Of a DNA stretch of 64,000 nucleotides, positions 1 to 64,000 are shown piece by piece (the stretch's first letter is position 1; each line of letters starts with the position of its first letter). Made by a program: the position numbers and the translations under genes. Source of the stretch: Brucella thiophenivorans (lineage in GTDB: Bacteria > Pseudomonadota > Alphaproteobacteria > Rhizobiales > Rhizobiaceae); assembly GCF_002252445.1 (NCBI RefSeq), contig NZ_NNRJ01000006.1:1-64000 (forward strand), written 5' to 3'. Under the pieces are notes generated by a model. That model was not told where the DNA came from. It was given only the letters and a program-made list of their open reading frames with translations, and did no database searches.

Positions 1-118
1 TGAATTCACCAAAGAACTTGGTGATCGCTGCAGTCAACGAGGTCTTGCCATGGTCAACGTGACCAATGGTGCCGATGTTTACGTGTGGTTTATTACGTTC
101 AAACTTGCTTTTTGCCAT
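1..118 (-). CDS. tuf: Elongation factor Tu, N-terminal fragment (gene runs off the window)
   Basis: The reverse strand from 118 encodes 39 residues beginning [20 protein letters not shown] and continuing into the G1 P-loop GHVDHGKT, the start of the GTP-binding domain of EF-Tu, which delivers aminoacyl-tRNA to the ribosome. The rest of the gene lies beyond base 1. It sits just downstream of tRNA-Gly and tRNA-Tyr on the same strand, a familiar alphaproteobacterial tRNA-tuf arrangement, so co-transcription with the tRNAs is likely. The 138-bp gap between tRNA-Gly and the ATG probably holds the tuf leader. Confidence 0.97.
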
Positions 119-256
119 CGCCGTTGTTCTCTTTGTTCTAGAACCGCTCGAGCGTCCGCGCAAAAGCCTGAAAGACATTCGCGCCGACATTTATGCCAAA
201 ACGGAACGGCGAACCGCCCGTCGATGATACCTTACTGCCTATCCGCTCTTGAAAAC

Positions 257-330
257 TGGAGCGGGTAACGGGAATCGAACCCGTGTATTCAGCTTGGAAG
301 GCTGCTGCTCTACCATTGAGCTATACCCGC
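257..330 (-). tRNA. tRNA-Gly (anticodon TCC)
   Basis: On the reverse strand the sequence folds as a tRNA: acceptor stem GCGGGTA/TACCCGC, anticodon loop with TCC in CTTCCAA, T-loop GGTTCGATTCC, and an encoded CCA at 259-257. Length is 74 nt. It lies between tRNA-Tyr and tuf on the same strand. Confidence 0.96.
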
Positions 331-354
331 ATACTCTAAACTCTGATCCGACAG

Positions 355-439
355 TGGTGGAGGAAGTTGGATTTGAACCAACGTAGGCTTAGCCAACGGA
401 TTTACAGTCCGTCCCCTTTAACCGCTCGGGCATTCCTCC
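355..439 (-). tRNA. tRNA-Tyr (anticodon GTA)
   Basis: Reverse-strand tRNA of 85 nt with acceptor stem GGAGGAA/TTCCTCC, anticodon GTA in CTGTAAA, a long variable arm as expected for class II tRNA-Tyr, T-loop GGTTCAAATCC and encoded CCA. It leads the tRNA-Tyr, tRNA-Gly, tuf series. Confidence 0.96.
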
Positions 440-734
440 TAATATCACTATCAGCAGAGTCGAGTAACTAGGCATTTTCTGCAGAATGTCTGGTTGTCTA
501 CAAGAGCGTTCCATCGTTCTGCGAGGGGGCTTATGCCGATATGCGCTCGTCCTGTCAACAGGGTAAAAGTGAAAAGAATGCAGAACATTCCACAGCTTGC
601 ACATATCAGTGCCTGTCGGAGCGCGGAGAACCGCACGAAACCGGGATTTGATGCCTGTCTATAAAGATAATTTCTCGCCTTAAATAAAATCGGACACGCT
701 ATCTTCCACACAATGGACACGCTATAAGCGCCTC

Positions 735-1604
735 ATGAACGATCAAAACTCTCCCCGTACCCCAAAAGATTCTCACTATGCTCGTCTGCGTCGCGAACAT
801 CGCGACCAGAAAGCCGCGCATGAAGGCAAGGTGCCACACAAGGCGCAACGTGCTCTTATACCTGCAGGACGTGTAGCGGAAGGAACAGTTCGTCTTTATG
901 GCCTGCATACTGTACGCGCTGCTGTAGAGAATCCCGCGCGCAAGATTTTGCGCATGCGTGCCACCCGCAATGGCTTCGCTCGCCTTGAAATTGGCGAAGC
1001 GGAATCGCTGCCCTTCCCCGTGGAAATCGTCGAACCCAAAGAAATCGACAAGGAAACAGGTTCGGATGCTGTGCATCAGGGCGTTATGATTGAAGCGGAA
1101 CCACTTCGTCATAAGAAACTCTCCGAGCTTATAGACAGCCCACTTTTGCTGGTGCTTGATCAGGTCACAGATCCGCATAATGTCGGCGCGATTACACGTT
1201 CTGCTGTCGCCTTTGGTGCAGGCGCAATCATCACAACAAGCCGCCACAGTCCGCAGGAAAGCGGCGTTTTGGCGAAAGCCGCATCCGGTGCACTTGAATT
1301 GATTCCCCATATCGAAGTGCGCAATCTGGCAGACGCAATCGAAGAATTGCATTCGCTCGGTTTCATGACCATTGGCCTTGATTCGGAAGGCTCACAGGAA
1401 ATGGAATCAACATTGGCCGGCGATCGCGTGGCGCTTGTTTTGGGTGCCGAAGGCAAAGGGTTGCGTCAGAAAACACGGGAAACAGTCACCGCGTTGGCAC
1501 GTCTCGACATGCCCGGCGAAATCAAGTCGCTTAACGTATCCAATGCAGCCGCTATTTCGCTTTATGCGGCCGAGCGCTATCTGCGCTCGCGCCGTACTTC
1601 TTAA
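735..1604 (+). CDS. rlmB: 23S rRNA (guanosine-2'-O-)-methyltransferase RlmB, SPOUT family
   Basis: 289 residues. RlmB methylates the 2'-O of a conserved 23S rRNA guanosine (G2251 in E. coli) using SAM. Residues about 50-120 form the substrate-binding domain; the SPOUT/trefoil-knot domain follows, with motif 1 LDQVTDPHNVGAI at about 141-153, motif 2 VLGAEGKGL near 235-243 and motif 3 SLNVSNAAAI at 265-274. The arginine/lysine-rich N-terminal 45 residues are longer than in E. coli RlmB, which is common in alphaproteobacteria. Transcribed divergently from the tRNA-Tyr/Gly/tuf group, and followed by a terminator hairpin. Confidence 0.94.
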   Translation: MNDQNSPRTPKDSHYARLRREHRDQKAAHEGKVPHKAQRALIPAGRVAEGTVRLYGLHTVRAAVENPARKILRMRATRNGFARLEIGEAESLPFPVEIVEPKEIDKETGSDAVHQGVMIEAEPLRHKKLSELIDSPLLLVLDQVTDPHNVGAITRSAVAFGAGAIITTSRHSPQESGVLAKAASGALELIPHIEVRNLADAIEELHSLGFMTIGLDSEGSQEMESTLAGDRVALVLGAEGKGLRQKTRETVTALARLDMPGEIKSLNVSNAAAISLYAAERYLRSRRTS

Positions 1605-1620
1605 TTAATAAATCACGTTA

Positions 1621-1651
1621 GAATCTGGAGCGCTGCATACGCTCCAGATTC
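1621..1651 (+). terminator. Probable rlmB terminator hairpin
   Basis: 12-bp inverted repeat GAATCTGGAGCG/CGCTCCAGATTC with a 7-nt loop directly after rlmB and before the convergent CBS gene. The following bases are only moderately T-rich, so efficiency is uncertain; it may serve both strands. Confidence 0.6.
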
Positions 1652-1655
1652 TCAT

Positions 1656-2105
1656 TTACGCAGTTGCGATATACGTGCGAATCTCTTCGGCTTCACGTTC
1701 CACGTCTTCGATACGCCGCTTCACAACGTCACCAATAGAAATGATTCCCGCAAGCTTGCCATTTTCTTCCACCGGCATATGGCGAAAGCGGTTATGCGTC
1801 ATAATTTCCATCACCTGATTAATCGTGTGATGTTCGCGGCAAACCTGTACTTTCGTCGTCATAAACTCCGACACAGGCCGCTTACCTACGGCATCCTGCC
1901 CACTCTCTTGAAGCTGCATTGTTGCTACCGCACGAACCACATCGCGCTCAGACAGAATCCCTTTGATATGGCCCACTTCGTCACAGGCAACGATCGCGCC
2001 GATCTTATATTGGGCAAGAATGGCAATGGCGTGCGAAAGCGTATCATCGGGCCTGATGACAACGACATCCCTGCCCTTGTTTTCGAGTATAGATCTAACA
2101 GTCAT
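1656..2105 (-). CDS. Tandem CBS-domain protein
   Basis: 149 residues starting MTVRSILENKG. The ATG at 2105 is chosen over an upstream in-frame start because GGGAGGGA lies 7 nt before it. Two CBS motifs make up almost the whole protein: about residues 5-65 (ends GILSERDVVRAV) and 78-135 (ends AGIISIGDVVKRRIE). Stand-alone CBS pairs bind adenine nucleotides and act as regulatory modules; the partner is not evident here. A short acidic C-terminal helix follows. It converges on rlmB. Confidence 0.88.
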   Translation of the reverse strand: MTVRSILENKGRDVVVIRPDDTLSHAIAILAQYKIGAIVACDEVGHIKGILSERDVVRAVATMQLQESGQDAVGKRPVSEFMTTKVQVCREHHTINQVMEIMTHNRFRHMPVEENGKLAGIISIGDVVKRRIEDVEREAEEIRTYIATA

Positions 2106-2222
2106 GCCAAAGTCCCTCCCAAGGTTCAGCAATCAAATCACGTAGCCCCGCCACATGATTCTAACGCAACGCCTCCAGTTACGTTCCGACAATGGTGCGC
2201 CTTGATTGATTGCTTTGCAAGC

Positions 2223-2261
2223 AGACTAATATCAAAGCCCATTGGGCTTTGATATTAGTCT
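2223..2261. repeat. Perfect 18-bp palindrome with 3-nt loop
   Basis: Arms AGACTAATATCAAAGCCC and GGGCTTTGATATTAGTCT separated by ATT. It lies in the 228-bp gap between the rhomboid and CBS genes. There is no U-tract, so it is more like a small palindromic repeat than a normal terminator. Confidence 0.7.
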
Positions 2262-2333
2262 GAGTGGCGTTTGAACTGCTTCAAGGCGTGATGCGTAAGC
2301 ATTTTAGCGCCTTGGTATAAATAGGGAGAGAAA

Positions 2334-3077
2334 TTATCTGCGCCGTAAGATCGCATCGTAGCTGCGGGGTTTATCGAGCAGTGAAATGCCAAAGAATCCG
2401 GCGACAAAGCCACCAATATGCGCTTCCCAAGCAATACCCGACAAGTCAGCACCACCCGTCGAATAAAGACCAGTCGCCAGATTGATAAGAAACCATACGC
2501 CGACGAAAACCAAAACCGGCTTCAAAGTGAGTGTGAGGCCAATGGGTAGCACTGGCCCGGCAAACTCTGATTTCCGACCATGACCAACCCGACGGAAACC
2601 GTAACGCGCCGCAGCGCCCATCATCCCGGAAATAGCGCCCGAAGCACCGACAAGCGGCGTAACGCTCTCAGGATAAATCGCGTAATGCGTCAATCCGGCA
2701 ATAACCGATGTGAGAACCCAGAAAATAATCATGCGTCCGGTGCCGATTCGGCCTGCAAGTGGCGATCCGAATGCTGCAAACCAGATCATATTAACTGCTA
2801 TGTGTGCGATCCCACCATGCATGAACGAATAACTAATAAGCGTAAACAGCGCTGCCGGACTGGAAAAACCATCAGCAAGCGAGAACCGCGCCGGTATCAA
2901 TGCAAAATCGAGCATGAACTTGAAATTCTGCTGCTCACTGATCAGGTAGTTCTGATAAATATAGACACCAGCGCAGATTGCCATCAGCGCAAGAACGACG
3001 CCCGGTATGTTGAAAATCGGCTCTCCTCTCTCAGGAGTATTCGAGTTTCCGCGCATTTCTTGCTGAGGCACGCTCAT
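2334..3077 (-). CDS. Rhomboid-family intramembrane serine protease
   Basis: 247 residues with about six membrane segments. The catalytic serine is in GASG (Ser146) and the catalytic histidine in AHIGG (His220). The HxxxN-type motif of TM2 is visible as HIAVNM near residue 92-97. Rhomboids cleave membrane proteins within or beside their transmembrane helices; the substrate is unknown. The cytoplasmic N-terminus of about 25 residues is polar. It is followed on the same strand, after 228 bp, by the CBS protein. Confidence 0.9.
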   Translation of the reverse strand: MSVPQQEMRGNSNTPERGEPIFNIPGVVLALMAICAGVYIYQNYLISEQQNFKFMLDFALIPARFSLADGFSSPAALFTLISYSFMHGGIAHIAVNMIWFAAFGSPLAGRIGTGRMIIFWVLTSVIAGLTHYAIYPESVTPLVGASGAISGMMGAAARYGFRRVGHGRKSEFAGPVLPIGLTLTLKPVLVFVGVWFLINLATGLYSTGGADLSGIAWEAHIGGFVAGFFGISLLDKPRSYDAILRRR

Positions 3078-3130
3078 GAACCGCCACTTTCATCTTAAAA
3101 CAATGATCCTAGATAAGTGACAATTCGTTA

Positions 3131-3165
3131 AAAATAAAGGCCGCCGGAGTGTCCCGAACGGCCTT
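3131..3165 (-). terminator. Orphan terminator-like hairpin on the minus strand
   Basis: Read on the minus strand, AAGGCCG...CGGCCTT is followed by TTATTTTTAA. No minus-strand gene lies upstream, since the next gene (3427) is on the plus strand, so it could end a small RNA starting somewhere in 3170-3400. In the 349-bp gap 3078-3426 I see nothing else that is firm. Confidence 0.4.
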
Positions 3166-3426
3166 GTCGCAAATGTATCAACATTGCGAGACAGAATCTG
3201 GAGATCAGAAAAAGACCAACCAAGACAATGGCTTCTCTGATAACTCATCAAACTGCTATATAAGAACTTTTGCAACTATTACTTCTTGTTAACCTTAACA
3301 AGCAGCTGTCGTGGATGAACAAAGGGTTAAGCTGGCGCTCGACCCGTTAATACTATTTTAATGCGCTGAGCGACGACAACCGTCGCAAATCCAGACAAAC
3401 GGCCAAAGAGCAACAAGCAGCGCAAG

Positions 3427-4065
3427 ATGAAAAACCGCAGCACGATCGCAATCTTTAGCGAATGGCAGCGACTGGCTTTTAGCCAGAGCGACGGCTTGCA
3501 TGCACCTGCGCGCGAATCAATCGTGCCGCGCAAGCTTGGACGCCATCTATCGGATCTGCTTTTTCTTGAAGAAGATGATGCTGGCGAATTGATCTTCCGT
3601 CTTGCGGGTACTCGCTTATGCGCTTTGTTCGGACGAGAACTCAAAGCAACACGTTTTACAGCACTTTGGCCTGAGCGGAATCGACCAGCTCTCAATGAGC
3701 TCGCACGAGACATCAGTGCGCTGCTGGTTCCGGCTTTAAGTCAGAATGACGGCATCAGCCTTTCTGGGCGCAGCCTGTCTTTTGAAATGCTGCTCGCTCC
3801 GCTCGAATCAAGCCATGGTGGAAAGCTCAATCTACTCGGCAGCATTTCGGTTTTGGATGATGTCGTCTGGGCGGGTGCCGATCCACTTGTCTTGGGAAAT
3901 CTCAACAGAATCGAACCTCTGGCACCCGATTACATCGTAAAGCCTGAAATTCGCAAGCCATCCGTTATGACGATGAATGGTGCAAATAGCGCGCGACGCT
4001 GGGCAACAACCCCACAATCGCGCGATGTACCGCAATTGCGCGTCATTCCCGGCGGCAAGCTCTAA
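3427..4065 (+). CDS. PAS-domain protein (PAS_5 / DUF1491-like group)
   Basis: 212 residues. About residues 10-150 match the alphaproteobacterial PAS_5 family: an EWQRLAF start, a PRKLGRHLSDLLFL segment, then FRLAGTRLCALFGRELKATRFTALW, followed by a hydrophobic beta-rich half ending GSISVLDD. The C-terminal ~60 residues are polar and probably disordered. Members are small sensory or adaptor proteins related to MopJ of Caulobacter, linked to growth and cell-cycle signalling; that role is only an analogy here. It stands alone, with a 232-bp gap after it holding no recognisable gene. Confidence 0.75.
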   Translation: MKNRSTIAIFSEWQRLAFSQSDGLHAPARESIVPRKLGRHLSDLLFLEEDDAGELIFRLAGTRLCALFGRELKATRFTALWPERNRPALNELARDISALLVPALSQNDGISLSGRSLSFEMLLAPLESSHGGKLNLLGSISVLDDVVWAGADPLVLGNLNRIEPLAPDYIVKPEIRKPSVMTMNGANSARRWATTPQSRDVPQLRVIPGGKL

Positions 4066-4297
4066 ATCAAAAGGTAAACGCGTACTAAGGTTACGGATTA
4101 GCAAACCCGTTTTCAGGTCGTTTTAGGCATCAAAAGGCCATAAATCATGCTAATATGAGCCAAATTGAGCTATCCATGAATAAACCCTTGCCAAAACCGG
4201 CACAGTTTTATTCAAATTAGATTAGCATTTTCACGTTTGAATTTCCCCACTCTCAAAGTCTTACACGCATTCTGCTTCCAACAGGGAGCCAAAAAGA

Positions 4298-4906
4298 ATG
4301 ACGAAGCAAACAATCATCACAGCAATGCTTATCCTTCTGGGAACGGCTTTTGCACAAGCCGCAAGCCCGGCATCGAAATCACACTGGATGCCGACCGGCG
4401 AACGCACCTCTCAGCCGATCGGCCATTACGAATTTTGTGAGCGCCATGAAGCCGAGTGCAAAGTCACCAGCTCCAACAGCGCGCCACTCACGCTCAATCA
4501 AAAAGTCTGGCATGAAATTATCGCTGTTAATGCCAGCGTGAACGCGAAGATCGCGCCGCGCACCGACATGGAAGTCTGGGGCCACGAAGAATATTGGGAA
4601 TATCCAACAACGGCGGGCGATTGCGACGACTATATGCTGCTCAAGCGTCGTGAATTAATGGCTCTCGGCATTCCGGCCAACACGCTGCTGATGACCGTCT
4701 TGCGTCAGCCGAACGGCGAAGGCCATGCAGTACTAACGCTGCGCACCGACCGTGGTGATTTCATTCTCGACAATCTTGATCAGCGCGTGCTCATCTGGAA
4801 CGAAACTGACTATACATTCCTCAAGCGCCAGTCGACAACCAATACCGGCGCTTGGGTATCAATCAAGGGTGGCCGCGATCTGCTGGTCAGTGGCATCCGC
4901 AACTGA
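4298..4906 (+). CDS. Periplasmic transglutaminase-like cysteine peptidase (BTLCP family)
   Basis: 202 residues with a signal peptide (residues 1 to about 21, ending AQA). The bacterial transglutaminase-like cysteine proteinase triad is visible: Cys109 in AGDCDDY, His143 in GEGHAVL and Asp158 in ILDNLD. The start has GGGAG 8-10 nt upstream. In other bacteria this family (PF06035; LapG is a member) cleaves secreted or periplasmic proteins and is often tied to adhesin release. No LapA/LapD-like partner is in view, so the substrate is unknown. Confidence 0.88.
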   Translation: MTKQTIITAMLILLGTAFAQAASPASKSHWMPTGERTSQPIGHYEFCERHEAECKVTSSNSAPLTLNQKVWHEIIAVNASVNAKIAPRTDMEVWGHEEYWEYPTTAGDCDDYMLLKRRELMALGIPANTLLMTVLRQPNGEGHAVLTLRTDRGDFILDNLDQRVLIWNETDYTFLKRQSTTNTGAWVSIKGGRDLLVSGIRN

Positions 4907-4925
4907 ATTTATGAAAACCCTGTAA

Positions 4926-4959
4926 GAAAGGTACGGGTCGTCATCCCCCGTTCCTTTTC
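4926..4959. terminator. Bidirectional terminator between convergent genes
   Basis: GAAAGGTACGGG pairs (one mismatch) with CCCGTTCCTTTTC and is T-rich on the plus strand and A-rich on the other. It sits between the convergent protease and carbonic-anhydrase genes and touches the latter's stop codon. Confidence 0.6.
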
Positions 4960-5485
4960 ATGCGGGTTCCAGACCACGCATGAAGGACTGGCCTTTTTGG
5001 ACATAATGCTCTGCAGAAGCTTTGAGCTTTTCAATTACGGATGAATCAAGCTCGCGAATAACACGCGCCGGGGATCCGACGATCAGTGAATTGTCCGGAA
5101 ATTCCCTGCCTTCCGTGATAAGCGCGCCTGCACCAATCAGGCAATTATTGCCGATCTTCGCACCGTTCAAAATAATCGCGCCCATGCCAATCAGCGTATT
5201 ATCGCCAATGGTACAGCCGTGTAGGATAGCACGATGCCCAATTGTGCAGCCTTTTCCAATGCTCAACGGAAAACCAATATCGGTATGCATGATGCAATGT
5301 TCCTGCACGTTGGTTTTGGCCCCAACCGTAATCGGCTCATTATCGCCGCGTAAAACAGCCCCAAACCAGAAGCTGGCATTCTCGCCAATCACGACTTTGC
5401 CGATCAACGTCGCATCGGGTGCAATCCAGTTGGTGGCGCGATCTGCGAAATCTGGCTCGTGACCATTATAAACATAAACTGGCAT
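4958..5485 (-). CDS. Gamma-class carbonic anhydrase family protein (left-handed beta-helix)
   Basis: 175 residues from MPVYVYNGHEPDF; the ATG at 5485 has GGAGGAGA just upstream and is preferred to an in-frame start 9 codons earlier. Hexapeptide repeats span about 15-130. Zinc-ligand histidines expected for the family appear in QEHCIMH and GHRAILHG. Members (YrdA/PaaY/CaiE group) are trimeric metalloproteins; carbonic anhydrase activity is not proven for all. The next minus-strand genes lie upstream (5524-6236), 38 bp away, so the three may be one transcript. Confidence 0.88.
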   Translation of the reverse strand: MPVYVYNGHEPDFADRATNWIAPDATLIGKVVIGENASFWFGAVLRGDNEPITVGAKTNVQEHCIMHTDIGFPLSIGKGCTIGHRAILHGCTIGDNTLIGMGAIILNGAKIGNNCLIGAGALITEGREFPDNSLIVGSPARVIRELDSSVIEKLKASAEHYVQKGQSFMRGLEPA

Positions 5486-5523
5486 AGGCTCTCCTCCATC
5501 ACCAAATCTCAAAATACGATGCG

Positions 5524-5898
5524 CTATTTGTCATGCAAACGAAATGCAGCTTTCAGACAATAAACTGTTGCGATCAGAAAGATCACGCCAGCTAGCAATT
5601 TCAAGCCAACTATGGTCGAAAAAAATCCCCAATCATCGGGCCAGCGATAAACACTTCGCAGACGGCCCATCTGTGACGTCACCGTCATTCTGCTGGTGGA
5701 TATATTTTGAAAAGCACTGCTGAACAGAAAGAACGAAACGACGGCACCCAAAGCGGTACTCATCCATAGTGATCTGCGTGAGAATGCTCTCATTGCTGTA
5801 AAAGGTCGGTTTTCCGGATCCGGCTTTACCGCTCGCTTCTCACGCTTACGAATATTAAGCCATTTCGGAAGTTGTTTATCGTTGTCACTCTGCGCCAT
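5524..5898 (-). CDS. Small two-TM membrane protein of unknown function
   Basis: 124 residues from the ATG at 5898 (MAQSDND); a TTG two codons upstream overlaps the previous stop and is an alternative. A basic cytoplasmic N-terminus (RKREKRAVKPD) precedes a TM helix at about 46-64 (ALGAVVSFFLFSSAF), a polar loop and a second TM at about 95-116 (FSTIVGLKLLAGVIFLIA). I do not recognise the family. It follows the secreted-protein gene at 5901 with essentially no gap, so translational coupling is likely. Confidence 0.65.
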   Translation of the reverse strand: MAQSDNDKQLPKWLNIRKREKRAVKPDPENRPFTAMRAFSRRSLWMSTALGAVVSFFLFSSAFQNISTSRMTVTSQMGRLRSVYRWPDDWGFFSTIVGLKLLAGVIFLIATVYCLKAAFRLHDK

Positions 5899-5900
5899 GA

Positions 5901-6236
5901 TCAATCGCAGATTTCATAGCCGCTGCTTTCAGCTTCAACAGCTGCCTTAATCCAATAAAAGACATAGCCGTCGCCCTTAAGCTTACCTTGACACAAAGCA
6001 ACTATATTACCTTGTCCCGCTGGCGCTTTTGCAGCGCAAGATGCCTTCCAACTTGCAAAGCGTTCAATCGAGCCATCCAAAATTTCCGGAAAACCGAAAT
6101 AAATGCTGCCCATCTTTTGAGCCAGCTCTGGGCACGTGCCATCGTCTTCAATTGCCTGAGCAATCGCAGTTGATGCAAGGAAGCTTAACACTATCGCCAC
6201 TCCACAAGCAGCGACCTGCGCAAATGATAATCTCAT
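5901..6236 (-). CDS. Small secreted protein of unknown function
   Basis: 111 residues starting MRLSFAQVAAC. This start is chosen because GGGAGA lies 4-5 nt upstream and it gives a clean signal peptide ending STAIAQA. The mature part has four cysteines (DGTCPEL, KASCAAK, VALCQGK, YEICD) that could form two disulfides. Family not recognised. It appears to be the first gene of a short operon with the membrane protein downstream. Confidence 0.7.
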   Translation of the reverse strand: MRLSFAQVAACGVAIVLSFLASTAIAQAIEDDGTCPELAQKMGSIYFGFPEILDGSIERFASWKASCAAKAPAGQGNIVALCQGKLKGDGYVFYWIKAAVEAESSGYEICD

Positions 6237-6304
6237 AATGTCTCCCGGTGTGCCTTGAATGGTATTAACTTTTTTAGAGATGACATCCAATCGCATCAAG
6301 CCAA

Positions 6305-6343
6305 TAAAAAACGCCCTCCCCGCAAAGCAGGAAGGACGCTTTT
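6305..6343 (-). terminator. Terminator downstream of the DUF3126 gene
   Basis: On the minus strand AAAAGCGTCCTTCC pairs with GGGAGGGCGTTTTTT (imperfect) and ends in a T-run. It directly follows the stop of the gene at 6360. Confidence 0.6.
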
Positions 6344-6359
6344 GTTTATGCAATCAATC

Positions 6360-6566
6360 TCAAAGATCGACGTCGAGGATCGCCATCGAGAAATTGTAGG
6401 AGAGTTCGCCTTCATCCTCGTCCTTATAGACAAGACCCAGGAACTCGTCTTCCAGATAAACCTCGGCGGAATCGTCTTTACGTGGGCGTGCCTTGATCTG
6501 CAGGCCCGGATTGTTGAAAGTCCGCTTGAAATAGGCGTCGAGTTTCTTGAGTTCTTCGGGTTTCAA
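6360..6566 (-). CDS. DUF3126 family protein
   Basis: 68 residues from a TTG at 6566 (reads (M)KPEELKKLDAYFKR), preceded by AGGAGA 8 nt upstream; longer in-frame readings lack such a site. The protein matches the short alphaproteobacterial DUF3126 family: a helical start, RTFNNPGLQIKARPRKDDSAE, then an acidic strand-rich part ending FSMAILDVDL. Function unknown; probably a small soluble protein. It lies 185 bp downstream of cysE and ends at its own terminator. Confidence 0.85.
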   Translation of the reverse strand: MKPEELKKLDAYFKRTFNNPGLQIKARPRKDDSAEVYLEDEFLGLVYKDEDEGELSYNFSMAILDVDL

Positions 6567-6751
6567 CCGGCTTCTCCTGCTATTGATTTGAGGCCGGTGT
6601 AATGCACCCGCCATTATCCGATGTAAAGCATTAAGACACACGCTGGAACGCGCATGCACGAATAGTTATGACCATTTTAGCATGATATAGGCCCCCCCTG
6701 ACAAAAAACCAGAAGGCGGCGAATTACACAATTTATCAGATCGATAAGCGT

Positions 6752-7606
6752 TCAGATACCTTCGCCATACATATGTTCGCCGAATGCCGCCTCACCCAGC
6801 ATCTGGTCCATAACACGCGAAGGCTCGGAGCAACCGCTCTCACCAACCACTTTCGCCGGAACACCGGCAACTGTGGCATTATGCGGAACAGGCTTGAGAA
6901 CAACCGAGCCTGCGGCAATCTTGGAACAATGTCCCACTTCGATATTGCCGAGAATTTTTGCGCCTGCACCAATCAGCACACCGTGGCGAATCTTCGGATG
7001 CCTGTCTCCACTTGCCTTGCCGGTGCCGCCAAGCGTGACGCCATGGAGAATGGAAACATTGTCTTCAATGACGGCTGTTTCACCAACCACAAGCCCCGTC
7101 GCGTGATCAAGAAACAGACCGCTGCCAAGCTTTGCCGCTGGATGAATATCGGTCTGGAACATCGACGACGAGCGGCTCTGCAGATAATAGGCGAAATCCT
7201 TGCGCCCCTGATTATAAAGCCAATGGGCCAGACGATGGGTCTGAATCGCATGGAATCCTTTGAGATAGAGTACTGGGTCCATGAAACGGTTATAAGCGGG
7301 ATCGCGATCATAAACCGCCTGAATATCGACACGCAGAATGTGCGGCCATTCGGGATTGGATTCCAGCATTGCTTCAAAAGTTTGACGCAAAATATCAGCG
7401 CTCAGATCAGCATGACCGAGACGCTCCGCAATACGATGCATCACAGCATCTTCGAGTGTCGGCTGGTTGAGTATCGTCGCGTAAAGAAACGCGCCAAGCA
7501 CGGGATCATTCTTGGCAGCTTCCTCCGCTTCGGCACGAATGGAATGCCAGATCGGATCAACTTGTCCCAAAGACGGGGATGTTTTCACGTTCGTACGAAC
7601 TGACAT
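6752..7606 (-). CDS. cysE: Serine O-acetyltransferase
   Basis: 284 residues from MSVRTNVKTS; GGAGA sits 8 nt before this ATG, whereas the longer reading uses a TTG. It acetylates L-serine with acetyl-CoA to O-acetylserine, the precursor of cysteine. The helical N-terminal domain (to about 150) ends in YLQSRSSSMFQTDIHPAA, followed by left-handed beta-helix hexapeptides with the catalytic His-containing segments FLDHATGLVVGE and SILHGVTLGGTG. The extended C-terminal tail is where feedback inhibition by cysteine and cysteine synthase binding occur in other species. The tail ends in GEGI; such Ile-terminated tails dock into CysK. Confidence 0.95.
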   Translation of the reverse strand: MSVRTNVKTSPSLGQVDPIWHSIRAEAEEAAKNDPVLGAFLYATILNQPTLEDAVMHRIAERLGHADLSADILRQTFEAMLESNPEWPHILRVDIQAVYDRDPAYNRFMDPVLYLKGFHAIQTHRLAHWLYNQGRKDFAYYLQSRSSSMFQTDIHPAAKLGSGLFLDHATGLVVGETAVIEDNVSILHGVTLGGTGKASGDRHPKIRHGVLIGAGAKILGNIEVGHCSKIAAGSVVLKPVPHNATVAGVPAKVVGESGCSEPSRVMDQMLGEAAFGEHMYGEGI

Positions 7607-7764
7607 TATGCAGTCTCCAATTTTGCTCAATGCAGGGAGCGAAAAATTTTGGCCTTATGCAACCTGCATCGCAATGCGAGTTCAGCACATAACATATATC
7701 AAAATGACGTGCCTTTACATCGCATAAATCTATCGCAGCTCGACGATACCAAGCTTGCGCAACC

Positions 7765-8535
7765 TCAAAGAGGATAGTCTTCCAGAAAAGCCAATACGCC
7801 TTTCTTATAGACCTTGTCACCCACCGCCAACATATGATCGCGGTCAGGAATATCGAGCGCCTGACCATTTGGCAGCATATCGGCCAATTCTTGCGCACTT
7901 CCGGCAATATCGTCTGTGGTGCCAACAGCGACAAGCACCGGCTGCATGATGCGCGCAATTGCCTCGGCAGAAACGAGTTCTTTGGAGGTAATGACACAAG
8001 CTGCGAGCGCTAGACGGTCACTTTTTGTCTGATCGGCAAATTTGCGGAACATCAATCCCCGCGGATGCGTGATGGTCGATGGATCTTCTACAAGCAGTGC
8101 TTCACCAATCGGCTCCCAATCGCCTGCGCCCGTCACCATACCAATACCAAGCCCGCCAAAAATAGCGCTATGCACACGCTCAGGATGCTCAACTGCCAAA
8201 AACGCGGTAATACGCGCACCCATCGAATAACCCATGACATGCGCTTTTTCGATGCCAAGATGATCAAGCAGAGCCTCAGCATCACCTGCCATGGCGCTCG
8301 GTGTGTAATCGGCAGCGTCATGGCTTTTTGCCGAAAAACCGTGGCCGCGATTATCGATGGCAATCACACGATAACCAGCTTCGGTCAGCGTGCGAAACCA
8401 GCCAGGCGATACCCAATTGACGATGCTTGAGGATGCAAAACCATGAATGAGCAGGATCGGATCGCCTTCACCGTCCTGGCGATAGGCAAGCCGCAAGCCA
8501 TCATGTTCGAAATATTCAATATCGAGCGCGCTCAA
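7765..8535 (-). CDS. Alpha/beta hydrolase
   Basis: 256 residues from a TTG at 8535 ((M)SALDIEYFEHDGL), with AAGGA 8 nt upstream; a longer ATG start at 8565 is possible and would overlap the upstream DUF192 gene. The fold is clear: LLIHGFASS oxyanion loop, nucleophile elbow GYSMG, acid in AVGTTDDIAG and histidine in DRDHMLAVG. Substrate unknown; the sequence resembles 3-oxoadipate enol-lactonase-type or peroxidase-like hydrolases. It probably shares a transcript with the DUF192 gene. Confidence 0.88.
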   Translation of the reverse strand: MSALDIEYFEHDGLRLAYRQDGEGDPILLIHGFASSSIVNWVSPGWFRTLTEAGYRVIAIDNRGHGFSAKSHDAADYTPSAMAGDAEALLDHLGIEKAHVMGYSMGARITAFLAVEHPERVHSAIFGGLGIGMVTGAGDWEPIGEALLVEDPSTITHPRGLMFRKFADQTKSDRLALAACVITSKELVSAEAIARIMQPVLVAVGTTDDIAGSAQELADMLPNGQALDIPDRDHMLAVGDKVYKKGVLAFLEDYPL

Positions 8536-8581
8536 TTTTGCATTCCTTTTTGAATTCTGAAACATCAGGCTTTGGGTGCGT

Positions 8582-9058
8582 TTAACCGCGACAAACGCCA
8601 CAAATAGCCCTGTGGATCACCCTGTCACCACGTTTGATACCGGTCCGTTTAACAGTCCCGGCCAGAAGTTCAACCACATAAGCCGCAGGCCCCTGTGAAG
8701 AAATAATATCTTCGGAAAATGGTACGGCATTTTCATGGATAGCCGAAACATGGCCGGTATCGTCCAGGAAAACCATATCAAGCGGCGACGGTGTATTCTG
8801 CATCCACATCATCACATCGCGCATTTCGCCAAAAATAAACAGCATTGCGCGGTCTTTGGGAAAATCTGTGCGCCACATCAAACCGCGCATGCGCGCCTGA
8901 TCCGTGTCTGCAATCTCCAACCCGAATGAGGCCTTGCCTTGTGACGTCATAAAAGTCAGCGGTTCTTTGTCCAGCGGCAAAAGCATAGGCTTGGTTTCCT
9001 GCGCATGCGCAGAAACCGCAAAGAAAATAAATATGAAAGCAAAAAGAATGCGGCCCAT
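8582..9058 (-). CDS. DUF192 family secreted protein
   Basis: 158 residues with signal peptide (cleavage near AHA-QE, residue 20). The DUF192 core covers about 35-145: FGLEIADTDQARMRGLMWR, MLFIFGEMRDVMMWMQNTPSPLDMVFLD, and PAAYVVELLAGTVKRTGIKRGD. Function of the family is unsettled; members are small periplasmic or extracellular beta-barrel proteins. It lies just upstream of the hydrolase gene on the same strand. The 137-bp gap on its upstream side (9059-9195) contains nothing recognisable. Confidence 0.88.
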   Translation of the reverse strand: MGRILFAFIFIFFAVSAHAQETKPMLLPLDKEPLTFMTSQGKASFGLEIADTDQARMRGLMWRTDFPKDRAMLFIFGEMRDVMMWMQNTPSPLDMVFLDDTGHVSAIHENAVPFSEDIISSQGPAAYVVELLAGTVKRTGIKRGDRVIHRAICGVCRG

Positions 9059-9195
9059 GAAATGCTTTTGTCCTGAATATTCATCACACTCAAGGCTATG
9101 ACGAATGTTGTCGTTGAAACTCGGACATTATCAACGCACTAAAAGCACTACAATAGCCAGTCACAGGCTTGTGACGGCACAGAATAAACAGCAAA

Positions 9196-9777
9196 TCAGT
9201 GCGAAACAGGGATTACGGTACCTAGATCAGGATGAATTTCTGCCGCCATAAGGCCTTTATCGCCATCACCAAAACGGATCAGTACGACCTGTCCGGGGCG
9301 CAGTTCCATCATTCCGAAACGACGCAGCGTTTCCATGTGAATAAAAATGTCCTCAGTGCCCTCGCCGCGCGTCAAAAAGCCAAAACCCTTGGTGCGGTTG
9401 AACCACTTGACGATCACGCGTTCCAAGCCACTTGACGGAGTAACCGTAACATGGGTACGCGGTGGCGCCATCTCCGCAGGGTGAACTGCAGTCGATGTAT
9501 CCATGGAAAGAACGCGGAAACATTGCATGCCACGATCACCATTGCGCACTTCGCAAATGATGCGCGAGCCTTCAAGTGCTGTCTGAAATCCATCGCGGCG
9601 CAGCGTGGTTACATGCAACAAAATATCGGAAACGCCCGGCTGATCGGGGACAATGAAGCCATAGCCCTTCGCAACGTCGAACCATTTGATGTGACCCGAC
9701 AGTTCAACGAGTTCGCCTAGCTCGTCTGAGGAGGCCTGACTACGAAGCTGGTCATTCGACACAGATTTGTCTGCCAT
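9196..9777 (-). CDS. Protein with two cold-shock domains
   Basis: 193 residues from MADKSVSNDQL, selected because GAGGAGGGA stands 5-7 nt upstream; the frame stays open a further 79 codons without such a site. Cold-shock domain 1 is about 29-95 (HIKWFDVAKGYGFIVPD, SDILLHVTTLRRDG) and domain 2 about 120-185 (VIVKWFNRTKGFGFLTRGEG, EDIFIHMETLRR). Both keep the RNP1-like KGYGFI/KGFGFL and RNP2-like motifs for single-stranded nucleic acid binding. The double arrangement is common in rhizobiales. The 332-bp gap upstream, shared with divergent gloA, probably contains its leader; no structure was recognised. Confidence 0.9.
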   Translation of the reverse strand: MADKSVSNDQLRSQASSDELGELVELSGHIKWFDVAKGYGFIVPDQPGVSDILLHVTTLRRDGFQTALEGSRIICEVRNGDRGMQCFRVLSMDTSTAVHPAEMAPPRTHVTVTPSSGLERVIVKWFNRTKGFGFLTRGEGTEDIFIHMETLRRFGMMELRPGQVVLIRFGDGDKGLMAAEIHPDLGTVIPVSH

Positions 9778-10109
9778 GCGCTCGTCCCTCCTCTTTTGCT
9801 GCGTTGCGATTCTGCGCTGATTCTTATGCAAAGAATAACACTTCATTAACCGGAGGCGGCAAGCCCTAACTTTTCCAGAATTGAAGATGACCACAGGCTT
9901 TATGCGCTCATCATTAATTCTTAAATTTCTTAAACTCGAAATTGCTCTTCCAGAGTTGTTGTCAAAACATATGGCAGAACAGCCATTCGGCAACTGGAAT
10001 AGCTGCGTTTTCACACAGCTAACCTATCCCCGGAGCTATTCATCTGAACCATTCTCTTGAGAATGCGTTACATTTTATAACTGGCCGAGATTCGAAACAG
10101 GAGAAGATT

Positions 10110-10550
10110 ATGCGTTATCTGCACACGATGGTTAGAGTTCGCGACATTGATGAATCGCTCGATTTTTATGTGAACAAATTTGGTCTTGAAGAAATACGCC
10201 GCACAGAAAACGAAAAAGGCCGCTTCACGCTGATTTTCCTCGCAGCACCATCGGACAAGGACAAAGCACTGGCAGATCGCGCGCCAGAGCTGGAACTGAC
10301 CTATAACTGGGACCCGGAAACCTATACCGGCGGTCGCAATTTCGGCCATCTCGCTTATGCAGTCGATGATATTTATGAAGCCTGTCAGAAGCTGAAAGAC
10401 GCTGGCGTTACGATTAATCGTCCGCCACGTGACGGTCACATGGCCTTCATCAAGTCACCAGATGGCATTTCCATTGAGCTGATCCAAAAGGGCGAGCGCC
10501 TTGCGCCGCAGGAGCCGTGGGCTTCCGCCGAAAATATCGGCAATTGGTAA
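10110..10550 (+). CDS. gloA: Lactoylglutathione lyase (glyoxalase I)
   Basis: 146 residues, VOC superfamily. It converts the methylglyoxal-glutathione hemithioacetal to S-lactoylglutathione. Metal ligands fall in the expected places: His5 (YLHTMVRV), Glu62 (LELTYNW), His80 (FGHLAYAV) and Glu123 (ISIELIQ). The NxGxxHxxxxV-type motif GRNFGHLAYAVDD is intact. GGAGAAG precedes the ATG. Its terminator is interrupted by two palindromic elements. Confidence 0.95.
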   Translation: MRYLHTMVRVRDIDESLDFYVNKFGLEEIRRTENEKGRFTLIFLAAPSDKDKALADRAPELELTYNWDPETYTGGRNFGHLAYAVDDIYEACQKLKDAGVTINRPPRDGHMAFIKSPDGISIELIQKGERLAPQEPWASAENIGNW

Positions 10551-10554
10551 TAAG

Positions 10555-10746
10555 AAAAAAGCCCGGTCTAGTGGTCTGATTCCGACATTTGCGTCCGTGG
10601 TAGGAGGCGCTGAGCAAATGTCGGAATTAAAAGACCACTAGCAACTAAAGGTATCTAGTGGATTTATCGAATTTGACGTTTGAAACAGCATTTATGTCAG
10701 TCGGGGCTCAAACATCAAATTCAATCCACTAGCGACCGGGCTTTTT
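10555..10746. repeat. gloA terminator stem enclosing two palindromic elements
   Basis: Outer arms AAAAAGCCCGGTC (10556-10568) and GACCGGGCTTTTT (10734-10746) form a normal rho-independent terminator stem, but about 165 bp lie between them. The interior is two CTAGTGG...CCACTAG palindromes: 10568-10641 (arms around TCCGACATTTGC/GCAAATGTCGGA) and 10655-10732 (arms around CGAATTTGA/TCAAATTC). Both have GTGG-type ends joined to CTAG. The pattern suggests successive insertion of small mobile palindromes into the loop. Confidence 0.8.
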
Positions 10747-10750
10747 GTCT

Positions 10751-11791
10751 TTATTCCGTTCCCTGAATGGCTGACAGTAGCCAATCACCACCGTCTACAC
10801 GGGTAAAGGTCCAGACCTCGACGCTTTCAACCGGCTCATCAGGGTTGCCCTCAACAACAGCACCCGTATTGCGGTCGAGCATGATGTCGATAGCTGAATA
10901 GCGAATAGCAACCGTTGCATAATCAACATTACCTTCGCGCCAAGCTTCGGAAACATCGCCCTGAAGCAGTTTCACGTCCTTCACTTCGTTGCGCATACCA
11001 CTGGAAGCGATCTCGCCCAGCTCTTCGGCCAGATAAGACATGGCTTCCGGTGTCGCCAACTTGCGCAGCGCTGCATAATCCTCACGGCCATAAGCGGTCT
11101 GAATTTCCTTAAGCATCAGCTCAAAACGATCAAGTTCTTCCTGACCGACATCCATCGGCTCGTCTTCAACAACGGGCGCAGCTGGAACTTCTGCTTGCTT
11201 GTTGGCAAATGGATTGACCGAAGGCGTGCGGCTTGCGGTGTTTGACTGCGGTGCGGCAGTCTTTGCAGAACCAAAGACCTGTGCAGCATTAAAAGGCTGA
11301 GCACCGGCGTTGCCTGCACCGGCTGCTGCCGTCTGACGACGACTTGCAATCATGCGCATGACGAACATAGCAATGAGAGCGATGATCGCAACCTGCAAGA
11401 GGAGGCCAAACATACCAGCCATACCGCCAAGGCCGTTACCCAGCAGCATGCCAATCAGACCACCAACAAGAAGGCCACCGAGCATCGAACGGCCAAAATT
11501 GCCGAACATGCCGCCCGAACGTGCGGCTGCATTTTGCGTGCCAGCGGCAGCACCCGGACGGTTGGTCTGTTGTGCACCTGTATTTGGCGTCATCGAACGC
11601 TCAACAGGCGCTGCATTGTTTGGTGCAGTCCGTGTTGGTGCAGGTGCCTGATAAGTACGCGCACCACGGCTACCAAAACCGCCCCCGCCTGCACGGCGAG
11701 CCTCGGCGAAATCGACAGCGGCAAAAGAGGCGATAAGCCCAAGGACCATTGCAGCGGTCAGTTTGGTCAGGCGGTTTCCGGAACCCGGCAT
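10751..11791 (-). CDS. Tim44-like domain protein, secreted or membrane anchored
   Basis: 346 residues. An N-terminal signal or anchor (TAAMVLGLIASFAAVDFAEA) is followed by a low-complexity Ala/Pro/Thr/Asn linker, a glycine-rich hydrophobic stretch at about 100-148 (two likely TM helices), another disordered linker, and a Tim44-like (PF04280) domain at about 215-345 (FELMLKEIQTAYGREDYAAL ... VESVEVWTFTRVDGGDWLLSAI). In bacteria such proteins (TimA in Caulobacter) are inner-membrane proteins of poorly defined role. No obvious operon partner; recJ lies 104 bp upstream of the ATG on the same strand. Confidence 0.85.
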   Translation of the reverse strand: MPGSGNRLTKLTAAMVLGLIASFAAVDFAEARRAGGGGFGSRGARTYQAPAPTRTAPNNAAPVERSMTPNTGAQQTNRPGAAAGTQNAAARSGGMFGNFGRSMLGGLLVGGLIGMLLGNGLGGMAGMFGLLLQVAIIALIAMFVMRMIASRRQTAAAGAGNAGAQPFNAAQVFGSAKTAAPQSNTASRTPSVNPFANKQAEVPAAPVVEDEPMDVGQEELDRFELMLKEIQTAYGREDYAALRKLATPEAMSYLAEELGEIASSGMRNEVKDVKLLQGDVSEAWREGNVDYATVAIRYSAIDIMLDRNTGAVVEGNPDEPVESVEVWTFTRVDGGDWLLSAIQGTE

Positions 11792-11895
11792 AAGTATCTC
11801 CCAATAGAGTAATCACAGATTATTTTATTCCGTGATCATATGGGAATTCACCCCCCATTTTCACAAGGGCGTAAAGACAAAAAAGTTGAGAAAAT

Positions 11896-13680
11896 TCAAA
11901 TAGGCACAGCCGCATCCAGAATCTGGATCTGAGGTGTAACAGAACCGTTCCAGTGGTTGAGCGAGAGATTGCCAACAATGTGTACGCTCTGACCGATATT
12001 ATTGAACAAAAACCGCCCCAGATCGCCTTCAGCGACACGGAAAGCAATAGCATTCACACGCTTTCCATCGGCACCACGCAAGACAACGCGGACGTGATCA
12101 CGCCCGACAGTGCGCACATCAGCCAATATGTGATGCGGGAGCGCCAAAACCGGCTGCGTATGGCCGGAACCAAAAGGTCCGGCTTTCTGCAGAGACTCAT
12201 AAAGCGCGACAGTCGCACCCGATGCCGCCACTGCGCCATCAATGAAAAGGCTCTGATCGTCGCGCAGCCGCGCAACAATATCGGCAGATTCTTCTTCAAG
12301 AAACGCCCGCAACGCGCCAAGCTTGGCACGCTCAATGGTGATGCCAGCCGCCATAGCGTGGCCACCGCCCTTAACGAGCAATCCTTTTTCAACAGCCCCG
12401 CGCACCAGCTTGCCGAGATCAAGCCCCGCAATCGAACGCCCCGAACCCGAACCAATGCCATTGGCATTAAATGAGATCGCAAAAGCCGGACGACGCGCCT
12501 TTTCTTTGAGCCTAGAAGCCAGAAGGCCAACAATCCCAGGATGCCAGCGATCACTGGCCGTAACAATAACAGATGCGCCTGCACCACCTGAAAGCTCAAG
12601 CGAGGCCTCTGCTTCTGCTTCGATCAGCATCTCTGCTTCCATTGCCTGCCGTTCTTGATTGAGTCGGTCAAGCTCAACTGCAATCGGATCAGCGGCAGTA
12701 GAATCATCCAATGTCAGCAAGCGGGCACCTAAGCCCGCATCGCCAATGCGACCACCGGCATTGATACGCGGACCAATCAGATAGCCGAGATGGAAAACAT
12801 TCAACGGTTCGCCGATACGTGAAACACGGCCAAGCGCGGCAAGCCCCGCATTGCTCTGGCTACGGGCGACCAGCAGACCTTTGACAACGAAGGCACGGTT
12901 CACGCCTTTCAGTGGCACCACATCGCAAACGGTTGCAAGTGCGACAAGATCAAGCATGCCAAGCAAATCCGGGCCTGTACCTTTTCCACGCTCGCGCAGA
13001 ACTTTCGTAACCTGAACAAGCGTGAGAAACACGACGCCCGCGGCGCAAAGATGCTCCTGCTGCGAAATATCGTCTTCACGATTGGGATTGACGATGGCCA
13101 CCGCATCATCCGGCAGATCACCGCCGACCTGATGGTGATCGAGCACCACAACATCAGCTCCCGCTTCTTTTGCAGCGGTAATGGATGGAGCGCTGTTGGT
13201 GCCGCAATCAACCGTCACGATCAGCGATGCGCCCTTTGCGACAAGCTCACGCATCGCATCAGGGTTCGGGCCATATCCTTCAAAGATACGATCCGGAATA
13301 TAAATCGAATGGGTAATACCGTAATGTTTGAAAAAACGCGCCATCAATGCCGATGAACAGGCACCATCAACATCGTAATCGCCGAAAATTGCCACCGTTT
13401 CGCGCCGCATAATAGCGTCCGCGATGCGGTTGGCAGCCTTATCCATATCGGTCAGCATGGCTGGATCAGGCATGAGATTGCGCAGACTCGGATCAATAAA
13501 TTCCGGCGCACGTTCAACACTTACGCCGCGCCCTGCGAGCACGCGCGAAACAAGATCAGAAATGCCGTGATGCTGCGCTATTGCGAGCGCTGTATTGGCC
13601 TCGCGCGGCCCAAGCCGGTCCATCCATTTCTGGCCAGTGACGGATTTGCGGATACCGAGAAAAAAGCGTTCTGTTGTCAT
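11896..13680 (-). CDS. recJ: Single-stranded-DNA-specific exonuclease RecJ
   Basis: 594 residues, the usual length. RecJ is a 5'-3' ssDNA exonuclease in recombination and mismatch repair. Motif I DYDVDG is at 101-106 and the DHH motif LDHHQVGG at about 180-187; the DHHA1 domain follows with GGGHAMAAG near residue 440, then an OB-fold C-terminus. A terminator at 13697-13727 separates it from glpX, so it probably has its own promoter in the 69-bp gap or relies on read-through. Confidence 0.95.
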   Translation of the reverse strand: MTTERFFLGIRKSVTGQKWMDRLGPREANTALAIAQHHGISDLVSRVLAGRGVSVERAPEFIDPSLRNLMPDPAMLTDMDKAANRIADAIMRRETVAIFGDYDVDGACSSALMARFFKHYGITHSIYIPDRIFEGYGPNPDAMRELVAKGASLIVTVDCGTNSAPSITAAKEAGADVVVLDHHQVGGDLPDDAVAIVNPNREDDISQQEHLCAAGVVFLTLVQVTKVLRERGKGTGPDLLGMLDLVALATVCDVVPLKGVNRAFVVKGLLVARSQSNAGLAALGRVSRIGEPLNVFHLGYLIGPRINAGGRIGDAGLGARLLTLDDSTAADPIAVELDRLNQERQAMEAEMLIEAEAEASLELSGGAGASVIVTASDRWHPGIVGLLASRLKEKARRPAFAISFNANGIGSGSGRSIAGLDLGKLVRGAVEKGLLVKGGGHAMAAGITIERAKLGALRAFLEEESADIVARLRDDQSLFIDGAVAASGATVALYESLQKAGPFGSGHTQPVLALPHHILADVRTVGRDHVRVVLRGADGKRVNAIAFRVAEGDLGRFLFNNIGQSVHIVGNLSLNHWNGSVTPQIQILDAAVPI

Positions 13681-13696
13681 GGCTTCTTAAAGACAC

Positions 13697-13727
13697 AAAA
13701 GGCGGCATTTTTGCAATGCCGCCTTTT
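13697..13727 (-). terminator. glpX terminator
   Basis: AAAAGGCGGCAT / ATGCCGCCTTTT, 12 bp stem with a 7-nt loop, ending in T-rich sequence on the minus strand. It lies between glpX and recJ. Confidence 0.8.
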
Positions 13728-13749
13728 AAACAACCCGAAGCTAGTTATG

Positions 13750-14736
13750 TCAGAACTTCGATAGGTCCTGATGCCGCGCCTTGATTTCACGCACTGTCTG
13801 CGAGCTTGAGCGCATGACGATTGTGTGAGTCTGAATGTAGTCGCGGGCAAATTTCACGCCGGAAAGCATATTGCCATCGGTCACGCCAGTTGCTGCAAAC
13901 AGCACATCGCCCTTTGCCATTTCCTCCATTGTGTAGATTTTTTTCGGATCAGAAATGCCCATCTTGGCGGCACGAGCAATCTTTTCATCAGAATTGAGCT
14001 GCAAACGTCCCTGCATCTGACCGCCAATGCAACGCAGTGCTGCTGCTGCAAGAACACCCTCTGGCGCACCGCCAATACCGATATAAATATCAATGCCGGT
14101 TTCATCAGGATTGGTGGTGTGCATCACACCTGCAACATCACCATCGCCGATCAAGCGAATTGAAGCACCCGTTGCGCGGACTTCTTCGATCAAACGCGCA
14201 TGGCGCGGGCGATCCATAATGCATGCCGTAATTTCATGCGGCTGCACGCCTTTTGCCTTAGCAATCGCGTGGATATTATCGGTCGGTGATGCGTCAAGAT
14301 CGACAACGCCTTTCGGATAACCCGGTCCGACAGCAATCTTTTCCATGTAAACGTCAGGCGCGTAGAGCAGATTGCCCTTCTCGGCAATGGCGATCACCGC
14401 CAAAGAGTTTGGCAGGTTCTTGGCACAAATCGTTGTGCCTTCCAGTGGGTCAAGCGCAATATCGACATCCGGTCCCTGCCGGGTGCCAACTTCTTCGCCA
14501 ATATAAAGCATTGGCGCTTCATCACGTTCACCTTCACCGATCACAACAGTACCGGCAATCGGCAAGCGGTTGAGTTCCTGACGCATGGCGTCAACTGCGG
14601 CCTGATCGGCAGCCATTTCATCACCACGTCCACGCAGGCGCGCTGCGGCAACAGCTGCGCGCTCGGCCACACGGACCAGCTCCAGCGTCAGAATACGATC
14701 CAATCCGTGCGGTTGCTGTTCTGTCGTTTTGGCCAT
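13750..14736 (-). CDS. glpX: Class II fructose-1,6-bisphosphatase
   Basis: 328 residues. GlpX hydrolyses fructose-1,6-bisphosphate in gluconeogenesis. Typical GlpX stretches are present: VIGEGERDEAPMLYIGEEVG, DIALDPLEGTTICAKN (metal-binding DPLEGT) and GIGGAPEGVLAAAAL. In related genomes glpX is usually next to hom and recJ; here an ABC-F gene separates it from hom. A 173-bp gap lies upstream (14737-14909). Confidence 0.95.
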   Translation of the reverse strand: MAKTTEQQPHGLDRILTLELVRVAERAAVAAARLRGRGDEMAADQAAVDAMRQELNRLPIAGTVVIGEGERDEAPMLYIGEEVGTRQGPDVDIALDPLEGTTICAKNLPNSLAVIAIAEKGNLLYAPDVYMEKIAVGPGYPKGVVDLDASPTDNIHAIAKAKGVQPHEITACIMDRPRHARLIEEVRATGASIRLIGDGDVAGVMHTTNPDETGIDIYIGIGGAPEGVLAAAALRCIGGQMQGRLQLNSDEKIARAAKMGISDPKKIYTMEEMAKGDVLFAATGVTDGNMLSGVKFARDYIQTHTIVMRSSSQTVREIKARHQDLSKF

Positions 14737-14909
14737 GTGAACAAAGTCCTGAATTCGTATGAAATCGATGCTTCGCTATATATAGCGACATTGTGCATAT
14801 GTTTTGTCAAAGTCCCAGCCCACCTGCAAGAGAAACAACGGTAAAAAGATTTACCGCTCAAACTCTTAATCGATTTAGCGCAACATACCTGATTTCATGG
14901 CATGAGCGT

Positions 14910-16430
14910 TCAACCCGCAGCGCGTTCGAACAAAATCTCCGGACTATCCACTTCTATTAGCTTTTTTCTGTCGATCATCCAGAAACGATTGCCGACATTG
15001 CGCACGAAACTGCGATCATGCGAAACAATGAGACTGGCCGTTTCATCGCTCAACAATTCAGCTTCCAGCGCTTCCTGACCGTCAATATCCAGATGATTGG
15101 TGGGCTCATCAAGGATATAAAAATTCGGCTTGGTGAGACGCAGAACTAGCATGGCAAGCCGTGCTTTCTGTCCGCCCGAGAGCCGCGACAAGGGGTTCGC
15201 CTGCATATCTAGCGTCATGCCTGCACCTGCCAGCAACGACCGTGCACGCTGGTCGCCCACGTCGAAACTTTTCATGATCGTTTCAAATGGCGTCCAGTCA
15301 CCATTCAGCTCTGATAGAGCCTGATCGGTATAGCCAAGCACCAGTGAAGGCGTCGCCTTAATACCCACAAGCAATTGTTCTGGATGGATGATAGCCTCAC
15401 GAACCAAGGTCAGAAGCCGCGTCTTACCCGTACCATTGGCACCGAGCAGCACAATACGATCGCCGGGATTGACCCAAAACTGACCGGTCTTATAAAGCGA
15501 GCATCCATCAGGTGTTGCAATCTCGGCCTGATCAATGACGATCAGCGCCTTGGCATGGCTGCCGCGACCATCAAGCTTGATCTTACCAGCAGAACGTTCA
15601 ACATGTGCCGATTTCGCACTTTCCTCAATTTTCTCGGCTCTCGCACGCAATTGCTTGGTTTTCACCACCAGCAAATCGCTGCCCGAATTAATGCCTATAT
15701 TGTTGAGCTTCGCTGCCTGTCTGCGCAATTGTTGCACAGTCTTCATGTTCTTCTCAAACTGACGGGCATCAGCGGTATCAATCTCGTTAAGTGCAACACG
15801 CGCCTGACTATAAGGCAGAGAGAAAACAAACGATTTATCCGCACGCAGGAAAAGCGTGCGTTTCGTCACCCTATCGAGAAAAGCCCGATCATGGCTGCAT
15901 ACGATAACCGCCACTGAACGCGGTAGCGCATCAAGCCATTTTTCCAGCAAGTGCACCTTTTCAAGGTCAAGATGATTGGTCGGCTCGTCGAGCAAAAGCA
16001 CATCAGGCTCGGAAACCCATGTTCGCGCCAGAAGCGCAAGCCGTTGCCAGCCGCCGCTCAGTTGCCGAACAGAAAGACCTCGCAATTCTTCAGGAACATT
16101 CAGATCATCAAGCACTATGTCTACGCGCCAGCTTTCATAGTCGCGCGCATCTTTATCCAGTCCACTAAGAACGAGATCATAAAAGGACAGGTCCATCAGA
16201 TCGGCGGAAACATACTGGCTGACATAACCAATTTTCAGCCCCCGCGAACGGGTAATGGCACCGCTGGTCGGTTCACCTTCGCCGACGATAAGGCGCAAAA
16301 GACTGGTCTTGCCGCGACCATTAGCAGCAACGATTCCAAGACGTTCGCCCTCGCCCACGACAAAATCGAGGTTAGCGAACAACGTCTGATTAAGGGTGAG
16401 CGAAAGATTCTGAACAGAGATAAGAGACAT
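14910..16430 (-). CDS. ABC-F family ATPase (possible ribosome-protection protein)
   Basis: 506 residues from MSLISVQNLSL at 16430; an upstream frame extension is ignored because this start matches the family. Two ABC cassettes without membrane segments: Walker A AANGRGKTS near 35-43 with signature LSGGWQR and LLLDEPTNHLD, and a second Walker A LLGANGTGKTR with LSGGQKARL and YILDEPTNHLD. Between them is a charged linker rich in K/R/E (about 215-300), the inter-domain arm that reaches the ribosomal peptidyl-transferase centre in ABC-F proteins. These factors act on the translating ribosome; some give antibiotic resistance. Its leader (16544-16646) looks like an attenuator, which supports an antibiotic-responsive role, but the subfamily is not identified. 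Confidence 0.88.
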   Translation of the reverse strand: MSLISVQNLSLTLNQTLFANLDFVVGEGERLGIVAANGRGKTSLLRLIVGEGEPTSGAITRSRGLKIGYVSQYVSADLMDLSFYDLVLSGLDKDARDYESWRVDIVLDDLNVPEELRGLSVRQLSGGWQRLALLARTWVSEPDVLLLDEPTNHLDLEKVHLLEKWLDALPRSVAVIVCSHDRAFLDRVTKRTLFLRADKSFVFSLPYSQARVALNEIDTADARQFEKNMKTVQQLRRQAAKLNNIGINSGSDLLVVKTKQLRARAEKIEESAKSAHVERSAGKIKLDGRGSHAKALIVIDQAEIATPDGCSLYKTGQFWVNPGDRIVLLGANGTGKTRLLTLVREAIIHPEQLLVGIKATPSLVLGYTDQALSELNGDWTPFETIMKSFDVGDQRARSLLAGAGMTLDMQANPLSRLSGGQKARLAMLVLRLTKPNFYILDEPTNHLDIDGQEALEAELLSDETASLIVSHDRSFVRNVGNRFWMIDRKKLIEVDSPEILFERAAG

Positions 16431-16543
16431 GGCAATAAGCCCAATTCTGTCAAGCACTGATAAGCTGCTCTCAAACAGACTTGATCCACCTGCTTGCAAA
16501 TTTTCGGCTACAGCTATTCAAGCTGCGCCTTTGGAAAAGGCAG

Positions 16544-16598
16544 AAAAAGACTATCGTTTCAGTCTTAATCAGCCCTGCACAAATTATTGTTGCAGGGC
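16544..16598 (-). promoter_or_regulatory. Two leader hairpins ahead of the ABC-F gene (putative attenuator)
   Basis: In transcript order, hairpin 1 has arms GCCCTGCA (16598-16591) and TGCAGGGC (16579-16572) and overlaps the last codons of the leader ORF. Hairpin 2 has arms AAGACT (16566-16561) and AGTCTT (16552-16547) and runs into TTTTTCTG, as in an intrinsic terminator. The terminator stem is short (6 bp), so its strength is uncertain. Position after a leader ORF with a strong ribosome-binding site is that of a translation-controlled attenuator. Confidence 0.5.
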
Positions 16599-16646
16599 AA
16601 AATCAGGGCCATACTGACGATGACGGTCGTGACGCGTCACATCCAT
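16584..16646 (-). CDS. Putative 20-residue leader peptide of the ABC-F gene
   Basis: ATG at 16646 opens a 20-codon frame (MDVTRHDRHRQYGPDFALQQ) ended by TAA. AAGGAGGG (16661-16654), a near-perfect ribosome-binding site, lies 7 nt before the ATG, much stronger than any site before the ABC-F start. The final codons lie in the first arm of hairpin 1, so a stalled ribosome would disturb it. No family known; proposed as a cis-acting leader peptide. Confidence 0.5.
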   Translation of the reverse strand: MDVTRHDRHRQYGPDFALQQ

Positions 16647-16715
16647 ATTACAGCCCTCCTTATCCATATTTGTCTCTTAGTCGGATTATTCCGATGGATA
16701 TTTCTTAGCAAAAAC

Positions 16716-16740
16716 GTTGCCGCCCTTCAAGAGCGGCAAC
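16716..16740 (-). terminator. hom terminator
   Basis: Minus-strand hairpin GTTGCCGC/GCGGCAAC with an internal CTTGAAGG loop, followed by GTTTTTGC, immediately after the hom stop. Confidence 0.75.
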
Positions 16741-16752
16741 TTAAACCGGCAA

Positions 16753-18072
16753 TTAGCCCGCGCGTTCAATGCGGATCATCTGCGGTTTACTGACAAGATG
16801 ATCGTCCTTGAGAATAGCTTCAAGAGACTTTTTCACAGCAGACTCAGTGGTTTCATGCGTGACAAGAATAACCGTCTTAATACCGTCGCTCACGTCGCTA
16901 TCCATCAAAGGTCGCTGAACGATTGATTCAAGCGAAATGTCATTTTCTGCCATACGCTTAGCAATAGCTGCAAACGCGCCAATGCGATCATAAACCGTCA
17001 GGCGAATGAAGTAGCCACCGGCATGCTTGCGCATTTTTGCGCGCTTATATGGCTGCAAGGCTTTCGCAGGTGTGCCAAATACGGGACCATGCTGGAAACC
17101 AGGACGGCTTTTCGCAATATCCGCAATATCGCCAATCACAGCCGAAGCGGTTGCATTGCCGCCAGCACCAGGGCCAGAAAGCAGCAGTTCACCCAGAAGA
17201 TCGGTTTCGATAGCAACCGCATTGGTCACGCCATGCACCTGCGCGATGACCGAAGACGTTGGCACCATCGTTGGATGCACGCGCTGTTCAATGCCGGTAT
17301 CAGTCTTCTGGGCAACGCCCAACAGCTTGATGCGATAACCAAGTTCATCAGCGGCGCGAATATCGGCAAGCGAAATATTGCTGATACCTTCGAGATAAAT
17401 ATCGTCGGCAGCAATCTGCGTGCCGAAGGCAAGGCTGGTCAACAGCGCAAGCTTATGCGCTGTGTCATTTCCTTCGATGTCAAATGTCGGATCAGCTTCA
17501 GCATATCCAAGCCGCTGCGCATCCGCGAGGCAATCCTCAAACGAAATGCCCTCTTCCCACATACGCGTGAGAATATAGTTACAGGTGCCGTTCATAATGC
17601 CGTAAACGCGCGAAACGGTATTGCCAGTCAGTGATTCACGCATCGCCTTGATAACCGGAATTCCACCTGCAACGGCTGCTTCTAAGTTAAGAAGCACACC
17701 CTTTTCTTCGGCGATTTTCGCAAGTTGCACGCCATGCTTTGCGAGAAGCGCCTTATTAGCGGTCACGACATGACGGCTGGCACGCAATGCGGCTTCAACG
17801 GATGCTTTTGCAGAGCCTTCATCGCCGCCGATCAACTCAACAAAAACGTCGATATTGGCGCTTTTTGCAAGTTCCACAGGGTCGTCAAACCATTCAATAC
17901 CGGAGAGATCGACACCACGATCACGGCTGCGATCACGAGCGCTGACAGCAGTAACAGTTACTCGCTTGCCGCACTGACGAGTGAGCATTTCGGACTTGTC
18001 ACGTAGAATACGCAACACCGAAGCACCAACGGTGCCCAGTCCGGCAACGCCGATCCGCAATGCATCACTCAT
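16753..18072 (-). CDS. hom: Homoserine dehydrogenase
   Basis: 439 residues. It reduces aspartate semialdehyde to homoserine for threonine and methionine synthesis. The NAD(P)-binding Rossmann start is GVAGLGTVGASVL; the catalytic core includes AAVAGGIPVIKAMRESLTGN and GIMNGTCNYILTRM, and a C-terminal ACT domain at about 355-435 (RLTVYDRIGAFAAIAKRMAEN) allows threonine feedback. It is separated by 90 bp from the aminotransferase gene upstream on the same strand and has its own terminator downstream. Confidence 0.95.
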   Translation of the reverse strand: MSDALRIGVAGLGTVGASVLRILRDKSEMLTRQCGKRVTVTAVSARDRSRDRGVDLSGIEWFDDPVELAKSANIDVFVELIGGDEGSAKASVEAALRASRHVVTANKALLAKHGVQLAKIAEEKGVLLNLEAAVAGGIPVIKAMRESLTGNTVSRVYGIMNGTCNYILTRMWEEGISFEDCLADAQRLGYAEADPTFDIEGNDTAHKLALLTSLAFGTQIAADDIYLEGISNISLADIRAADELGYRIKLLGVAQKTDTGIEQRVHPTMVPTSSVIAQVHGVTNAVAIETDLLGELLLSGPGAGGNATASAVIGDIADIAKSRPGFQHGPVFGTPAKALQPYKRAKMRKHAGGYFIRLTVYDRIGAFAAIAKRMAENDISLESIVQRPLMDSDVSDGIKTVILVTHETTESAVKKSLEAILKDDHLVSKPQMIRIERAG

Positions 18073-18162
18073 TATCTCGACCTTCTGAATTGTTGGATTT
18101 CAATTGGGTGGGAAACAAGGGCCGGCACGAAGGCGGCCCCTGCGTTGCTCTTAAGATGCCGA

Positions 18163-19386
18163 TTAACGGCGACCTTCGAGCGGAATGACATTTTGCAGGT
18201 TCTCATCCTTGGTGGACAAGAAACGCTTAATGTTACGCGCAGCCTGACGAATGCGATGCTCGTTCTCGACCAGTGCGATACGAACATATTCATCGCCATG
18301 CTCACCAAAACCAACGCCCGGCGCAACAGCCACATCGGCCATTTCTACCAGCAGCTTGGAGAATTCAAGCGAACCCAGTGAACGGAACTTCTCAGGAATC
18401 GGAACCCATGCAAACATAGTTGCCGCCGGTGCCGGAACGTCCCAACCAGCTCGGCCAAAGCTGTCGACCAATACATCGCGGCGCTGTTTATAGACATTGC
18501 GAACATAGCTTATGTCCGTGCCGTCACCATTCAACGCTGCGGTTGCAGCAACCTGAATAGGCGTAAACGCACCATAATCGAGATAAGATTTTACACGCGT
18601 CAATGCTGCAATCAGGCGTTCATTACCAACCGCAAAGCCCATTCGCCAGCCCGGCATCGAGAATGTCTTCGACATTGAGGTGAACTCGACAGCAACATCC
18701 ATAGCGCCTGGCACTTCAAGAACTGATGGCGGTGGGTTGTTATCGTCGAAGTAAATTTCCGAATAAGCCAGATCGGACAAAATGATTAGATCATTCTTAC
18801 GCGCGAAATCGACCACATCCTTGTAGAAATCAAGGGTCGCGACATAGGCTGTCGGGTTCGACGGAAAATTAAGAATCAGCGCGAGCGGCTTCGGAATCGA
18901 GTGCTTCACCGCACGATCCAGCGCACGGATGAATTCTTCGTCCGGCTTCGCAGGGATCGAACGGATCACACCGCCCGACATGATGAAGCCGAATGAGTGA
19001 ATCGGATAGGTTGGATCTGGGCAAAGCACGACATCACCGGGTGCGGTGATCGCCTGCGCCATATTGGCAAAGCCTTCCTTGGAACCCAAGGTCGCTACAA
19101 CCTGTGTGTCTGGATTGAGCTTCACACCGAAACGGCGCGCATAATATTGTGCCTGCGCACGGCGAAGACCGGGAATACCTTTTGAGGACGAATAACGATG
19201 TGAACGCGGATCCTGAACAGCTTCGCAAAGCTTGTCGACGATGTTCTTTGGCGTCGGCAGATCAGGATTACCCATTCCAAGATCAATAATGTCGGCGCCG
19301 GCCGCTCGCGCAGATGCCTTCAGGCGGTTAACCTGTTCAAAGACATAAGGTGGCAAACGACGGACTTTATGAAATTCTTCCGACAT
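18163..19386 (-). CDS. alaC: PLP-dependent aminotransferase, AlaC type
   Basis: 407 residues, fold-type I class I/II aminotransferase. The PLP lysine is Lys240 in SMSKTFSMPGWRMG, with NFPSNPTA and LSDLAYSEIYF as flanking cofactor motifs and the C-terminal substrate arginine in EYVRIALVENEHRIRQA. Closest by memory to AlaC-type glutamate-pyruvate transaminases, often annotated as LL-diaminopimelate aminotransferase in this group. It is next to hom, so a role in amino-acid synthesis fits; the substrate is not certain. Confidence 0.88.
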   Translation of the reverse strand: MSEEFHKVRRLPPYVFEQVNRLKASARAAGADIIDLGMGNPDLPTPKNIVDKLCEAVQDPRSHRYSSSKGIPGLRRAQAQYYARRFGVKLNPDTQVVATLGSKEGFANMAQAITAPGDVVLCPDPTYPIHSFGFIMSGGVIRSIPAKPDEEFIRALDRAVKHSIPKPLALILNFPSNPTAYVATLDFYKDVVDFARKNDLIILSDLAYSEIYFDDNNPPPSVLEVPGAMDVAVEFTSMSKTFSMPGWRMGFAVGNERLIAALTRVKSYLDYGAFTPIQVAATAALNGDGTDISYVRNVYKQRRDVLVDSFGRAGWDVPAPAATMFAWVPIPEKFRSLGSLEFSKLLVEMADVAVAPGVGFGEHGDEYVRIALVENEHRIRQAARNIKRFLSTKDENLQNVIPLEGRR

Positions 19387-19499
19387 GATCCTGTTCCAGA
19401 ATGGAGTTGAATGAAATGGTGCCGATGCACCGGGTTAGGAGCTATACACCTGTTATCGAATCGGGTCGAGACTTGTTACAGTTCTGCGACGAAGCTTTT

Positions 19500-19608
19500 T
19501 CTACAGCATCGACCCAAAAATCGGAATCGATTTTTGGGAAGTCCGATGCGTAGATTCGATAGTTGAGAGCGTCCTTTGTTACCCTAAAAGGACACTCGGT
19601 GCTCTATT
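19500..19608. repeat. Two-hairpin palindromic element (copy 1)
   Basis: Hairpin A GCATCG..CCCAAAAATCG / CGATTTTTGGG..CGATGC (19506-19549), then a short spacer and hairpin B AGAGCGTCCTTT.../AAAGGACAC..GCTCTA (19565-19608). The same two-part plan recurs at 25955, 26202, 45466 and 54600. Resembles Rhizobium palindromic elements. It fills most of the 233-bp gap between the aminotransferase and lipoprotein genes. Confidence 0.75.
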
Positions 19609-19619
19609 GAAAACGCTTG

Positions 19620-19964
19620 TTACTCCCCGGATTCGATCTGCTTGAGGGTGGCATCTGTTTCTTCCTGTGCCTGTTTGCGTAGTGCGGCAGCCTGAGCGGG
19701 TGTCAGCGCGGCATTGGAAGAACGCGAAGCGGCAAGGCGAGTCCGGTCAGAATCAAGCCCAGACATGATCTGCGCCTTTTCTTCAGGTGTGATCTGCGCG
19801 GTTGCAGCCTTCGGCATGCGGCCGAAGGTCGGATAAGTATCGGTGCGGTTCGCACCTTCCTGAGGCGTACCCTGAAATTCAGGCCCACCGGCACAGCCCG
19901 CAAGAAACGCCACGGCCGTTGCTGCCAGCATGAAAATGGCAATCTGCCGCGTGATCTTGGTCAT
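19620..19964 (-). CDS. Small lipoprotein of unknown function
   Basis: 114 residues from MTKITRQIAIF (ATG 19964). The signal peptide ends in the lipobox FLAGC (Cys24), giving a mature lipoprotein. The mature part is polar with a probable helical C-terminal half (PAQAAALRKQAQEETDATLKQIESG). Conserved alphaproteobacterial hypothetical by appearance; no domain recognised. The 529-bp region on its upstream side up to 20493 is AT-rich with no convincing gene. Confidence 0.75.
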   Translation of the reverse strand: MTKITRQIAIFMLAATAVAFLAGCAGGPEFQGTPQEGANRTDTYPTFGRMPKAATAQITPEEKAQIMSGLDSDRTRLAASRSSNAALTPAQAAALRKQAQEETDATLKQIESGE

Positions 19965-20006
19965 ATGTCCGGTTCCGATCCTGATGCTCTGCATAGCGCA
20001 TAACAA

Positions 20007-20493
20007 TTAAAGTGTGGGAAATGGATAGCATCAACTCAATGCGTCATGTCAACAAGCGAGTTGCATTCGGCTCATTTCCTCACAAACGAAAGCACCGAAA
20101 GTCGCAAGTATAACTAAAAATTACAAAAAGTAACATTGCGTCATTTATGGTTATTGCAAGCTTGTCCGCCCTCTCATCGAACACAAATTGTTTTCTATAG
20201 TTGCGTTTGGCAGTTAAAAACCTTAAAAATTGGTTACAATTTATCGCTAGGTAAATTGCCAACTCACGCTTTGATATGATCGAATTTGTTATGTATTCGA
20301 GACAAAGCGCTGAAAATGTTGAGTTATCTACGTCGGCACAACTGGCCGGCATTTATGAGTAACGCTGCTTTGAATGCTTGAGCGCGACTCATACGGGGAA
20401 GCCGATCTCCCCACACCAGACGTATTCGGGAGCAGTCCCGGTGCGTCAGACTGGTCAAGCCCAGATATATGGGACATCGAGCTGGAGCAGATA
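20007..20493. other. Long intergenic region, no gene recognised
   Basis: This AT-rich stretch separates the divergent lipoprotein and peptidase genes. Open frames inside it (e.g. 20080-20352 on the minus strand) have no plausible composition or ribosome-binding site. It must hold promoters for both flanking genes; none could be pinpointed with confidence. Confidence 0.5.
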
Positions 20494-21714
20494 TTGAAAT
20501 TCGCAGAACCATTGCACTCAGAGACAAGAAGATTGCTCGCAGGCAGCGTTGCACTGCTCGCGCTCATTCTCACGTCTTGCACATCCACTGGTAATGGCAC
20601 GTCCCCCTTACAAATGACGAACAGTGCCGACGGTTCCATGATTGCTGAAACACTTCAAAGTGCTGCTGACCAAACCGTCGCTGCCGAAGCATCAGCGAAG
20701 CCTGCTGAAACCGCAACCGTTGCGGAGGCAAAGCCTGTCAGTAGTCCGGTGCAAAAGCCTGAATCAGTAACTGTAGAAACAGCCGTCCCTGCATCGCCAG
20801 CGCAAGACGAGCCTGTCCAGGTTGCAGCCCTTGCTCCCCAGACAAAGTCCAATTCGCTGTTTGGCATCTTCGGCAAAAAACAAGCCGAAACTCCTGCCGA
20901 GGCAACGCCTGCGCCCGAACAGGCTGAGCCTGCAAAACAGGAACCGCCAACAGAGCCAGAAGCAAAGCCGCAGACAGAAGAAACGCCCAAAGAGGCGGAA
21001 GCTGTAAAATCCGCAGAGCCGGAAAAACCAGTTCAGGTAGCGTCGCTATTTGGTTCAGCCAAAAATGCCAATGCCTATGTTGCACCTCAACGCCCCACCA
21101 CCGCCAGTGAAGGCAGTATTGCCCGCCTTTTCAATGAGGATGGGGCCAAAGGAGCAGGCAGCACACAGAACAAGAAACTTGCCGTCGTGCGTCCACGCGC
21201 AAAATCGACGCAGGAATATAATTATTCACTCCCGGGCGTGCGCCCCAATGGTGGCTTTGAAATCAAGCAACGCAAAAGCCTTTATGATGACAGCGATATT
21301 GATGCCAATGAATACGATGATTACGCATCTATTCAGCTTGCATCGGCTCCTGGTCTGGCGCGTCTAGCGCCAAACGGGCTGAAAGTTCAGCGTGAAACGG
21401 TGGATGTTGCCTGCCTCAAGCCACAGCTTGTAACAATGCTCAAATCAATGGAACGCCATTTCCGTCGCCCGGTTATGGTTACCTCCGGCTATCGCAGCCC
21501 ATCTTATAATCGCAAAGTAAACGGCGCACGCAAATCACTGCATATGATTTGTGCTGCAGCCGATATTCAGATCGATGGCGTTTCAAAGCACGAAATTGCT
21601 CGATTTGCCCGCAATATGTCGAGCCGTGGTGGCGTTGGTACTTACTGCCATACTAAATCCGTGCATGTGGATATTGGTCCAGAACGCGACTGGAATTGGA
21701 GCTGCAAAAAATAA
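20494..21714 (+). CDS. Lipoprotein with D-Ala-D-Ala carboxypeptidase-like M15 (YcbK) domain
   Basis: 406 residues from a TTG at 20494, with GGAG 6 nt upstream; the longer ATG frame has no such site and would bury the signal peptide. The N-terminus (M)KFAEPLHSETRRLL leads to the lipobox-like ALILTSC. A long Ala/Pro/Glu/Lys-rich linker (about 35-230) spans the periplasm. The Peptidase_M15_3 domain is about 325-405: VTSGYRSPSYNRKVNGA, SLHMICAAADIQI and SVHVDIGPERDW carry the His/Asp zinc ligands. Probably a peptidoglycan peptidase anchored in a membrane; Tn-free, stand-alone gene with its own terminator. Confidence 0.82.
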   Translation: MKFAEPLHSETRRLLAGSVALLALILTSCTSTGNGTSPLQMTNSADGSMIAETLQSAADQTVAAEASAKPAETATVAEAKPVSSPVQKPESVTVETAVPASPAQDEPVQVAALAPQTKSNSLFGIFGKKQAETPAEATPAPEQAEPAKQEPPTEPEAKPQTEETPKEAEAVKSAEPEKPVQVASLFGSAKNANAYVAPQRPTTASEGSIARLFNEDGAKGAGSTQNKKLAVVRPRAKSTQEYNYSLPGVRPNGGFEIKQRKSLYDDSDIDANEYDDYASIQLASAPGLARLAPNGLKVQRETVDVACLKPQLVTMLKSMERHFRRPVMVTSGYRSPSYNRKVNGARKSLHMICAAADIQIDGVSKHEIARFARNMSSRGGVGTYCHTKSVHVDIGPERDWNWSCKK

Positions 21715-21725
21715 TAAGTATGTTT

Positions 21726-21754
21726 AAAGCCGGGCATCATTTCCCGGCTTTTTT
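21726..21754 (+). terminator. Terminator of the M15 peptidase gene
   Basis: AAAGCCGGG / CCCGGCTTTTTT stem with an 8-nt loop and T-run, 12 bp after the stop. Confidence 0.85.
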
Positions 21755-21849
21755 ATTGCTATTCAAATAGATACACACTCAATCCACAGATCGACCATAC
21801 CCCGAACCGGCCCTCCCCCAGTTTTTTTTAGAAAAGTTATATAAAGAGC

Positions 21850-21878
21850 TTGCGAGTCAGGATCTTCCTGCATATAAG
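21850..21878 (+). promoter_or_regulatory. Promoter of the first tRNA-Glu gene
   Basis: -35 TTGCGA (21850-21855), 17-bp spacer, -10 TATAAG (21873-21878), about 20 bp before the tRNA. The same layout is repeated 298 bp downstream before the second copy. Confidence 0.65.
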
Positions 21879-21898
21879 CCCACTCACACCAGCAACAG

Positions 21899-21973
21899 GC
21901 GCCCATCGTCTAGCGGTTAGGACAGCGCCCTTTCACGGCGCAGACAGGGGTTCGATTCCCCTTGGGCGTACCA
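21899..21973 (+). tRNA. tRNA-Glu (anticodon TTC), copy 1
   Basis: 75-nt tRNA with acceptor stem GCGCCCA/TGGGCGT, anticodon TTC in CTTTCAC, T-loop GGTTCGATTCC and encoded CCA. Followed by CTTGCTGGTTTTT, probably the transcript end. Confidence 0.96.
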
Positions 21974-22147
21974 CTTGCTGGTTTTTCATTCAAAAATACA
22001 ATTATCCCATTCACGACGATAAACATTGTCGCTCGCCATATTATGGCGTCCTTAGCTTCGATTGCTTCTGCTATCCTCTTGTTTTCGCTGACAACCTTAC
22101 GCCTGACACCCAAATCAAATTTTATTGGATATTTTCTAAAAAAGGGC

Positions 22148-22176
22148 TTGCGCGTTAGAAAATTCCTCCCTATAAG
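22148..22176 (+). promoter_or_regulatory. Promoter of the second tRNA-Glu gene
   Basis: -35 TTGCGC (22148-22153), 17-bp spacer, -10 TATAAG (22171-22176), matching the promoter of copy 1 in sequence and spacing. Confidence 0.65.
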
Positions 22177-22193
22177 CCGATCCACACCAGCAG

Positions 22194-22268
22194 GCGCCCA
22201 TCGTCTAGCGGTTAGGACAGCGCCCTTTCACGGCGCAGACAGGGGTTCGATTCCCCTTGGGCGTACCA
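22194..22268 (+). tRNA. tRNA-Glu (anticodon TTC), copy 2
   Basis: Identical in sequence to the copy at 21899-21973, 295 bp further on, with encoded CCA. The downstream CTTGCTGGTTTTT motif is also repeated. Confidence 0.96.
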
Positions 22269-22377
22269 CTTGCTGGTTTTTTTCCTCTCCCAAAAAATTG
22301 ATATAAATATGAGTAGCTGTGCACTTAGCACGATGGTACGCATCGTCCGTTCAAACAGTTTACCGGACAGACATATC

Positions 22378-22662
22378 ATGGCCAAAACAACAGCAATCGT
22401 ACCAACCACCCATGCCAGCCGTTATTTGCAGCAGCTCTGCAAACATTGGGCGCATAAATTCGCCGTTGAATTCACGCCCGAAGATGGACGAATCGATCTC
22501 GGCGAGAATCGTGTCGTGCTGCTTGATGCAAACCAAGAAAATCTCACCACAACTGTTGAAGCTCCGGAAGAAGCCATCGCGCAGATGGAAGATGTTGTTG
22601 CCAGCCACATTGTGCGCTTTGCGTTCCGGGAGGAACTGGTCTTCAATTGGGTTCGAGAATAA
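22378..22662 (+). CDS. DUF2218 family protein
   Basis: 94 residues from [13 protein letters not shown] (ATG 22378), with GGACAG upstream. The DUF2218 pattern is clear: [27 protein letters not shown], then an acidic beta-hairpin and [21 protein letters not shown]. The family is small, and also occurs fused to siderophore-interacting proteins, as in the gene at 26299-27405 in this same window. Function unknown; a link to iron or siderophore metabolism is inferred from those fusions. Confidence 0.82.
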
Positions 22663-22697
22663 CTTGCAACCATCAGTTCATAAACCTAAATCCCAGC

Positions 22698-23399
22698 ATG
22701 CATTTCCAAACTCCCCTTGTGACTGGTCGCCTTGAGCGGCGTTATAAAAGATTTCTGGCGGATGTGACGCTTGATGACGGGCGTTTCATCACGGCTTCAG
22801 TTCCCAATACCGGCTCGATGCTTGGCCTGACCGCTCCCTGCTCCCGCATATGGCTGAGTGTTTCCGGCGCGCCGCACCGCAAGTATCCACATACTTTGCA
22901 GATCGTTGAAGCCGACAACACGCTTGTTGGCGTCAATACAAGCCTGCCAAACAAAATCGCGGAAGAAGCTATTTTATCGGGTATGATTCCCAGTTTGAGT
23001 CATTACGGGCTATTGAAGCGTGAGCAAAAATACGGTCGTAATTCCCGTATCGACATTCTTCTGGATGAAGGCAACGCCTCCCGCGCCTATGTGGAAGTGA
23101 AGAATGTACACTTCATTCGCACCCCGTCCCTTGCTGAGTTTCCAGATACCGTGACAGCGCGCGGTGCAAAACATCTTGAGGAACTGGTTGATGTCGTATC
23201 CGCTGGCTTTCGGGGCGTGATGGTGTTTATTATCCAGCGAAACGATTGTAACAGATTCAGCATTTCAGGCGATCTCGACCCAACTTATGCACGCGCATTT
23301 GATCGCGCACGCGCAGCAGGGGTTGAGGCTTGGGCCATTCGATGCCAAGTAACAGAAAATGGCATTTATGCAGAAACTCTGGTGCCGATAGAATATTAG
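22698..23399 (+). CDS. sfsA: SfsA, sugar fermentation stimulation protein homolog
   Basis: 233 residues from [20 protein letters not shown]. SfsA family landmarks: CPNTGSM-type [19 protein letters not shown]-type [20 protein letters not shown] and VEVKNVHFI (nuclease-like core), and [15 protein letters not shown]. An N-terminal OB-like part precedes a restriction-endonuclease-like fold. The physiological role is poorly defined. It is 35 bp after the DUF2218 gene and 14 bp before map, so the four genes DUF2218-sfsA-map-radC probably form an operon. Confidence 0.92.
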
Positions 23400-23413
23400 A
23401 AAGACGGACCGAG

Positions 23414-24241
23414 ATGGTGACTTATATCGAAGCGACGAGCGCACCGATGAAATATACCGGGCAAATCAGGCTGTATGGGCCGGAAGCTTTTGAGGGCATG
23501 CGCAAGGTTTGCAACCTGACGGCCCGTTGTCTCGACGCGCTCAACGACATAGTCAAACCCGGCGTAACGACAAACGAGATTGACCGCTTTGTATTTGAGT
23601 TCGGCATGGATCACGGTGCCTTTCCGGCGACATTAAACTATCGCGGCTATACGAAATCCACCTGCACCTCAATCAATCATGTTGTCTGCCACGGTATCCC
23701 GGATGACAAGCCGTTGCGAGAAGGTGACGTCGTTAATGTCGACGTCACCTATCTGCTTGACGGCTGGCACGGCGATTCAAGCCGTATGTACGCAGTGGGT
23801 GAAATCAAACGCGCAGCTGAACGTCTTTTGGAAGTGACCTATGAGAGTCTCTTGCGTGGCATTGCTGCGGTTAAACCCGGAGTAAAAACCGGCGCGATTG
23901 GCGCAGCGATCCAGACCTATGCGGAAGGTGAACGCTGCTCAGTTGTTCGTGATTTCTGTGGTCATGGCGTCGGACAACTTTTTCATGACACGCCCAACAT
24001 CCTTCATTACGGTACTGCGAATGAAGGCGTAGATATCAGGGAAGGCATGATTTTCACGATCGAGCCGATGATTAATCTGGGTAAATATGGCGTCAAGGTT
24101 CTGGCTGATGGCTGGACTGCGGTCACGCGTGATCGCTCGCTGAGCGCCCAATATGAACACACTATCGGCGTTACCAAAGATGGCTGTGAAATTTTTACAG
24201 TGTCGCCAAACAATGTTTTCGGCCCGCCATCTATGCGATAA
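23414..24241 (+). CDS. map: Methionine aminopeptidase, type I
   Basis: 275 residues from MVTYIEATSAPMKYTG. It removes the initiator methionine. The five metal ligands are in place: VDVTYLLDGWHGDSSR (two Asp), FCGHGVGQLFHD (His), FTIEPMINLG (Glu) and AQYEHTIGV (Glu). The conserved substrate histidine is in NHVVCHGIPDD. The short N-terminal extension is typical of alphaproteobacterial MetAP. Tight spacing to sfsA implies co-transcription. Confidence 0.95.
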   Translation: MVTYIEATSAPMKYTGQIRLYGPEAFEGMRKVCNLTARCLDALNDIVKPGVTTNEIDRFVFEFGMDHGAFPATLNYRGYTKSTCTSINHVVCHGIPDDKPLREGDVVNVDVTYLLDGWHGDSSRMYAVGEIKRAAERLLEVTYESLLRGIAAVKPGVKTGAIGAAIQTYAEGERCSVVRDFCGHGVGQLFHDTPNILHYGTANEGVDIREGMIFTIEPMINLGKYGVKVLADGWTAVTRDRSLSAQYEHTIGVTKDGCEIFTVSPNNVFGPPSMR

Positions 24242-24286
24242 AAGTTTATATATTTGTCTGTCTGTTTCTACGGGGGTTCAAACAGA

Positions 24287-25036
24287 ATGGCACCAAAAGA
24301 TAAGAGACCGGGAAGTTTTGATCTTCCCGGATTTAATGAAGGCATTCATTTAGCTGCTCAACTTGAAAAGCCGCATCATATGGGGCATCGCCAAAGGCTG
24401 CGGCAGCGTTTTAAAGCTGCCCCCGACGCGCTTGCTGATTACGAACTGCTTGAACTGCTGCTTTTCCGGGTCATCCCGCGCGCAGACACCAAACCCTTGG
24501 CAAAATCTTTGCTAACCCGCTTCGGTTCTCTGGCGGAGGTTTTAGGCGCACCTGAAAAACTTCTTGCGGAGACACCCGGAATTGGCCCCTCGATAGCGCT
24601 CGAAATCAAAATCGTTGAAGCTATGGCCAAACGCTCAGCTCGCAGCACGGTGATGGAGCGCGAGGTGCTCGGCTCGTGGAGCCAGGTTGTACAATATTGC
24701 ACAACCGCAATGGCCTATGAAACGCGCGAACAATTCCGTGTGCTGTTTCTGGACAAGAAAAACCGCCTCATCGCCGATGAAGTCCAGCAGCAAGGAACGG
24801 TCGATCACACGCCTGTTTATCCACGCGAGGTTGTGCGGCGTGCACTTGAGCTATCAGCAACAGCCATCATCGTTGTCCACAACCATCCATCGGGCGATCC
24901 AACGCCGTCACGTGCCGACATTGAAATGACCAAGCTTCTGATCGATGCCGCCAAACCAATCGGTATTTCGCTGCATGACCATATCATCATCGGCAAGCAC
25001 GGGCATATCAGCATGCGCGGACTGAAACTGATCTGA
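24287..25036 (+). CDS. radC: RadC/JAB-domain protein
   Basis: 249 residues from [15 protein letters not shown]. An N-terminal helix-hairpin-helix-like region ([20 protein letters not shown] ... [16 protein letters not shown]) precedes the JAB/MPN-like metal site: [35 protein letters not shown] (His-x-His with distal Asp). The original DNA-repair role of RadC is disputed. Last gene of the DUF2218-sfsA-map run; a palindromic element begins 9 bp after its stop. Confidence 0.92.
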
Positions 25037-25045
25037 TCCTGATCT

Positions 25046-25123
25046 CTAGTGTGGCTTCGAACCCGAAATTCGCTCCGAGAGCTGCTTCAAAGTGTTACGA
25101 ATTTCGGGTTCGAAGCCATACTC
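25046..25123. repeat. Palindromic element with perfect 21-bp arms
   Basis: Arms at 25052-25072 and 25098-25118 (TGGCTTCGAACCC... / ...GGGTTCGAAGCCA) with a 25-nt spacer, preceded by CTAGTG. The CTAGTG end and hairpin plan match the two elements in the gloA terminator. Lies between radC and the omp gene. Confidence 0.8.
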
Positions 25124-25313
25124 GCTGGTTACCTTTCATTAAGCATGTCAACCAAAACGCCTGTTTACCCCTACAAATTCGTTCGGATTTTCTTAAATTT
25201 AGACACAATCAAAGACGACGACAGAGACAGTCCGGGACCTGTAAGCCCGTCCCATCGAATAGAATTCAAGCATATTTCCCGACGGCGTTTTTGACGGGAA
25301 AACTGGAGTAAAA

Positions 25314-25952
25314 ATGTTTAAGCGTTCTTATACTGCAGCCGCTCTCGGTGTCGCACTTGTTGCCTTTGCTGGTCCATCATTCGCAGCCGATGTCATGGGC
25401 AACAACGACTATAACTACAACGAACCTGTTACATCTGGCTCACACGACTGGTCCGGCAATTATATCGGTGCGCAGATAGGCGCGTCGTCCTCGCGCGTTC
25501 CGGGTCCATTCACCAACCGCACAGGTCTGCTCGGTGGCGCTGTGATCGGCAAAAACATGCAGAGCGACAATCTTGTTTTCGGTGCAGAACTGGAAGGCAA
25601 TTTCGCGCAAGCCGAACACCGTATCGGCAATGGTGGCAGCCTCCAGCAGTCATGGAATGGCAATGCAAAAGGCAAAGTCGGCTATGCAATGGACAAGACG
25701 CTGATTTACGGCACCGCCGGTTATGGCGTAACCAAATTCAAGGCTAAAGACGCCACCACATCGGCACCCGGCTGGCAGGGCGGCGCATTGATCGGCGCAG
25801 GCGTCGAGCAGGCAATTTCCGGACCGATTTCGGTCAAGGCCGAATATGATTTCCAGCGCTTCAACGATGTGAAATCAAAGGTCAACGGTAATACACAATA
25901 TAACAACCTGAAGAACCACTCGATCAAAGCGGGTGTAAACTACCGTTTCTAA
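25314..25952 (+). CDS. Outer-membrane beta-barrel protein, Omp25/Omp31-like family
   Basis: 212 residues. Signal peptide of about 24 residues ending SFAAD, then a small barrel: WSGNYIGAQIGASSS, alternating aromatic strands, GKVGYAMDKTLIYGTAGYGVTK, and the C-terminal strand IKAGVNYRF ending in Phe as BAM substrates do. The pattern is that of the Brucella group 3 outer-membrane proteins (Omp25, Omp31 and relatives); which member is not clear. GGAG precedes the ATG. Its likely terminator lies at 26081, beyond a repeat. Confidence 0.88.
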   Translation: MFKRSYTAAALGVALVAFAGPSFAADVMGNNDYNYNEPVTSGSHDWSGNYIGAQIGASSSRVPGPFTNRTGLLGGAVIGKNMQSDNLVFGAELEGNFAQAEHRIGNGGSLQQSWNGNAKGKVGYAMDKTLIYGTAGYGVTKFKAKDATTSAPGWQGGALIGAGVEQAISGPISVKAEYDFQRFNDVKSKVNGNTQYNNLKNHSIKAGVNYRF

Positions 25953-25954
25953 AT

Positions 25955-26057
25955 TCTAGCGCATGTCTCCCAAAAGTGGGAACCGGTTTTGGGCTAAAGA
26001 CATGCGTAAAAACAGATGGGTAGAGCGAGCGCGGTGGATACGATTAAGCGCAACACG
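25955..26057. repeat. Two-hairpin palindromic element (copy 2)
   Basis: Hairpin A GCATGTCTCCCAAAA / TTTTGGGCTAAAGACATGC (25962-26005) then CGTAAAAACAGATGGG and hairpin B TAGAGCG.../...CGCTCTA (26021-26062). It aligns along its whole length with the reverse complement of the element at 54600-54700. Confidence 0.8.
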
Positions 26058-26080
26058 CTCTATTTGACGTGTTTTTACAT

Positions 26081-26113
26081 AAAGGGCTGCACACACTGTG
26101 CAGCCCTTTATTT
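26081..26113 (+). terminator. Terminator of the Omp25/Omp31-like gene
   Basis: AAAGGGCTGCACA / TGTGCAGCCCTTT, 13-bp perfect stem with a 3-nt loop, followed by ATTTT. It lies about 130 bp after the stop codon, past the inserted repeat. Confidence 0.8.
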
Positions 26114-26201
26114 TGCATCGTTTCAAGACTGAAAAAGTCAGTCACCATGTCGAACAGGGCAAACCAAACGCCAATTTTTGCGGCGATAACTCGTTGGGCT
26201 T

Positions 26202-26298
26202 CTAGAGTTTTTCCAGCAAAAGTGCGTGAGCTTTTTGCGCAGGATGATGCGACAAAACAAATACTTGGAGCGGTTGTTATGATCCAATCATTACAGGA
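26202..26298. repeat. Two-hairpin palindromic element (copy 3)
   Basis: TAGAGTTTTTCCAGCAAAAGTGCG... through GATGCGACAAAAC and a second partial hairpin aligns with the element at 45466-45569. It abuts the 3' end of the siderophore-interacting protein gene. The rest of the 346-bp gap is covered by the previous repeat and the terminator. Confidence 0.65.
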
Positions 26299-27405
26299 TC
26301 AATCATCTGGTCCGCGACGCGCGTTATCACCGTCATACCCGCGCCTCCAATAGGCAACAATCAATTGCTTATCTTTCGGTATATTACGCTCTTTGCGCAT
26401 ATAGGCTCGGATCGAGCGGAATGCTTTAAACTCGCTCGCTACCCAGACATAGATTTTCTCTTCACCTTCAGGAAAAGCGACCGCGCGAACCGCATCCTCC
26501 AAAAGCGAAGTCGTACCCGCAGCAGAGCCGTTGCGATGCAGCCATTGCAGATCCATATCCGCACGCGAGACAATGCTCTGCTCTTCGGCTTTGTTATCAA
26601 CTTCCAGACGCACAACCGCTTTTGCGCCTTCGGGAAGCTGTTCCAAAATACGCGCGATTGCGGGCAATGCCGTTTCATCACCCGCCAAGAGATACCAATT
26701 GGCATCTCCGGCTTCACCGCCACCAGGACCCGTCATACCGACAATATCACCGGGCTTGGCGCTCATTGCCCAACCAGACCCCGGCGCATCGCAATCATCG
26801 ACATGCACGACCATATCAATATCAACCCAGCCAGCATCGGCATCCATTTTACGGATTGTATAAACCCGCGCGACGATCTTGGCGTCACCCTCCGGCCAGA
26901 CAGGGCGACCATCTTCACCCATGATGGGCCAATGTGGCACAGCCAATCCCTTTTGCGGGAAAAGCAGCCGAATATGAAGGCCATGCTTGGAAAAACGATG
27001 AAGATCTTCGCCTTGAAGGCGCACCCGGCGCATATGCGGCGTCACATCGGAAACTGACAAAACCTTCATTTCGCGAAAATACGGCAGCAACCCACCGGCT
27101 GCACCATCGCCTTCCCAAACAATCCTCGGAGGCGCATCGCTTTTGTCGAGAAACTCCAAAATATGTGAAGCAATCGAAAGCTTCATATAGGCGAGACCGG
27201 TGTCGTCATCGCTGCTGACACCGACATTGACGACCTGCTGATCCCATTGAACATCAGCCTGCCCGTAAGTCGTGATCAGCCGCGCGGTGCTTTCGTCACG
27301 CTCAACATCAGCATGTTCGACAAAATGATCCAGCAGCTTGTTCACAATGCGGCCCGGATCAGTCAGCGGAATGAGAGTGCGAGCATTCAGATTGAGTTCG
27401 GACAT
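26299..27405 (-). CDS. Siderophore-interacting protein with N-terminal DUF2218 domain
   Basis: 368 residues. About 12-88 is a DUF2218 domain (PGRIVNKLLDHFVEHADVERDESTARL ... LAYMKLSIASHILEFL). About 110-365 is the SIP/ViuB ferredoxin-reductase-like module: FAD-binding part with RLLFPQKGLAVPHWP and ARVYTIRKMD (RxYTxR), then the NAD(P)H-like part GPGGGEAGDANWYLLAGDETALPAIARIL and VWVASEFKAFRSIRAYMR. Such enzymes reduce ferric siderophores in the cytoplasm to release iron. No siderophore transport genes are adjacent, so the substrate is unknown. Confidence 0.9.
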   Translation of the reverse strand: MSELNLNARTLIPLTDPGRIVNKLLDHFVEHADVERDESTARLITTYGQADVQWDQQVVNVGVSSDDDTGLAYMKLSIASHILEFLDKSDAPPRIVWEGDGAAGGLLPYFREMKVLSVSDVTPHMRRVRLQGEDLHRFSKHGLHIRLLFPQKGLAVPHWPIMGEDGRPVWPEGDAKIVARVYTIRKMDADAGWVDIDMVVHVDDCDAPGSGWAMSAKPGDIVGMTGPGGGEAGDANWYLLAGDETALPAIARILEQLPEGAKAVVRLEVDNKAEEQSIVSRADMDLQWLHRNGSAAGTTSLLEDAVRAVAFPEGEEKIYVWVASEFKAFRSIRAYMRKERNIPKDKQLIVAYWRRGYDGDNARRGPDD

Positions 27406-27485
27406 GGCTCTGCCTTCCAGTCAGGTAGATAAGTGCGCAAAGCCTTACCTGAATATAAGCTGATACTTCAAGTCATCTTTTAAAA

Positions 27486-28697
27486 TCAGATAGTTTTGAT
27501 ACCACAATAGAGCATCACTTGCAGCGCCTGCCGCCACACGTCAAATGATCCGAGAGGACCAGAATGCGCCACACCAAGACGCACCAGTTCACCGCCATGC
27601 TGCTGCTGCCAGCTGAAAAGCCGCATTTCGCTTTGCAAAGTCACAGCATTGGCAACCAGCCGCCCGCCGGGCTTCAACGCATTCCAACAGGCGTCAAGAA
27701 CGCCTTCATCGGTCACACCGCCGCCAATAAAAATCGCATCCGGGCGCGCACACCCATCAAGCGCAAGAGGTGCCTCCCCTCTAACAAGCTGCAATCCCGG
27801 CACACCCAATGCAAGCCGATTACGCTCAATCATGCCCTGTCTTTTATCATCGGCTTCAATGGCGATTGCGCAGCAGGAAGGATGTACGCGCATCCACTCA
27901 ATACCGATAGAACCGCATCCCGCGCCAACGTCCCATAAAAGCTGACGCGGCAAGGGCTGCAAACGCGCCAACGTCACCGCGCGTATATCGCGCTTGGTTA
28001 ACTGCCCATCATTTTCAAATGCATTATCCGGCAACCCGGCAACAGGCGAAAACACAAGAGCATCGGGCGAAGCAACACACTCAATCGCTAACACATTGAG
28101 ATCGGCGCAATCCTGCTGTGCAAAAGCTTCAGCAGTTTCATCCAAACGGCGCTCCAATGGTCCGCCAAGGTGCTCCAGCACGCTCAACCGGCTTTGCCCA
28201 AAGCCCTTTGCGGTAAGCATTTTTGCAACCTGATATGGCGTTGTTCCATCCCAGCTTAGAACCAGCAGCCGTTCGCCCGGCAAAATATGGGGGACGAGCA
28301 GTTCCAGCGGACGTCCATGAACGCTCAAACAGCGCACATCCTGCAAAGGCCAGCCAAGCCGTGCGCTCGCAAGTGAAAAAGACGAAGGAGAAGGCAAAAC
28401 CAGCATATCGTCGGCGGAGAACCGCCGCGCCAGCGCTGCGCCTATGCCGTAATACATCGGATCACCACTTGCCAGGACCACAACCTGCTTGCCGCGCAGA
28501 ACTTCGAGCATGGAAAAAGCTTTATCAAAAGGCGATGGCCACGCAATGCGTTCGGCCTTCACACTTGCATCCAGAAACTCCAGATGGCGTTTACCGCCAA
28601 AAATCACCTCCGCATTGGCTATTGCGCTACGCGCTGCTTCGCTAAGCTCCGCAATGCCGTTTTCACCAATACCGATAATTTTAAGCCAGCAAACCAT
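27486..28697 (-). CDS. cobL: Precorrin-6Y C5,15-methyltransferase (CbiE-CbiT fusion)
   Basis: 403 residues from MVCWLKIIGIGENGI, with AAGGAG 8 nt upstream of the ATG at 28697; the very long upstream frame is disregarded. CobL methylates C5 and C15 and decarboxylates the ring. N-terminal CbiE-type tetrapyrrole methylase (about 1-200; GKRHLEFLD, VVLASGDPMYYGIG) is followed by a CbiT-type SAM methyltransferase (about 215-400; LLWDVGAGCGSIGIEWMR, FIGGGVTDEG). Divergent from cobG; the two probably share the 70-bp promoter region. Confidence 0.95.
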   Translation of the reverse strand: MVCWLKIIGIGENGIAELSEAARSAIANAEVIFGGKRHLEFLDASVKAERIAWPSPFDKAFSMLEVLRGKQVVVLASGDPMYYGIGAALARRFSADDMLVLPSPSSFSLASARLGWPLQDVRCLSVHGRPLELLVPHILPGERLLVLSWDGTTPYQVAKMLTAKGFGQSRLSVLEHLGGPLERRLDETAEAFAQQDCADLNVLAIECVASPDALVFSPVAGLPDNAFENDGQLTKRDIRAVTLARLQPLPRQLLWDVGAGCGSIGIEWMRVHPSCCAIAIEADDKRQGMIERNRLALGVPGLQLVRGEAPLALDGCARPDAIFIGGGVTDEGVLDACWNALKPGGRLVANAVTLQSEMRLFSWQQQHGGELVRLGVAHSGPLGSFDVWRQALQVMLYCGIKTI

Positions 28698-28770
28698 TGA
28701 TTGCGCTCCTTTGAATTGTTGGTAAGGCGCGGGATTGGCATGTGCAAGCATGAAGGCGTATAAGACCATC

Positions 28771-30060
28771 ATGTTAAGCCAGCAAACTGCCACAACCCTG
28801 CCTATTCGAGCCGACAGGCGCAATGCCTGCCCCGGCCTCTCGCGCATGGTTATGGCCAAGGACGGTGCAATCGCACGCGTGAAACTGGCGTTAGGACGGC
28901 TCAGGACACCGGAAGCGCACGCATTGGCTGACATCGCGACAGCGTTCGGCAATGGCTCGATCGAGCTTTCGATTCGCTCCAATGTGCAGATACGCGGCAT
29001 CGACCCCACCAACTGGGACGAAGCAATAGCAGCACTTTATGAAGCTGGATTTGGTGCCGATAATCCATCAGCCGATGACATTCGCAATGTGATGGTGAGC
29101 CCGACCGCATCCATCAATACGACCAGCCTCGCAACCTCGCTGCTGGAGATGCTTGAGACCACGCCAAAATATCACACGCTTTCGCCCAAATTTTCGTTCC
29201 AGATTGATGGTGGGGAAGACTGCGCCATGATCGAACATTCGGGTGATATATGGCTTTCAGCGATGGATAGCAGCACGCATTATGCCTTTGGTCTGGCATC
29301 GTCACCCGGTGCAGATGCAATCGGTATGGTTGAGCAGCCCCAAGCGCTTACGCTGATAAAAGCCTTGCTGGATACGTTTCAGGCTCATGCACAAAATGGC
29401 ATAGCGCGGATAAAACATCTTTTTGAAATCATGTCTCAGCAACAATTCCTGCAAGAATTGCCCGTCACATTTGCACCCGCACCAGACTGGAAACGAAAGC
29501 CGCCAAAACCCTTTTCATGGCTCGGCACCCATGCGCAAAATGATGAGCAGTTTTATATCGGGGCAATACCATTTCTCGGACGTTTGCAATCCGTGCAATT
29601 GCACGAACTAGCTAAGATTGCGGATGATGCAAATGGCGGCGAAATTCGTCTCACGCCCTGGCAAAGCATTATTCTGCCAAACATCGAAGATGCAGACCGC
29701 GACAACGTCACAGCCGCACTAAAAACGCTTGGCCTAGCTACCTCAAGTGAACAACCACAAGCGCGCCTTCGGGCCTGTTCGGGCTCGCGCGGCTGCGCTT
29801 CCGCTCTTGCAGACACATTAGCCGATGCAAAACAGCTCTCAGCAAAACTTATTGCGGGTCAGAATCAGGTTCATATTACGGGATGCTCAAAGTCCTGCGC
29901 TGCCCTTTCACCCCTTCCGCATACGCTTTTAGCGCGTTCAGACGCGCATTATGACCTCTTTTCGCAAGACAAAGCTGGACCATCGCGTTTCGGACAGCTA
30001 TTGGCCTCAAACATCACCATTGATGAGGCCGCAAAGCTTCTGAATGCCCAAAATTTATAA
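28771..30060 (+). CDS. cobG: Precorrin-3B synthase
   Basis: 429 residues from MLSQQTATTLPIRADRRN; ATG 28750 or TTG 28735 are alternatives, as no start has a strong ribosome-binding site. CobG is an oxygen-dependent Fe-S monooxygenase-like protein of the sulfite/nitrite reductase family that makes precorrin-3B. Two nitrite/sulfite reductase ferredoxin-like halves are visible, with the cluster cysteines in RACSGSRGCASA and HITGCSKSCAALS. Its presence marks the aerobic corrin pathway. First gene of cobGHIJ. Confidence 0.93.
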   Translation: MLSQQTATTLPIRADRRNACPGLSRMVMAKDGAIARVKLALGRLRTPEAHALADIATAFGNGSIELSIRSNVQIRGIDPTNWDEAIAALYEAGFGADNPSADDIRNVMVSPTASINTTSLATSLLEMLETTPKYHTLSPKFSFQIDGGEDCAMIEHSGDIWLSAMDSSTHYAFGLASSPGADAIGMVEQPQALTLIKALLDTFQAHAQNGIARIKHLFEIMSQQQFLQELPVTFAPAPDWKRKPPKPFSWLGTHAQNDEQFYIGAIPFLGRLQSVQLHELAKIADDANGGEIRLTPWQSIILPNIEDADRDNVTAALKTLGLATSSEQPQARLRACSGSRGCASALADTLADAKQLSAKLIAGQNQVHITGCSKSCAALSPLPHTLLARSDAHYDLFSQDKAGPSRFGQLLASNITIDEAAKLLNAQNL

Positions 30061-30071
30061 GAGCGGACGCC

Positions 30072-30698
30072 ATGACAGAGTATATCCGCGACGGACAGGC
30101 CATCTATGACCGCTCCTTCGCCATCATCCGCGCTGAAGCCGATCTAAGCCACATTCCTGCCGATCTTGAAAAACTTGCAGTGCGCGTCGCCCATGCATCC
30201 GGCATGGTCGATATTGTCGACGACATCGTATTTTCAGAAAATGCAGGGAGCGCCGGTCGCAACGCCCTTATTGCTGGCGCACCTATCCTCTGCGATGCGC
30301 GCATGGTAGCCGAAGGCATCACGCGTTCGCGCCTTCCCGCCAATAACGAAGTTATCTGCACGCTGAACGATCCATCCATCCCGGACCTCGCTAAAAAAAT
30401 CGGCAATACGCGCTCTGCAGCAGCGCTCGACCTCTGGCTCCCTCACCTTGAAGGCAGCGTCGTTGCCATCGGAAATGCACCGACCGCCCTCTTCCGCCTG
30501 TTTGAACTCCTCGAAAATGGTGCGCCAAAGCCAGCACTTATCATAGGCATGCCGGTTGGTTTCGTGGGGGCTACTGAATCGAAAGACGAACTGGCCCTCA
30601 ATAAATATGACGTGCCTTTCGTCATTGTGCGCGGTCGCCGTGGCGGCAGCGCAATGACCGCAGCAGCCGTCAATGCACTTGCTTCGGAGCGCGAATAA
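30072..30698 (+). CDS. cobH: Precorrin-8X methylmutase
   Basis: 208 residues. CobH moves the C11 methyl to C12, giving hydrogenobyrinate. The catalytic histidine lies in [17 protein letters not shown], and the family segments [36 protein letters not shown] and [13 protein letters not shown] are complete. The gene is 11 bp after cobG and overlaps cobI by a single base (stop TAATG), so translation is coupled. Confidence 0.96.
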
Positions 30699-31432
30699 TG
30701 TCCCCCAAAGGCAAGCTTTACGGTCTGGGTGTAGGTCCCGGCGATCCTGAACTCATCACGCTTAAAGCGCTTCGACTGCTCAAATCCGCCCCGGTTGTTG
30801 CCTATCACGCGGCCAAGGGCAAAAAAGGCAATGCGCTCACCATTGTCGAAAATTATTTGTCACCTCAACAAATAATGGTGCCGCTCATCTACCCAGTAAC
30901 GACAGAAAAACTGCCCGCACATCTCGATTACGAAGAGATCGTCAGCGATTTCTACAGCGAGATCACTGCGACAATCGCCAGCCACCTTGATGCAGGCCGT
31001 GATGTAGCGGTAATCGCTGAAGGCGACCCGTTTTTCTATGGCTCGTTCATGTATATCCACGACCGCCTTGCCGGAAAATACGAAACGGAAGTCGTGCCGG
31101 GCGTCTGCTCTGTTCTGGGCGCAGCCGCAGTACTTGGCGCACCACTGGTCTATCGCAACCAGACACTTTCAGTCCTTTCCGGCGTCATGAGCGCGGAAGA
31201 GCTCAAATCCCGTCTTAAAGACACCGAAGCCGCAGCCATCATGAAGCTTGGCAAGAATCTCGACAAGGTTCGCGATGTTCTGACCGAGCTTGGCCTGATG
31301 GATCGTGCACTTTATATTGAGCGGGCAACTATGCAGAACCAGCGTATCGCGCCATTGGCAGATGTCAGCGGCAGCGATTCTCCTTATTTTTCGCTCATTC
31401 TGGTTCCGGGCAACAAATGGAACAGCGCATGA
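30698..31432 (+). CDS. cobI: Precorrin-2 C20-methyltransferase
   Basis: 244 residues. Tetrapyrrole methylase fold: [21 protein letters not shown]-terminus, [34 protein letters not shown]. It uses SAM to make precorrin-3A from precorrin-2. Overlaps cobH by one base and cobJ by 4 bases (ATGA). Confidence 0.96.
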
Positions 31433-33114
31433 CAGCGGCCATTCTCGTCCTTGGCGAAGCAGCAATTATAACCGCGCGTCGTGTGCAATCGGCGCTTGGG
31501 AATGCGGAAGTTCTGGGACTGGAAAACCGTGTTACAAGCGCTGACAATAGCTTCGCATACTTTGGCGACATGATACGCGCGCTCTATGAAGAAGGTCGGC
31601 CCATCATCGCCTTGTGTGCTTCAGGCATCATCATTCGCGCATTAGCCCCACTTCTGGAAAATAAACGCATAGAACCGCCCGTTCTCGCCGTGGCAGAGGA
31701 TGGCAGTGCGGTCGTGCCGCTGCTTGGTGGGCTTTCTGGCGTGAACGATCTGGCGCGCACAATCGCTGAAGCGCTTGCAGTTTCCCCCGCTATCACCACG
31801 ACGGGCGAATTGCGCTTTGGCATCAATCTATTGCATCCGCCTGAAGAATATAAGCTTGCTAATCCAGACGCAGCAAAGACTTTCATGTCTGATCTGCTCT
31901 CCGGTAAAACCCTGCGCCTGAACGGAAGCTTCCGCTGGCTTTCAAGCTCAAAACTGCCATTCTCCGACGACGGACAATTGACGATCAGCATCACGCCAGA
32001 AACGCGTGAAGCGCAGCCCAATGAGTTGATTTACCATCCACGCGTCATTGCAGTTGCAATCAAGCGCGTCAGTGAAAACCTCGCAAAATCTATCGAGCAA
32101 GCTCTTGATAGCGCTGGCTTATCAAAAGATTCGCTGGCTCTCCTTTTAGCGTACGAGAAAGATTGCACTTCGTGTGAGATTAATAAGGCAGCGCAACTGC
32201 TCAAAACTCCTTTGCGTTTTGTTTCAGGCACCGATGATCTGACAACTCCATCAGTCGAAAACCCGTTGCGCCTGATCAAATCCGAACCCTTGACGCTCGC
32301 AGTTGCACCGACACCCGCCGATGTGCTTTTCATCGGACGCAAGCGCGGCAAGTTGAGCGTCGTTGGCCTTGGCCCCGGTTCACGCGATTTGATGACACCC
32401 GCCGTTCAGCGCGATCTGGAACAAGCGGAATATGTGCTGGGCTATGAAACCTATGTGCGCATGGCTGGCCCGTTCCGTGGCGATCAGATCATCCATATGA
32501 CGGATAATCGCGAGGAAATGCAGCGCGCACGCCATGCATTCGAATTGGCTGCTTCAGGCCGCAATGTGGTTATGGTTTCGTCGGGCGATCCAGGTGTGTT
32601 TGCAATGGCAGCAGCGGTCGTCGAAGCACTGCATGAATCAGATAAACCTGCTTGGCACGGCGTTGAACTCATCATTCAGCCGGGCATTTCAGCAGCCATG
32701 GCTGCGGCGTCACGCATCGGCGCACCGCTTGGACATGATTTCTGCATCATCTCGCTTTCCGATAATCTGAAAACATGGGATGTGATCGAAAAACGGCTTG
32801 AGCTCGCTGCCCAAGCCGATCTTGCCATGGCCTTCTACAATCCCATTTCCAAAGCCCGTCCACATCAATTGGGTCGTGCGCTGCAAATTCTGCGCCAATA
32901 TCGTGATGCGGAAACGCCGGTCGTGCTTGGTCGCGACATTGGAAGAGCAGCAGAAACCACCCGCGTTGTCACGTTAGGCGAGCTCACACCAGAAGATGTC
33001 GATATGCGCACTGTGGTGATTATTGGATCATCGCATACAAGGCGATTTCCACGCGTACAAGGCGGTGAATGGGTTTACACGCCACGCTGGTATGGCGAAA
33101 AGCCAGACAAATAG
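31429..33114 (+). CDS. cobJ: CbiG-like / precorrin-3B C17-methyltransferase fusion
   Basis: 561 residues from the ATG at 31429, which overlaps the cobI stop. Residues about 1-300 look like a complete CbiG: the N-domain with [20 protein letters not shown], a middle part with [17 protein letters not shown], and a CbiG_C/CobE-like part about 205-290 ([20 protein letters not shown]). Residues about 309-561 are the CobJ methylase that contracts the ring ([44 protein letters not shown]). The CbiG loop usually reading GHxGGAN is GGLSGVN here (100-106), without the histidine. Ends operon cobGHIJ at a terminator. Confidence 0.93.
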
Positions 33115-33121
33115 AGAAAGC

Positions 33122-33149
33122 AAAAAGGCAGGGATTTCCCTGCCTTTTT
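33122..33149. terminator. Bidirectional terminator after cobJ
   Basis: AAAAAGGCAGGG / CCCTGCCTTTTT with a 4-nt loop; it can end cobGHIJ on the plus strand and the lipoprotein gene on the minus strand. Confidence 0.85.
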
Positions 33150-33173
33150 AATGCATTAAGCGATTTTATTGAA

Positions 33174-33626
33174 TCACTTCTTTTTCGACTTCTTTGGTGC
33201 AGGCGCAGCCGATGCTGCCTGAGCAGCAGCAGCCTCTGCTGCAACCTGATCCGCGCTCTTTGGCGACGTATCGATGACCGAGCGAACAGAACCATTGGCG
33301 GAAACCTGACAAACTGCCGTACGCAGATCGACCTTCAGATCAACATCCGTGCCGCCGCCTGCACCGGGACGCGAATTAACCGCGCTGATGACGCGCTCTG
33401 GCAGGAAGTACTTGTTCGCAGCAGCCGTGATGCAAGGTTGCGCGAGTGACGAATCAACCGTCGATGTCGGTATAAAACGCGGCAGAGAAATCGTCGGGGC
33501 CGTCACAGGCGCCTCGGACTTGCCGGGAACCGTTGCGTTCTGCGTCGTTGTTGTACAAGCTGCAGCCAGTGGAGCCAACATCGCGATAACAAGGAAACGG
33601 GCTCCGGTGCGGGCGCGTCCGTACAT
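33174..33626 (-). CDS. Lipoprotein of unknown function with Ala/Lys-rich tail
   Basis: 150 residues from MYGRARTGARFLV; an ATG four codons upstream is possible. Signal peptide ends in lipobox APLAAAC. A central region (about 45-110) has two conserved-looking cysteines (AQPCITAAANKYF and TAVCQVSANGSV), fitting a small disulfide-linked domain. The C-terminal 35 residues are low-complexity Ala then KKSKKK. No family recognised. It is probably not part of the cobalamin pathway. Confidence 0.7.
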   Translation of the reverse strand: MYGRARTGARFLVIAMLAPLAAACTTTTQNATVPGKSEAPVTAPTISLPRFIPTSTVDSSLAQPCITAAANKYFLPERVISAVNSRPGAGGGTDVDLKVDLRTAVCQVSANGSVRSVIDTSPKSADQVAAEAAAAQAASAAPAPKKSKKK

Positions 33627-33753
33627 GATCAACCTCATAGGATTTGCTGAATAGCTAAAAATTTAATTTTGATAACTATTCGCTTTTAGCCGATTGTCGA
33701 GTGGCAGGAAGGCCACATTGCCTGTTTTTCGTTGAGCATCCCCAACAGCGTGT

Positions 33754-34629
33754 TCATTGTTTCGTGAATATCCAGTTCAGCATCTCGCGCCAGTCGCTCA
33801 TGCGAATGGGCGTACCGTGGTTGCCGCTTTCAAAACGACGAAACTGAACGGGATAGCCCGGCGCGCGTTTGGCAATATCGCGATAAAACGCTTCCTGCTT
33901 ATCAATGGCGAAGATCGGATCACGACTGCCATGGTTGAAAAATACCGGAACACGCTTTTTGAAGGCAGGCGATTTGAAAAAGTTCTCGTCCCACAATGAT
34001 CCCAAAAGAATAATACCGGCAAGCTGATTCCCGGCTTTTTCGTTAGACGCTATGCGCCAGCAAAGCGCCCCGCCCTGCGATCCGCAGGCAAGGATAAGCG
34101 GTGCAGATGGCGATGTTGCTTTTGCAGCTTCAATCAGCCCAGCGATCTGCGCTTCGCCCGTTGCAGCAAAATCCTTAAAATCCGGCGTGAGATAAAGCCC
34201 ACCGTTCAGAGCTGCCAGATTTTTGACGCGGTTGAAATTGCCGCCGAAGGTGAAATCATTCATGCCTTGCAGACGGTTGCCACCGCGCCCATGCAGGTAG
34301 ATGACGATAAACGATGCGCCTTCGCGCTTGCCCGCCGCCATAGCCTTGACCGGACCTGCCGCAGTCTGAAACGTGACATCCTTTTGATATGCACGTGCTT
34401 TCAGAGAAACATAGGCATCCTTGACGCGCTTTTCCGGCACGGCATCGCGACCGTTAATGTCACGCATTTCGTTGTAATCAATGACTTTGTAATTGCCGTT
34501 GTCAGTGCTGCTTAAAACAGACGGATAGGCAAAGTAACTATCCTTGAACGGCGGAAGCGGTCCTTGCGCGAAGGCAGACGTGACAAAGGACAATAACAGC
34601 CCCGCACATAATCCAGCCCGTTTACGCAT
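33754..34629 (-). CDS. Secreted alpha/beta hydrolase of unknown substrate
   Basis: 291 residues from MRKRAGLCAG, with GGGAGGC just upstream. Signal peptide ends SAFAQ. Hydrolase landmarks: VIYLHGRGGNR, nucleophile CGSQGGALCWR, acid in FNHGSRDPIF and His in ESGNHGTPI. The stop-to-start distance to the upstream cobR is 20 bp, so both may be co-transcribed. The role in this locus is unknown. Confidence 0.82.
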   Translation of the reverse strand: MRKRAGLCAGLLLSFVTSAFAQGPLPPFKDSYFAYPSVLSSTDNGNYKVIDYNEMRDINGRDAVPEKRVKDAYVSLKARAYQKDVTFQTAAGPVKAMAAGKREGASFIVIYLHGRGGNRLQGMNDFTFGGNFNRVKNLAALNGGLYLTPDFKDFAATGEAQIAGLIEAAKATSPSAPLILACGSQGGALCWRIASNEKAGNQLAGIILLGSLWDENFFKSPAFKKRVPVFFNHGSRDPIFAIDKQEAFYRDIAKRAPGYPVQFRRFESGNHGTPIRMSDWREMLNWIFTKQ

Positions 34630-34649
34630 TGTGCCTCCCAAAATCACAT

Positions 34650-35183
34650 TCAAAGCTCAAGCTTATGATAACGGCGATTGAGATAAATCAGCGCCTCTTC
34701 ATCGCTATTGGAGCGCAGGCCCACCACTTCGCCAAACAGCACATGATGGGTTGAATGATCCTGCACGCTCACCACCCGGCAATCAAATACCGCCAACGCG
34801 CCTTTAAGCGTCGGGGCGCCGGTTGCGAGCATGTCCCAATCGGCCAGCTCAAAACGTTCATCCTGTGTCATACCGATCCGGCCTGAAAACGCATCGGCAA
34901 GCTGCTGATGGGGTCCGGCCAGTGTGTTAACCGCAAACACTGCATTTTTAATAAAAAGCTGATTGTCTGGATGGGCTTTTTGCAAACAAATCAGAACTGT
35001 TGGCGGATTATCAGACACCGAACAGGATGCCGTCAGAGTAAGCCCGCGTCTTCCCGCAGTACCGGCAGTCGTTACAAGTTGCACCGCACCGGCATAATGG
35101 CTCATCGCATCGCGATAACTCTTCGGTGCAACCGGCAAAGTATTTGGGGGAATATTCTTATCAATTTGCACGTAACCAAGCAT
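34650..35183 (-). CDS. cobR: Flavin-reductase-family protein, probable co(II)rrin reductase CobR
   Basis: 177 residues. The flavin reductase fold is clear: YAGAVQLVTTAGTAGRRGLTLTASCSVSDNPPTVLICL and AVFAVNTLAGPHQQLADAFS. A CobR of this family, reducing cob(II)yrinate a,c-diamide so it can be adenosylated by CobO, was characterised from Brucella melitensis. Position inside the cob locus of a Brucella-like genome makes that identity likely, but HpaC/RutF-type reductases look similar and sequence alone does not settle it. Confidence 0.72.
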   Translation of the reverse strand: MLGYVQIDKNIPPNTLPVAPKSYRDAMSHYAGAVQLVTTAGTAGRRGLTLTASCSVSDNPPTVLICLQKAHPDNQLFIKNAVFAVNTLAGPHQQLADAFSGRIGMTQDERFELADWDMLATGAPTLKGALAVFDCRVVSVQDHSTHHVLFGEVVGLRSNSDEEALIYLNRRYHKLEL

Positions 35184-35291
35184 CCGTATTGTCTGTCAGG
35201 CTTCCGCAGAACAATCTCTGTTTGCCTGTATACATATACGGGCATTGCACAAAGGCGAGGAAACCGCTACCCACTTTTCGTTGAATTATCC

Positions 35292-36467
35292 ATGAAATAT
35301 ATGAAGAAGATAAATCGCGTGATCAACCCAGAGCAATTCCCGGAAAAAATAAGAGTGGTTTTCCGCCCGGAATTGTGCACGTTCAACTTCACGAAGCTGC
35401 TCGTAACCACCTTATCGGCTTTCACGATGCTTTGCCTGCCTTCGCTGGCACAGGATAATACCACAGAAATACGCATCGGAATTGCTGCTCCGTTAAGTGG
35501 TGGATTTGCTCCGCTGGGAAATCAGCTTGTCGATGGCGCGCGCGTGGCAGCAACGGCGAAAAACACTCAGCTTATCGTCGCAGACGATCGTTGTGATGCA
35601 GCAGGTGGCAAGGCAGCGGCCGAGACCTTCGTTAAAGAAAACGTAGCGATTGCGACAGGCTTTCTGTGTTCCGAGGCACTGGAAGCAGCGCTTCCGGTTT
35701 TGAACCAGCAAAATATTCCCATCATCGCCACTGGTGTGAGTGATTCAACACTGACCGAAAAGCGCGCCTCCACGCCATTTTCTATTTTCAGGCTTACAAC
35801 GGGACTGGATAAGGAAACACGCGCGACAGGCAGCTTTCTGGGAAGTATGTGGCGCGCGCAGCCTTTCGCCGTGATTGATGACGGTACTATTGAAGGCCGC
35901 GAACACGCAGCAAAGGTTCTTGCAAGCCTCAAGGAACAGCAGCTTCAACCCGTTTTCACCGACACTTATCGTCCCGGCCTCGAAAACCAGAATGCGCTGG
36001 TTTCCCGCCTGCGCCGTGCAGGCGCAACCCATGTCTATGTCGGCGGAGAGCGCGACGATATTGCCGCCATCGGCGCAAGTGCGGCAGCGCTTAAATATCC
36101 ACTCGTGATCGCTGGCGGCAGCGTATTGAATGCGGCACCCGGCACGCAGCCATTATCCAGTGAAACGCTGATGATTGCGCCGCTAAAGCCACAGGATCTG
36201 CCGACAGCTAAACCAGCCGTCGATGCAATCAATCAGGCAGGAAAACTGCCTGAAGCCTACGCGGTCATGGGCTATGCAACAATTGAACTGGCAGCCAATG
36301 CGATCAGTCGGGCAGCAAGCCAAAAGCAGCCGCTCATTGATATGCTGCGCGAAAATTCATTTGAAACCGTGCTTGGCACGCTCAAATTCGATGCCAATGG
36401 CATGCGTACCGACAATCCAAACCGCCTGCAACGCTACGATGGAACGCGTTTTATAACAGCCGACTGA
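35292..36467 (+). CDS. Branched-chain amino-acid-type ABC substrate-binding protein
   Basis: 391 residues from the ATG at 35292; 35301 or a GTG at 35355 are alternatives, as the ribosome-binding site is unclear. Membrane-spanning signal about FTKLLVTTLSAFTMLCLPSLA, then a periplasmic leucine-binding-like (Peripla_BP_6) domain: IRIGIAAPLSGGFAPLGNQLVDGARVA, a cysteine pair (DRCDAA, FLCSEA), and GATHVYVGGERDDIAAIGAS. No permease or ATPase genes are adjacent. It overlaps the end of cobD by 17 bp in convergent orientation. Confidence 0.82.
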   Translation: MKYMKKINRVINPEQFPEKIRVVFRPELCTFNFTKLLVTTLSAFTMLCLPSLAQDNTTEIRIGIAAPLSGGFAPLGNQLVDGARVAATAKNTQLIVADDRCDAAGGKAAAETFVKENVAIATGFLCSEALEAALPVLNQQNIPIIATGVSDSTLTEKRASTPFSIFRLTTGLDKETRATGSFLGSMWRAQPFAVIDDGTIEGREHAAKVLASLKEQQLQPVFTDTYRPGLENQNALVSRLRRAGATHVYVGGERDDIAAIGASAAALKYPLVIAGGSVLNAAPGTQPLSSETLMIAPLKPQDLPTAKPAVDAINQAGKLPEAYAVMGYATIELAANAISRAASQKQPLIDMLRENSFETVLGTLKFDANGMRTDNPNRLQRYDGTRFITAD

Positions 36468-37440
36468 AAAGCCCCAAAAGGCTGGAGATAATCAGCAAAC
36501 CTGTCATCACGCTCATCAAAGACCAGAACAATTTCAATGCCGCACCAATATCTTTGGCATCGGCATCGCGCTTGCCATCTCTATTGAGCATCGGCCCATC
36601 GACTTTTTCCGCGCCATATTGCCGAGGACCAGCAAGAGCAAGCCCGAGAGCACCCGCAAAAGCAGATTCGGGCCAGCCTGCATTGGGCGAGCGATGCAGC
36701 CGCGCATCCCGCCACATCACGGAAAATGCGCGTTTTCCGGTCTCTCTGTTATGGGTTAAGGCTGCGGTCAAAGCCGTCAGCAATCCGGTTAGCCTTGCCG
36801 GAATATAATTCACCACATCATCAAGACGCGCTGCAAAACGCCCAAAATGCCGGTAACGTTCATTCAAATGGCCAATCATTGAATCAGCTGTATTGATCAG
36901 CTTATAGGCCAGAAGCCCCGGCAAGCCGCCAATCAGAAACCAGAAGGCAGGAGCCACGATGCCATCCGAGGCATTTTCAGAAAGACTTTCGATTGCTGCA
37001 CGGCTGACGCCACCTTCATCCAGATGTTCTGGATTGCGCCCGACGATCATGGAAACAGCCCGGCGGCCGCCCTCAATCCTCTCGTCGCGCAAGCCATTTG
37101 CGACCGCCAACACATGATCCGCGAGGCTTTTCTGTGCAAGGAAAACCGCGACAATCACAATCTCTATCAGCGCACCTGCGGTTCCGAGAAACGGAAGCAG
37201 ATATTCAAGCGCCAAGCCGATGATCACGCATAATGCAACCAGCCCGATCGTCAGCCACATGCCATTGCGCCGCAATGCCTGCACTGAAAGATTATGATTG
37301 TTGAAGCGCTTTTCGCCCATGCTGATCGCTTTTCCAAACAGCACGACAGGATGGGTAAACTTCTGCCAAAGCAGCGGCGGATCACCGACAATGCGATCCA
37401 GAATAAGCGCCAGCGACAGGACAATAAACTTAATTTCCAT
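36451..37440 (-). CDS. cobD: Adenosylcobinamide-phosphate synthase, membrane protein (CbiB)
   Basis: 329 residues with about five TM segments. It joins the aminopropanol-phosphate side chain to adenosylcobyrate. CbiB motifs: ALILDRIVGDPPLLWQKFTHP, VGRNPEHLDEGGVSRAAIESLSENASDGIVAPAFW and NTADSMIGHLNERY. Last gene of a cobA-cobB-cobC-cobD run on the minus strand, 22 bp after cobC. Confidence 0.95.
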   Translation of the reverse strand: MEIKFIVLSLALILDRIVGDPPLLWQKFTHPVVLFGKAISMGEKRFNNHNLSVQALRRNGMWLTIGLVALCVIIGLALEYLLPFLGTAGALIEIVIVAVFLAQKSLADHVLAVANGLRDERIEGGRRAVSMIVGRNPEHLDEGGVSRAAIESLSENASDGIVAPAFWFLIGGLPGLLAYKLINTADSMIGHLNERYRHFGRFAARLDDVVNYIPARLTGLLTALTAALTHNRETGKRAFSVMWRDARLHRSPNAGWPESAFAGALGLALAGPRQYGAEKVDGPMLNRDGKRDADAKDIGAALKLFWSLMSVMTGLLIISSLLGLFSRLL

Positions 37441-37462
37441 AAACTTCGCCAGCTTTCCTGAA

Positions 37463-38476
37463 TCAATATTTCAAACGGAAAATATCACGCAATGCCTGCT
37501 CAAGACGTATAAGTTCCGCCTCATCGAAAGCTAAACCAATGCGCAGCCATTGCGGTGCATAGGCGAACTTTCGCACCAGAATATGTCTTTCACAAAGCGC
37601 GTCATAAATCGCATGGGCGTTGGGATGCTCAATCAAAGCAAAGAGATCAGTAGCCGCAAGATCTTTCAAACCGCATCGCTCAAGAACTGCCGCAAGTTCG
37701 GCGCGTCTATGGTCAATACGAGCACGAAATCCCAGCAACTCGGCATCGCTCATAAAGGCATGTTCGGCAATCGCCAATGCGGGACCGGAAACAGCCCATG
37801 GACCGAGCCGCGCAGTGACCTTCTCAACAATATCAGCACTTGCCAGCAGGAACCCAAGACGCACACCTGCAAGGCCAAAGAACTTGCCGAAAGACTTCAG
37901 CACCATCATAGGTGCGTTAGCAGCGTGTGCCGCGACACTCATTTTCATATTCGTGTCAGCAAAGGCTTCATCGACAACCAGAAACCCGCCCCGCGCGCCG
38001 AGCATCGTTGCCAGATCAAGCAGATCGGCCGGCCCGACGACCCGCCCCGTCGGGTTATTTGGATTAACAATGGCCACCACACGCGCATGATCAGGAATAT
38101 CATCAAGCGTTGCACATTCGGCAACATTCCAGCCAGATGCCACAAATGACGCGGCGTGCTCCTGATAGGTCGGGCCTAAAATTGCGACTGTTGAGGCTTT
38201 AACAAGCGTTGGGATAAGCTGAATAAGCGCCTGCGTTCCGGGAGCAGCCACAATGGGTGCATCATCCACAACACCATAATAACGACGCGCCGAAACAAGC
38301 GCACGCTGCAATAGCCATTCATCGGGCAAGCGATTCCAGAGTGCTGGTGAAAAATCCGGCAATGGAAAATGCTCGGGATTAATGCCGGTTGAAAGATCAA
38401 GCCAATCTTCTGGCTTTCCGCCAAAGCGTGAAATAGCACGATCCAGCGCGCCGCCATGTTCAATATGCGTATTCAC
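37463..38476 (-). CDS. cobC: L-threonine-O-3-phosphate decarboxylase-type aminotransferase
   Basis: 337 residues, fold-type I PLP enzyme. PLP lysine Lys198 in SFGKFFGLAGVRLGF; the cofactor Asp is in FLVVDEAFAD; N-terminus EHGGALDRAISRFGG is that of CobC/CobD-type enzymes. It makes the aminopropanol-phosphate linker used by CobD. Four-base overlap with cobB. Confidence 0.92.
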   Translation of the reverse strand: MNTHIEHGGALDRAISRFGGKPEDWLDLSTGINPEHFPLPDFSPALWNRLPDEWLLQRALVSARRYYGVVDDAPIVAAPGTQALIQLIPTLVKASTVAILGPTYQEHAASFVASGWNVAECATLDDIPDHARVVAIVNPNNPTGRVVGPADLLDLATMLGARGGFLVVDEAFADTNMKMSVAAHAANAPMMVLKSFGKFFGLAGVRLGFLLASADIVEKVTARLGPWAVSGPALAIAEHAFMSDAELLGFRARIDHRRAELAAVLERCGLKDLAATDLFALIEHPNAHAIYDALCERHILVRKFAYAPQWLRIGLAFDEAELIRLEQALRDIFRLKY

Positions 38477-39780
38477 GCATCATCTCCGATAAAATCGATC
38501 ACGTGCATGAATGAGCCGGAAACAGAGCCAACACGCAGACCAGCCTCGCCCTGCTCTTCGCCCACGGCATCACGCACTTTGAAAAGCCGCGCCGCATCAC
38601 CCTCACGCACAATGCTCGCATAATGAAACTCATGCGCCTTGAGCGGCATTTGCCACGGTGAACCCGCAAGCGGCTCAAGCAAGCGATAGCCCAGATGCAA
38701 CTTTCGTTTGTCAAAGCTTGTCTCAAGCGGCAGAAGCCCGAGCATTGCATGAGTTTTACCGCTGGCATCTTCAAGCGTTTCGCCCAGCACCATATAGCCA
38801 CCGCATTCGCCATAAATGACAACGCCTTTTGCTGCCGCCGCTTTCATCGCACTCTTGAAATTCTGAGCAACGGCGAGCTGCTCGGCAAACAATTCAGGGT
38901 AACCGCCCGGCAGATAGATCGCATCGGCGCTTTCGTCGGGCGCTTCATCCGCCAGTGGCGAAAAGAACGAAATCTCCGCTCCACGTCTGCGCCAGCCTTC
39001 AAAAAGATGCGCATAGGCAAAAGCAAACGCATCGTCCCGCGCCATTGCAATGCGGCTTCCCAATGGTTTAAGCCTTGGCACGTTGGCCATAGCCGCATGT
39101 CGCTTTGGTCCCGACCAGATATGCTGTAGCGCCGCAAAATCGATGTACTCTTCCATCACATCGGCTGCATGATTGAGGAATCGTTCCAGATCGGCATGCT
39201 CACCTGCCTGAACCAGCCCCAGATGGCGTTCGGGCAAGACAAGTGCTGCATCACGCGGGATAGCGCCAAGCACGGCAATGCCAAGTGGCTTTAAAGCTTC
39301 GCGCAGCATCATTTCGTGGCGCGGACTACCCACTCGATTGAGCACAAGACCGGCAATCAGCACATCCTTGCGAAACTGGCTAAAACCGGAAACAAGCGCT
39401 GCAATCGAATGCGATTGACGGGCACAATCGACCACCAGCACGACAGGAAAATCAAGCATTTTTGCAAGATCAGCCGAAGAGCCTGTGCCATCCATTGCAC
39501 CATCGAACAGTCCCATCATGCCTTCTGCAACGAGCAGCTTATTGCCTTCACTGATGCGCGACGACAGGGCGCTGATGAGTTCGGGCCGCATGCCCCAAGG
39601 ATCAAGATTGAAACATTCCGCACCACTTGCGGCCTTATGATACGCTGGATCGATATAATCCGGCCCTGCCTTGACCGGAGCCAGAGCAACGCCCCGACGC
39701 CTGAAAGCGCGCAGCAGACCAAGCGTGATTGTTGTTTTGCCTGACGCGGAAGCAGATGCCGCAATCATGAAGCAGTTCAT
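38473..39780 (-). CDS. cobB: Hydrogenobyrinate a,c-diamide synthase
   Basis: 435 residues. ATP- and glutamine-dependent amidation at the a and c side chains. N-terminal dethiobiotin-synthetase-like P-loop ASASASGKTTITLGL, then a glutaminase domain from about residue 245 with the catalytic Cys in IYGECGGYMVLGE and LPGGYPELFAEQL. Overlaps cobA and cobC by 4 bp each (ATGA-type), so the genes are coupled. Confidence 0.95.
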   Translation of the reverse strand: MNCFMIAASASASGKTTITLGLLRAFRRRGVALAPVKAGPDYIDPAYHKAASGAECFNLDPWGMRPELISALSSRISEGNKLLVAEGMMGLFDGAMDGTGSSADLAKMLDFPVVLVVDCARQSHSIAALVSGFSQFRKDVLIAGLVLNRVGSPRHEMMLREALKPLGIAVLGAIPRDAALVLPERHLGLVQAGEHADLERFLNHAADVMEEYIDFAALQHIWSGPKRHAAMANVPRLKPLGSRIAMARDDAFAFAYAHLFEGWRRRGAEISFFSPLADEAPDESADAIYLPGGYPELFAEQLAVAQNFKSAMKAAAAKGVVIYGECGGYMVLGETLEDASGKTHAMLGLLPLETSFDKRKLHLGYRLLEPLAGSPWQMPLKAHEFHYASIVREGDAARLFKVRDAVGEEQGEAGLRVGSVSGSFMHVIDFIGDDA

Positions 39781-40646
39781 GCGCTTCGTTCCTCATTGCG
39801 ATGAAGTGGATCGCTTATCAGTTCACGCCCACCCGCAGCGCCCATCCAGTCAAGGCCGTTACGCAGCCGAACCACTTCACCCACGACCACAATTGCAGGC
39901 GGATTAAGACCAGATGCTTCCACGTCGGTACTTGCACGCGACAATGTTGTCTCCAAAACCACCTGTTCCGGCAAGCTGGCATTGCAGACAAAAGCCACAG
40001 GCTCATGGGGCGAACGCCCGGCAGCCATCAGTCGTGACGTGATGAGGTCGATATGCTTCATCGCCATATACATCACGATAACCGGAGATGTTTTGGCAAT
40101 ACCGTCCCAATTGATACCATCAGGCATCGATCCGGTTGCGTCATGTCCCGTCAGGAAGGTGACAGACTGGTTTATATCGCGATGCGTGACCGCAATACCT
40201 GCATAGGCGAGCCCGCCAATGCCTGCGGTAATCCCCGGTACAATTCGAAACGGCACGCCATATTCAACAAGGGTCAGCGCTTCTTCGGCACCGCGCCCGA
40301 ACACGAATGGATCGCCCCCCTTGAGCCGCAAAACCTTTTTTCCCTGCTTTGCCAGTTCCACCAGCCGCAAGGAAATGTCACGCTGTTTTGGCGATGGTTT
40401 TCCACCGCGCTTGCCGGCATATTCAATGCTCGCATCATCACGCTTGAGCGTGAGGCAGACCTCATCCACCAGCGCGTCATAGACGATCACATCGGCCTGC
40501 TGTAGCGCATTAACAGCATGAAGCGTTAGCAAACCGGGATCACCCGGACCCGCTCCCACAAGCCAGACATGCCCCGCCTGCATCGAAGGCAAACTCACTT
40601 TGCTCTTCGCTACAACACATGCTGGGGTATGTTCAGGTTTGTTCAT
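39777..40646 (-). CDS. cobA: Uroporphyrinogen-III C-methyltransferase
   Basis: 289 residues from MNKPEHTPAC (an ATG 3 codons earlier is possible). Tetrapyrrole methylase that makes precorrin-2, the entry to the corrin branch: VGAGPGDPGLLTLHAVNAL, RLKGGDPFVFGRGAEEA, VVPGITAGIGGLAYAGI. Stand-alone CobA type, not fused to CysG. Divergent from cbiD with a 58-bp gap, and leads cobB, cobC, cobD. Confidence 0.95.
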   Translation of the reverse strand: MNKPEHTPACVVAKSKVSLPSMQAGHVWLVGAGPGDPGLLTLHAVNALQQADVIVYDALVDEVCLTLKRDDASIEYAGKRGGKPSPKQRDISLRLVELAKQGKKVLRLKGGDPFVFGRGAEEALTLVEYGVPFRIVPGITAGIGGLAYAGIAVTHRDINQSVTFLTGHDATGSMPDGINWDGIAKTSPVIVMYMAMKHIDLITSRLMAAGRSPHEPVAFVCNASLPEQVVLETTLSRASTDVEASGLNPPAIVVVGEVVRLRNGLDWMGAAGGRELISDPLHRNEERSA

Positions 40647-40704
40647 TCTCATCAACCATAACTTTATCTGGCGGCACAGCTATCAGATACATTATAAGGC
40701 GTCC

Positions 40705-41811
40705 ATGAACGATGAAACCGAACCATCAAATAACGCTACCCAAAAAGTCGAACTGCGTCGCGGCTGGACGACTGGTGCCTGTGCGACAGCGGCCACCAAG
40801 GCAGCTCTAACAGCACTCATCACCGGCGAGTTTCCCGATCCCGTCGGCATCATCCTGCCAAAAGGCGATGTGCCCTATTTCCAGCTTGCTTATGAAGGTC
40901 TGGGCGAAGGCTATGCCATGGCAGGCATCGTCAAGGATGCAGGTGACGACCCCGATGTGACGCATGGCGCGACAATCATTTCAACCGTCTTCCCTGCCCC
41001 GCCCGGCACGGGCATTCTGTTTCAGGCTGGCGAAGGGGTTGGCACAGTCACACGGCCGGGGCTGCAAATCCCTCCGGGTGAAGCGGCCATTAATCCGGTT
41101 CCGCGCCGCATGATGACAGAAATCTGCGAACAGATTTGCGCGAAATATGGCTTGCCTGCTGATCTTGTCATTACGATTTCGGTTCCCGGTGGCGAGGAAA
41201 TCGCACAAAAAACTTGGAACCCGCGCTTAGGCATTGTCGGTGGTATTTCTATACTAGGCACAACCGGCGTTGTGCATCCCTTCTCATGTTCGGCATGGAT
41301 TCATTCGATCCATCGCGGCATTGATGTGGCGCGTGCAGCAGGGCAAAAACACGTTCTGGGGGCAACCGGATCAACATCTGAAGACGCAGCGCAGTCAATC
41401 TATGATCTGCCGGATTTCGCCATTTTAGACATGGGTGACTTTGCAGGCGGTGTTCTTAAATATCTGCGCGAGCATCCAATCGACAGGCTCACCATTGCAG
41501 GTGGCTTTGCCAAGCTGACAAAGCTCGCTCAGGGCGCGCTCGACCTGCATTCTGCACGCTCGCAGGTCGACAAGGGCTTGCTCTGGAGCATCGCCGAAAA
41601 AGCTGGTGCACCGGATGACATGAAGGACCGGATTCTCTTTGCCAATACGGCGCTGGAAGCACTTGAATTGACTCAATCAATCGGCATCGACATGGCAACA
41701 CCCATTGCACACAAAGCCAAAGAAACAGCACTCGAAACCCTGCGCGGCGCACCCGTTGAGGTCGAAATCATCGTGACAGACCGCAAGGGAAATATCCTTG
41801 CGCGGGTCTGA
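40705..41811 (+). CDS. cbiD: Cobalt-precorrin-5B C1-methyltransferase family protein CbiD
   Basis: 368 residues from MNDETEPSNNATQKVELRRGW (ATG 40705; AAGG just upstream). CbiD motifs: GWTTGACATAATKAALTAL, PRRMMTEICEQICAKYGL, GGISILGTTGVVHPFSCSAW and ERTIAGGFAKLTKLAQG-type TIAGGFAKLTKLAQGALD. In the anaerobic pathway CbiD methylates C1; in genomes without CobF it may serve the same step. Ends by overlapping cobK. Confidence 0.93.
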   Translation: MNDETEPSNNATQKVELRRGWTTGACATAATKAALTALITGEFPDPVGIILPKGDVPYFQLAYEGLGEGYAMAGIVKDAGDDPDVTHGATIISTVFPAPPGTGILFQAGEGVGTVTRPGLQIPPGEAAINPVPRRMMTEICEQICAKYGLPADLVITISVPGGEEIAQKTWNPRLGIVGGISILGTTGVVHPFSCSAWIHSIHRGIDVARAAGQKHVLGATGSTSEDAAQSIYDLPDFAILDMGDFAGGVLKYLREHPIDRLTIAGGFAKLTKLAQGALDLHSARSQVDKGLLWSIAEKAGAPDDMKDRILFANTALEALELTQSIGIDMATPIAHKAKETALETLRGAPVEVEIIVTDRKGNILARV

Positions 41812-42544
41812 GCCACGCATTCTCATTCTTGGTGGCACGGCGGAAGCGCTCAAGCTTGCTTCGGCCCTACACGCCCTGCCTTTCCACGTTATCACATCGC
41901 TTGCAGGTCGCACGGCAAATCCTGCTTCGATCAGTGGCGTAATACGCAGCGGCGGCTTCGGCGGCGCAGAAGGCCTTGCAAACTATCTTGTAGCCGAAAA
42001 GATCAATCTCATTATCGATGCAACGCATCCCTATGCGACGCGCATATCGCAAAATGCGGTCCAAGCTTCACAGATAGCGCAAGTCCCGCTGCTGCGACTG
42101 GAGCGTCCCGCATGGCAAAAGCAAAGCGGCGATAACTGGGTCGATATTGTGAACGAAGCCGAAGCGGCCAGTAAGATTGCGCCGCGAGAACGTGTTTTCC
42201 TTGCTCTCGGACGACAGCATATCGCGCCCTTTACGGATCGGAGCGACGTACATTTCATCATGCGGATGATCGATCCGCCGGAAGTTTCACTGCCAAAGAA
42301 CCACGAAATCATTCTGGCAAAACCCGGAAACTACGATGCGGAAAAAAGCTTTCTTATTGAGAGAAAAATCGGCCTGATCGTCAGCCGCAATTCCGGTGGT
42401 GAAATATCCTATGCCAAGATCAGCGCCGCACGCGATCTTGCGATCCTGGTGATGATGATTAGCCGCCCACCAGTCGCCGCAAAGACCATCGTTGAGACGG
42501 TCCGCGAGGCAATTGATTTTGCTCGTTCAGTTCTGGACCTTTGA
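41798..42544 (+). CDS. cobK: Precorrin-6A reductase
   Basis: 248 residues from a TTG at 41798 ((M)RGSEPRILILGGTAEALKL), with AAGGGAAATATCC just before, overlapping cbiD by 14 bp. CobK reduces precorrin-6A to 6B with NADPH. Family features: LILGGTAEA, IDATHPYATRISQNA, LRLERPAW and IGLIVSRNSGG. Tail to tail with cobM, overlapping it by 18 bp. Confidence 0.93.
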   Translation: MRGSEPRILILGGTAEALKLASALHALPFHVITSLAGRTANPASISGVIRSGGFGGAEGLANYLVAEKINLIIDATHPYATRISQNAVQASQIAQVPLLRLERPAWQKQSGDNWVDIVNEAEAASKIAPRERVFLALGRQHIAPFTDRSDVHFIMRMIDPPEVSLPKNHEIILAKPGNYDAEKSFLIERKIGLIVSRNSGGEISYAKISAARDLAILVMMISRPPVAAKTIVETVREAIDFARSVLDL

Positions 42545-43291
42545 ACGCGCCACATGGCTATGCGCTTCATGATAAAGCGCTGAGTCCCGAAAATTCTTGG
42601 GGTCTAACCCCCGCCCGACAAAAATCATCGCCGTCCGCTTGAGGTCCGCCACTTCAACCTTTGCTCTGACATCAGCGAGTGTCCCGCGCAAAATCTGCTC
42701 ATCTGACCAGCCAATGCGATAGGCGACAACCACAGGACAATCGCTGCCATAAAGCGGCGTGAGCTCCGCTTCTATCTTCGCAAGGTTGCGGATCGACAGA
42801 TGAATGACCAATGTCGCACCGGACTTGCCAAGAGTGGTAAGATCTTCCCCATCCGGCATAGATGACGATTTGACCGATGTGCGTGTGAGAATGATGCTCT
42901 GATTAACACCGGGAATGGTCAGTTCCTGTTTCATTGCCGCTGCAGCCGCCACAAAAGCCGGAACGCCCGGTGTCACATCATAAGGGATACCTAGAGCATC
43001 AAGCCTGCGCATCTGTTCAGCCATTGCGCCGTAAATCGAAGGATCGCCAGAATGCACACGCGCCACATCATCGCCATCGGCATGGGCTGCTTTGATTTCT
43101 GAAATAATTTCATCAAGGGTCAGCGGAGAACTATCGATAAGTCGCGCATCTTTGGGGGCCGAGGCAACCACCTCTTTAGGCACCAGCGAGCCTGCATAAA
43201 TGCATACCGGGCAGCTTTCGATCAATCGCAGGCCGCGAACGGTGATAAGGTCAGCCGCACCGGGGCCCGCTCCAATGAAATGAACTTTCAC
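42527..43291 (-). CDS. cobM: Precorrin-4 C11-methyltransferase
   Basis: 254 residues. Tetrapyrrole methylase: HFIGAGPGAADLITVRGLRLI, VARVHSGDPSIYGAMAEQM, VTPGVPAFVAAAAAMKQEL and IFVGRGLDPKNF. Isolated single cob gene on the minus strand between cbiD-cobK and the TetR gene. Confidence 0.95.
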   Translation of the reverse strand: MKVHFIGAGPGAADLITVRGLRLIESCPVCIYAGSLVPKEVVASAPKDARLIDSSPLTLDEIISEIKAAHADGDDVARVHSGDPSIYGAMAEQMRRLDALGIPYDVTPGVPAFVAAAAAMKQELTIPGVNQSIILTRTSVKSSSMPDGEDLTTLGKSGATLVIHLSIRNLAKIEAELTPLYGSDCPVVVAYRIGWSDEQILRGTLADVRAKVEVADLKRTAMIFVGRGLDPKNFRDSALYHEAHSHVARSKVQN

Positions 43292-43342
43292 GCTTTCTTC
43301 CTTGTTTCAGGCCAATCGAATGCCTGTTCGCAAAGCAGAAAG

Positions 43343-43912
43343 TCAATCGCTTTTGGGCAAGAGTGCCTCAATATCATTGAAAATCGACTGCCATTCTTCC
43401 TGCGTCAGCTCAAAAAAATTAAAGCTGCGCAGCAAAAACGCACCCTCATTGGCAATGAATGCAAGACGCGCCTTGCGTCCCTCGGGCGTCGAAACATCTA
43501 ACCCATCCCATTGCTTCCGATACCAGGCACGCGTTTCATCTAGGTAATGAGAGTTGGGAACAAGACTGGCCATCATGGCCGCAAATCGGGAATCATCTTC
43601 GGCATCGCTTTCACGCGTTATGCCAATATGCGCCGCAATATGCGCAATCGCGCCGCTTCGATCTTGCTTTCGCAGAGCCACCTGATCGTCAAAACGGTCG
43701 CCCCAACGCTCGATCATGGCTTTCATCAGCCCGTCTTTGTTGCCAAAGCAATATTGCACCCCGCCTTTGGTGACGCCTGAAGCCTGCGCGACAGCATCCA
43801 TGGTCAAGGCGACAATACCGCCCTCTGCCACGATCTTTTCAGCCATATCCAGCACATGATCCCGATCAATCGAACGGGGACGCCCGGTTTTTTGCAATTT
43901 GGCACTTTCCAT
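43343..43912 (-). CDS. TetR-family transcriptional regulator
   Basis: 189 residues. Helix-turn-helix about 14-60: DHVLDMAEKIVAEGG, TMDAVAQASGVTKGGVQYCFGNKDGL. The C-terminal ligand domain resembles those of TetR_C_6-type repressors. Transcribed divergently from an MFS drug transporter with a palindrome (43954-43967) between them, so it almost surely represses that gene. The ligand is unknown. Confidence 0.9.
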   Translation of the reverse strand: MESAKLQKTGRPRSIDRDHVLDMAEKIVAEGGIVALTMDAVAQASGVTKGGVQYCFGNKDGLMKAMIERWGDRFDDQVALRKQDRSGAIAHIAAHIGITRESDAEDDSRFAAMMASLVPNSHYLDETRAWYRKQWDGLDVSTPEGRKARLAFIANEGAFLLRSFNFFELTQEEWQSIFNDIEALLPKSD

Positions 43913-43953
43913 ACGAACGGATTTATATTATGTGACCCCGCCTGACAAGTTTA

Positions 43954-43967
43954 AATACGTATGTATT
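43954..43967. promoter_or_regulatory. Putative TetR operator
   Basis: AATACGTATGTATT is a 14-bp inverted repeat (AATAC-gtat-GTATT) between the divergent TetR and MFS genes. The intergenic space of about 70 bp would place it over the promoters of both genes. Confidence 0.55.
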
Positions 43968-43983
43968 GAAAAGGTATAATCAG

Positions 43984-45465
43984 ATGTTGCCGAAAAATCG
44001 CTGGCTCGTTCTCGCAATCGTTTCCAGCGCGCTCTTCCTGATCGTTGTCGATATGACAGTGCTCTATACGGCCCTGCCACGCCTCACCCATGATCTCGCG
44101 GCAAGCGCTTCTGAGAAGCTTTGGATCATGAATATTTACCCGCTGGTCGTGGCTGGTCTTTTGCCGGGTCTTGGCACACTGGGTGACAAGCTTGGCCATA
44201 AGCGCATGTTCATGAGTGGCCTGGTGGTGTTTGGCCTTGCTTCGCTATGCGCAGCCTATTCGCCAAACCCGGAAGTACTGATCGCAGCCCGCGCATTTCT
44301 CGCCTGTGGCGCGGCGATGATGATGCCTGCTACGCTCTCGATCATTCGACTGACCTTCACCGATGAAAAAGAACGCTCGCTTGCCATTGGCATCTGGGCT
44401 GCAATCGCGTCCGGCGGCGCGGCTATTGGGCCGGTCGCAGGCGGTGTTCTGCTTGAATACTTCTGGTGGGGTTCGGTCTTCCTGATCAATGTGCCTGTTG
44501 TTCTGGTGGCGCTCGTGCTCTCGGCTTTCAACCTTGAAAATCGCCCACTTGGCTCCAAACGCAAATGGGACCTAATCGGCTCGATCCAGATCATGATCGG
44601 CCTTATTGCGCTGACCTATGCTGTCAAGGAACTCGCAAAGCGCGATGCATCCATGACAGTTTTTGCAACCAGCCTGATCATCGGACTTGTAGCTACGACG
44701 ATCTTCGTGCGCAGGCAGTTTGCAAGTGAAGAGCCGCTGATCGATTTCACGCTGTTTAACAACAAGCTGTTCTCAATGGGGGTGTTTGCAGCTCTGGTCG
44801 CATCGGGGTCTATGACCGGCATGGAACTGGTTTTCAGCCAGCGCATGCAGCTTATCGAAGGAATGTCGCCTTTGCAGGCAGGCTTGATGATTCTGCCAAT
44901 TCCGCTGGCGGCGTTCGTCGCAGGCCCGCTTGCCGGCATCATGTTGCCGCGCCTTGGAACCGGCAGAGTGCTTTGGATGTCGCTGGGCATTACCGCACTG
45001 GGTGTGATCATCTACATCCTGACCTACAAGCTTTCGACGCCAATTTATCTGACAGGACTGGCAATTCTCGGCTTTGGTGTCGGCTGTGCAATGACCGGCG
45101 CATCCTCCTCGATTATGGGCAATGCGCCCGCCGAAAAAGCAGGCATGGCAGCATCGGTTGAAGAAGTGTCGTTTGAACTTGGCAATGCGCTGGGTGTGAC
45201 AGCCTTTGGGAGCATCCTGTCGGCGTTTTACACCGCGAGCCTTGTTCTGCCAGCGGGCACAAGAATTCCGCCGGTTGTGCGTGATAGCCTCGATGAAGCC
45301 TTGCTTGCAGCGCAATCAATGGCATCAGAAGAAGCAGGAGCGCTGATAAAACTCGCCTCATCGGCATTTGAAAATGCCTATGTCGCCGTCATTATCGCGA
45401 CAGCAGTACTGCTGGTTGTTGCAACCATTGCCACTTACACAGTGCAGCGCCGCAATGCACTTTGA
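43984..45465 (+). CDS. MFS drug-efflux transporter, 14-TM DHA2 type
   Basis: 493 residues from MLPKNRWLVLAIVSSALFL (ATG 43984; a TTG six codons earlier is possible but lies in the operator). About 14 TM helices. DHA2 signatures: LIVVDMTVLYTALPRL (D in TM1, motif D1), LGDKLGHKRMFMSG (motif A), and GIWAAIASGGAAIGPVAGG (motif C). Looks like QacA/SmvA quaternary-ammonium or dye exporters; substrate unproven. TetR partner divergent. Confidence 0.9.
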   Translation: MLPKNRWLVLAIVSSALFLIVVDMTVLYTALPRLTHDLAASASEKLWIMNIYPLVVAGLLPGLGTLGDKLGHKRMFMSGLVVFGLASLCAAYSPNPEVLIAARAFLACGAAMMMPATLSIIRLTFTDEKERSLAIGIWAAIASGGAAIGPVAGGVLLEYFWWGSVFLINVPVVLVALVLSAFNLENRPLGSKRKWDLIGSIQIMIGLIALTYAVKELAKRDASMTVFATSLIIGLVATTIFVRRQFASEEPLIDFTLFNNKLFSMGVFAALVASGSMTGMELVFSQRMQLIEGMSPLQAGLMILPIPLAAFVAGPLAGIMLPRLGTGRVLWMSLGITALGVIIYILTYKLSTPIYLTGLAILGFGVGCAMTGASSSIMGNAPAEKAGMAASVEEVSFELGNALGVTAFGSILSAFYTASLVLPAGTRIPPVVRDSLDEALLAAQSMASEEAGALIKLASSAFENAYVAVIIATAVLLVVATIATYTVQRRNAL

Positions 45466-45569
45466 TAGAGCATTTCCAGCAAAAGTGCGTAGCGGTTTTG
45501 CGTGGGACAATGCGACAAAAAAATAATTAGAGCGTTTCTTGTGATTCTATCAAAATAGGAAACGCTCTA
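45466..45569. repeat. Two-hairpin palindromic element (copy 4), reaching into the cobE stop codon
   Basis: Begins at the base after the MFS stop (TAGAGCATTTCC...) and ends CGCTCTA at 45569. Hairpin A 45466-45525, hairpin B TTAGAGCGTTTCTTGTG / TAGGAAACGCTCTA (45527-45569). The terminal CTA provides the TAG stop of cobE on the minus strand. Confidence 0.75.
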
Positions 45570-45959
45570 ATTATGTGCCATCGCCAATGCGGCGGTGGCG
45601 CGACCTTCCACGGTCTTCTCGATCAGTAAAACAGCTTTCGGTCCTGACGCAGCCAGCGCTGCCGATTCTGCAACACCGTGACAACCAATAGCGACAAAGA
45701 CCGCTTCCGACGGATTTTTGATGCGGGGTGTTTCTTGATCAAGCCGCGCCGCACCAAAAAATTGCAGCTCACAGCCATAATACGCAGCAAGTTTATGCCA
45801 GACCGGATCAGCCTGTTTGGTATCAATTGTTGCAATCACATCTGGCTTAATGGAGTTTGTTTTCGCCAGAACCACATCTGCCAATGAAATAAGCTCCTCG
45901 AAGCTTACGCCTGAGGAGCTGCCCATTCCCAGCACGATTAATCGGCTATCAAAGACCAC
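45567..45959 (-). CDS. cobE: CobE / CbiG C-terminal-domain protein
   Basis: 130 residues from a GTG at 45959 ((M)VFDSRLIVLGMGSSSGVSF); longer readings run into the TerB gene, and no strong ribosome-binding site was found, so coupling with TerB is assumed. CbiG_C-like features: VLGMGSSSGVSFEELISL, VIATIDTKQADPVWHKLA, FVAIGCHGVAESAALAASG. CobE assists in aerobic pathways lacking standard CbiG activity; its exact chemistry is not clear to me. A second such domain is in CobJ. The stop codon lies inside a repeat. Confidence 0.8.
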   Translation of the reverse strand: MVFDSRLIVLGMGSSSGVSFEELISLADVVLAKTNSIKPDVIATIDTKQADPVWHKLAAYYGCELQFFGAARLDQETPRIKNPSEAVFVAIGCHGVAESAALAASGPKAVLLIEKTVEGRATAALAMAHN

Positions 45960-46398
45960 AGGGAGATACTTGCTGCGCCTGACGCAAATCTTCAGCCGTA
46001 ACCCCGAGCACTTCGGCAATACGCTTGATCATCGCGGTTTCTGACTGGTCGATTCGATTGTCAGCGCAAGCGATTCTCATCAGGTCTCGCAACAGCGAAG
46101 CCCGACGCTCCGGTGCCATTTCGGCAAGCATATTGGCTGCCTGTTTGGTCGTGGTTTCATATCCGAAATCCTTCAAATATTCCGTAACCTCCGGCAGTTC
46201 CTCTTCGGAAATTCCGAAACTTTCCAAGGCAATTGCTTTGAATGCAGCGATTTCCGCCGGGTGCCGGTCGCCATCGGCAAACACAACATGGAGCAGGAGA
46301 AGCAATTCCGAAGCGAGTGCCGGATCTTCGGCCACACGCTGCACAGCGCTCTTTTTGCTAAGAAACGCAGTAATGCGTTCGAAAATGCTTTCACTCAT
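45949..46398 (-). CDS. TerB-family (tellurite-resistance TerB fold) protein
   Basis: 149 residues from MSESIFERITAFLSKK. All-helical TerB/DjlA-like domain with acidic metal-binding repeats: LLLHVVFADGDRHPAEIAAFKAIALESFGI and MRIACADNRIDQSETAMIKRIAEVLGV. Small stand-alone TerB proteins are widespread, without known biochemical function. It overlaps the start of cobE by 11 bp, so it sits in a likely two-gene unit in the middle of the cob locus. Confidence 0.82.
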   Translation of the reverse strand: MSESIFERITAFLSKKSAVQRVAEDPALASELLLLLHVVFADGDRHPAEIAAFKAIALESFGISEEELPEVTEYLKDFGYETTTKQAANMLAEMAPERRASLLRDLMRIACADNRIDQSETAMIKRIAEVLGVTAEDLRQAQQVSPCGL

Positions 46399-46549
46399 AA
46401 ATGGCAGTCCCCTGTATGCGCTGATGTTCATTGTTATGATGCCCGAACCAGAAAACAAAGCAAGGGTAAGCTGGTTCCCGACACAACTTGTCTGGCATAA
46501 AAAAAATTCATGATCTATGTTGCGGCATCTTTTGCCGGACCCTTCCCCA

Positions 46550-47335
46550 ATGCTTGAATTCTTCGACACATTGACGTTGCTGCTCACCATGGCCGCTTTT
46601 ATTGCGGGCATTATTGATTCCATTGCTGGTGGCGGCGGCATGATTACGATTCCTGCGTTACTACTCGCTGGCATTCCACCGGTTGAAGCATTGGGCACGA
46701 ATAAGCTGCAAGGACTTTTCGGCTCATCATCGGCAACCATCGCCTATGCACGCAAAGGCCATGTGAATATCCGCGAACAATGGCCAGAAGCCATTGCATC
46801 ACTCATCGGTTCGGTTCTTGGCGCATTTTTGGCAACGATCCTTCCGGTCGACATTATGCGCGCCGCTCTGCCAATGTTACTGATCGCGATTGCAATTTAC
46901 TTTGCCGTAAAGCCCAGCCTCGGTGATCTCGACCGCTCGCGCCGCATCGGGCACTTCCTGTTTGGTATGACGATCATTCCGCTGATCGGCTTTTATGATG
47001 GCTTATTCGGCCCCGGAACCGGGTCGTTCTTCATGATCGCATTTGTAGCACTTGCAGGCTTTGGCGTTTTGAAAGCCACCGCTCACACAAAGCTTCTCAA
47101 CTGCGCATCCAATGTCGGCGGCTTTGCCACTTTTGCGCTGATTGGCGTTATCAATTGGAAAGTCGGCATCTGCATGGGTGTTGCGCAATTCATCGGCGCA
47201 CAGATCGGCGCAAGCCTTGCTATGAAAATCGGCTCCCGCATCATCAAGCCTTTGCTGATCGTCGTCAGCCTTGCGCTTGCTGTGCGGCTTTTGATGGAAC
47301 CCAGCAATCCGTTGCGCCAGTGGATCGGTTTCTAA
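46550..47335 (+). CDS. TSUP/TauE-SafE family membrane permease
   Basis: 261 residues from MLEFFDTLTLLLTMA (ATG 46550; 46517 is another option, neither with a clear ribosome-binding site). Two-fold repeat of the family: AAFIAGIIDSIAGGGGMITIPALLLAGIPPVEALGTNKLQG and IGFYDGLFGPGTGSFFMIAFVALAGFGVLKATAHTKLLN. About eight TM. Members export or import sulfur compounds or other anions; some lie near cobalamin genes and have been suggested for cobalt. Substrate not known. Confidence 0.88.
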   Translation: MLEFFDTLTLLLTMAAFIAGIIDSIAGGGGMITIPALLLAGIPPVEALGTNKLQGLFGSSSATIAYARKGHVNIREQWPEAIASLIGSVLGAFLATILPVDIMRAALPMLLIAIAIYFAVKPSLGDLDRSRRIGHFLFGMTIIPLIGFYDGLFGPGTGSFFMIAFVALAGFGVLKATAHTKLLNCASNVGGFATFALIGVINWKVGICMGVAQFIGAQIGASLAMKIGSRIIKPLLIVVSLALAVRLLMEPSNPLRQWIGF

Positions 47336-47673
47336 ACCCGCAAAGCCACCAGCACCACGGAGAGCTTGTCTACCGCTGATACGCGTGAAGCCTCACCAAT
47401 CTGCAAAGCACGAAAATAGGCAAGCCATGATGCACCAATCGCAAGACCGGACAGCACCAGAAACACCCAAGATTTGGCAGAAACTTCACCGGGCTTCTGC
47501 CATTGCCCGGTTACTGTCAGAAACAAACACAGAGCTGCAATAATGACCAGCGTGCGGACAAGCGTAGCAAAATCCGAGTTGATACCCTGAATGCCAACCT
47601 TAGCGAAGATTGCAGTCAGTGCGGCAAATACCGCCGACATCAAAGCCCAGAATTGCCAGCTATCTAACATCAA
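47332..47673 (-). CDS. Short EamA-type permease lacking the last TM helix
   Basis: 113 residues, beginning MMLDSWQFWALMSAVFAALTAIFAKVGIQGINSDF. Single-EamA-unit proteins of about 140 residues share this start and the block SWLAYFRALQIGEASRVSAVDKLSVVLVAL, after which they normally have one more loop and TM helix. Here the frame ends three residues later (RV stop). About 25-30 residues appear missing, perhaps by deletion between two similar VLVA segments. Overlaps cobO start by 4 bp and the TSUP gene by 4 bp (convergent). Possibly non-functional. Confidence 0.7.
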   Translation of the reverse strand: MMLDSWQFWALMSAVFAALTAIFAKVGIQGINSDFATLVRTLVIIAALCLFLTVTGQWQKPGEVSAKSWVFLVLSGLAIGASWLAYFRALQIGEASRVSAVDKLSVVLVALRV

Positions 47674-48308
47674 AACTCAATGCCTTTTTGTGCCTTTACG
47701 CCAGAACGGAACGGATGTTTGATCAGTTCCATCTCGGTCACAAGATCGGCAGCTTCAATCAACTCATCCTTGGCATTGCGGCCCGTGATGATGACATGCT
47801 TCATTTCCGGCTTGGCTCGAAGCACTTCGATAATTTCCTCCACCGGCAGATAATCATAGCGCAGCACGATATTAAGCTCATCGCAGAGCACCAGATCATA
47901 GCTTTCATCAAGGATCATGGCTTTGGCCTGCTCCCACGCATCACGCGCCATGGCAATGTCACGCGCACGATCCTGTGTTTCCCAAGTAAAACCTTCACCA
48001 AGTGCCGAAATCGTCACCTGCTCCGGGAATTTTTCCAGCACCCAGCGCTCGCCCGTGTCCCATGAGCCTTTGACAAACTGTACGACACCAACCTTCATGC
48101 CATGACCAACCGCTCGAAAAACCATGCCGAAACCAGCGGTCGATTTGCCTTTGCCCTTACCGGTATTGACAATCACCAGACCTTTTTCATCGGTCTTGGT
48201 GGCCTGAATCTTGTCGCGGGCAGCTTTCTTCTTGCGCATTTTATCTGCGTGGCGGGCATTCATCTCCTCTTCCGTCATCGAAAGAAGTTTCGCAGATTTC
48301 TCAACCAT
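47670..48308 (-). CDS. cobO: Cob(I)yrinic acid a,c-diamide adenosyltransferase
   Basis: 212 residues. CobO (BtuR/CobA type) transfers adenosyl from ATP to Co(I). P-loop VNTGKGKGKSTAGFGM near 47-62 and the adjacent SWDTGERWVLEKFPEQV and DLVLCDELNIVLRYDYL segments are intact. The N-terminal 40 residues are basic and helical, as usual. Lies 100 bp after cobN on the same strand. Confidence 0.95.
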   Translation of the reverse strand: MVEKSAKLLSMTEEEMNARHADKMRKKKAARDKIQATKTDEKGLVIVNTGKGKGKSTAGFGMVFRAVGHGMKVGVVQFVKGSWDTGERWVLEKFPEQVTISALGEGFTWETQDRARDIAMARDAWEQAKAMILDESYDLVLCDELNIVLRYDYLPVEEIIEVLRAKPEMKHVIITGRNAKDELIEAADLVTEMELIKHPFRSGVKAQKGIEF

Positions 48309-48408
48309 TTAATGCCCTTTCCGGAATCATTTTATCAAGTTCAACAAGCGCTATGAAAGATGCCAGAACTTCCATGTCAGACTTTGCTTACAAACAAATT
48401 GAGGCCCA

Positions 48409-51400
48409 TCACAAAGCCGTTTTTGTGCAGTGTTGCATCAGATTTTCAAGCTCGAACCGTGCAGAATTGGATCGCGGCACCCAGAAGCCGCGCTCTATCG
48501 CATCATTGAGTTTGGAAGCTGTTTCACGAAGTGCCGCCGGATTTTTCTCAGCCATGAAATCATGTACCGCTTTGTCAGCGATGTAAGCCTGATAGACAGT
48601 CTCGAAATGATGATTGCCGACTTTGCCGGTCGTGGCAGCAAAGGCAAAGAGATAATCAACGGTCGCTGCAATTTCCGCAGCACCCTTATAGCCGTGACGC
48701 ATCACACCATTGATCCATTTTGGGTTGGCAGCACGGCCACGCACCACCCGCGACAATTCTTCTTCGAGCGTACGGATCACCGGCTTTTCCGGTCGCGAAT
48801 GATCATTGTGATAAACGGTTGGCATTGCACCCGTGAGATTTTCCACGGTCGCAGCCATGCCGCCTTCAAACTGATAATAATCATCACTGTCGAGAAGATC
48901 GTGCTCGCGGTTATCCTGATTCTGCACCACCGCCTGCACGGAACGCAACCGCTCCTCCAGCAGTCCGCGCTCCGCCTGCCCTTCCTCACCTGCGCCGTAG
49001 GCATAGCCGCCCCAGACGAGCCAGGCTTCCGCAAGATCATCACGTCCGGCCCAACTATTTTCATCAATAAGGGCCTGCAAACCAGCCCCATAAGAGCCGG
49101 GCTTGGAGCCAAACACGCGATAGCCTGCACGACGGGCAGCATCCTGCGCATTAACACCCGATGCAACGAGCCGCGCTTGTTCATCGCGAATGCGCGCGGC
49201 GATCGGATTGTCTTCGGCATCCTCATCTAGAGCGCCCACAGCACGCACGGCCTTATCGAATAGCGCAATCTGGTCCGGAAAGGCATCGCGGAAGAAGCCG
49301 GAAATACGAAGCGTCACATCAACACGCGGACGGGCGAGCTTGGCAATCGACACAATCTCGTAGCCGGTAACGCGCCGCGAGGCCATGTCCCACAGAGGCT
49401 TCACACCGATCAGCGCCAAGGCCTGCGCAATATCATCACCTCCGGTACGCATGTTGGACGTACCCCATGCGGTGAGACCAAAAGATGTCGGCCACTCGCC
49501 ATGATCCTGCGTATAGCGCGTGATCAGCAGTTCTGCCGATTTACGCCCTAGCTCCCATGCGGCAGGCGTCGGCACAGCACGGCTATCCGTGGAATAGAAG
49601 TTGCGCCCGGTCGGCAAAACATCTGGCCGCCCACGCGTTGGCGCACCTGATGGTCCAGGCGGCACAAAACGTCCCGAAATCGCAGACAAAAAACCTTCAA
49701 TCTCACAGGGGCCGCATGCTGTCACCATAGGCCGTAAATGATCGTTGATCGATTGCAAAACAGCATTCGTCTGCGTCCAGTTTGCCGGGCAAACGACCTC
49801 GCCCTCTACAAACTGAGCCGCAAGAAGCTCAATCCGCTCGACAGTATCACCCGCAATACGCCAGCTTGCCGGGCTTGCTGCAACCAGCAATTCAGGCTTT
49901 GGCCCAATCCAAGGATCAGCCATCACGCAATCTAGCGGATCAAAACCTTCGCCAAGCCCTGCATCCTTAGCAATTGCCCGTTGCAAGCTTTGCTCGCCCG
50001 ACAGACCACCAAGCGATAACGGAATGCCGCGTGGCACACGCGCAAGTGCGACGAGCAAATCGGTCAATAACCGTCCTTCGGGGGCAAGTCCGAAAATATG
50101 CAACCCATCACGGATTTGCATTTCTTTGAGATCACAAAGATAGGCATCGAGCTTCTGCAAAGCCATATCTTCATCATCGTGATCGTGAATACCTGCATCG
50201 CGATCAAGGCCAATATCACGCACCAGATCGAGTATCTGCACTTTCAACCGCAGCAGACGGCGCGGATCAACGCCCGACGCCTCGTAATATTCATCGACCA
50301 GCGCTTCGAGGTCTTTGAGCGGTCCATAGCTTTCGGCGCGCGTCAGCGGTGGCGTCAGGTGATCTATAATCACTGCACCCGCACGGCGCTTGGCCTGTGT
50401 GCCTTCACCCGGATCATTGACAATAAACGGATACACATGCGGCGTTGGCCCAAAGACCGCTTCAGGATAGCAATTTTCAGACAAAGCCAGCGCCTTGCCC
50501 GGCAACCATTCCAGATTGCCATGCTTGCCCATATGCACAATGGCATCGACGTTCGCCACGTCGCGCAAATAGGCGTAAAAAGCGATATAACCATGCGGCG
50601 GCACGAGATCGGGCGAGTGGTAAGTCTCTTTCGGATCAATGTTGTAACCACGCGCGGGCTGAATTCCGGCGATTGTTTCACCAAGCTTCATCAGCGGCAG
50701 CGCAAAGCCACCCACTTCGTCGTCATAGAATGGATCACGTGAAGGCTCACCCCAGCGGCTTTCAATTTCCTGCTGAATCGCATTGGGAAGTTTTTTGAAA
50801 AACGCTTTGTATTGATTGAGAGAAATCGTCTCGCGGATTTCCCGCCCATCGCGTGCCGCATTCGTTGGACCCGCCATGATAAGCCGCATGAAAGCATCGC
50901 TATCGGCAGGCACATCACCCACGCAATATCCCTCACCCGCCATAGCGCGCAAAACTTCTACCGTTCCGGCTGGCGTATCAAGTCCAACGCCATTGCCAAG
51001 CCTGCCATCACGGTTTGGATAATTGGCAAGTATCAGTGCAATGCGGCGCTCTTCCGGCTTCTTGCGCTTCAAACGCACCCAGTTGGCTGCAAGTCGCGCC
51101 ACAAAATCCACGCGCCCGGCATCCGGCTCATGGGTGACGATATTCGCCTCAACCTGAGTATCAAATTGTCTGGCAGATTTGAAAGACACCGCACGCGAAA
51201 GCACGCGCCCATCAATTTCCGGCAGAGCTACATTCATTGCAAGATCACGCGCCAGCAATCCTTGCTGCGAGCTTTCCCATGTGGCCTTTGGTGTGCCGGA
51301 AAAAATCACCTGCAAGACCATATTGCCACGCGCATCGAGCACGGTCGACTTTCGTTCTGATCCCGGCGATGAAATGGCAAAGCCAGTGGCATTGAGTACA

Positions 51401-52182
51401 ATATCCGGGCGGCAATCTTCAAACAGACCATCGACAACCGCAACCGACAGCCTGTCCTTGAGGCTCGAAACAAAGATCGGCAGCGGGTTTAGCCCTTGCG
51501 TCTGCAAGGCACGAACCAGCGCTTCAACAGGCTGCGTCTGCCCGCTCTGAACAAGCGCACGATAAAAAATGATTGCAGCAACCGGTCCATCCGCTACCTG
51601 CCACTGCTTTTTAATCAGCTCAACCGAAGGCGTGAGCATATCCGGCCACCAAAGCCCGGCTTTGAGAAGTGGTGCGGCCTCTTCCGGTTTTTCGTTTCCG
51701 TCGATCAATGCCGTGCAATAATCAAGGAATCGGCACGTATTCACCGCACCGCCTTCGATCAAATATTGCCAGAGCGCATCGCGCTCTTGTGCGGATATAG
51801 TCGAGAACCGCTCAAGCCCGTAGTCGGGCTTATCATCTCCCGGCAGCACCGCTAACTTGATACCATGCCCGAGCGCACAGGCATGAAGCGCTTCAAGCCC
51901 ATAAGGCCAATAGGTCTCACCACCAATAATCCGCACCACGATGAGTTTCGCATGCTTCGCTGTGCGCTCGACATAGGCGTCGACCGACATGGGATGCGTG
52001 AGGCTCAAAAAATTGGCAAGCCTTAGACTTGGCCCTCCTTGCACGCCTGATCGGGCATGTGCAAGGCTGGCCAGTTCCGTATCGGCAGCGGAAAGAAACA
52101 ATATATCGCCCGGCGTCTGGCCGAGATCGACGGCCTCATTGCCGTCGCTGATCGTTCCTTTTTGGGCAAGCAATAAGTGCAT
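48409..52182 (-). CDS. cobN: Cobaltochelatase subunit CobN
   Basis: 1257 residues, the expected size. CobN is the large, porphyrin-binding subunit that inserts cobalt into hydrogenobyrinate a,c-diamide with CobS and CobT (neither in this window), and is related to ChlH/BchH. Landmarks: VNTCRFLDYCTALIDG, VHMGKHGNLEWLPGKALALSE, FIVNDPGEGTQAKRRAGAVIIDHLTPPL, and ARPRVDVTLRISGFFRDAFP. The upstream cobW overlaps its ATG by one base (TAATG). Many long antisense frames in it are shadows. Confidence 0.97.
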   Translation of the reverse strand: MHLLLAQKGTISDGNEAVDLGQTPGDILFLSAADTELASLAHARSGVQGGPSLRLANFLSLTHPMSVDAYVERTAKHAKLIVVRIIGGETYWPYGLEALHACALGHGIKLAVLPGDDKPDYGLERFSTISAQERDALWQYLIEGGAVNTCRFLDYCTALIDGNEKPEEAAPLLKAGLWWPDMLTPSVELIKKQWQVADGPVAAIIFYRALVQSGQTQPVEALVRALQTQGLNPLPIFVSSLKDRLSVAVVDGLFEDCRPDIVLNATGFAISSPGSERKSTVLDARGNMVLQVIFSGTPKATWESSQQGLLARDLAMNVALPEIDGRVLSRAVSFKSARQFDTQVEANIVTHEPDAGRVDFVARLAANWVRLKRKKPEERRIALILANYPNRDGRLGNGVGLDTPAGTVEVLRAMAGEGYCVGDVPADSDAFMRLIMAGPTNAARDGREIRETISLNQYKAFFKKLPNAIQQEIESRWGEPSRDPFYDDEVGGFALPLMKLGETIAGIQPARGYNIDPKETYHSPDLVPPHGYIAFYAYLRDVANVDAIVHMGKHGNLEWLPGKALALSENCYPEAVFGPTPHVYPFIVNDPGEGTQAKRRAGAVIIDHLTPPLTRAESYGPLKDLEALVDEYYEASGVDPRRLLRLKVQILDLVRDIGLDRDAGIHDHDDEDMALQKLDAYLCDLKEMQIRDGLHIFGLAPEGRLLTDLLVALARVPRGIPLSLGGLSGEQSLQRAIAKDAGLGEGFDPLDCVMADPWIGPKPELLVAASPASWRIAGDTVERIELLAAQFVEGEVVCPANWTQTNAVLQSINDHLRPMVTACGPCEIEGFLSAISGRFVPPGPSGAPTRGRPDVLPTGRNFYSTDSRAVPTPAAWELGRKSAELLITRYTQDHGEWPTSFGLTAWGTSNMRTGGDDIAQALALIGVKPLWDMASRRVTGYEIVSIAKLARPRVDVTLRISGFFRDAFPDQIALFDKAVRAVGALDEDAEDNPIAARIRDEQARLVASGVNAQDAARRAGYRVFGSKPGSYGAGLQALIDENSWAGRDDLAEAWLVWGGYAYGAGEEGQAERGLLEERLRSVQAVVQNQDNREHDLLDSDDYYQFEGGMAATVENLTGAMPTVYHNDHSRPEKPVIRTLEEELSRVVRGRAANPKWINGVMRHGYKGAAEIAATVDYLFAFAATTGKVGNHHFETVYQAYIADKAVHDFMAEKNPAALRETASKLNDAIERGFWVPRSNSARFELENLMQHCTKTAL

Positions 52183-53249
52183 TATGAAACGGAAGCTTTC
52201 ACGGCTTGGGTAATTGCCTGCTCGTCAATTTCATGCAGGCCGATAACGACAAGACGCGTGGCTCTTGTCTCATCCTTACCCCACGGACGATCGAAATAAT
52301 GCTCAATCCGCGGACCAACAGCCTGAACAACCAGACGCATCGGCTTGCCCGGCACGTCAACAAAGCCCTTGAGACGCAGCACATCATGCTCCGCGATCAC
52401 ACCTTTGAGCTTTTCAGCAAACGCCTTCGGATCGGCGACGGAACCCGCTTCCACGACAAAGCTTTCAAACTCGTCGTGATCATGCTCATGTCCGTCGGCA
52501 TGATGAATTTCGTGATGCGACTTGCGATTGGCAATATCGTCTTCCGTACCCACGCCAAGACCGAGCAGCACATCGGCACCGAGCTTGCCGAAACTTGCCG
52601 GAACCATGTTCACGCGGCGCGATGAACGTTTCGCCACATCCGCCTTCACGCTATCGAGTTTGGAAGGATCAATAAGGTCTGCTTTGTTCAGGACAATCAG
52701 ATCGGCTGCATGAATCTGATCCTCAAAAAGTTCCTCTAAGGGGCTTTCATGATCAAGAGAGGAGTCCGCCGCGCGTTGCGCATCGACCTTGTCATGGTCG
52801 TCGGCAAAACGACCTTCGGCAACGGCTGCGGCATCAATCACCGTCACTACGCCATCGACAGTCACCTGAGTCTTGATTTCCGGCCAGTTGAACGCTGCGA
52901 CCAGCGGTTGCGGCAGCGCAAGCCCCGAAGTTTCAATCACAATGTGATCGGGACGATCGGCACGATCCAGAAGCTTGGTCATGGTCGGAATGAAGTCATC
53001 GGCAACAGTGCAGCAGATGCAGCCATTGTTGAGTTCGATCACATCTTCTTCGCGGCAGGTTTCAATGCCGCAGCCTTTGAGAATTCCGCCATCGACGCCA
53101 AGATCACCAAACTCATTGATGATGAGCGCGATACGCTTGCCATTGGCGTTTTCCAGCAGATTGCGGATCAGCGTGGTCTTGCCGGAGCCTAAAAATCCGG
53201 TGATCACGGTTGCCGGTATCTTTTCACCACGCATTTTCTGTGCCTGCAT
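52182..53249 (-). CDS. cobW: CobW, G3E GTPase of cobalamin synthesis
   Basis: 355 residues. GTPase of the COG0523/G3E family, thought to deliver cobalt for CobN. P-loop GFLGSGKTTL at 18-27, the metal site CICC at 77-80 (GCICCTVADD), the nucleotide motif NKADLID and a histidine-rich loop near 240-260 (HHEIHHADGHEHDHDE). The C-terminal domain is the CobW_C fold. Four bp after cobP's stop; it overlaps cobN. Confidence 0.95.
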   Translation of the reverse strand: MQAQKMRGEKIPATVITGFLGSGKTTLIRNLLENANGKRIALIINEFGDLGVDGGILKGCGIETCREEDVIELNNGCICCTVADDFIPTMTKLLDRADRPDHIVIETSGLALPQPLVAAFNWPEIKTQVTVDGVVTVIDAAAVAEGRFADDHDKVDAQRAADSSLDHESPLEELFEDQIHAADLIVLNKADLIDPSKLDSVKADVAKRSSRRVNMVPASFGKLGADVLLGLGVGTEDDIANRKSHHEIHHADGHEHDHDEFESFVVEAGSVADPKAFAEKLKGVIAEHDVLRLKGFVDVPGKPMRLVVQAVGPRIEHYFDRPWGKDETRATRLVVIGLHEIDEQAITQAVKASVS

Positions 53250-53253
53250 AAAA

Positions 53254-53793
53254 TTAACCCTTAATTTTGAGCGGCAGACCTGCCGCTATGAAATAAACTT
53301 CATCTGCCACTGACGCCACAGCCTGATGCAAAAAACCGGCATAATCACGAAATTCCCGCGCCATTTTGTTTTCTGGAACGATACTCAAGCCCACTTCGTT
53401 GGAAACGAAAACAACCGGGCCGGAAAGCTTTGGCAAAGCTGTTATCAGTTTTTCTGTTTCAGTAGCGACATTCTGCTCTGCCATCATCAAATTGGTAAGC
53501 CAAAGCGTCAAGCAGTCCACCAGCACAAAACACTCGGGCCGGGCGTGTTTTTCAAGCGCCCCGACGAGGTCAAGCGGCTCTTCCACAGTTTGCCATTCTG
53601 CGCTGCGCCTGTCACGATGAATGGAAATGCGGCTTTGCATTTCCGTGTCAAATGCTCGTCCTGTCGCGAGATAGACCGGCTGAAGTCCAGAATCTTCAAC
53701 CAGTTTTTCTGCATAGGTCGACTTGCCAGAACGGGCTCCGCCAAGAACGAATGTGATATTTCCAGTTTCGTTTCGGGACGGAGCCATATTCAT
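53254..53793 (-). CDS. cobP: Bifunctional adenosylcobinamide kinase / guanylyltransferase
   Basis: 179 residues (also called CobU). It activates cobinamide as the GDP derivative for the lower-ligand assembly. P-loop [16 protein letters not shown] near 16-31; nucleotide region [12 protein letters not shown] and [30 protein letters not shown] are complete. ATG overlaps the cbtA stop by one base; 4 bp gap to cobW. Part of the riboswitch-linked run cbtB-cbtA-cobP-cobW-cobN-cobO. Confidence 0.95.
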
Positions 53794-54512
53794 CAGCTTT
53801 CAACTTCCGACTTTGCGTAGGTCTGAATGAACCAGCCGAGTGCAAAACCAATAACGGCCCACAGAAAGAGATTGGTTGCAAGCGACGAAACCGCATATTG
53901 TGAGGCAAGCAATGCCGGGATAGGCGATGCAATATCCTCAGGATGCGGCGCACCATAAAGATGCGTTGCGATAATCAGCACCAGCCCAAGGATTCTGGAG
54001 ACGATCTCGCCACGCAGAACGATCAGATAAAGGCCAAGACCGCTAAAAATAACCGTTACCAGCCACCAGAGCTGGCGCTGTGCGAGGTCAGCCGCAGGCA
54101 TGGCAGGAAGCTCGGGCGACAGGCCGATTGCTGGCAGAAATGCCACGGCAAAAAACCCAGCCACACCCCAGTAAATGCCGTTACGCGCTGTAATGCGACG
54201 TCCTGCAAGAAGAGCTACACCACCAAGCAGCAGCGCAAAACCGGCACCCGCGACAAGATTGGCTAGTAATGTATTGCCAAGACGACCAAAAGGAAGCTCA
54301 GCACCGGCCTCTTCATCATCGGTAGCCACATCGGCCCCATGATCATGTGGAGCAGCCGCTTCCGCATCATCGTGGCTGTGGCCACCATCTGCATCTTCAT
54401 AAGTTTCCGCCTGAATGATAAGCGGCACGGTTTTCAAATACATAACCGGCGTGACCAGAAGCCCTGCCAAAAGGCCCGCTGCAAGCGTGGCCAGTAAATA
54501 ACGGATCAACAT
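53793..54512 (-). CDS. cbtA: CbtA, predicted cobalt transporter subunit
   Basis: 239 residues with about six TM helices. A His/Asp-rich loop ([19 protein letters not shown], about 42-60) after TM1 is typical and may bind cobalt. Family segments [26 protein letters not shown] and [25 protein letters not shown] are clear. Works with CbtB; such pairs are commonly under B12 riboswitches. cbtB is 190 bp upstream with a palindromic repeat between. Confidence 0.92.
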
Positions 54513-54599
54513 TTCATTCCCTCAATAGCCAAGATGCTCAAATGGCCGTCCACCATCAAGCTTTGCCCAAACTCTGATTTCCGAAAAAACAGTTATCTT

Positions 54600-54700
54600 A
54601 GAACGGGTGGCGGTTAATCGTAACCACTACGCTCGCTCTATCTATTTGTTTTTGCGCATGTCGTTATCGGAAAACTAATTCCCATTTTCCCGCGACATGC
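54600..54700. repeat. Two-hairpin palindromic element (copy 5) between cbtB and cbtA
   Basis: Reverse complement reads GCATGTCGCGGGAAAATGGG... CGACATGCGCAAAAACAAATAGATAGAGCGAGCG..., aligning along its length with copy 2 at 25955. The end is 2 bp from the cbtB stop codon. Confidence 0.78.
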
Positions 54701-54702
54701 TT

Positions 54703-54891
54703 TTAGTGGCAAGGAAACCCGTAGGCATGACGCGTATCATGCGCGGAATCATGCAGAGTATCGGAATGCGCAAGACCCACGCCATAGATAAGAAAAGCGC
54801 CGAGCATAAGCGACACCACTGCTGTACCAAGACGAGCAGCAAGTGGAAGAGGGAGTGTGTTGGAAAGTGAATTTTCGTTACGCGCAGCCAT
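54703..54891 (-). CDS. cbtB: CbtB, small cobalt transporter subunit
   Basis: 62 residues from MAARNENSLSNTLPL; GGAGG stands 5-6 nt before the ATG. One TM helix (about 22-43, AVVSLMLGAFLIYGVGLAH) followed by a short periplasmic tail with histidines (HSDTLHDSAHDTRHAYGFPCH), the usual CbtB metal motif. A longer frame runs back through the riboswitch and is not real. First gene after the cobalamin riboswitch. Confidence 0.9.
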   Translation of the reverse strand: MAARNENSLSNTLPLPLAARLGTAVVSLMLGAFLIYGVGLAHSDTLHDSAHDTRHAYGFPCH

Positions 54892-54954
54892 GACAACCTC
54901 CGTGCAGGCAGCAGGGAAAACCTCCCATGGGGTGCGGACATAATGCCCTTCACG

Positions 54955-55150
54955 CAACAGGCAGGTCTCCTGGCTCACGGGTCGTAAGAAGTGAAACACC
55001 TTCCCAGAAACCCTTCGGTTTCCAGTGGTTGCCGGTTGCCCGGCTTGCCTCATCCCTCTCCGCTCTACAGTCGCGGGGTCGGCTGCGATAAAGACGCCCG
55101 AAATGGGTCCGTCCGTCACATTCCCTTTTGGTATCGCCGGGATTCGTCCG
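54955..55150 (-). promoter_or_regulatory. Cobalamin (AdoCbl) riboswitch
   Basis: On the minus strand the ordered parts of a B12 riboswitch are present: a 5' GGGAATGTGACGG-type segment and CCGCGACTGTAGAG, then GCAAGCCGGGCAACC, the CCACTGG...CTGGGAAGG core stem-loop, and the B12 box AGCCAGGAGACCTGCC (54974-54959). It ends about 65 nt before the cbtB ATG. It is expected to shut off cbtB-cbtA and downstream cob genes when adenosylcobalamin is plentiful. Exact ends are estimated. Confidence 0.92.
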
Positions 55151-55199
55151 GGCAAAGACCTATTGCATAAAACGACACTAGGCCTTCACCGTGATGCCG

Positions 55200-56651
55200 T
55201 CAATCGAGTTCAAATAGCGCATCAATATCCAAACAGCTTTCCAGACCTTCCGCCAACTCATCCAATGCGTTTTCGATGCTCTCGCGATAATTCTCGCCCG
55301 AACCAATGACGCCAAGACTGGCCAGAAACTGATGCCGGAACGCATCTGCACTGAACACACCGTGAAGATATGTTCCCATGACACGCCCATTGGCTGAGAT
55401 TGCACCATCGTCGTGATCACCAATACGGGCAAAGGGTCGAATTGCATCCGCCCCTTGAGTGCGCCCGATATGAATTTCGTAGCCCTCAAGATCGCTACCA
55501 TAAACGATCGACATTGCCGCTACATTGCGCACAATTTTCTCAGGTTCCATGACAGTCTCAACATCAAGCAGGCCCAGCCCTTCGATGTCATGGACGTGCC
55601 CTTCAACGCCTTCTGGATCACGGATGCGATTACCCAGCATCTGAAATCCGCCGCAAATGCCAAGCACATGCCCACCGCGCCGCACATGTGCCTGAATATC
55701 ACGCTCCCAACCATTTTCACGCAAAGCAATCAGATCCGCTATGGTCGATTTCGTTCCCGGCAAGATCACAAGGCCCGCATCATGCGGTATCGATTGACCG
55801 GGCGACACCATTACAACTTCCACCTGCGCTTCCGCTTTCAGTGGATCAAGATCGTCGAAATTCGCAATACGCGGCAGCATGGGGACAGCCACTTTCAACG
55901 CTTTTGCATCACCGCGTGTTGCCCGCTCCAAAACGACCGAATCTTCCGCAGGCAGGCGCGACACGGCTTTAAGCCAAGGCACCACGCCGAAAGATCGCCA
56001 GCCGGTGAAGTTGGTAATTGCCGCCAAACCATCATCAAACAGAGATATATCGCCGCGAAACTTGTTGATCAGAAATCCGCGCACCATGGCGCGGTCTTCT
56101 GGTGTCAGAATCGTATGTGTACCGACCAACGAGGCAATGACCCCGCCACGGTCAATATCGCCAACCAGCACCACCGGCACGTTTGCCTCAGTAGCAAAGC
56201 CCATATTGGCAATATCGCCTGCGCGCAGATTGATTTCCGCTGGCGATCCGGCACCTTCCACCAGCACCAGATCAGCCCCCTCACTGACCTTTGCAAAGGA
56301 TTCCATCACCGCAGCCATCAATTGTGGTTTCAATTGCTGATAATAGCGCCCGCGCGCTTCGCCCCGCACCTGCCCGTGAACAATGACCTGACTGCCCATG
56401 TCAGTCTGCGGCTTTAACAACACTGGGTTCATGTGAAAGGATGATGGCACACCACAGGCCAAGGCCTGTAACCACTGCGCACGGCCAATTTCGCCGTTAT
56501 CCTCGCTGACGGCTGCATTATTGGACATATTTTGCGGCTTAAATGGCCGTACTTTTAAACCGCGATTGCGTGCAACACGGCAAAGGCCTGCAACAAGCAC
56601 GCTTTTGCCGACGTCTGAACCCGTTCCCTGAAACATGATTGCGCGTGTCAT
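55200..56651 (-). CDS. cobQ: Adenosylcobyric acid synthase (glutamine hydrolysing)
   Basis: 483 residues. Amidates four side chains. N-terminal P-loop-like MFQGTGSDVGKSVLVAGLCR, a DTBS-like ATPase domain up to about 240, and a GATase_3 domain with catalytic Cys in HVLGICGGFQMLGN and the His in MGTYLHGVFS. It is on the same strand as the riboswitch and lies upstream of it, so it is not itself behind the switch. Confidence 0.96.
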   Translation of the reverse strand: MTRAIMFQGTGSDVGKSVLVAGLCRVARNRGLKVRPFKPQNMSNNAAVSEDNGEIGRAQWLQALACGVPSSFHMNPVLLKPQTDMGSQVIVHGQVRGEARGRYYQQLKPQLMAAVMESFAKVSEGADLVLVEGAGSPAEINLRAGDIANMGFATEANVPVVLVGDIDRGGVIASLVGTHTILTPEDRAMVRGFLINKFRGDISLFDDGLAAITNFTGWRSFGVVPWLKAVSRLPAEDSVVLERATRGDAKALKVAVPMLPRIANFDDLDPLKAEAQVEVVMVSPGQSIPHDAGLVILPGTKSTIADLIALRENGWERDIQAHVRRGGHVLGICGGFQMLGNRIRDPEGVEGHVHDIEGLGLLDVETVMEPEKIVRNVAAMSIVYGSDLEGYEIHIGRTQGADAIRPFARIGDHDDGAISANGRVMGTYLHGVFSADAFRHQFLASLGVIGSGENYRESIENALDELAEGLESCLDIDALFELD

Positions 56652-56832
56652 GCACCGTGCCTATCGCAACTTCTCGCCACTGGCAATCGCTCCGCACACC
56701 CTCAGCGTCTATGCAAAAATGCGCATCAGTTTATTACAAAAGTGAGCAACATTATTCCAATAGGGCGTTGGCAGCCCACCGAGGTTATGATCTATTCGGG
56801 ATAGGAGGCGCGGTGCTCATAGGGAGGAAACC

Positions 56833-57990
56833 ATGGATACGGCGGACCAGAACCAGTTCGAACTCAACGAAGATCAGCTCGCCATTCAGGATATGGCCCG
56901 TGGATTCGCAGAGGATTTTGTTGCACCCCATGCGCTGCAATGGGATCGTGACAAGCATTTTCCCATCGACATAATCAAAAGCACCGGCCCTCTGGGCATG
57001 GGTGGTATTTATGTGCGCGACGATGTGGGCGGTTCAGCGCTCAAACGTTCAGATGCAGTGCTTATTTTCGAGGCGCTGGCCGAGGCCTGCCCGGCTTTTT
57101 CTGCATTCATCTCCATCCATAATATGGCTGCATGGATGATCGACTCATTCGGCGATGAAAACCAGCGCCAGGTGTTCATGCCGAAGCTCACCTCAATGGA
57201 AACGCTTGCAAGTTATTGCCTAACCGAACCCGGCTCTGGTTCGGACGCAAGCGCTCTTCGCACCCGTGCCGAACGTGATGGTGACCACTACATCGTCAAT
57301 GGAACGAAGCAATTTATTTCAGGCGCAGGTGCCACCGATCTTTACGTTACAATGGTGCGTACCGGCGAGGACGGACCGAAGGGAATTTCTACCCTTATTG
57401 TGCCAAAAGATGCACCCGGCCTGTCTTTCGGAGCCAATGAACACAAAATGGGCTGGAATATGCAGCCCACACGCACGGTTATTTTCGATAATTGTCGGGT
57501 TCCGGTTGAAAATCGTCTCGGCGATGAAGGTACCGGCTTCAAAATCGCTATGGCAGGTCTTGACGGCGGAAGGCTTAATATAGCTGCTTGCTCATTGGGT
57601 GGCGCGCAATCAGCACTCAGCAAGGCATTGGAATATGCGGGGCAACGCAAGGCTTTCGGCCAGACCATTGACCGCTTTCAGGCGTTGCAATTTCGTTTAG
57701 CGGACATGGAAACTGAACTAACCGCGTCACGCCAGATATTGTACGCTGCTGCAAGCAAGCTTGATCGCAAAACCCATGATGCAGGCAAATGGTCTGCCAT
57801 GGCAAAGCGCTTTGTCACCGACACCGGATTCGACATCGCCAATGACGCACTGCAAATTCTGGGTGGCTATGGCTACCTCCACGACTATGGCGTGGAAAAA
57901 CTGGTTCGCGATCTCCGGGTTCACCAGATTCTTGAAGGCACAAACGAGATCATGCGGGTTATCATCGCACGCCATATGATTGGACGTTAA
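56833..57990 (+). CDS. Acyl-CoA dehydrogenase, probably isobutyryl-CoA dehydrogenase
   Basis: 385 residues with GGAGG before the ATG. Flavoprotein that oxidises acyl-CoA to the enoyl-CoA. ACAD motifs: CLTEPGSGSDAS and FDNCRVPVENRLGDEG, AYAGQRKAFGQTI-type GQRKAFGQTIDRFQ, and the catalytic base Glu368 in QILEGTNEIMRV. Adjacency to mmsB, 23 bp downstream, points to valine breakdown; short branched substrate specificity is inferred from that. Confidence 0.88.
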   Translation: MDTADQNQFELNEDQLAIQDMARGFAEDFVAPHALQWDRDKHFPIDIIKSTGPLGMGGIYVRDDVGGSALKRSDAVLIFEALAEACPAFSAFISIHNMAAWMIDSFGDENQRQVFMPKLTSMETLASYCLTEPGSGSDASALRTRAERDGDHYIVNGTKQFISGAGATDLYVTMVRTGEDGPKGISTLIVPKDAPGLSFGANEHKMGWNMQPTRTVIFDNCRVPVENRLGDEGTGFKIAMAGLDGGRLNIAACSLGGAQSALSKALEYAGQRKAFGQTIDRFQALQFRLADMETELTASRQILYAAASKLDRKTHDAGKWSAMAKRFVTDTGFDIANDALQILGGYGYLHDYGVEKLVRDLRVHQILEGTNEIMRVIIARHMIGR

Positions 57991-58013
57991 TACACATTTC
58001 TTGGGAGGAAATC

Positions 58014-58904
58014 ATGGCCACTATCGCTTTTATCGGCTTGGGTAATATGGGCGGACCAATGGCCGCCAATCTGGTGAAAGCCGGGCATAAGGTCGTGGGC
58101 TTTGATTTGCTGGCCGCGCATCTGGAAGAAGCAAAAGCCAATGGCCTCGAAATTGCAACCAGTGCTCTCGAAGCCGTTCAGTCTGCAGATGCCGTGATTA
58201 CCATGCTGCCTGCGGGTAAACATGTTCTTTCGGTTTATGAAGACACTACGCCTTATGCCCGAAAAGATTCGGTTTTCATCGATTGCTCGACCATTGATGT
58301 CGGTTCTGCCCGCAAAGCTCATGAGATTGCAGCCAGGCACGGACAGCTTTCCGTTGATGCGCCGGTATCGGGCGGCACTGGCGGGGCTGCGGCAGGCACG
58401 CTAACTTTCATGGCAGGCGGCAGCGACGACGCCTTTGCTAAAGCCGAGCCACTTCTCAAGCCTATGGCAGGCAAGATCGTTCATTGCGGTGGCGACGGTG
58501 CAGGACAAGCCGCCAAAATCTGCAACAACATGATCCTGGGTATTTCCATGATCGGCGTCAGCGAAGCGTTTGTTCTTGCAGAAAAGCTCGGCCTTTCGCA
58601 TCAAGCATTGTTCGATGTCGCATCGACCTCGTCAGGCCAGTGCTGGTCGCTGACAACCTACTGCCCTGTACCGGGACCAGTACCGACTTCACCGGCAAAT
58701 CGTGATTATAGACCGGGTTTTGCCGCAGCCCTTATGCTCAAAGACCTCAAACTTTCACAGGAAGCTGCGAAAAGCGCCGGCGCGGCCACGCCATTAGGGG
58801 CGCATGCCGAAGAACTCTACAGCCGCTTCGACAATGAGGGTCATGGCGGCGAAGATTTTTCAGGCATCATCAACTTCCTTCGCGCAACGAAGGTTGCTGA
58901 TTAA
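58014..58904 (+). CDS. mmsB: 3-hydroxyisobutyrate dehydrogenase
   Basis: 296 residues; TGGGAGGAA before the ATG. NAD-dependent oxidation of 3-hydroxyisobutyrate to methylmalonate semialdehyde in valine catabolism. GLGNMGGPMAANLVKAGH dinucleotide motif, substrate motif DAPVSGGTGGAAAGTL (117-130) and catalytic Lys168 in GAGQAAKICNNM. Cotranscribed with the acyl-CoA dehydrogenase. mmsA and the hydrolase of the pathway are not in this window. Confidence 0.93.
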   Translation: MATIAFIGLGNMGGPMAANLVKAGHKVVGFDLLAAHLEEAKANGLEIATSALEAVQSADAVITMLPAGKHVLSVYEDTTPYARKDSVFIDCSTIDVGSARKAHEIAARHGQLSVDAPVSGGTGGAAAGTLTFMAGGSDDAFAKAEPLLKPMAGKIVHCGGDGAGQAAKICNNMILGISMIGVSEAFVLAEKLGLSHQALFDVASTSSGQCWSLTTYCPVPGPVPTSPANRDYRPGFAAALMLKDLKLSQEAAKSAGAATPLGAHAEELYSRFDNEGHGGEDFSGIINFLRATKVAD

Positions 58905-59013
58905 AATAAATAGTCTGCGCTTTCTCTTCAGAAAGTTGAAAAAACAACGCTTGTTTAGATTTGCTTAAGTATCTGATAACCGTACGGTAACGATGTTGAG
59001 CTACAAAGGAGCA

Positions 59014-59154
59014 AGAGACGGGTCAAACCTTCTCGACGCTCCGGATCAGGTACTGCGTACCGGAGCTTCAGTCTCTCCCACCTGTGTATTGTTTGGTGGA
59101 AGCGCCATGCGTAATTGGCAAGACCGTGCACCTGACGAGGCAGCGCGGTTTTTT
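59014..59154 (+). ncRNA. Candidate structured small RNA with intrinsic terminator
   Basis: In the 417-bp gap between mmsB and the glycosyltransferase: AGAGAC (59014) pairs with GTCTCT (59071); inside, GCTCCG plus GTAC pairs with GTAC plus CGGAGC (59038-59066) with a 6-nt bulge; next CCACC/GGTGG (59078-59099); finally CCGTGC/GCGCGG (59124-59148) followed by six T. A 60-codon frame across it (58993) has no coding features apart from an AAAGGAG. The class is not recognised; upstream promoter not clear. Confidence 0.42.
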
Positions 59155-59321
59155 GCCATTCTTGCGAAATTATAAATTATGCGTGATGATAGTTTAAGTT
59201 TTTAGTTCCATGATTGAAATCAGGCCATAATCCTGTGACAGGTATTTTACTTGGAGCGCTGTTTGTTCTATGCACCCAAACAAACGTTCGAAGGTCTAAC
59301 GAATTTTAGTATCGTGTTTTT

Positions 59322-60842
59322 TTGAATGCGATCCAGATTTTGGGCAAGATTATTTTGACCACCCTCAAAGCCACGACGGCGCACACTGCCGATAAATCCT
59401 TTTTTGGCCTGCCGATGGCGGTGGTCTTTATCATTTGTTATTTTGCTTTTCAGGCAATTCTCGTCACGGTGGTGTCGAATGGCGCGGGCCTTGATGATGC
59501 CGAACAACTTGCAAATATAGGCTATCTCGATTGGGGATATGGCGGATCGCAGCCACCGCTTTATACGTGGATAACCAATATTGCCGCATCGGTGCTCGGT
59601 ACATCTATGCTCACGCTGCAAATCGTCAAATTCAGCATGCTTGCGAGCCTGTTTTTGAGCGTCTTTGGCGGTATGCGGCTTTTGGGTTTCTCACGAATGG
59701 TCGCTTCGGCATCGATGCTGGGGTTGTTTCTGGTTCCACAGATTGGCTGGGAATCACAACGCGCACTGACCCATTCCATCGCAGGCACGGCAGGTTGCGG
59801 TTGGGCATTTCTGGCATTCGCATGGTATATGCGTGATCGACATGCCGTTGCTGCAGCAGTGCTGGGCGTCACGATGGCGGCGGCAATCCTCGGCAAATTC
59901 AACGCATCGCTGTTTGTGATCATGCTGATTGTAACCGGATTGTCAGTTGCGGAATATCGCAAGGTCCTGCTTTCAAAGCTTTCTTTCTTAACAATCGCTG
60001 CATTTGCGATCTGCTTCACGCCGACTGCAAACTGGATGCTGGCACACAAATCAAGTGTCATTGCACGCTCGGAAAAACTTCAAATCGGCGCATCCGGCAA
60101 TCTGCTCTTTGATCGCCTTAATGGTGTTGGAAGCTTTATTGAAGCAGCATTCCTTTTCTCCATACTGGCGCTGGCGGTTGCAGGAATTATATCACTTCTT
60201 CATTCAGCCAGACGCACATCGCCAACAAAGCCCTTGGCGGCTGGCGAAGTGTTTATGCGTCGGCTTCTCATTGTGGGAATGCTCATTGTATTGGCCGGTG
60301 TGGTCGTTGCTGGCGTCAGCAATATCAAGGACCGCTGGCTGCAGCCAGTGCTCTTTCTAACACCTGCTGTAATTGCATGCCTGTTTGAACAATATCGCCG
60401 CAATACGCGTGCTCTTACTGAATTCGCAGGGGTTAGCGTTATATTCGCACTCATAGTTCCGCCAATTCTTGGCTATTACCTCACCTATGGTTCGAATACA
60501 CCGCCCTACGGTCAGCTTGATTATCAAAGCCTTTATCAAGAAATGCGCAAAGATGGTGATTTCAGAACAATCCTGACGGACAATGCGCAAATAGCCGGTA
60601 ATTTCAGACTTTTTGATCCATCGATTGAAGTCATTCACCCGGAAACACCCTATGGTGCAGCCGATGCTAGAAAGCCTGTGCTGGTGATGTGGTTTGGTGA
60701 CGCAACACCCAATGCGCGTGTTTCGACATTAATGAATGAAGCCAGTATCGCAGCACCTCAAACCGGTATCAGCACGACATCCGCAATTTACAGAACCCGA
60801 CCAGATAAGCATCTGATCGTGAGTTATTTCCTTCAGAAATAA
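59322..60842 (+). CDS. GT39/ArnT-like membrane glycosyltransferase
   Basis: 506 residues from a TTG at 59322; the exact start is unsure. Ten or more TM helices. The GT-C acidic motif near TM1-2 is NGAGLDDAEQLANIGYLDWGYG, followed by SQPPLYTWITN, as in dolichyl- or polyprenyl-phosphate mannosyltransferases of family PMT_2 and ArnT. The soluble C-terminal periplasmic domain (about 400-506) ends DKHLIVSYFLQK. Likely acts on lipid A, lipopolysaccharide or glycolipids; substrate unknown. Followed by a strong terminator. Confidence 0.8.
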   Translation: MNAIQILGKIILTTLKATTAHTADKSFFGLPMAVVFIICYFAFQAILVTVVSNGAGLDDAEQLANIGYLDWGYGGSQPPLYTWITNIAASVLGTSMLTLQIVKFSMLASLFLSVFGGMRLLGFSRMVASASMLGLFLVPQIGWESQRALTHSIAGTAGCGWAFLAFAWYMRDRHAVAAAVLGVTMAAAILGKFNASLFVIMLIVTGLSVAEYRKVLLSKLSFLTIAAFAICFTPTANWMLAHKSSVIARSEKLQIGASGNLLFDRLNGVGSFIEAAFLFSILALAVAGIISLLHSARRTSPTKPLAAGEVFMRRLLIVGMLIVLAGVVVAGVSNIKDRWLQPVLFLTPAVIACLFEQYRRNTRALTEFAGVSVIFALIVPPILGYYLTYGSNTPPYGQLDYQSLYQEMRKDGDFRTILTDNAQIAGNFRLFDPSIEVIHPETPYGAADARKPVLVMWFGDATPNARVSTLMNEASIAAPQTGISTTSAIYRTRPDKHLIVSYFLQK

Positions 60843-60874
60843 AAAAGGTCCGGGAAATTCCCGGACCTTTTTTC
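60841..60874. terminator. Bidirectional terminator
   Basis: AAAAAAGGTCCGGG AAATT CCCGGACCTTTTTT: near-perfect palindrome overlapping the stop of the glycosyltransferase gene and lying just beyond the entericidin stop (60878). Confidence 0.88.
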
Positions 60875-60877
60875 TTA

Positions 60878-61012
60878 TTACTGAACCGTTTCTTCAACGG
60901 CATTAGCAGTGCCCTTAACATCACGCCCAACACCACGCACCGTATTTGCGCAAGAGGCCAGCGTGAAAGCGCAGAGAATAATCGCGACAGGAACGATACG
61001 AGATAGCTTCAT
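60878..61012 (-). CDS. Entericidin-type small lipoprotein
   Basis: 44 residues, MKLSRIVPVAIILCAFTLAS then Cys21: signal peptide with lipobox TLASC. The mature part CANTVRGVGRDVKGTANAVEE matches the entericidin A/B family pattern (CANTxxGxGxDxxxxGxAI). ATAGGGTCTC-side has GAGAGACC upstream of the ATG. Entericidins are small membrane lipoproteins in stress toxin/antidote pairs in E. coli; in alphaproteobacteria the role is unknown. Convergent with the glycosyltransferase through the shared terminator. Confidence 0.85.
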   Translation of the reverse strand: MKLSRIVPVAIILCAFTLASCANTVRGVGRDVKGTANAVEETVQ

Positions 61013-61157
61013 AGGGTCTCTCCATTGATTTCTGCAATTCTAAAATTTAGCCTCCCAAACAATCGGCCAGCCTTGCCGATATGCTGGTGGTGAAGCCGTT
61101 TCACGCGGCTGTCATAATAGAAACTAGTGCAGCTTTATTCGCTGGCAAGAGAACCGC

Positions 61158-62078
61158 TTACAAATTCCGAAACGGATCGAAACGACCGCTACGGCGATAG
61201 GATTCAAAAACATTGCGCAGGTGCTCGGCAACGACCTGAATATGCTGCCGCGCATCCGGCTTGATGATCATGCCAAGCTGATAACGGCCAAGTTGCGGCA
61301 GATTATGTTCAGTTCCAAGCGGCACGATCCCTTCACCCAAAAGCGTCTTGCCAAAAGGTGCAATTGCAAGATCAGCCTGTATGGCGGCACGTTGGCCAGT
61401 GGAATGAGAACTCATATAGGCAATTCGATAAGCACGGCCCGACTTTTCAAGTGCTTCAAGCGCATTGCCGCGCCAGGCACAGCCCTCTTCCCAAATAGAT
61501 AGAGGCAACGGGTCGCGCCGATAAGCAGTGCCGCATTTGGCACCCGCCCAGACCAGTTCCTCATCAAGCAGTATCTCAATATCGCCTTTGCTCGGAACCG
61601 TGTGCGATAGATTGACCAGAGTGACGTCGAGCCGTCGTTCATCAAGGCGCTTGCGCAAATTTACACTCTGATCAATTACCACATCGACCGTCACGCCCGG
61701 GTGGGTTTCTGCAAACCGCTTCAAAACAAGCGGCAACACACATTCGCCCACGTCATCAGGCGAGCCGAGCCGAACAACGCCCGTCACAGTCGGCGCAACA
61801 AATTTTGCCACAGCCTCACGATTGAGCGCCAGCAGTCGCCTTGCATAACCAAGCAGCACTTCGCCGTCGCTGGTCAGCGTCACAGAACGCGCATCGCGCT
61901 CAAAGACCGCCACACCCAATTGCTCTTCAAGCTTCTTAATCTGCATTGATACAGCCGAAGGCGTGCGAAACACCACATTTGCGGCAGCAGAAAAGCTGCC
62001 CGTATCGGCAATGGCTGTGAATGTCCGCAACACATCAATATCGAGCATTGGCAAAGGATGCTGAACCGGCGCTGTCAT
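61158..62078 (-). CDS. LysR-family transcriptional regulator
   Basis: 306 residues from MTAPVQHPLPMLDIDVLRTF, with GGAG 6-7 nt upstream. N-terminal winged HTH (about 11-70: FTAIADTGSFSAAANVVFRTPSAVSMQIKKLEEQLG), then a LysR substrate-binding domain. It is divergent from a DUF1127 gene with an inverted repeat between. In Brucella the LysR regulator VtlR controls small DUF1127 proteins; whether this is its orthologue cannot be told here. Confidence 0.9.
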   Translation of the reverse strand: MTAPVQHPLPMLDIDVLRTFTAIADTGSFSAAANVVFRTPSAVSMQIKKLEEQLGVAVFERDARSVTLTSDGEVLLGYARRLLALNREAVAKFVAPTVTGVVRLGSPDDVGECVLPLVLKRFAETHPGVTVDVVIDQSVNLRKRLDERRLDVTLVNLSHTVPSKGDIEILLDEELVWAGAKCGTAYRRDPLPLSIWEEGCAWRGNALEALEKSGRAYRIAYMSSHSTGQRAAIQADLAIAPFGKTLLGEGIVPLGTEHNLPQLGRYQLGMIIKPDARQHIQVVAEHLRNVFESYRRSGRFDPFRNL

Positions 62079-62101
62079 GCTGAACTCCGCGACTTCCGTT
62101 A

Positions 62102-62149
62102 GTTCAATTTTTCTGATCTTATACCTTTCTATATTTCGTTTGATTGAAC
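62102..62149. promoter_or_regulatory. Candidate regulator binding site between LysR and DUF1127 genes
   Basis: GTTCAAT (62102-62108) and ATTGAAC (62143-62149) form a 7-bp inverted repeat flanking an AT-rich 34-bp spacer in the 119-bp divergent gap. The outer parts could be LysR contact points; the arms are close to both starts, but the spacing is larger than the usual T-N11-A LysR box. Confidence 0.35.
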
Positions 62150-62197
62150 GTCAAGACGGTCGCAAACTCTTAGACAATGGAGTTCAGGAGAACGAAA

Positions 62198-62437
62198 ATG
62201 AGCATTCAATGTGAATTACTGGAGAAACAGCAGACACCAAATCTGCCAGCCCTCATGATGCGATTGACCGAGGCGCGTAAAACATTCGAAAAATTCTATT
62301 CGGATTGGACATATAATCGTCGGATCAAGCGCAGCCGTCGTGTGCTGGAATCTTTGCCTGAACATATCCTGCATGACATTGGTTGGCCCAATGTCGATGA
62401 TCGCCTTCCCAGCGTAGCCAAAAGGCAGTCGCGATAA
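62198..62437 (+). CDS. DUF1127 (YjiS-like) small protein
   Basis: 79 residues from MSIQCELLEKQQTPN with AGGAGA 6-8 nt upstream. The C-terminal half has the DUF1127 pattern: YNRRIKRSRRVLESLPEHILHDIGWPNVDDRL. Such proteins are small, basic and linked in alphaproteobacteria to phosphate, fucose metabolism and RNA turnover; some in Brucella and Agrobacterium are targets of a LysR regulator. Its LysR neighbour is divergent. Confidence 0.85.
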   Translation: MSIQCELLEKQQTPNLPALMMRLTEARKTFEKFYSDWTYNRRIKRSRRVLESLPEHILHDIGWPNVDDRLPSVAKRQSR

Positions 62438-62740
62438 GCGCACAAGAACACAATTGAGGACAGGTGAAGCCCTGCCATCAATTTAGCGACATATAGATGC
62501 CAATATACGGCAGGCATTTAGCCGCACTATGCAATTCTCATGTTCTATGTCTCAATATGCCTATCCTGTTTGCGTCATAGCCTACCCCATGTAAATCCAG
62601 GCGTGAGCAATAGGACCATCGGTCAGAAAACGACCGGATGACCGGGCCCTAACAGGGTTCCTGTGTCATGACGGAGGCACAAGGCCTGAATTGCGTCGGG
62701 AACCGCAGAACAGGCTTTCGAGAATGGGAACGGTCGGGCT
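62438..62740. other. Intergenic region before the GlxA-type regulator
   Basis: 303 bp without a gene. Small local pairings are visible (e.g. CATCGGTC/GACCGGATG and GGGCCCT/AGGGTTCC near 62615-62662), but no defined riboswitch or terminator could be assigned. Confidence 0.4.
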
Positions 62741-63739
62741 ATGAGCAACGCTTCTTTGATCAAGCGATCTATTGTCTTTTTTCTTGTCCCGGACTTTTCG
62801 ATGATCGCATTTGCGACAGCAATTGAACCGCTGCGCATTGCCAATCGAATGCTGGGCTATGAAGCCTATCGCTGGCGCCTCACATCAACCGACGGCCAAC
62901 CAGTAAAGGCATCAAATAACGTGGAATGCGCGGTCAATGCGTCACTTGAAGACGAGCGCCGCTATCTTCAACGCGAGCAGCGGCCATCCATGGTCTTTGT
63001 ATGCTCCGGCGTTTACGTTGAGGAATTCCGCAACAAATCCGTCTTTGCCTGGCTGCGTGAAGAATATAATCGCGGCGTGGCAGTTGGTGGTCTTTGCACC
63101 GGCGCGCACATACTGGCTGCGGCTGGCCTTCTCTCCGGCAGGCGCTGTGCAATTCACTGGGAAAACCTGCCCGGTTTTTCCGAAGCCTTCCCAAAGGCAG
63201 AAGTCTATGCCGATCTTTTTGAGGTCGACGGCAATATTTATACCTGCGCAGGCGGAACAGCCGCGCTGGATATGATGCTGAAGCTGATCGGTGATGATTT
63301 CGACGACAATCTGGTCAATCGTATTTGCGAACAAGCGCTTACTGACCGCGTACGCAATCCGCATGACCGCCAGCGACTGCCGTTGCGCGCGCGCCTTGGC
63401 ATTCAGAACTCGAAAATTCTGACCATCATCGAAATGATGGAAGCCAATCTTTCAGAACCGGAAACTCTCATTGATGTAGCGCACACTATTGGTCTTTCGC
63501 GCCGCCAGGTCGAACGGCTTTTCCGGCAGGAAATGGGTCGCTCTCCGGCGCGCTATTATCTTGAAATACGCCTCGACCGCGCCCGGCATCTGCTGTTGCA
63601 ATCATCTATGCCGGTGGTTGAAGTGGCTGTCGCTTGCGGCTTTGTTTCCGCGTCGCATTTTTCCAAGTGCTATCGCGAACTTTATGGTCGTTCACCCCAG
63701 CAGGAACGAGCGGATCGGAAAATGCTCGTTGCAGCCTGA
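62741..63739 (+). CDS. GlxA-family AraC-type regulator with DJ-1/PfpI domain
   Basis: 332 residues. About 10-195 is a DJ-1/PfpI glutaminase-like ligand domain (VFFLVPDFSMIAFATAIEPLR, GGLCTGAHILAAAGLLSGR with the nucleophile-position Cys). About 230-325 is an AraC HTH pair (LIDVAHTIGLSRRQVERLFRQEMGRSPARYYLEIRLDRARHLL and VACGFVSASHFSKCYRELYG). Relatives (GbdR, CdhR, ArgR-type) govern choline, carnitine, glycine-betaine or amino-acid catabolism. A gene starting about 240 bp downstream may be a target. Confidence 0.9.
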   Translation: MSNASLIKRSIVFFLVPDFSMIAFATAIEPLRIANRMLGYEAYRWRLTSTDGQPVKASNNVECAVNASLEDERRYLQREQRPSMVFVCSGVYVEEFRNKSVFAWLREEYNRGVAVGGLCTGAHILAAAGLLSGRRCAIHWENLPGFSEAFPKAEVYADLFEVDGNIYTCAGGTAALDMMLKLIGDDFDDNLVNRICEQALTDRVRNPHDRQRLPLRARLGIQNSKILTIIEMMEANLSEPETLIDVAHTIGLSRRQVERLFRQEMGRSPARYYLEIRLDRARHLLLQSSMPVVEVAVACGFVSASHFSKCYRELYGRSPQQERADRKMLVAA

Positions 63740-63759
63740 TCGCTAGCTTTACAATCAAC

Positions 63760-63790
63760 GCCGCGCCTTCAAAGCGCGGCTTTTTCTTTT
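63760..63790 (+). terminator. Terminator of the GlxA-type regulator gene
   Basis: GCCGCGC / GCGCGGC stem with a 7-nt loop, followed by TTTTTCTTTT. Confidence 0.88.
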
Positions 63791-63982
63791 AAATCATAGT
63801 GATAGCCCTGCCGGATGAATCAACTTTTCAACGTAGCGCGACGGTCAATCACTTGGCTTTCAATCGCGATGTCCAACGAAGTAATTTCGGTCGCCTCGGG
63901 CCGAGATTATGTCGTAGAATGACAATTGTCGCCCCTAGGCAAAGACTATGGTTCCATCAAATACAAAATGGGATCGCATAAA

Positions 63983-64000
63983 ATGGCAGAGTTTCCTAAA
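63983..64000 (+). CDS. Possible start of a further gene, cut by the window end
   Basis: An ATG at 63983 opens a frame reading MAEFPK up to the edge, with GGATCG about 7 nt before it. MAEFPK resembles the first residues of FAD-dependent sarcosine/dimethylglycine-type dehydrogenases, which often lie beside GlxA-type regulators. Six codons cannot prove this. Confidence 0.3.

What the first reader, a model, noticed from the sequence alone, without database searches (positions are those of the whole stretch)
16544..16661. Leader peptide plus hairpins: possible translational attenuator of an ABC-F gene
Before the ABC-F ORF the transcript has an almost ideal ribosome-binding site (AAGGAGGG), a 20-codon ORF with stop, a hairpin overlapping its last codons and a second hairpin ending in a T-run. 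This is the layout of antibiotic-induced attenuation in Gram-positive ABC-F resistance genes, where stalled ribosomes permit read-through. It is unusual for an alphaproteobacterium, and the leader ORF starts far better than the ABC-F gene itself. The terminator stem is short, so the mechanism is inferred.
Basis: partly seen in the sequence, partly recalled or inferred. Interest (0 to 1): 0.75.

Follow-up and report, generated by a model that had tools for sequence, protein, structure and literature searches.

The report
Stalling-peptide switch before ribosome-rescue gene
In front of a gene for a probable ribosome-rescue protein, this bacterium and many of its alphaproteobacterial relatives carry a conserved 20-odd-codon mini-gene and a foldable RNA that together look like a switch by which stuck ribosomes turn the gene on.

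Summary
On the minus strand AAGGAGGG precedes the ORF MDVTRHDRHRQYGPDFALQQ*, 153 nt before an ABC-F gene. In the genus, ABC-F occurs in 21 of 35 genomes and the leader in the same 21. A leader scan blind to the downstream gene gave 119 stretches: in 112 of 112 testable cases this ABC-F follows (4 are cut off by the locus end, 3 are chance). Leaders also precede 11 of 12 more distant alphaproteobacterial homologues. Gly-Pro in the peptide is nearly invariant. Stem 1:2 and hairpin 3:4 show compensatory changes; a helix 4:5 excludes 3:4; a helix 5:6 covers the ABC-F start. In silico, a ribosome at Gly-Pro swaps 3:4 + 5:6 for 4:5; one seven codons earlier does not. That is ermC-like translational attenuation. 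The 'terminator' T-run is not conserved. Against: helix 4:5 shows no covariation, and in the window's own (Brucella-type) version 5:6 is barely predicted, so the output step there is open. Stalling and inducer were not testable. No Rfam family or paper found. New variant of a known kind.

The parts
16704..16730 (-). probable promoter TTGAAG - 15 nt - GCTAAG, overlapping the hom terminator hairpin
   Evidence: TTGnnn-N15-GnTAnn motif 10-30 nt before the SD in most relatives: best match 8.5 of 12 over 115 unique upstream sequences against 4.7 in shuffles; spacer 15 in 101 of 115. The consensus was chosen after looking at the sequences.
16716..16740 (-). terminator-like hairpin after hom, separating the leader transcript from hom
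   Evidence: terminator scan
16654..16661 (-). Shine-Dalgarno AAGGAGGG of the leader ORF
   Evidence: sequence; AAGGAGG or AAGGGGG in 30 of 30 loci inspected
16649..16656 (-). element 1 (GGGCTGTA), pairs with element 2
   Evidence: helix 1:2 98.5% paired in 67 leaders, both-sided changes at 3 of 8 pairs; 80.1% in 28 divergent leaders
16584..16646 (-). leader ORF MDVTRHDRHRQYGPDFALQQ*
   Evidence: intact in 20 of 21 genus genomes; 11 third-position, 4 first- and 2 second-position variable columns in 18 leaders; 10 of 21 distinct codon changes synonymous against 22% of random changes
16606..16613 (-). element 2 (TATGGCCC), holds the Gly codon and first two bases of the Pro codon, 16610-16605 (proposed stall site)
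   Evidence: Gly codon 12 nt before the 5' arm of hairpin 3:4 in 118 of 134 leaders, 11 in 15 (the pattern then starts on a preceding G), 27 in 1 (an earlier Gly-Pro in L054)
16572..16598 (-). hairpin 3:4 (GCCCTGCA ... TGCAGGGC), stop codon in the loop
   Evidence: 99.1% paired in 28 divergent leaders with three pairs changed on both sides
16562..16575 (-). element 4, 3' part (GGGCTGATTAAGAC), alternative partner of element 5
   Evidence: 13 Brucella-type leaders: expected 4:5 pairs 6.2 free, 10.3 with a ribosome at Gly-Pro
16539..16551 (-). element 5 (GTCTTTTTCTGCC)
   Evidence: T-run in 11 of 21 genus leaders and 8 of 15 unique Brucella-type leaders
16527..16541 (-). small conserved hairpin GCCTTTTCCAAAGGC, shares bases with element 5
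   Evidence: alignment of 21 genus leaders and folds
16445..16451 (-). candidate element 6 (GACAGAA) before the ABC-F start; weak in this window (6 of 7 pairs with element 5)
   Evidence: by inspection; expected 5:6 pairs 0.0 in the window's leader (L025)
14910..16430 (-). ABC-F ATPase, 506 aa, the controlled gene
   Evidence: NCBIfam NF000355 306.2 bits, cut-off 380; Pfam ABC_tran; nearest solved chain 8buu

Best explanation
A ribosome-stalling leader peptide and RNA switch, a translational attenuator, that raises expression of an ABC-F ribosome-rescue or protection factor when ribosomes stall. (1) Transcription starts at a dedicated promoter after hom. (2) Ribosomes load at the near-perfect SD and translate the leader. 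(3) When they pass freely, hairpin 3:4 forms, element 5 is left to pair with element 6 over the ABC-F start, and ABC-F is poorly translated. (4) When a ribosome stalls with Gly in the P site and Pro in the A site, its leading edge covers the 5' arm of 3:4; element 4 is freed and captures element 5; the ABC-F start opens. Shown by sequence: the conserved, translated-looking ORF; its linkage to the gene; stems 1:2 and 3:4; own-locus complementarity of 5 and 6; near-constant distance from Gly-Pro to the hairpin. Inferred: stalling itself, its site, the direction of the switch, the inducer (most likely a ribosome-targeting antibiotic), and the output step in the window's own version.
For: Same 21 of 35 genus genomes have leader and gene; 112 of 112 testable leaders from a scan blind to the gene are followed by it 81-300 nt on; 30 of 30 inspected orthologues in the family and 11 of 12 in the class have a leader. 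Covariation: 27 cells with both-sided changes against 7.4 in shuffles, 0 of 500; in divergent leaders 23 against 8.0, 0 of 500. 5:6: own duplexes -14.9, cross -11.9 kcal/mol, permutation p 5e-5, 32 leaders; elements 4 and 6 share a word of 6 or more in 48 of 103 leaders against 5.1 with shuffled element 6. Switch: in 104 Rhizobium-type leaders 3:4/4:5/5:6 pairs 7.9/0.5/6.6 free, 2.4/7.4/1.5 with a ribosome at Gly-Pro, 8.0/0.4/6.7 seven codons earlier; start region -16..-7 open 0.21, 0.37, 0.21 (105 leaders).
Against: Helix 4:5 has a covariation score below its shuffles (0.088 against 0.104; 496 of 500 reach it), though its share of paired cells exceeds them (92.2 against 90.4, 0 of 500). In 13 Brucella-type leaders 5:6 is nearly absent (0.3 pairs) and start opening rises only 0.41 to 0.54, by more than 0.1 in 7 of 14. 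In 20 of 104 Rhizobium-type leaders 5:6 does not fall by half a pair or more; 22 keep 2 or more pairs. The rise over the wider window -18..+3 is small, 0.38 to 0.44, up in 104 of 134. Helix 1:2 is only 80.1% paired in divergent leaders, and the number of pair types there does not exceed shuffles (15 against 17.1). L196 has no visible leader. No expression or stalling data.
Confidence: 0.62

Rival explanations
1. Feedback arrest: Gly-Pro stalls by itself, the ABC-F protein resolves it, and low ABC-F activity raises ABC-F synthesis (as SecM reports on SecA). The RNA switch is the same, but the signal is unresolved stalling and not a drug.
For: Gly-Pro is nearly invariant while the rest varies; most lineages have Arg-Gly-Pro, close to RGPP and RAGP arrest cores (PMC12992588, passages); ABC-F factors such as YfmR act on difficult stalls (abstract of PMC11990639).
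Against: The window and its genus have Tyr/His-Gly-Pro, genus g96 Phe-Gly-Pro, without the Arg of RAPP-like cores; patchy presence of the gene (21 of 35) fits an accessory resistance gene at least as well.
Confidence: 0.2
2. Transcription attenuation: a stalled ribosome prevents a terminator in the leader.
For: The window's second hairpin ends in five T; ARE ABC-F genes named in PMC10314930 are transcriptionally controlled (passage); RBS sequestration is weak in the Brucella type.
Against: T-run interrupted in 10 of 21 genus leaders and 7 of 15 unique Brucella-type leaders; a run of five T anywhere after the leader in only 15 of 104 Rhizobium-type leaders; terminator scan negative. Rho-dependent termination was not tested.
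Confidence: 0.12
3. Amino-acid attenuator sensing Arg or His shortage.
For: Several His and Arg codons (RHDRHRQ, RHHRQR).
Against: Codon 8 is Arg, His, Cys or Tyr within the genus; other lineages have FRFNRQR or EHHRQC; the gene is not biosynthetic; the most constant residues are Gly-Pro and Ala.
Confidence: 0.04

Closest known systems
ermC-type translational attenuators (mechanism recalled; listings)
   Same: Short leader ORF with strong SD, competing helices, release of the resistance gene's start by a stalled ribosome
   Different: Controls an ABC-F gene, in Alphaproteobacteria; unrelated peptide; stalling not shown
Leader peptides of ARE ABC-F genes (msrD, vmlR, vgaA, lmo0919, lmrC)
   Same: Leader peptide before an ABC-F gene
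   Different: Those are described as transcriptionally regulated (PMC10314930, passages); here no conserved terminator and a switch ending on the start region
SecM and RAPP/RGPP arrest peptides (ApdP and others; PMC12992588, passages)
   Same: Arg-Gly-Pro near the proposed stall site in most lineages; upstream ORF
   Different: Not before protein-localisation genes; 20-odd residues; Arg not universal; no second Pro
peTrpL leader peptide of Sinorhizobium meliloti (PMC7298713, abstract)
   Same: Rhizobial leader peptide linked to antibiotics
   Different: Tryptophan attenuator acting in trans; no sequence or positional relation seen

Membership tests
Translational attenuator (ermC-like) | Translated leader ORF upstream of the controlled gene | tested here: met
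   Conserved ORF, SD and frame, synonymous bias; translation itself not measured
Translational attenuator (ermC-like) | Mutually exclusive helices switched by ribosome position | tested here: met
   In silico: 104 Rhizobium-type and 13 Brucella-type leaders
Translational attenuator (ermC-like) | Start region of the gene sequestered in the off state | tested here: inconclusive
   Expected 5:6 pairs 6.6 in Rhizobium type, 0.3 in Brucella type including the window
Translational attenuator (ermC-like) | Inducer-dependent stalling and induction at constant mRNA | not testable with these tools
   needs experiments
Transcription attenuator of ABC-F genes (msrD/vmlR type) | Intrinsic terminator between leader and gene, conserved | tested here: not met
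SecM/RAPP-type arrest peptide | RAPP, RGPP or RAGP core upstream of a protein-localisation gene | tested here: not met
   RGPV in most lineages, YGPD in the window; gene is ABC-F
Macrolide '+x+' stalling leader | Conserved Arg/Lys-x-Arg/Lys at the stall site | tested here: inconclusive
   RQR/RTR/RSR just before Gly-Pro in many lineages; RQY or RQH in the window's genus, HTF in g96; motif as given in PMC10314930
ARE ABC-F (resistance factor) | Curated ribosomal-protection model passed; resistance shown | tested here: inconclusive
   NF000355 306.2 bits, below its cut-off of 380; patchy presence 21 of 35, used as a sign of AREs in PMC6723617 (passages); resistance not testable here
Known Rfam family | Match at gathering score | tested here: not met
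   none at the leader in the window nor in 16 of the 30 loci

The most novel reading that the evidence does not exclude
A class-wide alphaproteobacterial stalling peptide, with Gly-Pro and usually RxRGPVxA(L/P) at its core, drives an ermC-like translational switch on a little-studied ABC-F family. It would be a translational attenuator of an ABC-F gene where the ones named in the paper I saw are transcriptional; a native sensor of a ribosome-targeting compound met by rhizobia and relatives; or a self-tuning loop in which the ABC-F protein resolves the stall that induces it. Gammaproteobacterial relatives seem to carry a second leader family with a different peptide.
Probability: 0.45. Interest if true: 0.85.

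Novelty: new variant of a known kind. Interest (0 to 1): 0.7.

Why it matters
It would bring stall-responsive attenuation of ABC-F genes to a large group of Gram-negative soil bacteria and plant symbionts, offer a natural reporter for ribosome-targeting compounds in them, and, through the stall motif, point to what this uncharacterised ABC-F family acts on. Elements 4, 5 and 6 compete in the same way while their sequences differ between lineages, which makes a clean, testable RNA-switch model.

Tried and rejected
Rfam: no match at the leader. Terminator reading: rejected as the common mechanism. Amino-acid attenuation: rejected. An exact leader pattern over 121 family genomes matched 2, both in the genus; too strict, replaced by the protein-led search. 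Start-region opening over -18..+3 rose little; the narrower window -16..-7 and the pair counts were chosen after seeing that. RNA model R1 was built and never searched with. No structure prediction of the ABC-F protein was run. The first RNAalifold consensus on 18 genus leaders gave almost no covariation (1 of 31 pairs), because the genus is too conserved.

Limits of the counts. Loci L055-L173 were found with a pattern that fixes parts of the Arg-Gln-x-Gly-Pro codons and the 5' arm of 3:4, so conservation there is judged on loci found through the ABC-F protein (L028-L054, L174-L180, L195-L207). The 134 leaders leave out L091 and L125, which have leaders missed by the SD rule, and the distant set. 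L111 and L142 (insertion) were dropped from alignment A2 and from the pair counts. In one search and A2 the Brucella-type rows are not in register for helix 5:6. In one search the 3' end was misplaced for L201, L202, L203 and L206, which stayed in the test; its 4:5 comparison is biased because element 5 was located by pairing with element 4. In one search, L200 and L207 were recognised by reading and then translated; neither has a strong SD. An earlier count said hom and glpX are adjacent in 13 of 13 genomes without the gene; on recheck it is 12 of 13, the 13th (L192) having a gap of about 950 nt that I did not examine.

Full report
Setting. Named contigs with the most similar leaders are Brucella species (pseudintermedia, pseudogrignonensis, grignonensis, pituitosa, tritici, oryzae), several formerly called Ochrobactrum (recalled), so the host is probably of that group; its species is unknown. 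On the minus strand the order is hom (16753-18072, homoserine dehydrogenase), a terminator-like hairpin (16740-16716), a probable promoter, the leader, the ABC-F gene (14910-16430) and glpX (13750-14736, named from recall).

Observation. The terminator scan lists the hom hairpin and one plus-strand site but not the second leader hairpin.

Conservation in the genus. The 323-nt region matches 21 of 35 genomes; the ABC-F protein is found in 21 of 35; they are the same 21. Of the 14 genomes without the gene, 13 were examined: hom and glpX lie about 75-275 nt apart in 12, and about 950 nt apart in one (L192), where I did not look at what lies between. So leader and gene come and go together. The ORF is intact in 20 of 21. 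In 18 aligned leaders 11 third, 4 first and 2 second codon positions vary, and 10 of 21 distinct codon changes are synonymous against 22% of random changes.

Conservation outside the genus. Of 297 family genomes searched, 57 have the ABC-F at E 1e-90 or better. I inspected the 30 loci returned: 30 of 30 have the leader, 27 of them in other genera; the 27 weaker matches were not inspected. Peptides: MFSLRHQHHHTFGPDYALFH (unnamed genus g96), typically MNTFFRHHRQRGPVNALQMRLQG elsewhere. Three are chance and lack the hairpin (L087, L120, L134); four stop 85-127 nt after the match (L065, L112, L127, L152); in the other 112 of 112 the ABC-F follows on the same strand 81-300 nt after the leader stop. 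Listed genera include Rhizobium, Sinorhizobium, Ensifer, Mesorhizobium, Aminobacter, Phyllobacterium, Bradyrhizobium, Bosea, Labrys, Devosia, Pelagibacterium and Marivivens. A class-wide search with the Ketogulonicigenium homologue (385 genomes, 13 matches, one the window's own) gave 12 more loci: 11 have a leader, for example MLYQRFHDRTRGPVSAPRLISRG, MDCTNTSNYHHFRTRGPVLALQSHVLQG and MSSYNQHHPRGPVPAPQHRVAGRAESRA; L196 has none that I can see. Two plasmid copies in Rhodobacterales have MARRFHDRTRGPVPAPRLISRG and MLHQCFHNRNCGPVFAPRLTSRG. Gly-Pro is nearly invariant; L202 has Gly-Ser and L203 Gln-Pro.

RNA structure. Elements: 1 (in the leader SD), 2 (around the Gly-Pro codons), 3 and 4 (arms of the hairpin at the ORF end), 5 (further on), 6 (just before the ABC-F start). 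In 67 leaders (A2) helix 1:2 is 98.5% paired with both-sided changes in 3 of 8 pairs; in one group the fifth base of GGAGGG changes G to A together with a synonymous C to T in the Gly codon. Hairpin 3:4 hardly varies there, but in 28 divergent leaders (A3) it is 99.1% paired while three pairs change on both sides (UA to CG in 7, GC to AU in 2, AU to GC in 5), as in GCCCTGCA/TGCAGGGC against GCCCCGCG/CGCGGGGC. Whole-structure measures against 500 shuffles: A2 both-sided cells 27 against 7.4 (0 reach it), pairs with such changes 8 against 4.4 (4), further pair types 21 against 19.9 (150); A3 23 against 8.0 (0), 6 against 4.7 (112), 15 against 17.1 (493). So the cell counts are strong and the type counts are not. 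Helix 4:5 is 92.2% paired against 90.4 in shuffles, both-sided cells 11 against 6.3 (17 of 500), but its covariation score is lower than in shuffles (0.088 against 0.104): complementarity supports it, covariation does not. Helix 5:6 is 83.8% paired in A2; own-locus duplexes beat cross-locus ones (-14.9 against -11.9 kcal/mol, p 5e-5, 32 leaders, four with a misplaced end). Elements 4 and 6 share a word of 6 or more in 48 of 103 unique leaders, 5.1 expected with shuffled element 6: they look like competitors for element 5.

Switch test. With a 29-nt footprint held open, 104 unique Rhizobium-type leaders give expected pairs in 3:4, 4:5 and 5:6 of 7.9, 0.5, 6.6 free; 2.4, 7.4, 1.5 with the P site on Gly of Gly-Pro; 8.0, 0.4, 6.7 with the ribosome seven codons earlier. 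Helix 4:5 rises in 93 of 104 and 5:6 falls in 84. The region -16..-7 before ABC-F is open 0.21, 0.37 and 0.21 (105 leaders; up by more than 0.1 in 64, down in 3). In the Brucella type, 13 leaders, 4:5 goes from 6.2 to 10.3 but 5:6 is 0.3 at most in the free state on average; start opening 0.41 to 0.54, up by more than 0.1 in 7 of 14. The sensing half is therefore shared by the window, the output half is not established there. The Gly codon lies 12 nt before the hairpin arm in 118 of 134 leaders; the 15 at 11 nt are cases where the pattern starts one base early on a G.

Second hairpin. It is the tip of helix 4:5. Its T-run is intact in 11 of 21 genus leaders and 8 of 15 unique Brucella-type leaders.

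Gene product. A two-domain ABC-F ATPase; best NCBIfam model is ribosomal-protection-like ABC-F, below its cut-off; best solved relatives 8buu, ABCF1 and YheS (8buu is labelled ExpZ, and I recall it as VmlR2). PMC6723617 (passages) treats patchy presence within genera as a sign of a resistance ABC-F and predicts several such groups; I did not place this protein in any of them.

Literature. Ten searches (listings and abstracts) and passages of four papers (PMC10117765; PMC6723617; PMC12992588; PMC10314930) showed no report of this leader. The main text of the S. meliloti small-proteome paper has neither the peptide core nor 'ABC-F'; supplements were not seen, and most subscription journals are outside the library.

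Verdict. A real, conserved leader-peptide attenuator, new as a family as far as I could search, of a known general kind. Inducer, stalling and the window's own output step remain open.

Noticed in passing
L177, L209 (Rahnella), L178 (Vibrio), L208 (Morganella), 189-205 nt before the ABC-F start: Gammaproteobacterial relatives of the ABC-F (34-35% identity) also have a 26-27-codon ORF with a TAAGGAGG Shine-Dalgarno, peptides ending SGISGTVPR, SVTGIVLR, RVSDFALR, SGFSVNAVR: a possible second leader family, 4 of 4 looked at.
   Followed up: partly
L020 (G011) and L021 (G030), between hairpin 3:4 and the second hairpin: An insertion of about 144 nt splits the leader RNA in two genus members while ORF and hairpin 3:4 stay intact.
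   Followed up: no
G029, locus L192: In one genome without the ABC-F gene the hom-glpX gap is about 950 nt against 75-275 nt in the other 12 examined.
   Followed up: no
window 21899-21970 and 22194-22265: Two tRNA genes with the same score 295 nt apart, with matching ORF translations around them, suggesting a duplicated stretch.
   Followed up: no
window 54943-55178, minus strand: Cobalamin riboswitch, 85.5 bits.
   Followed up: no
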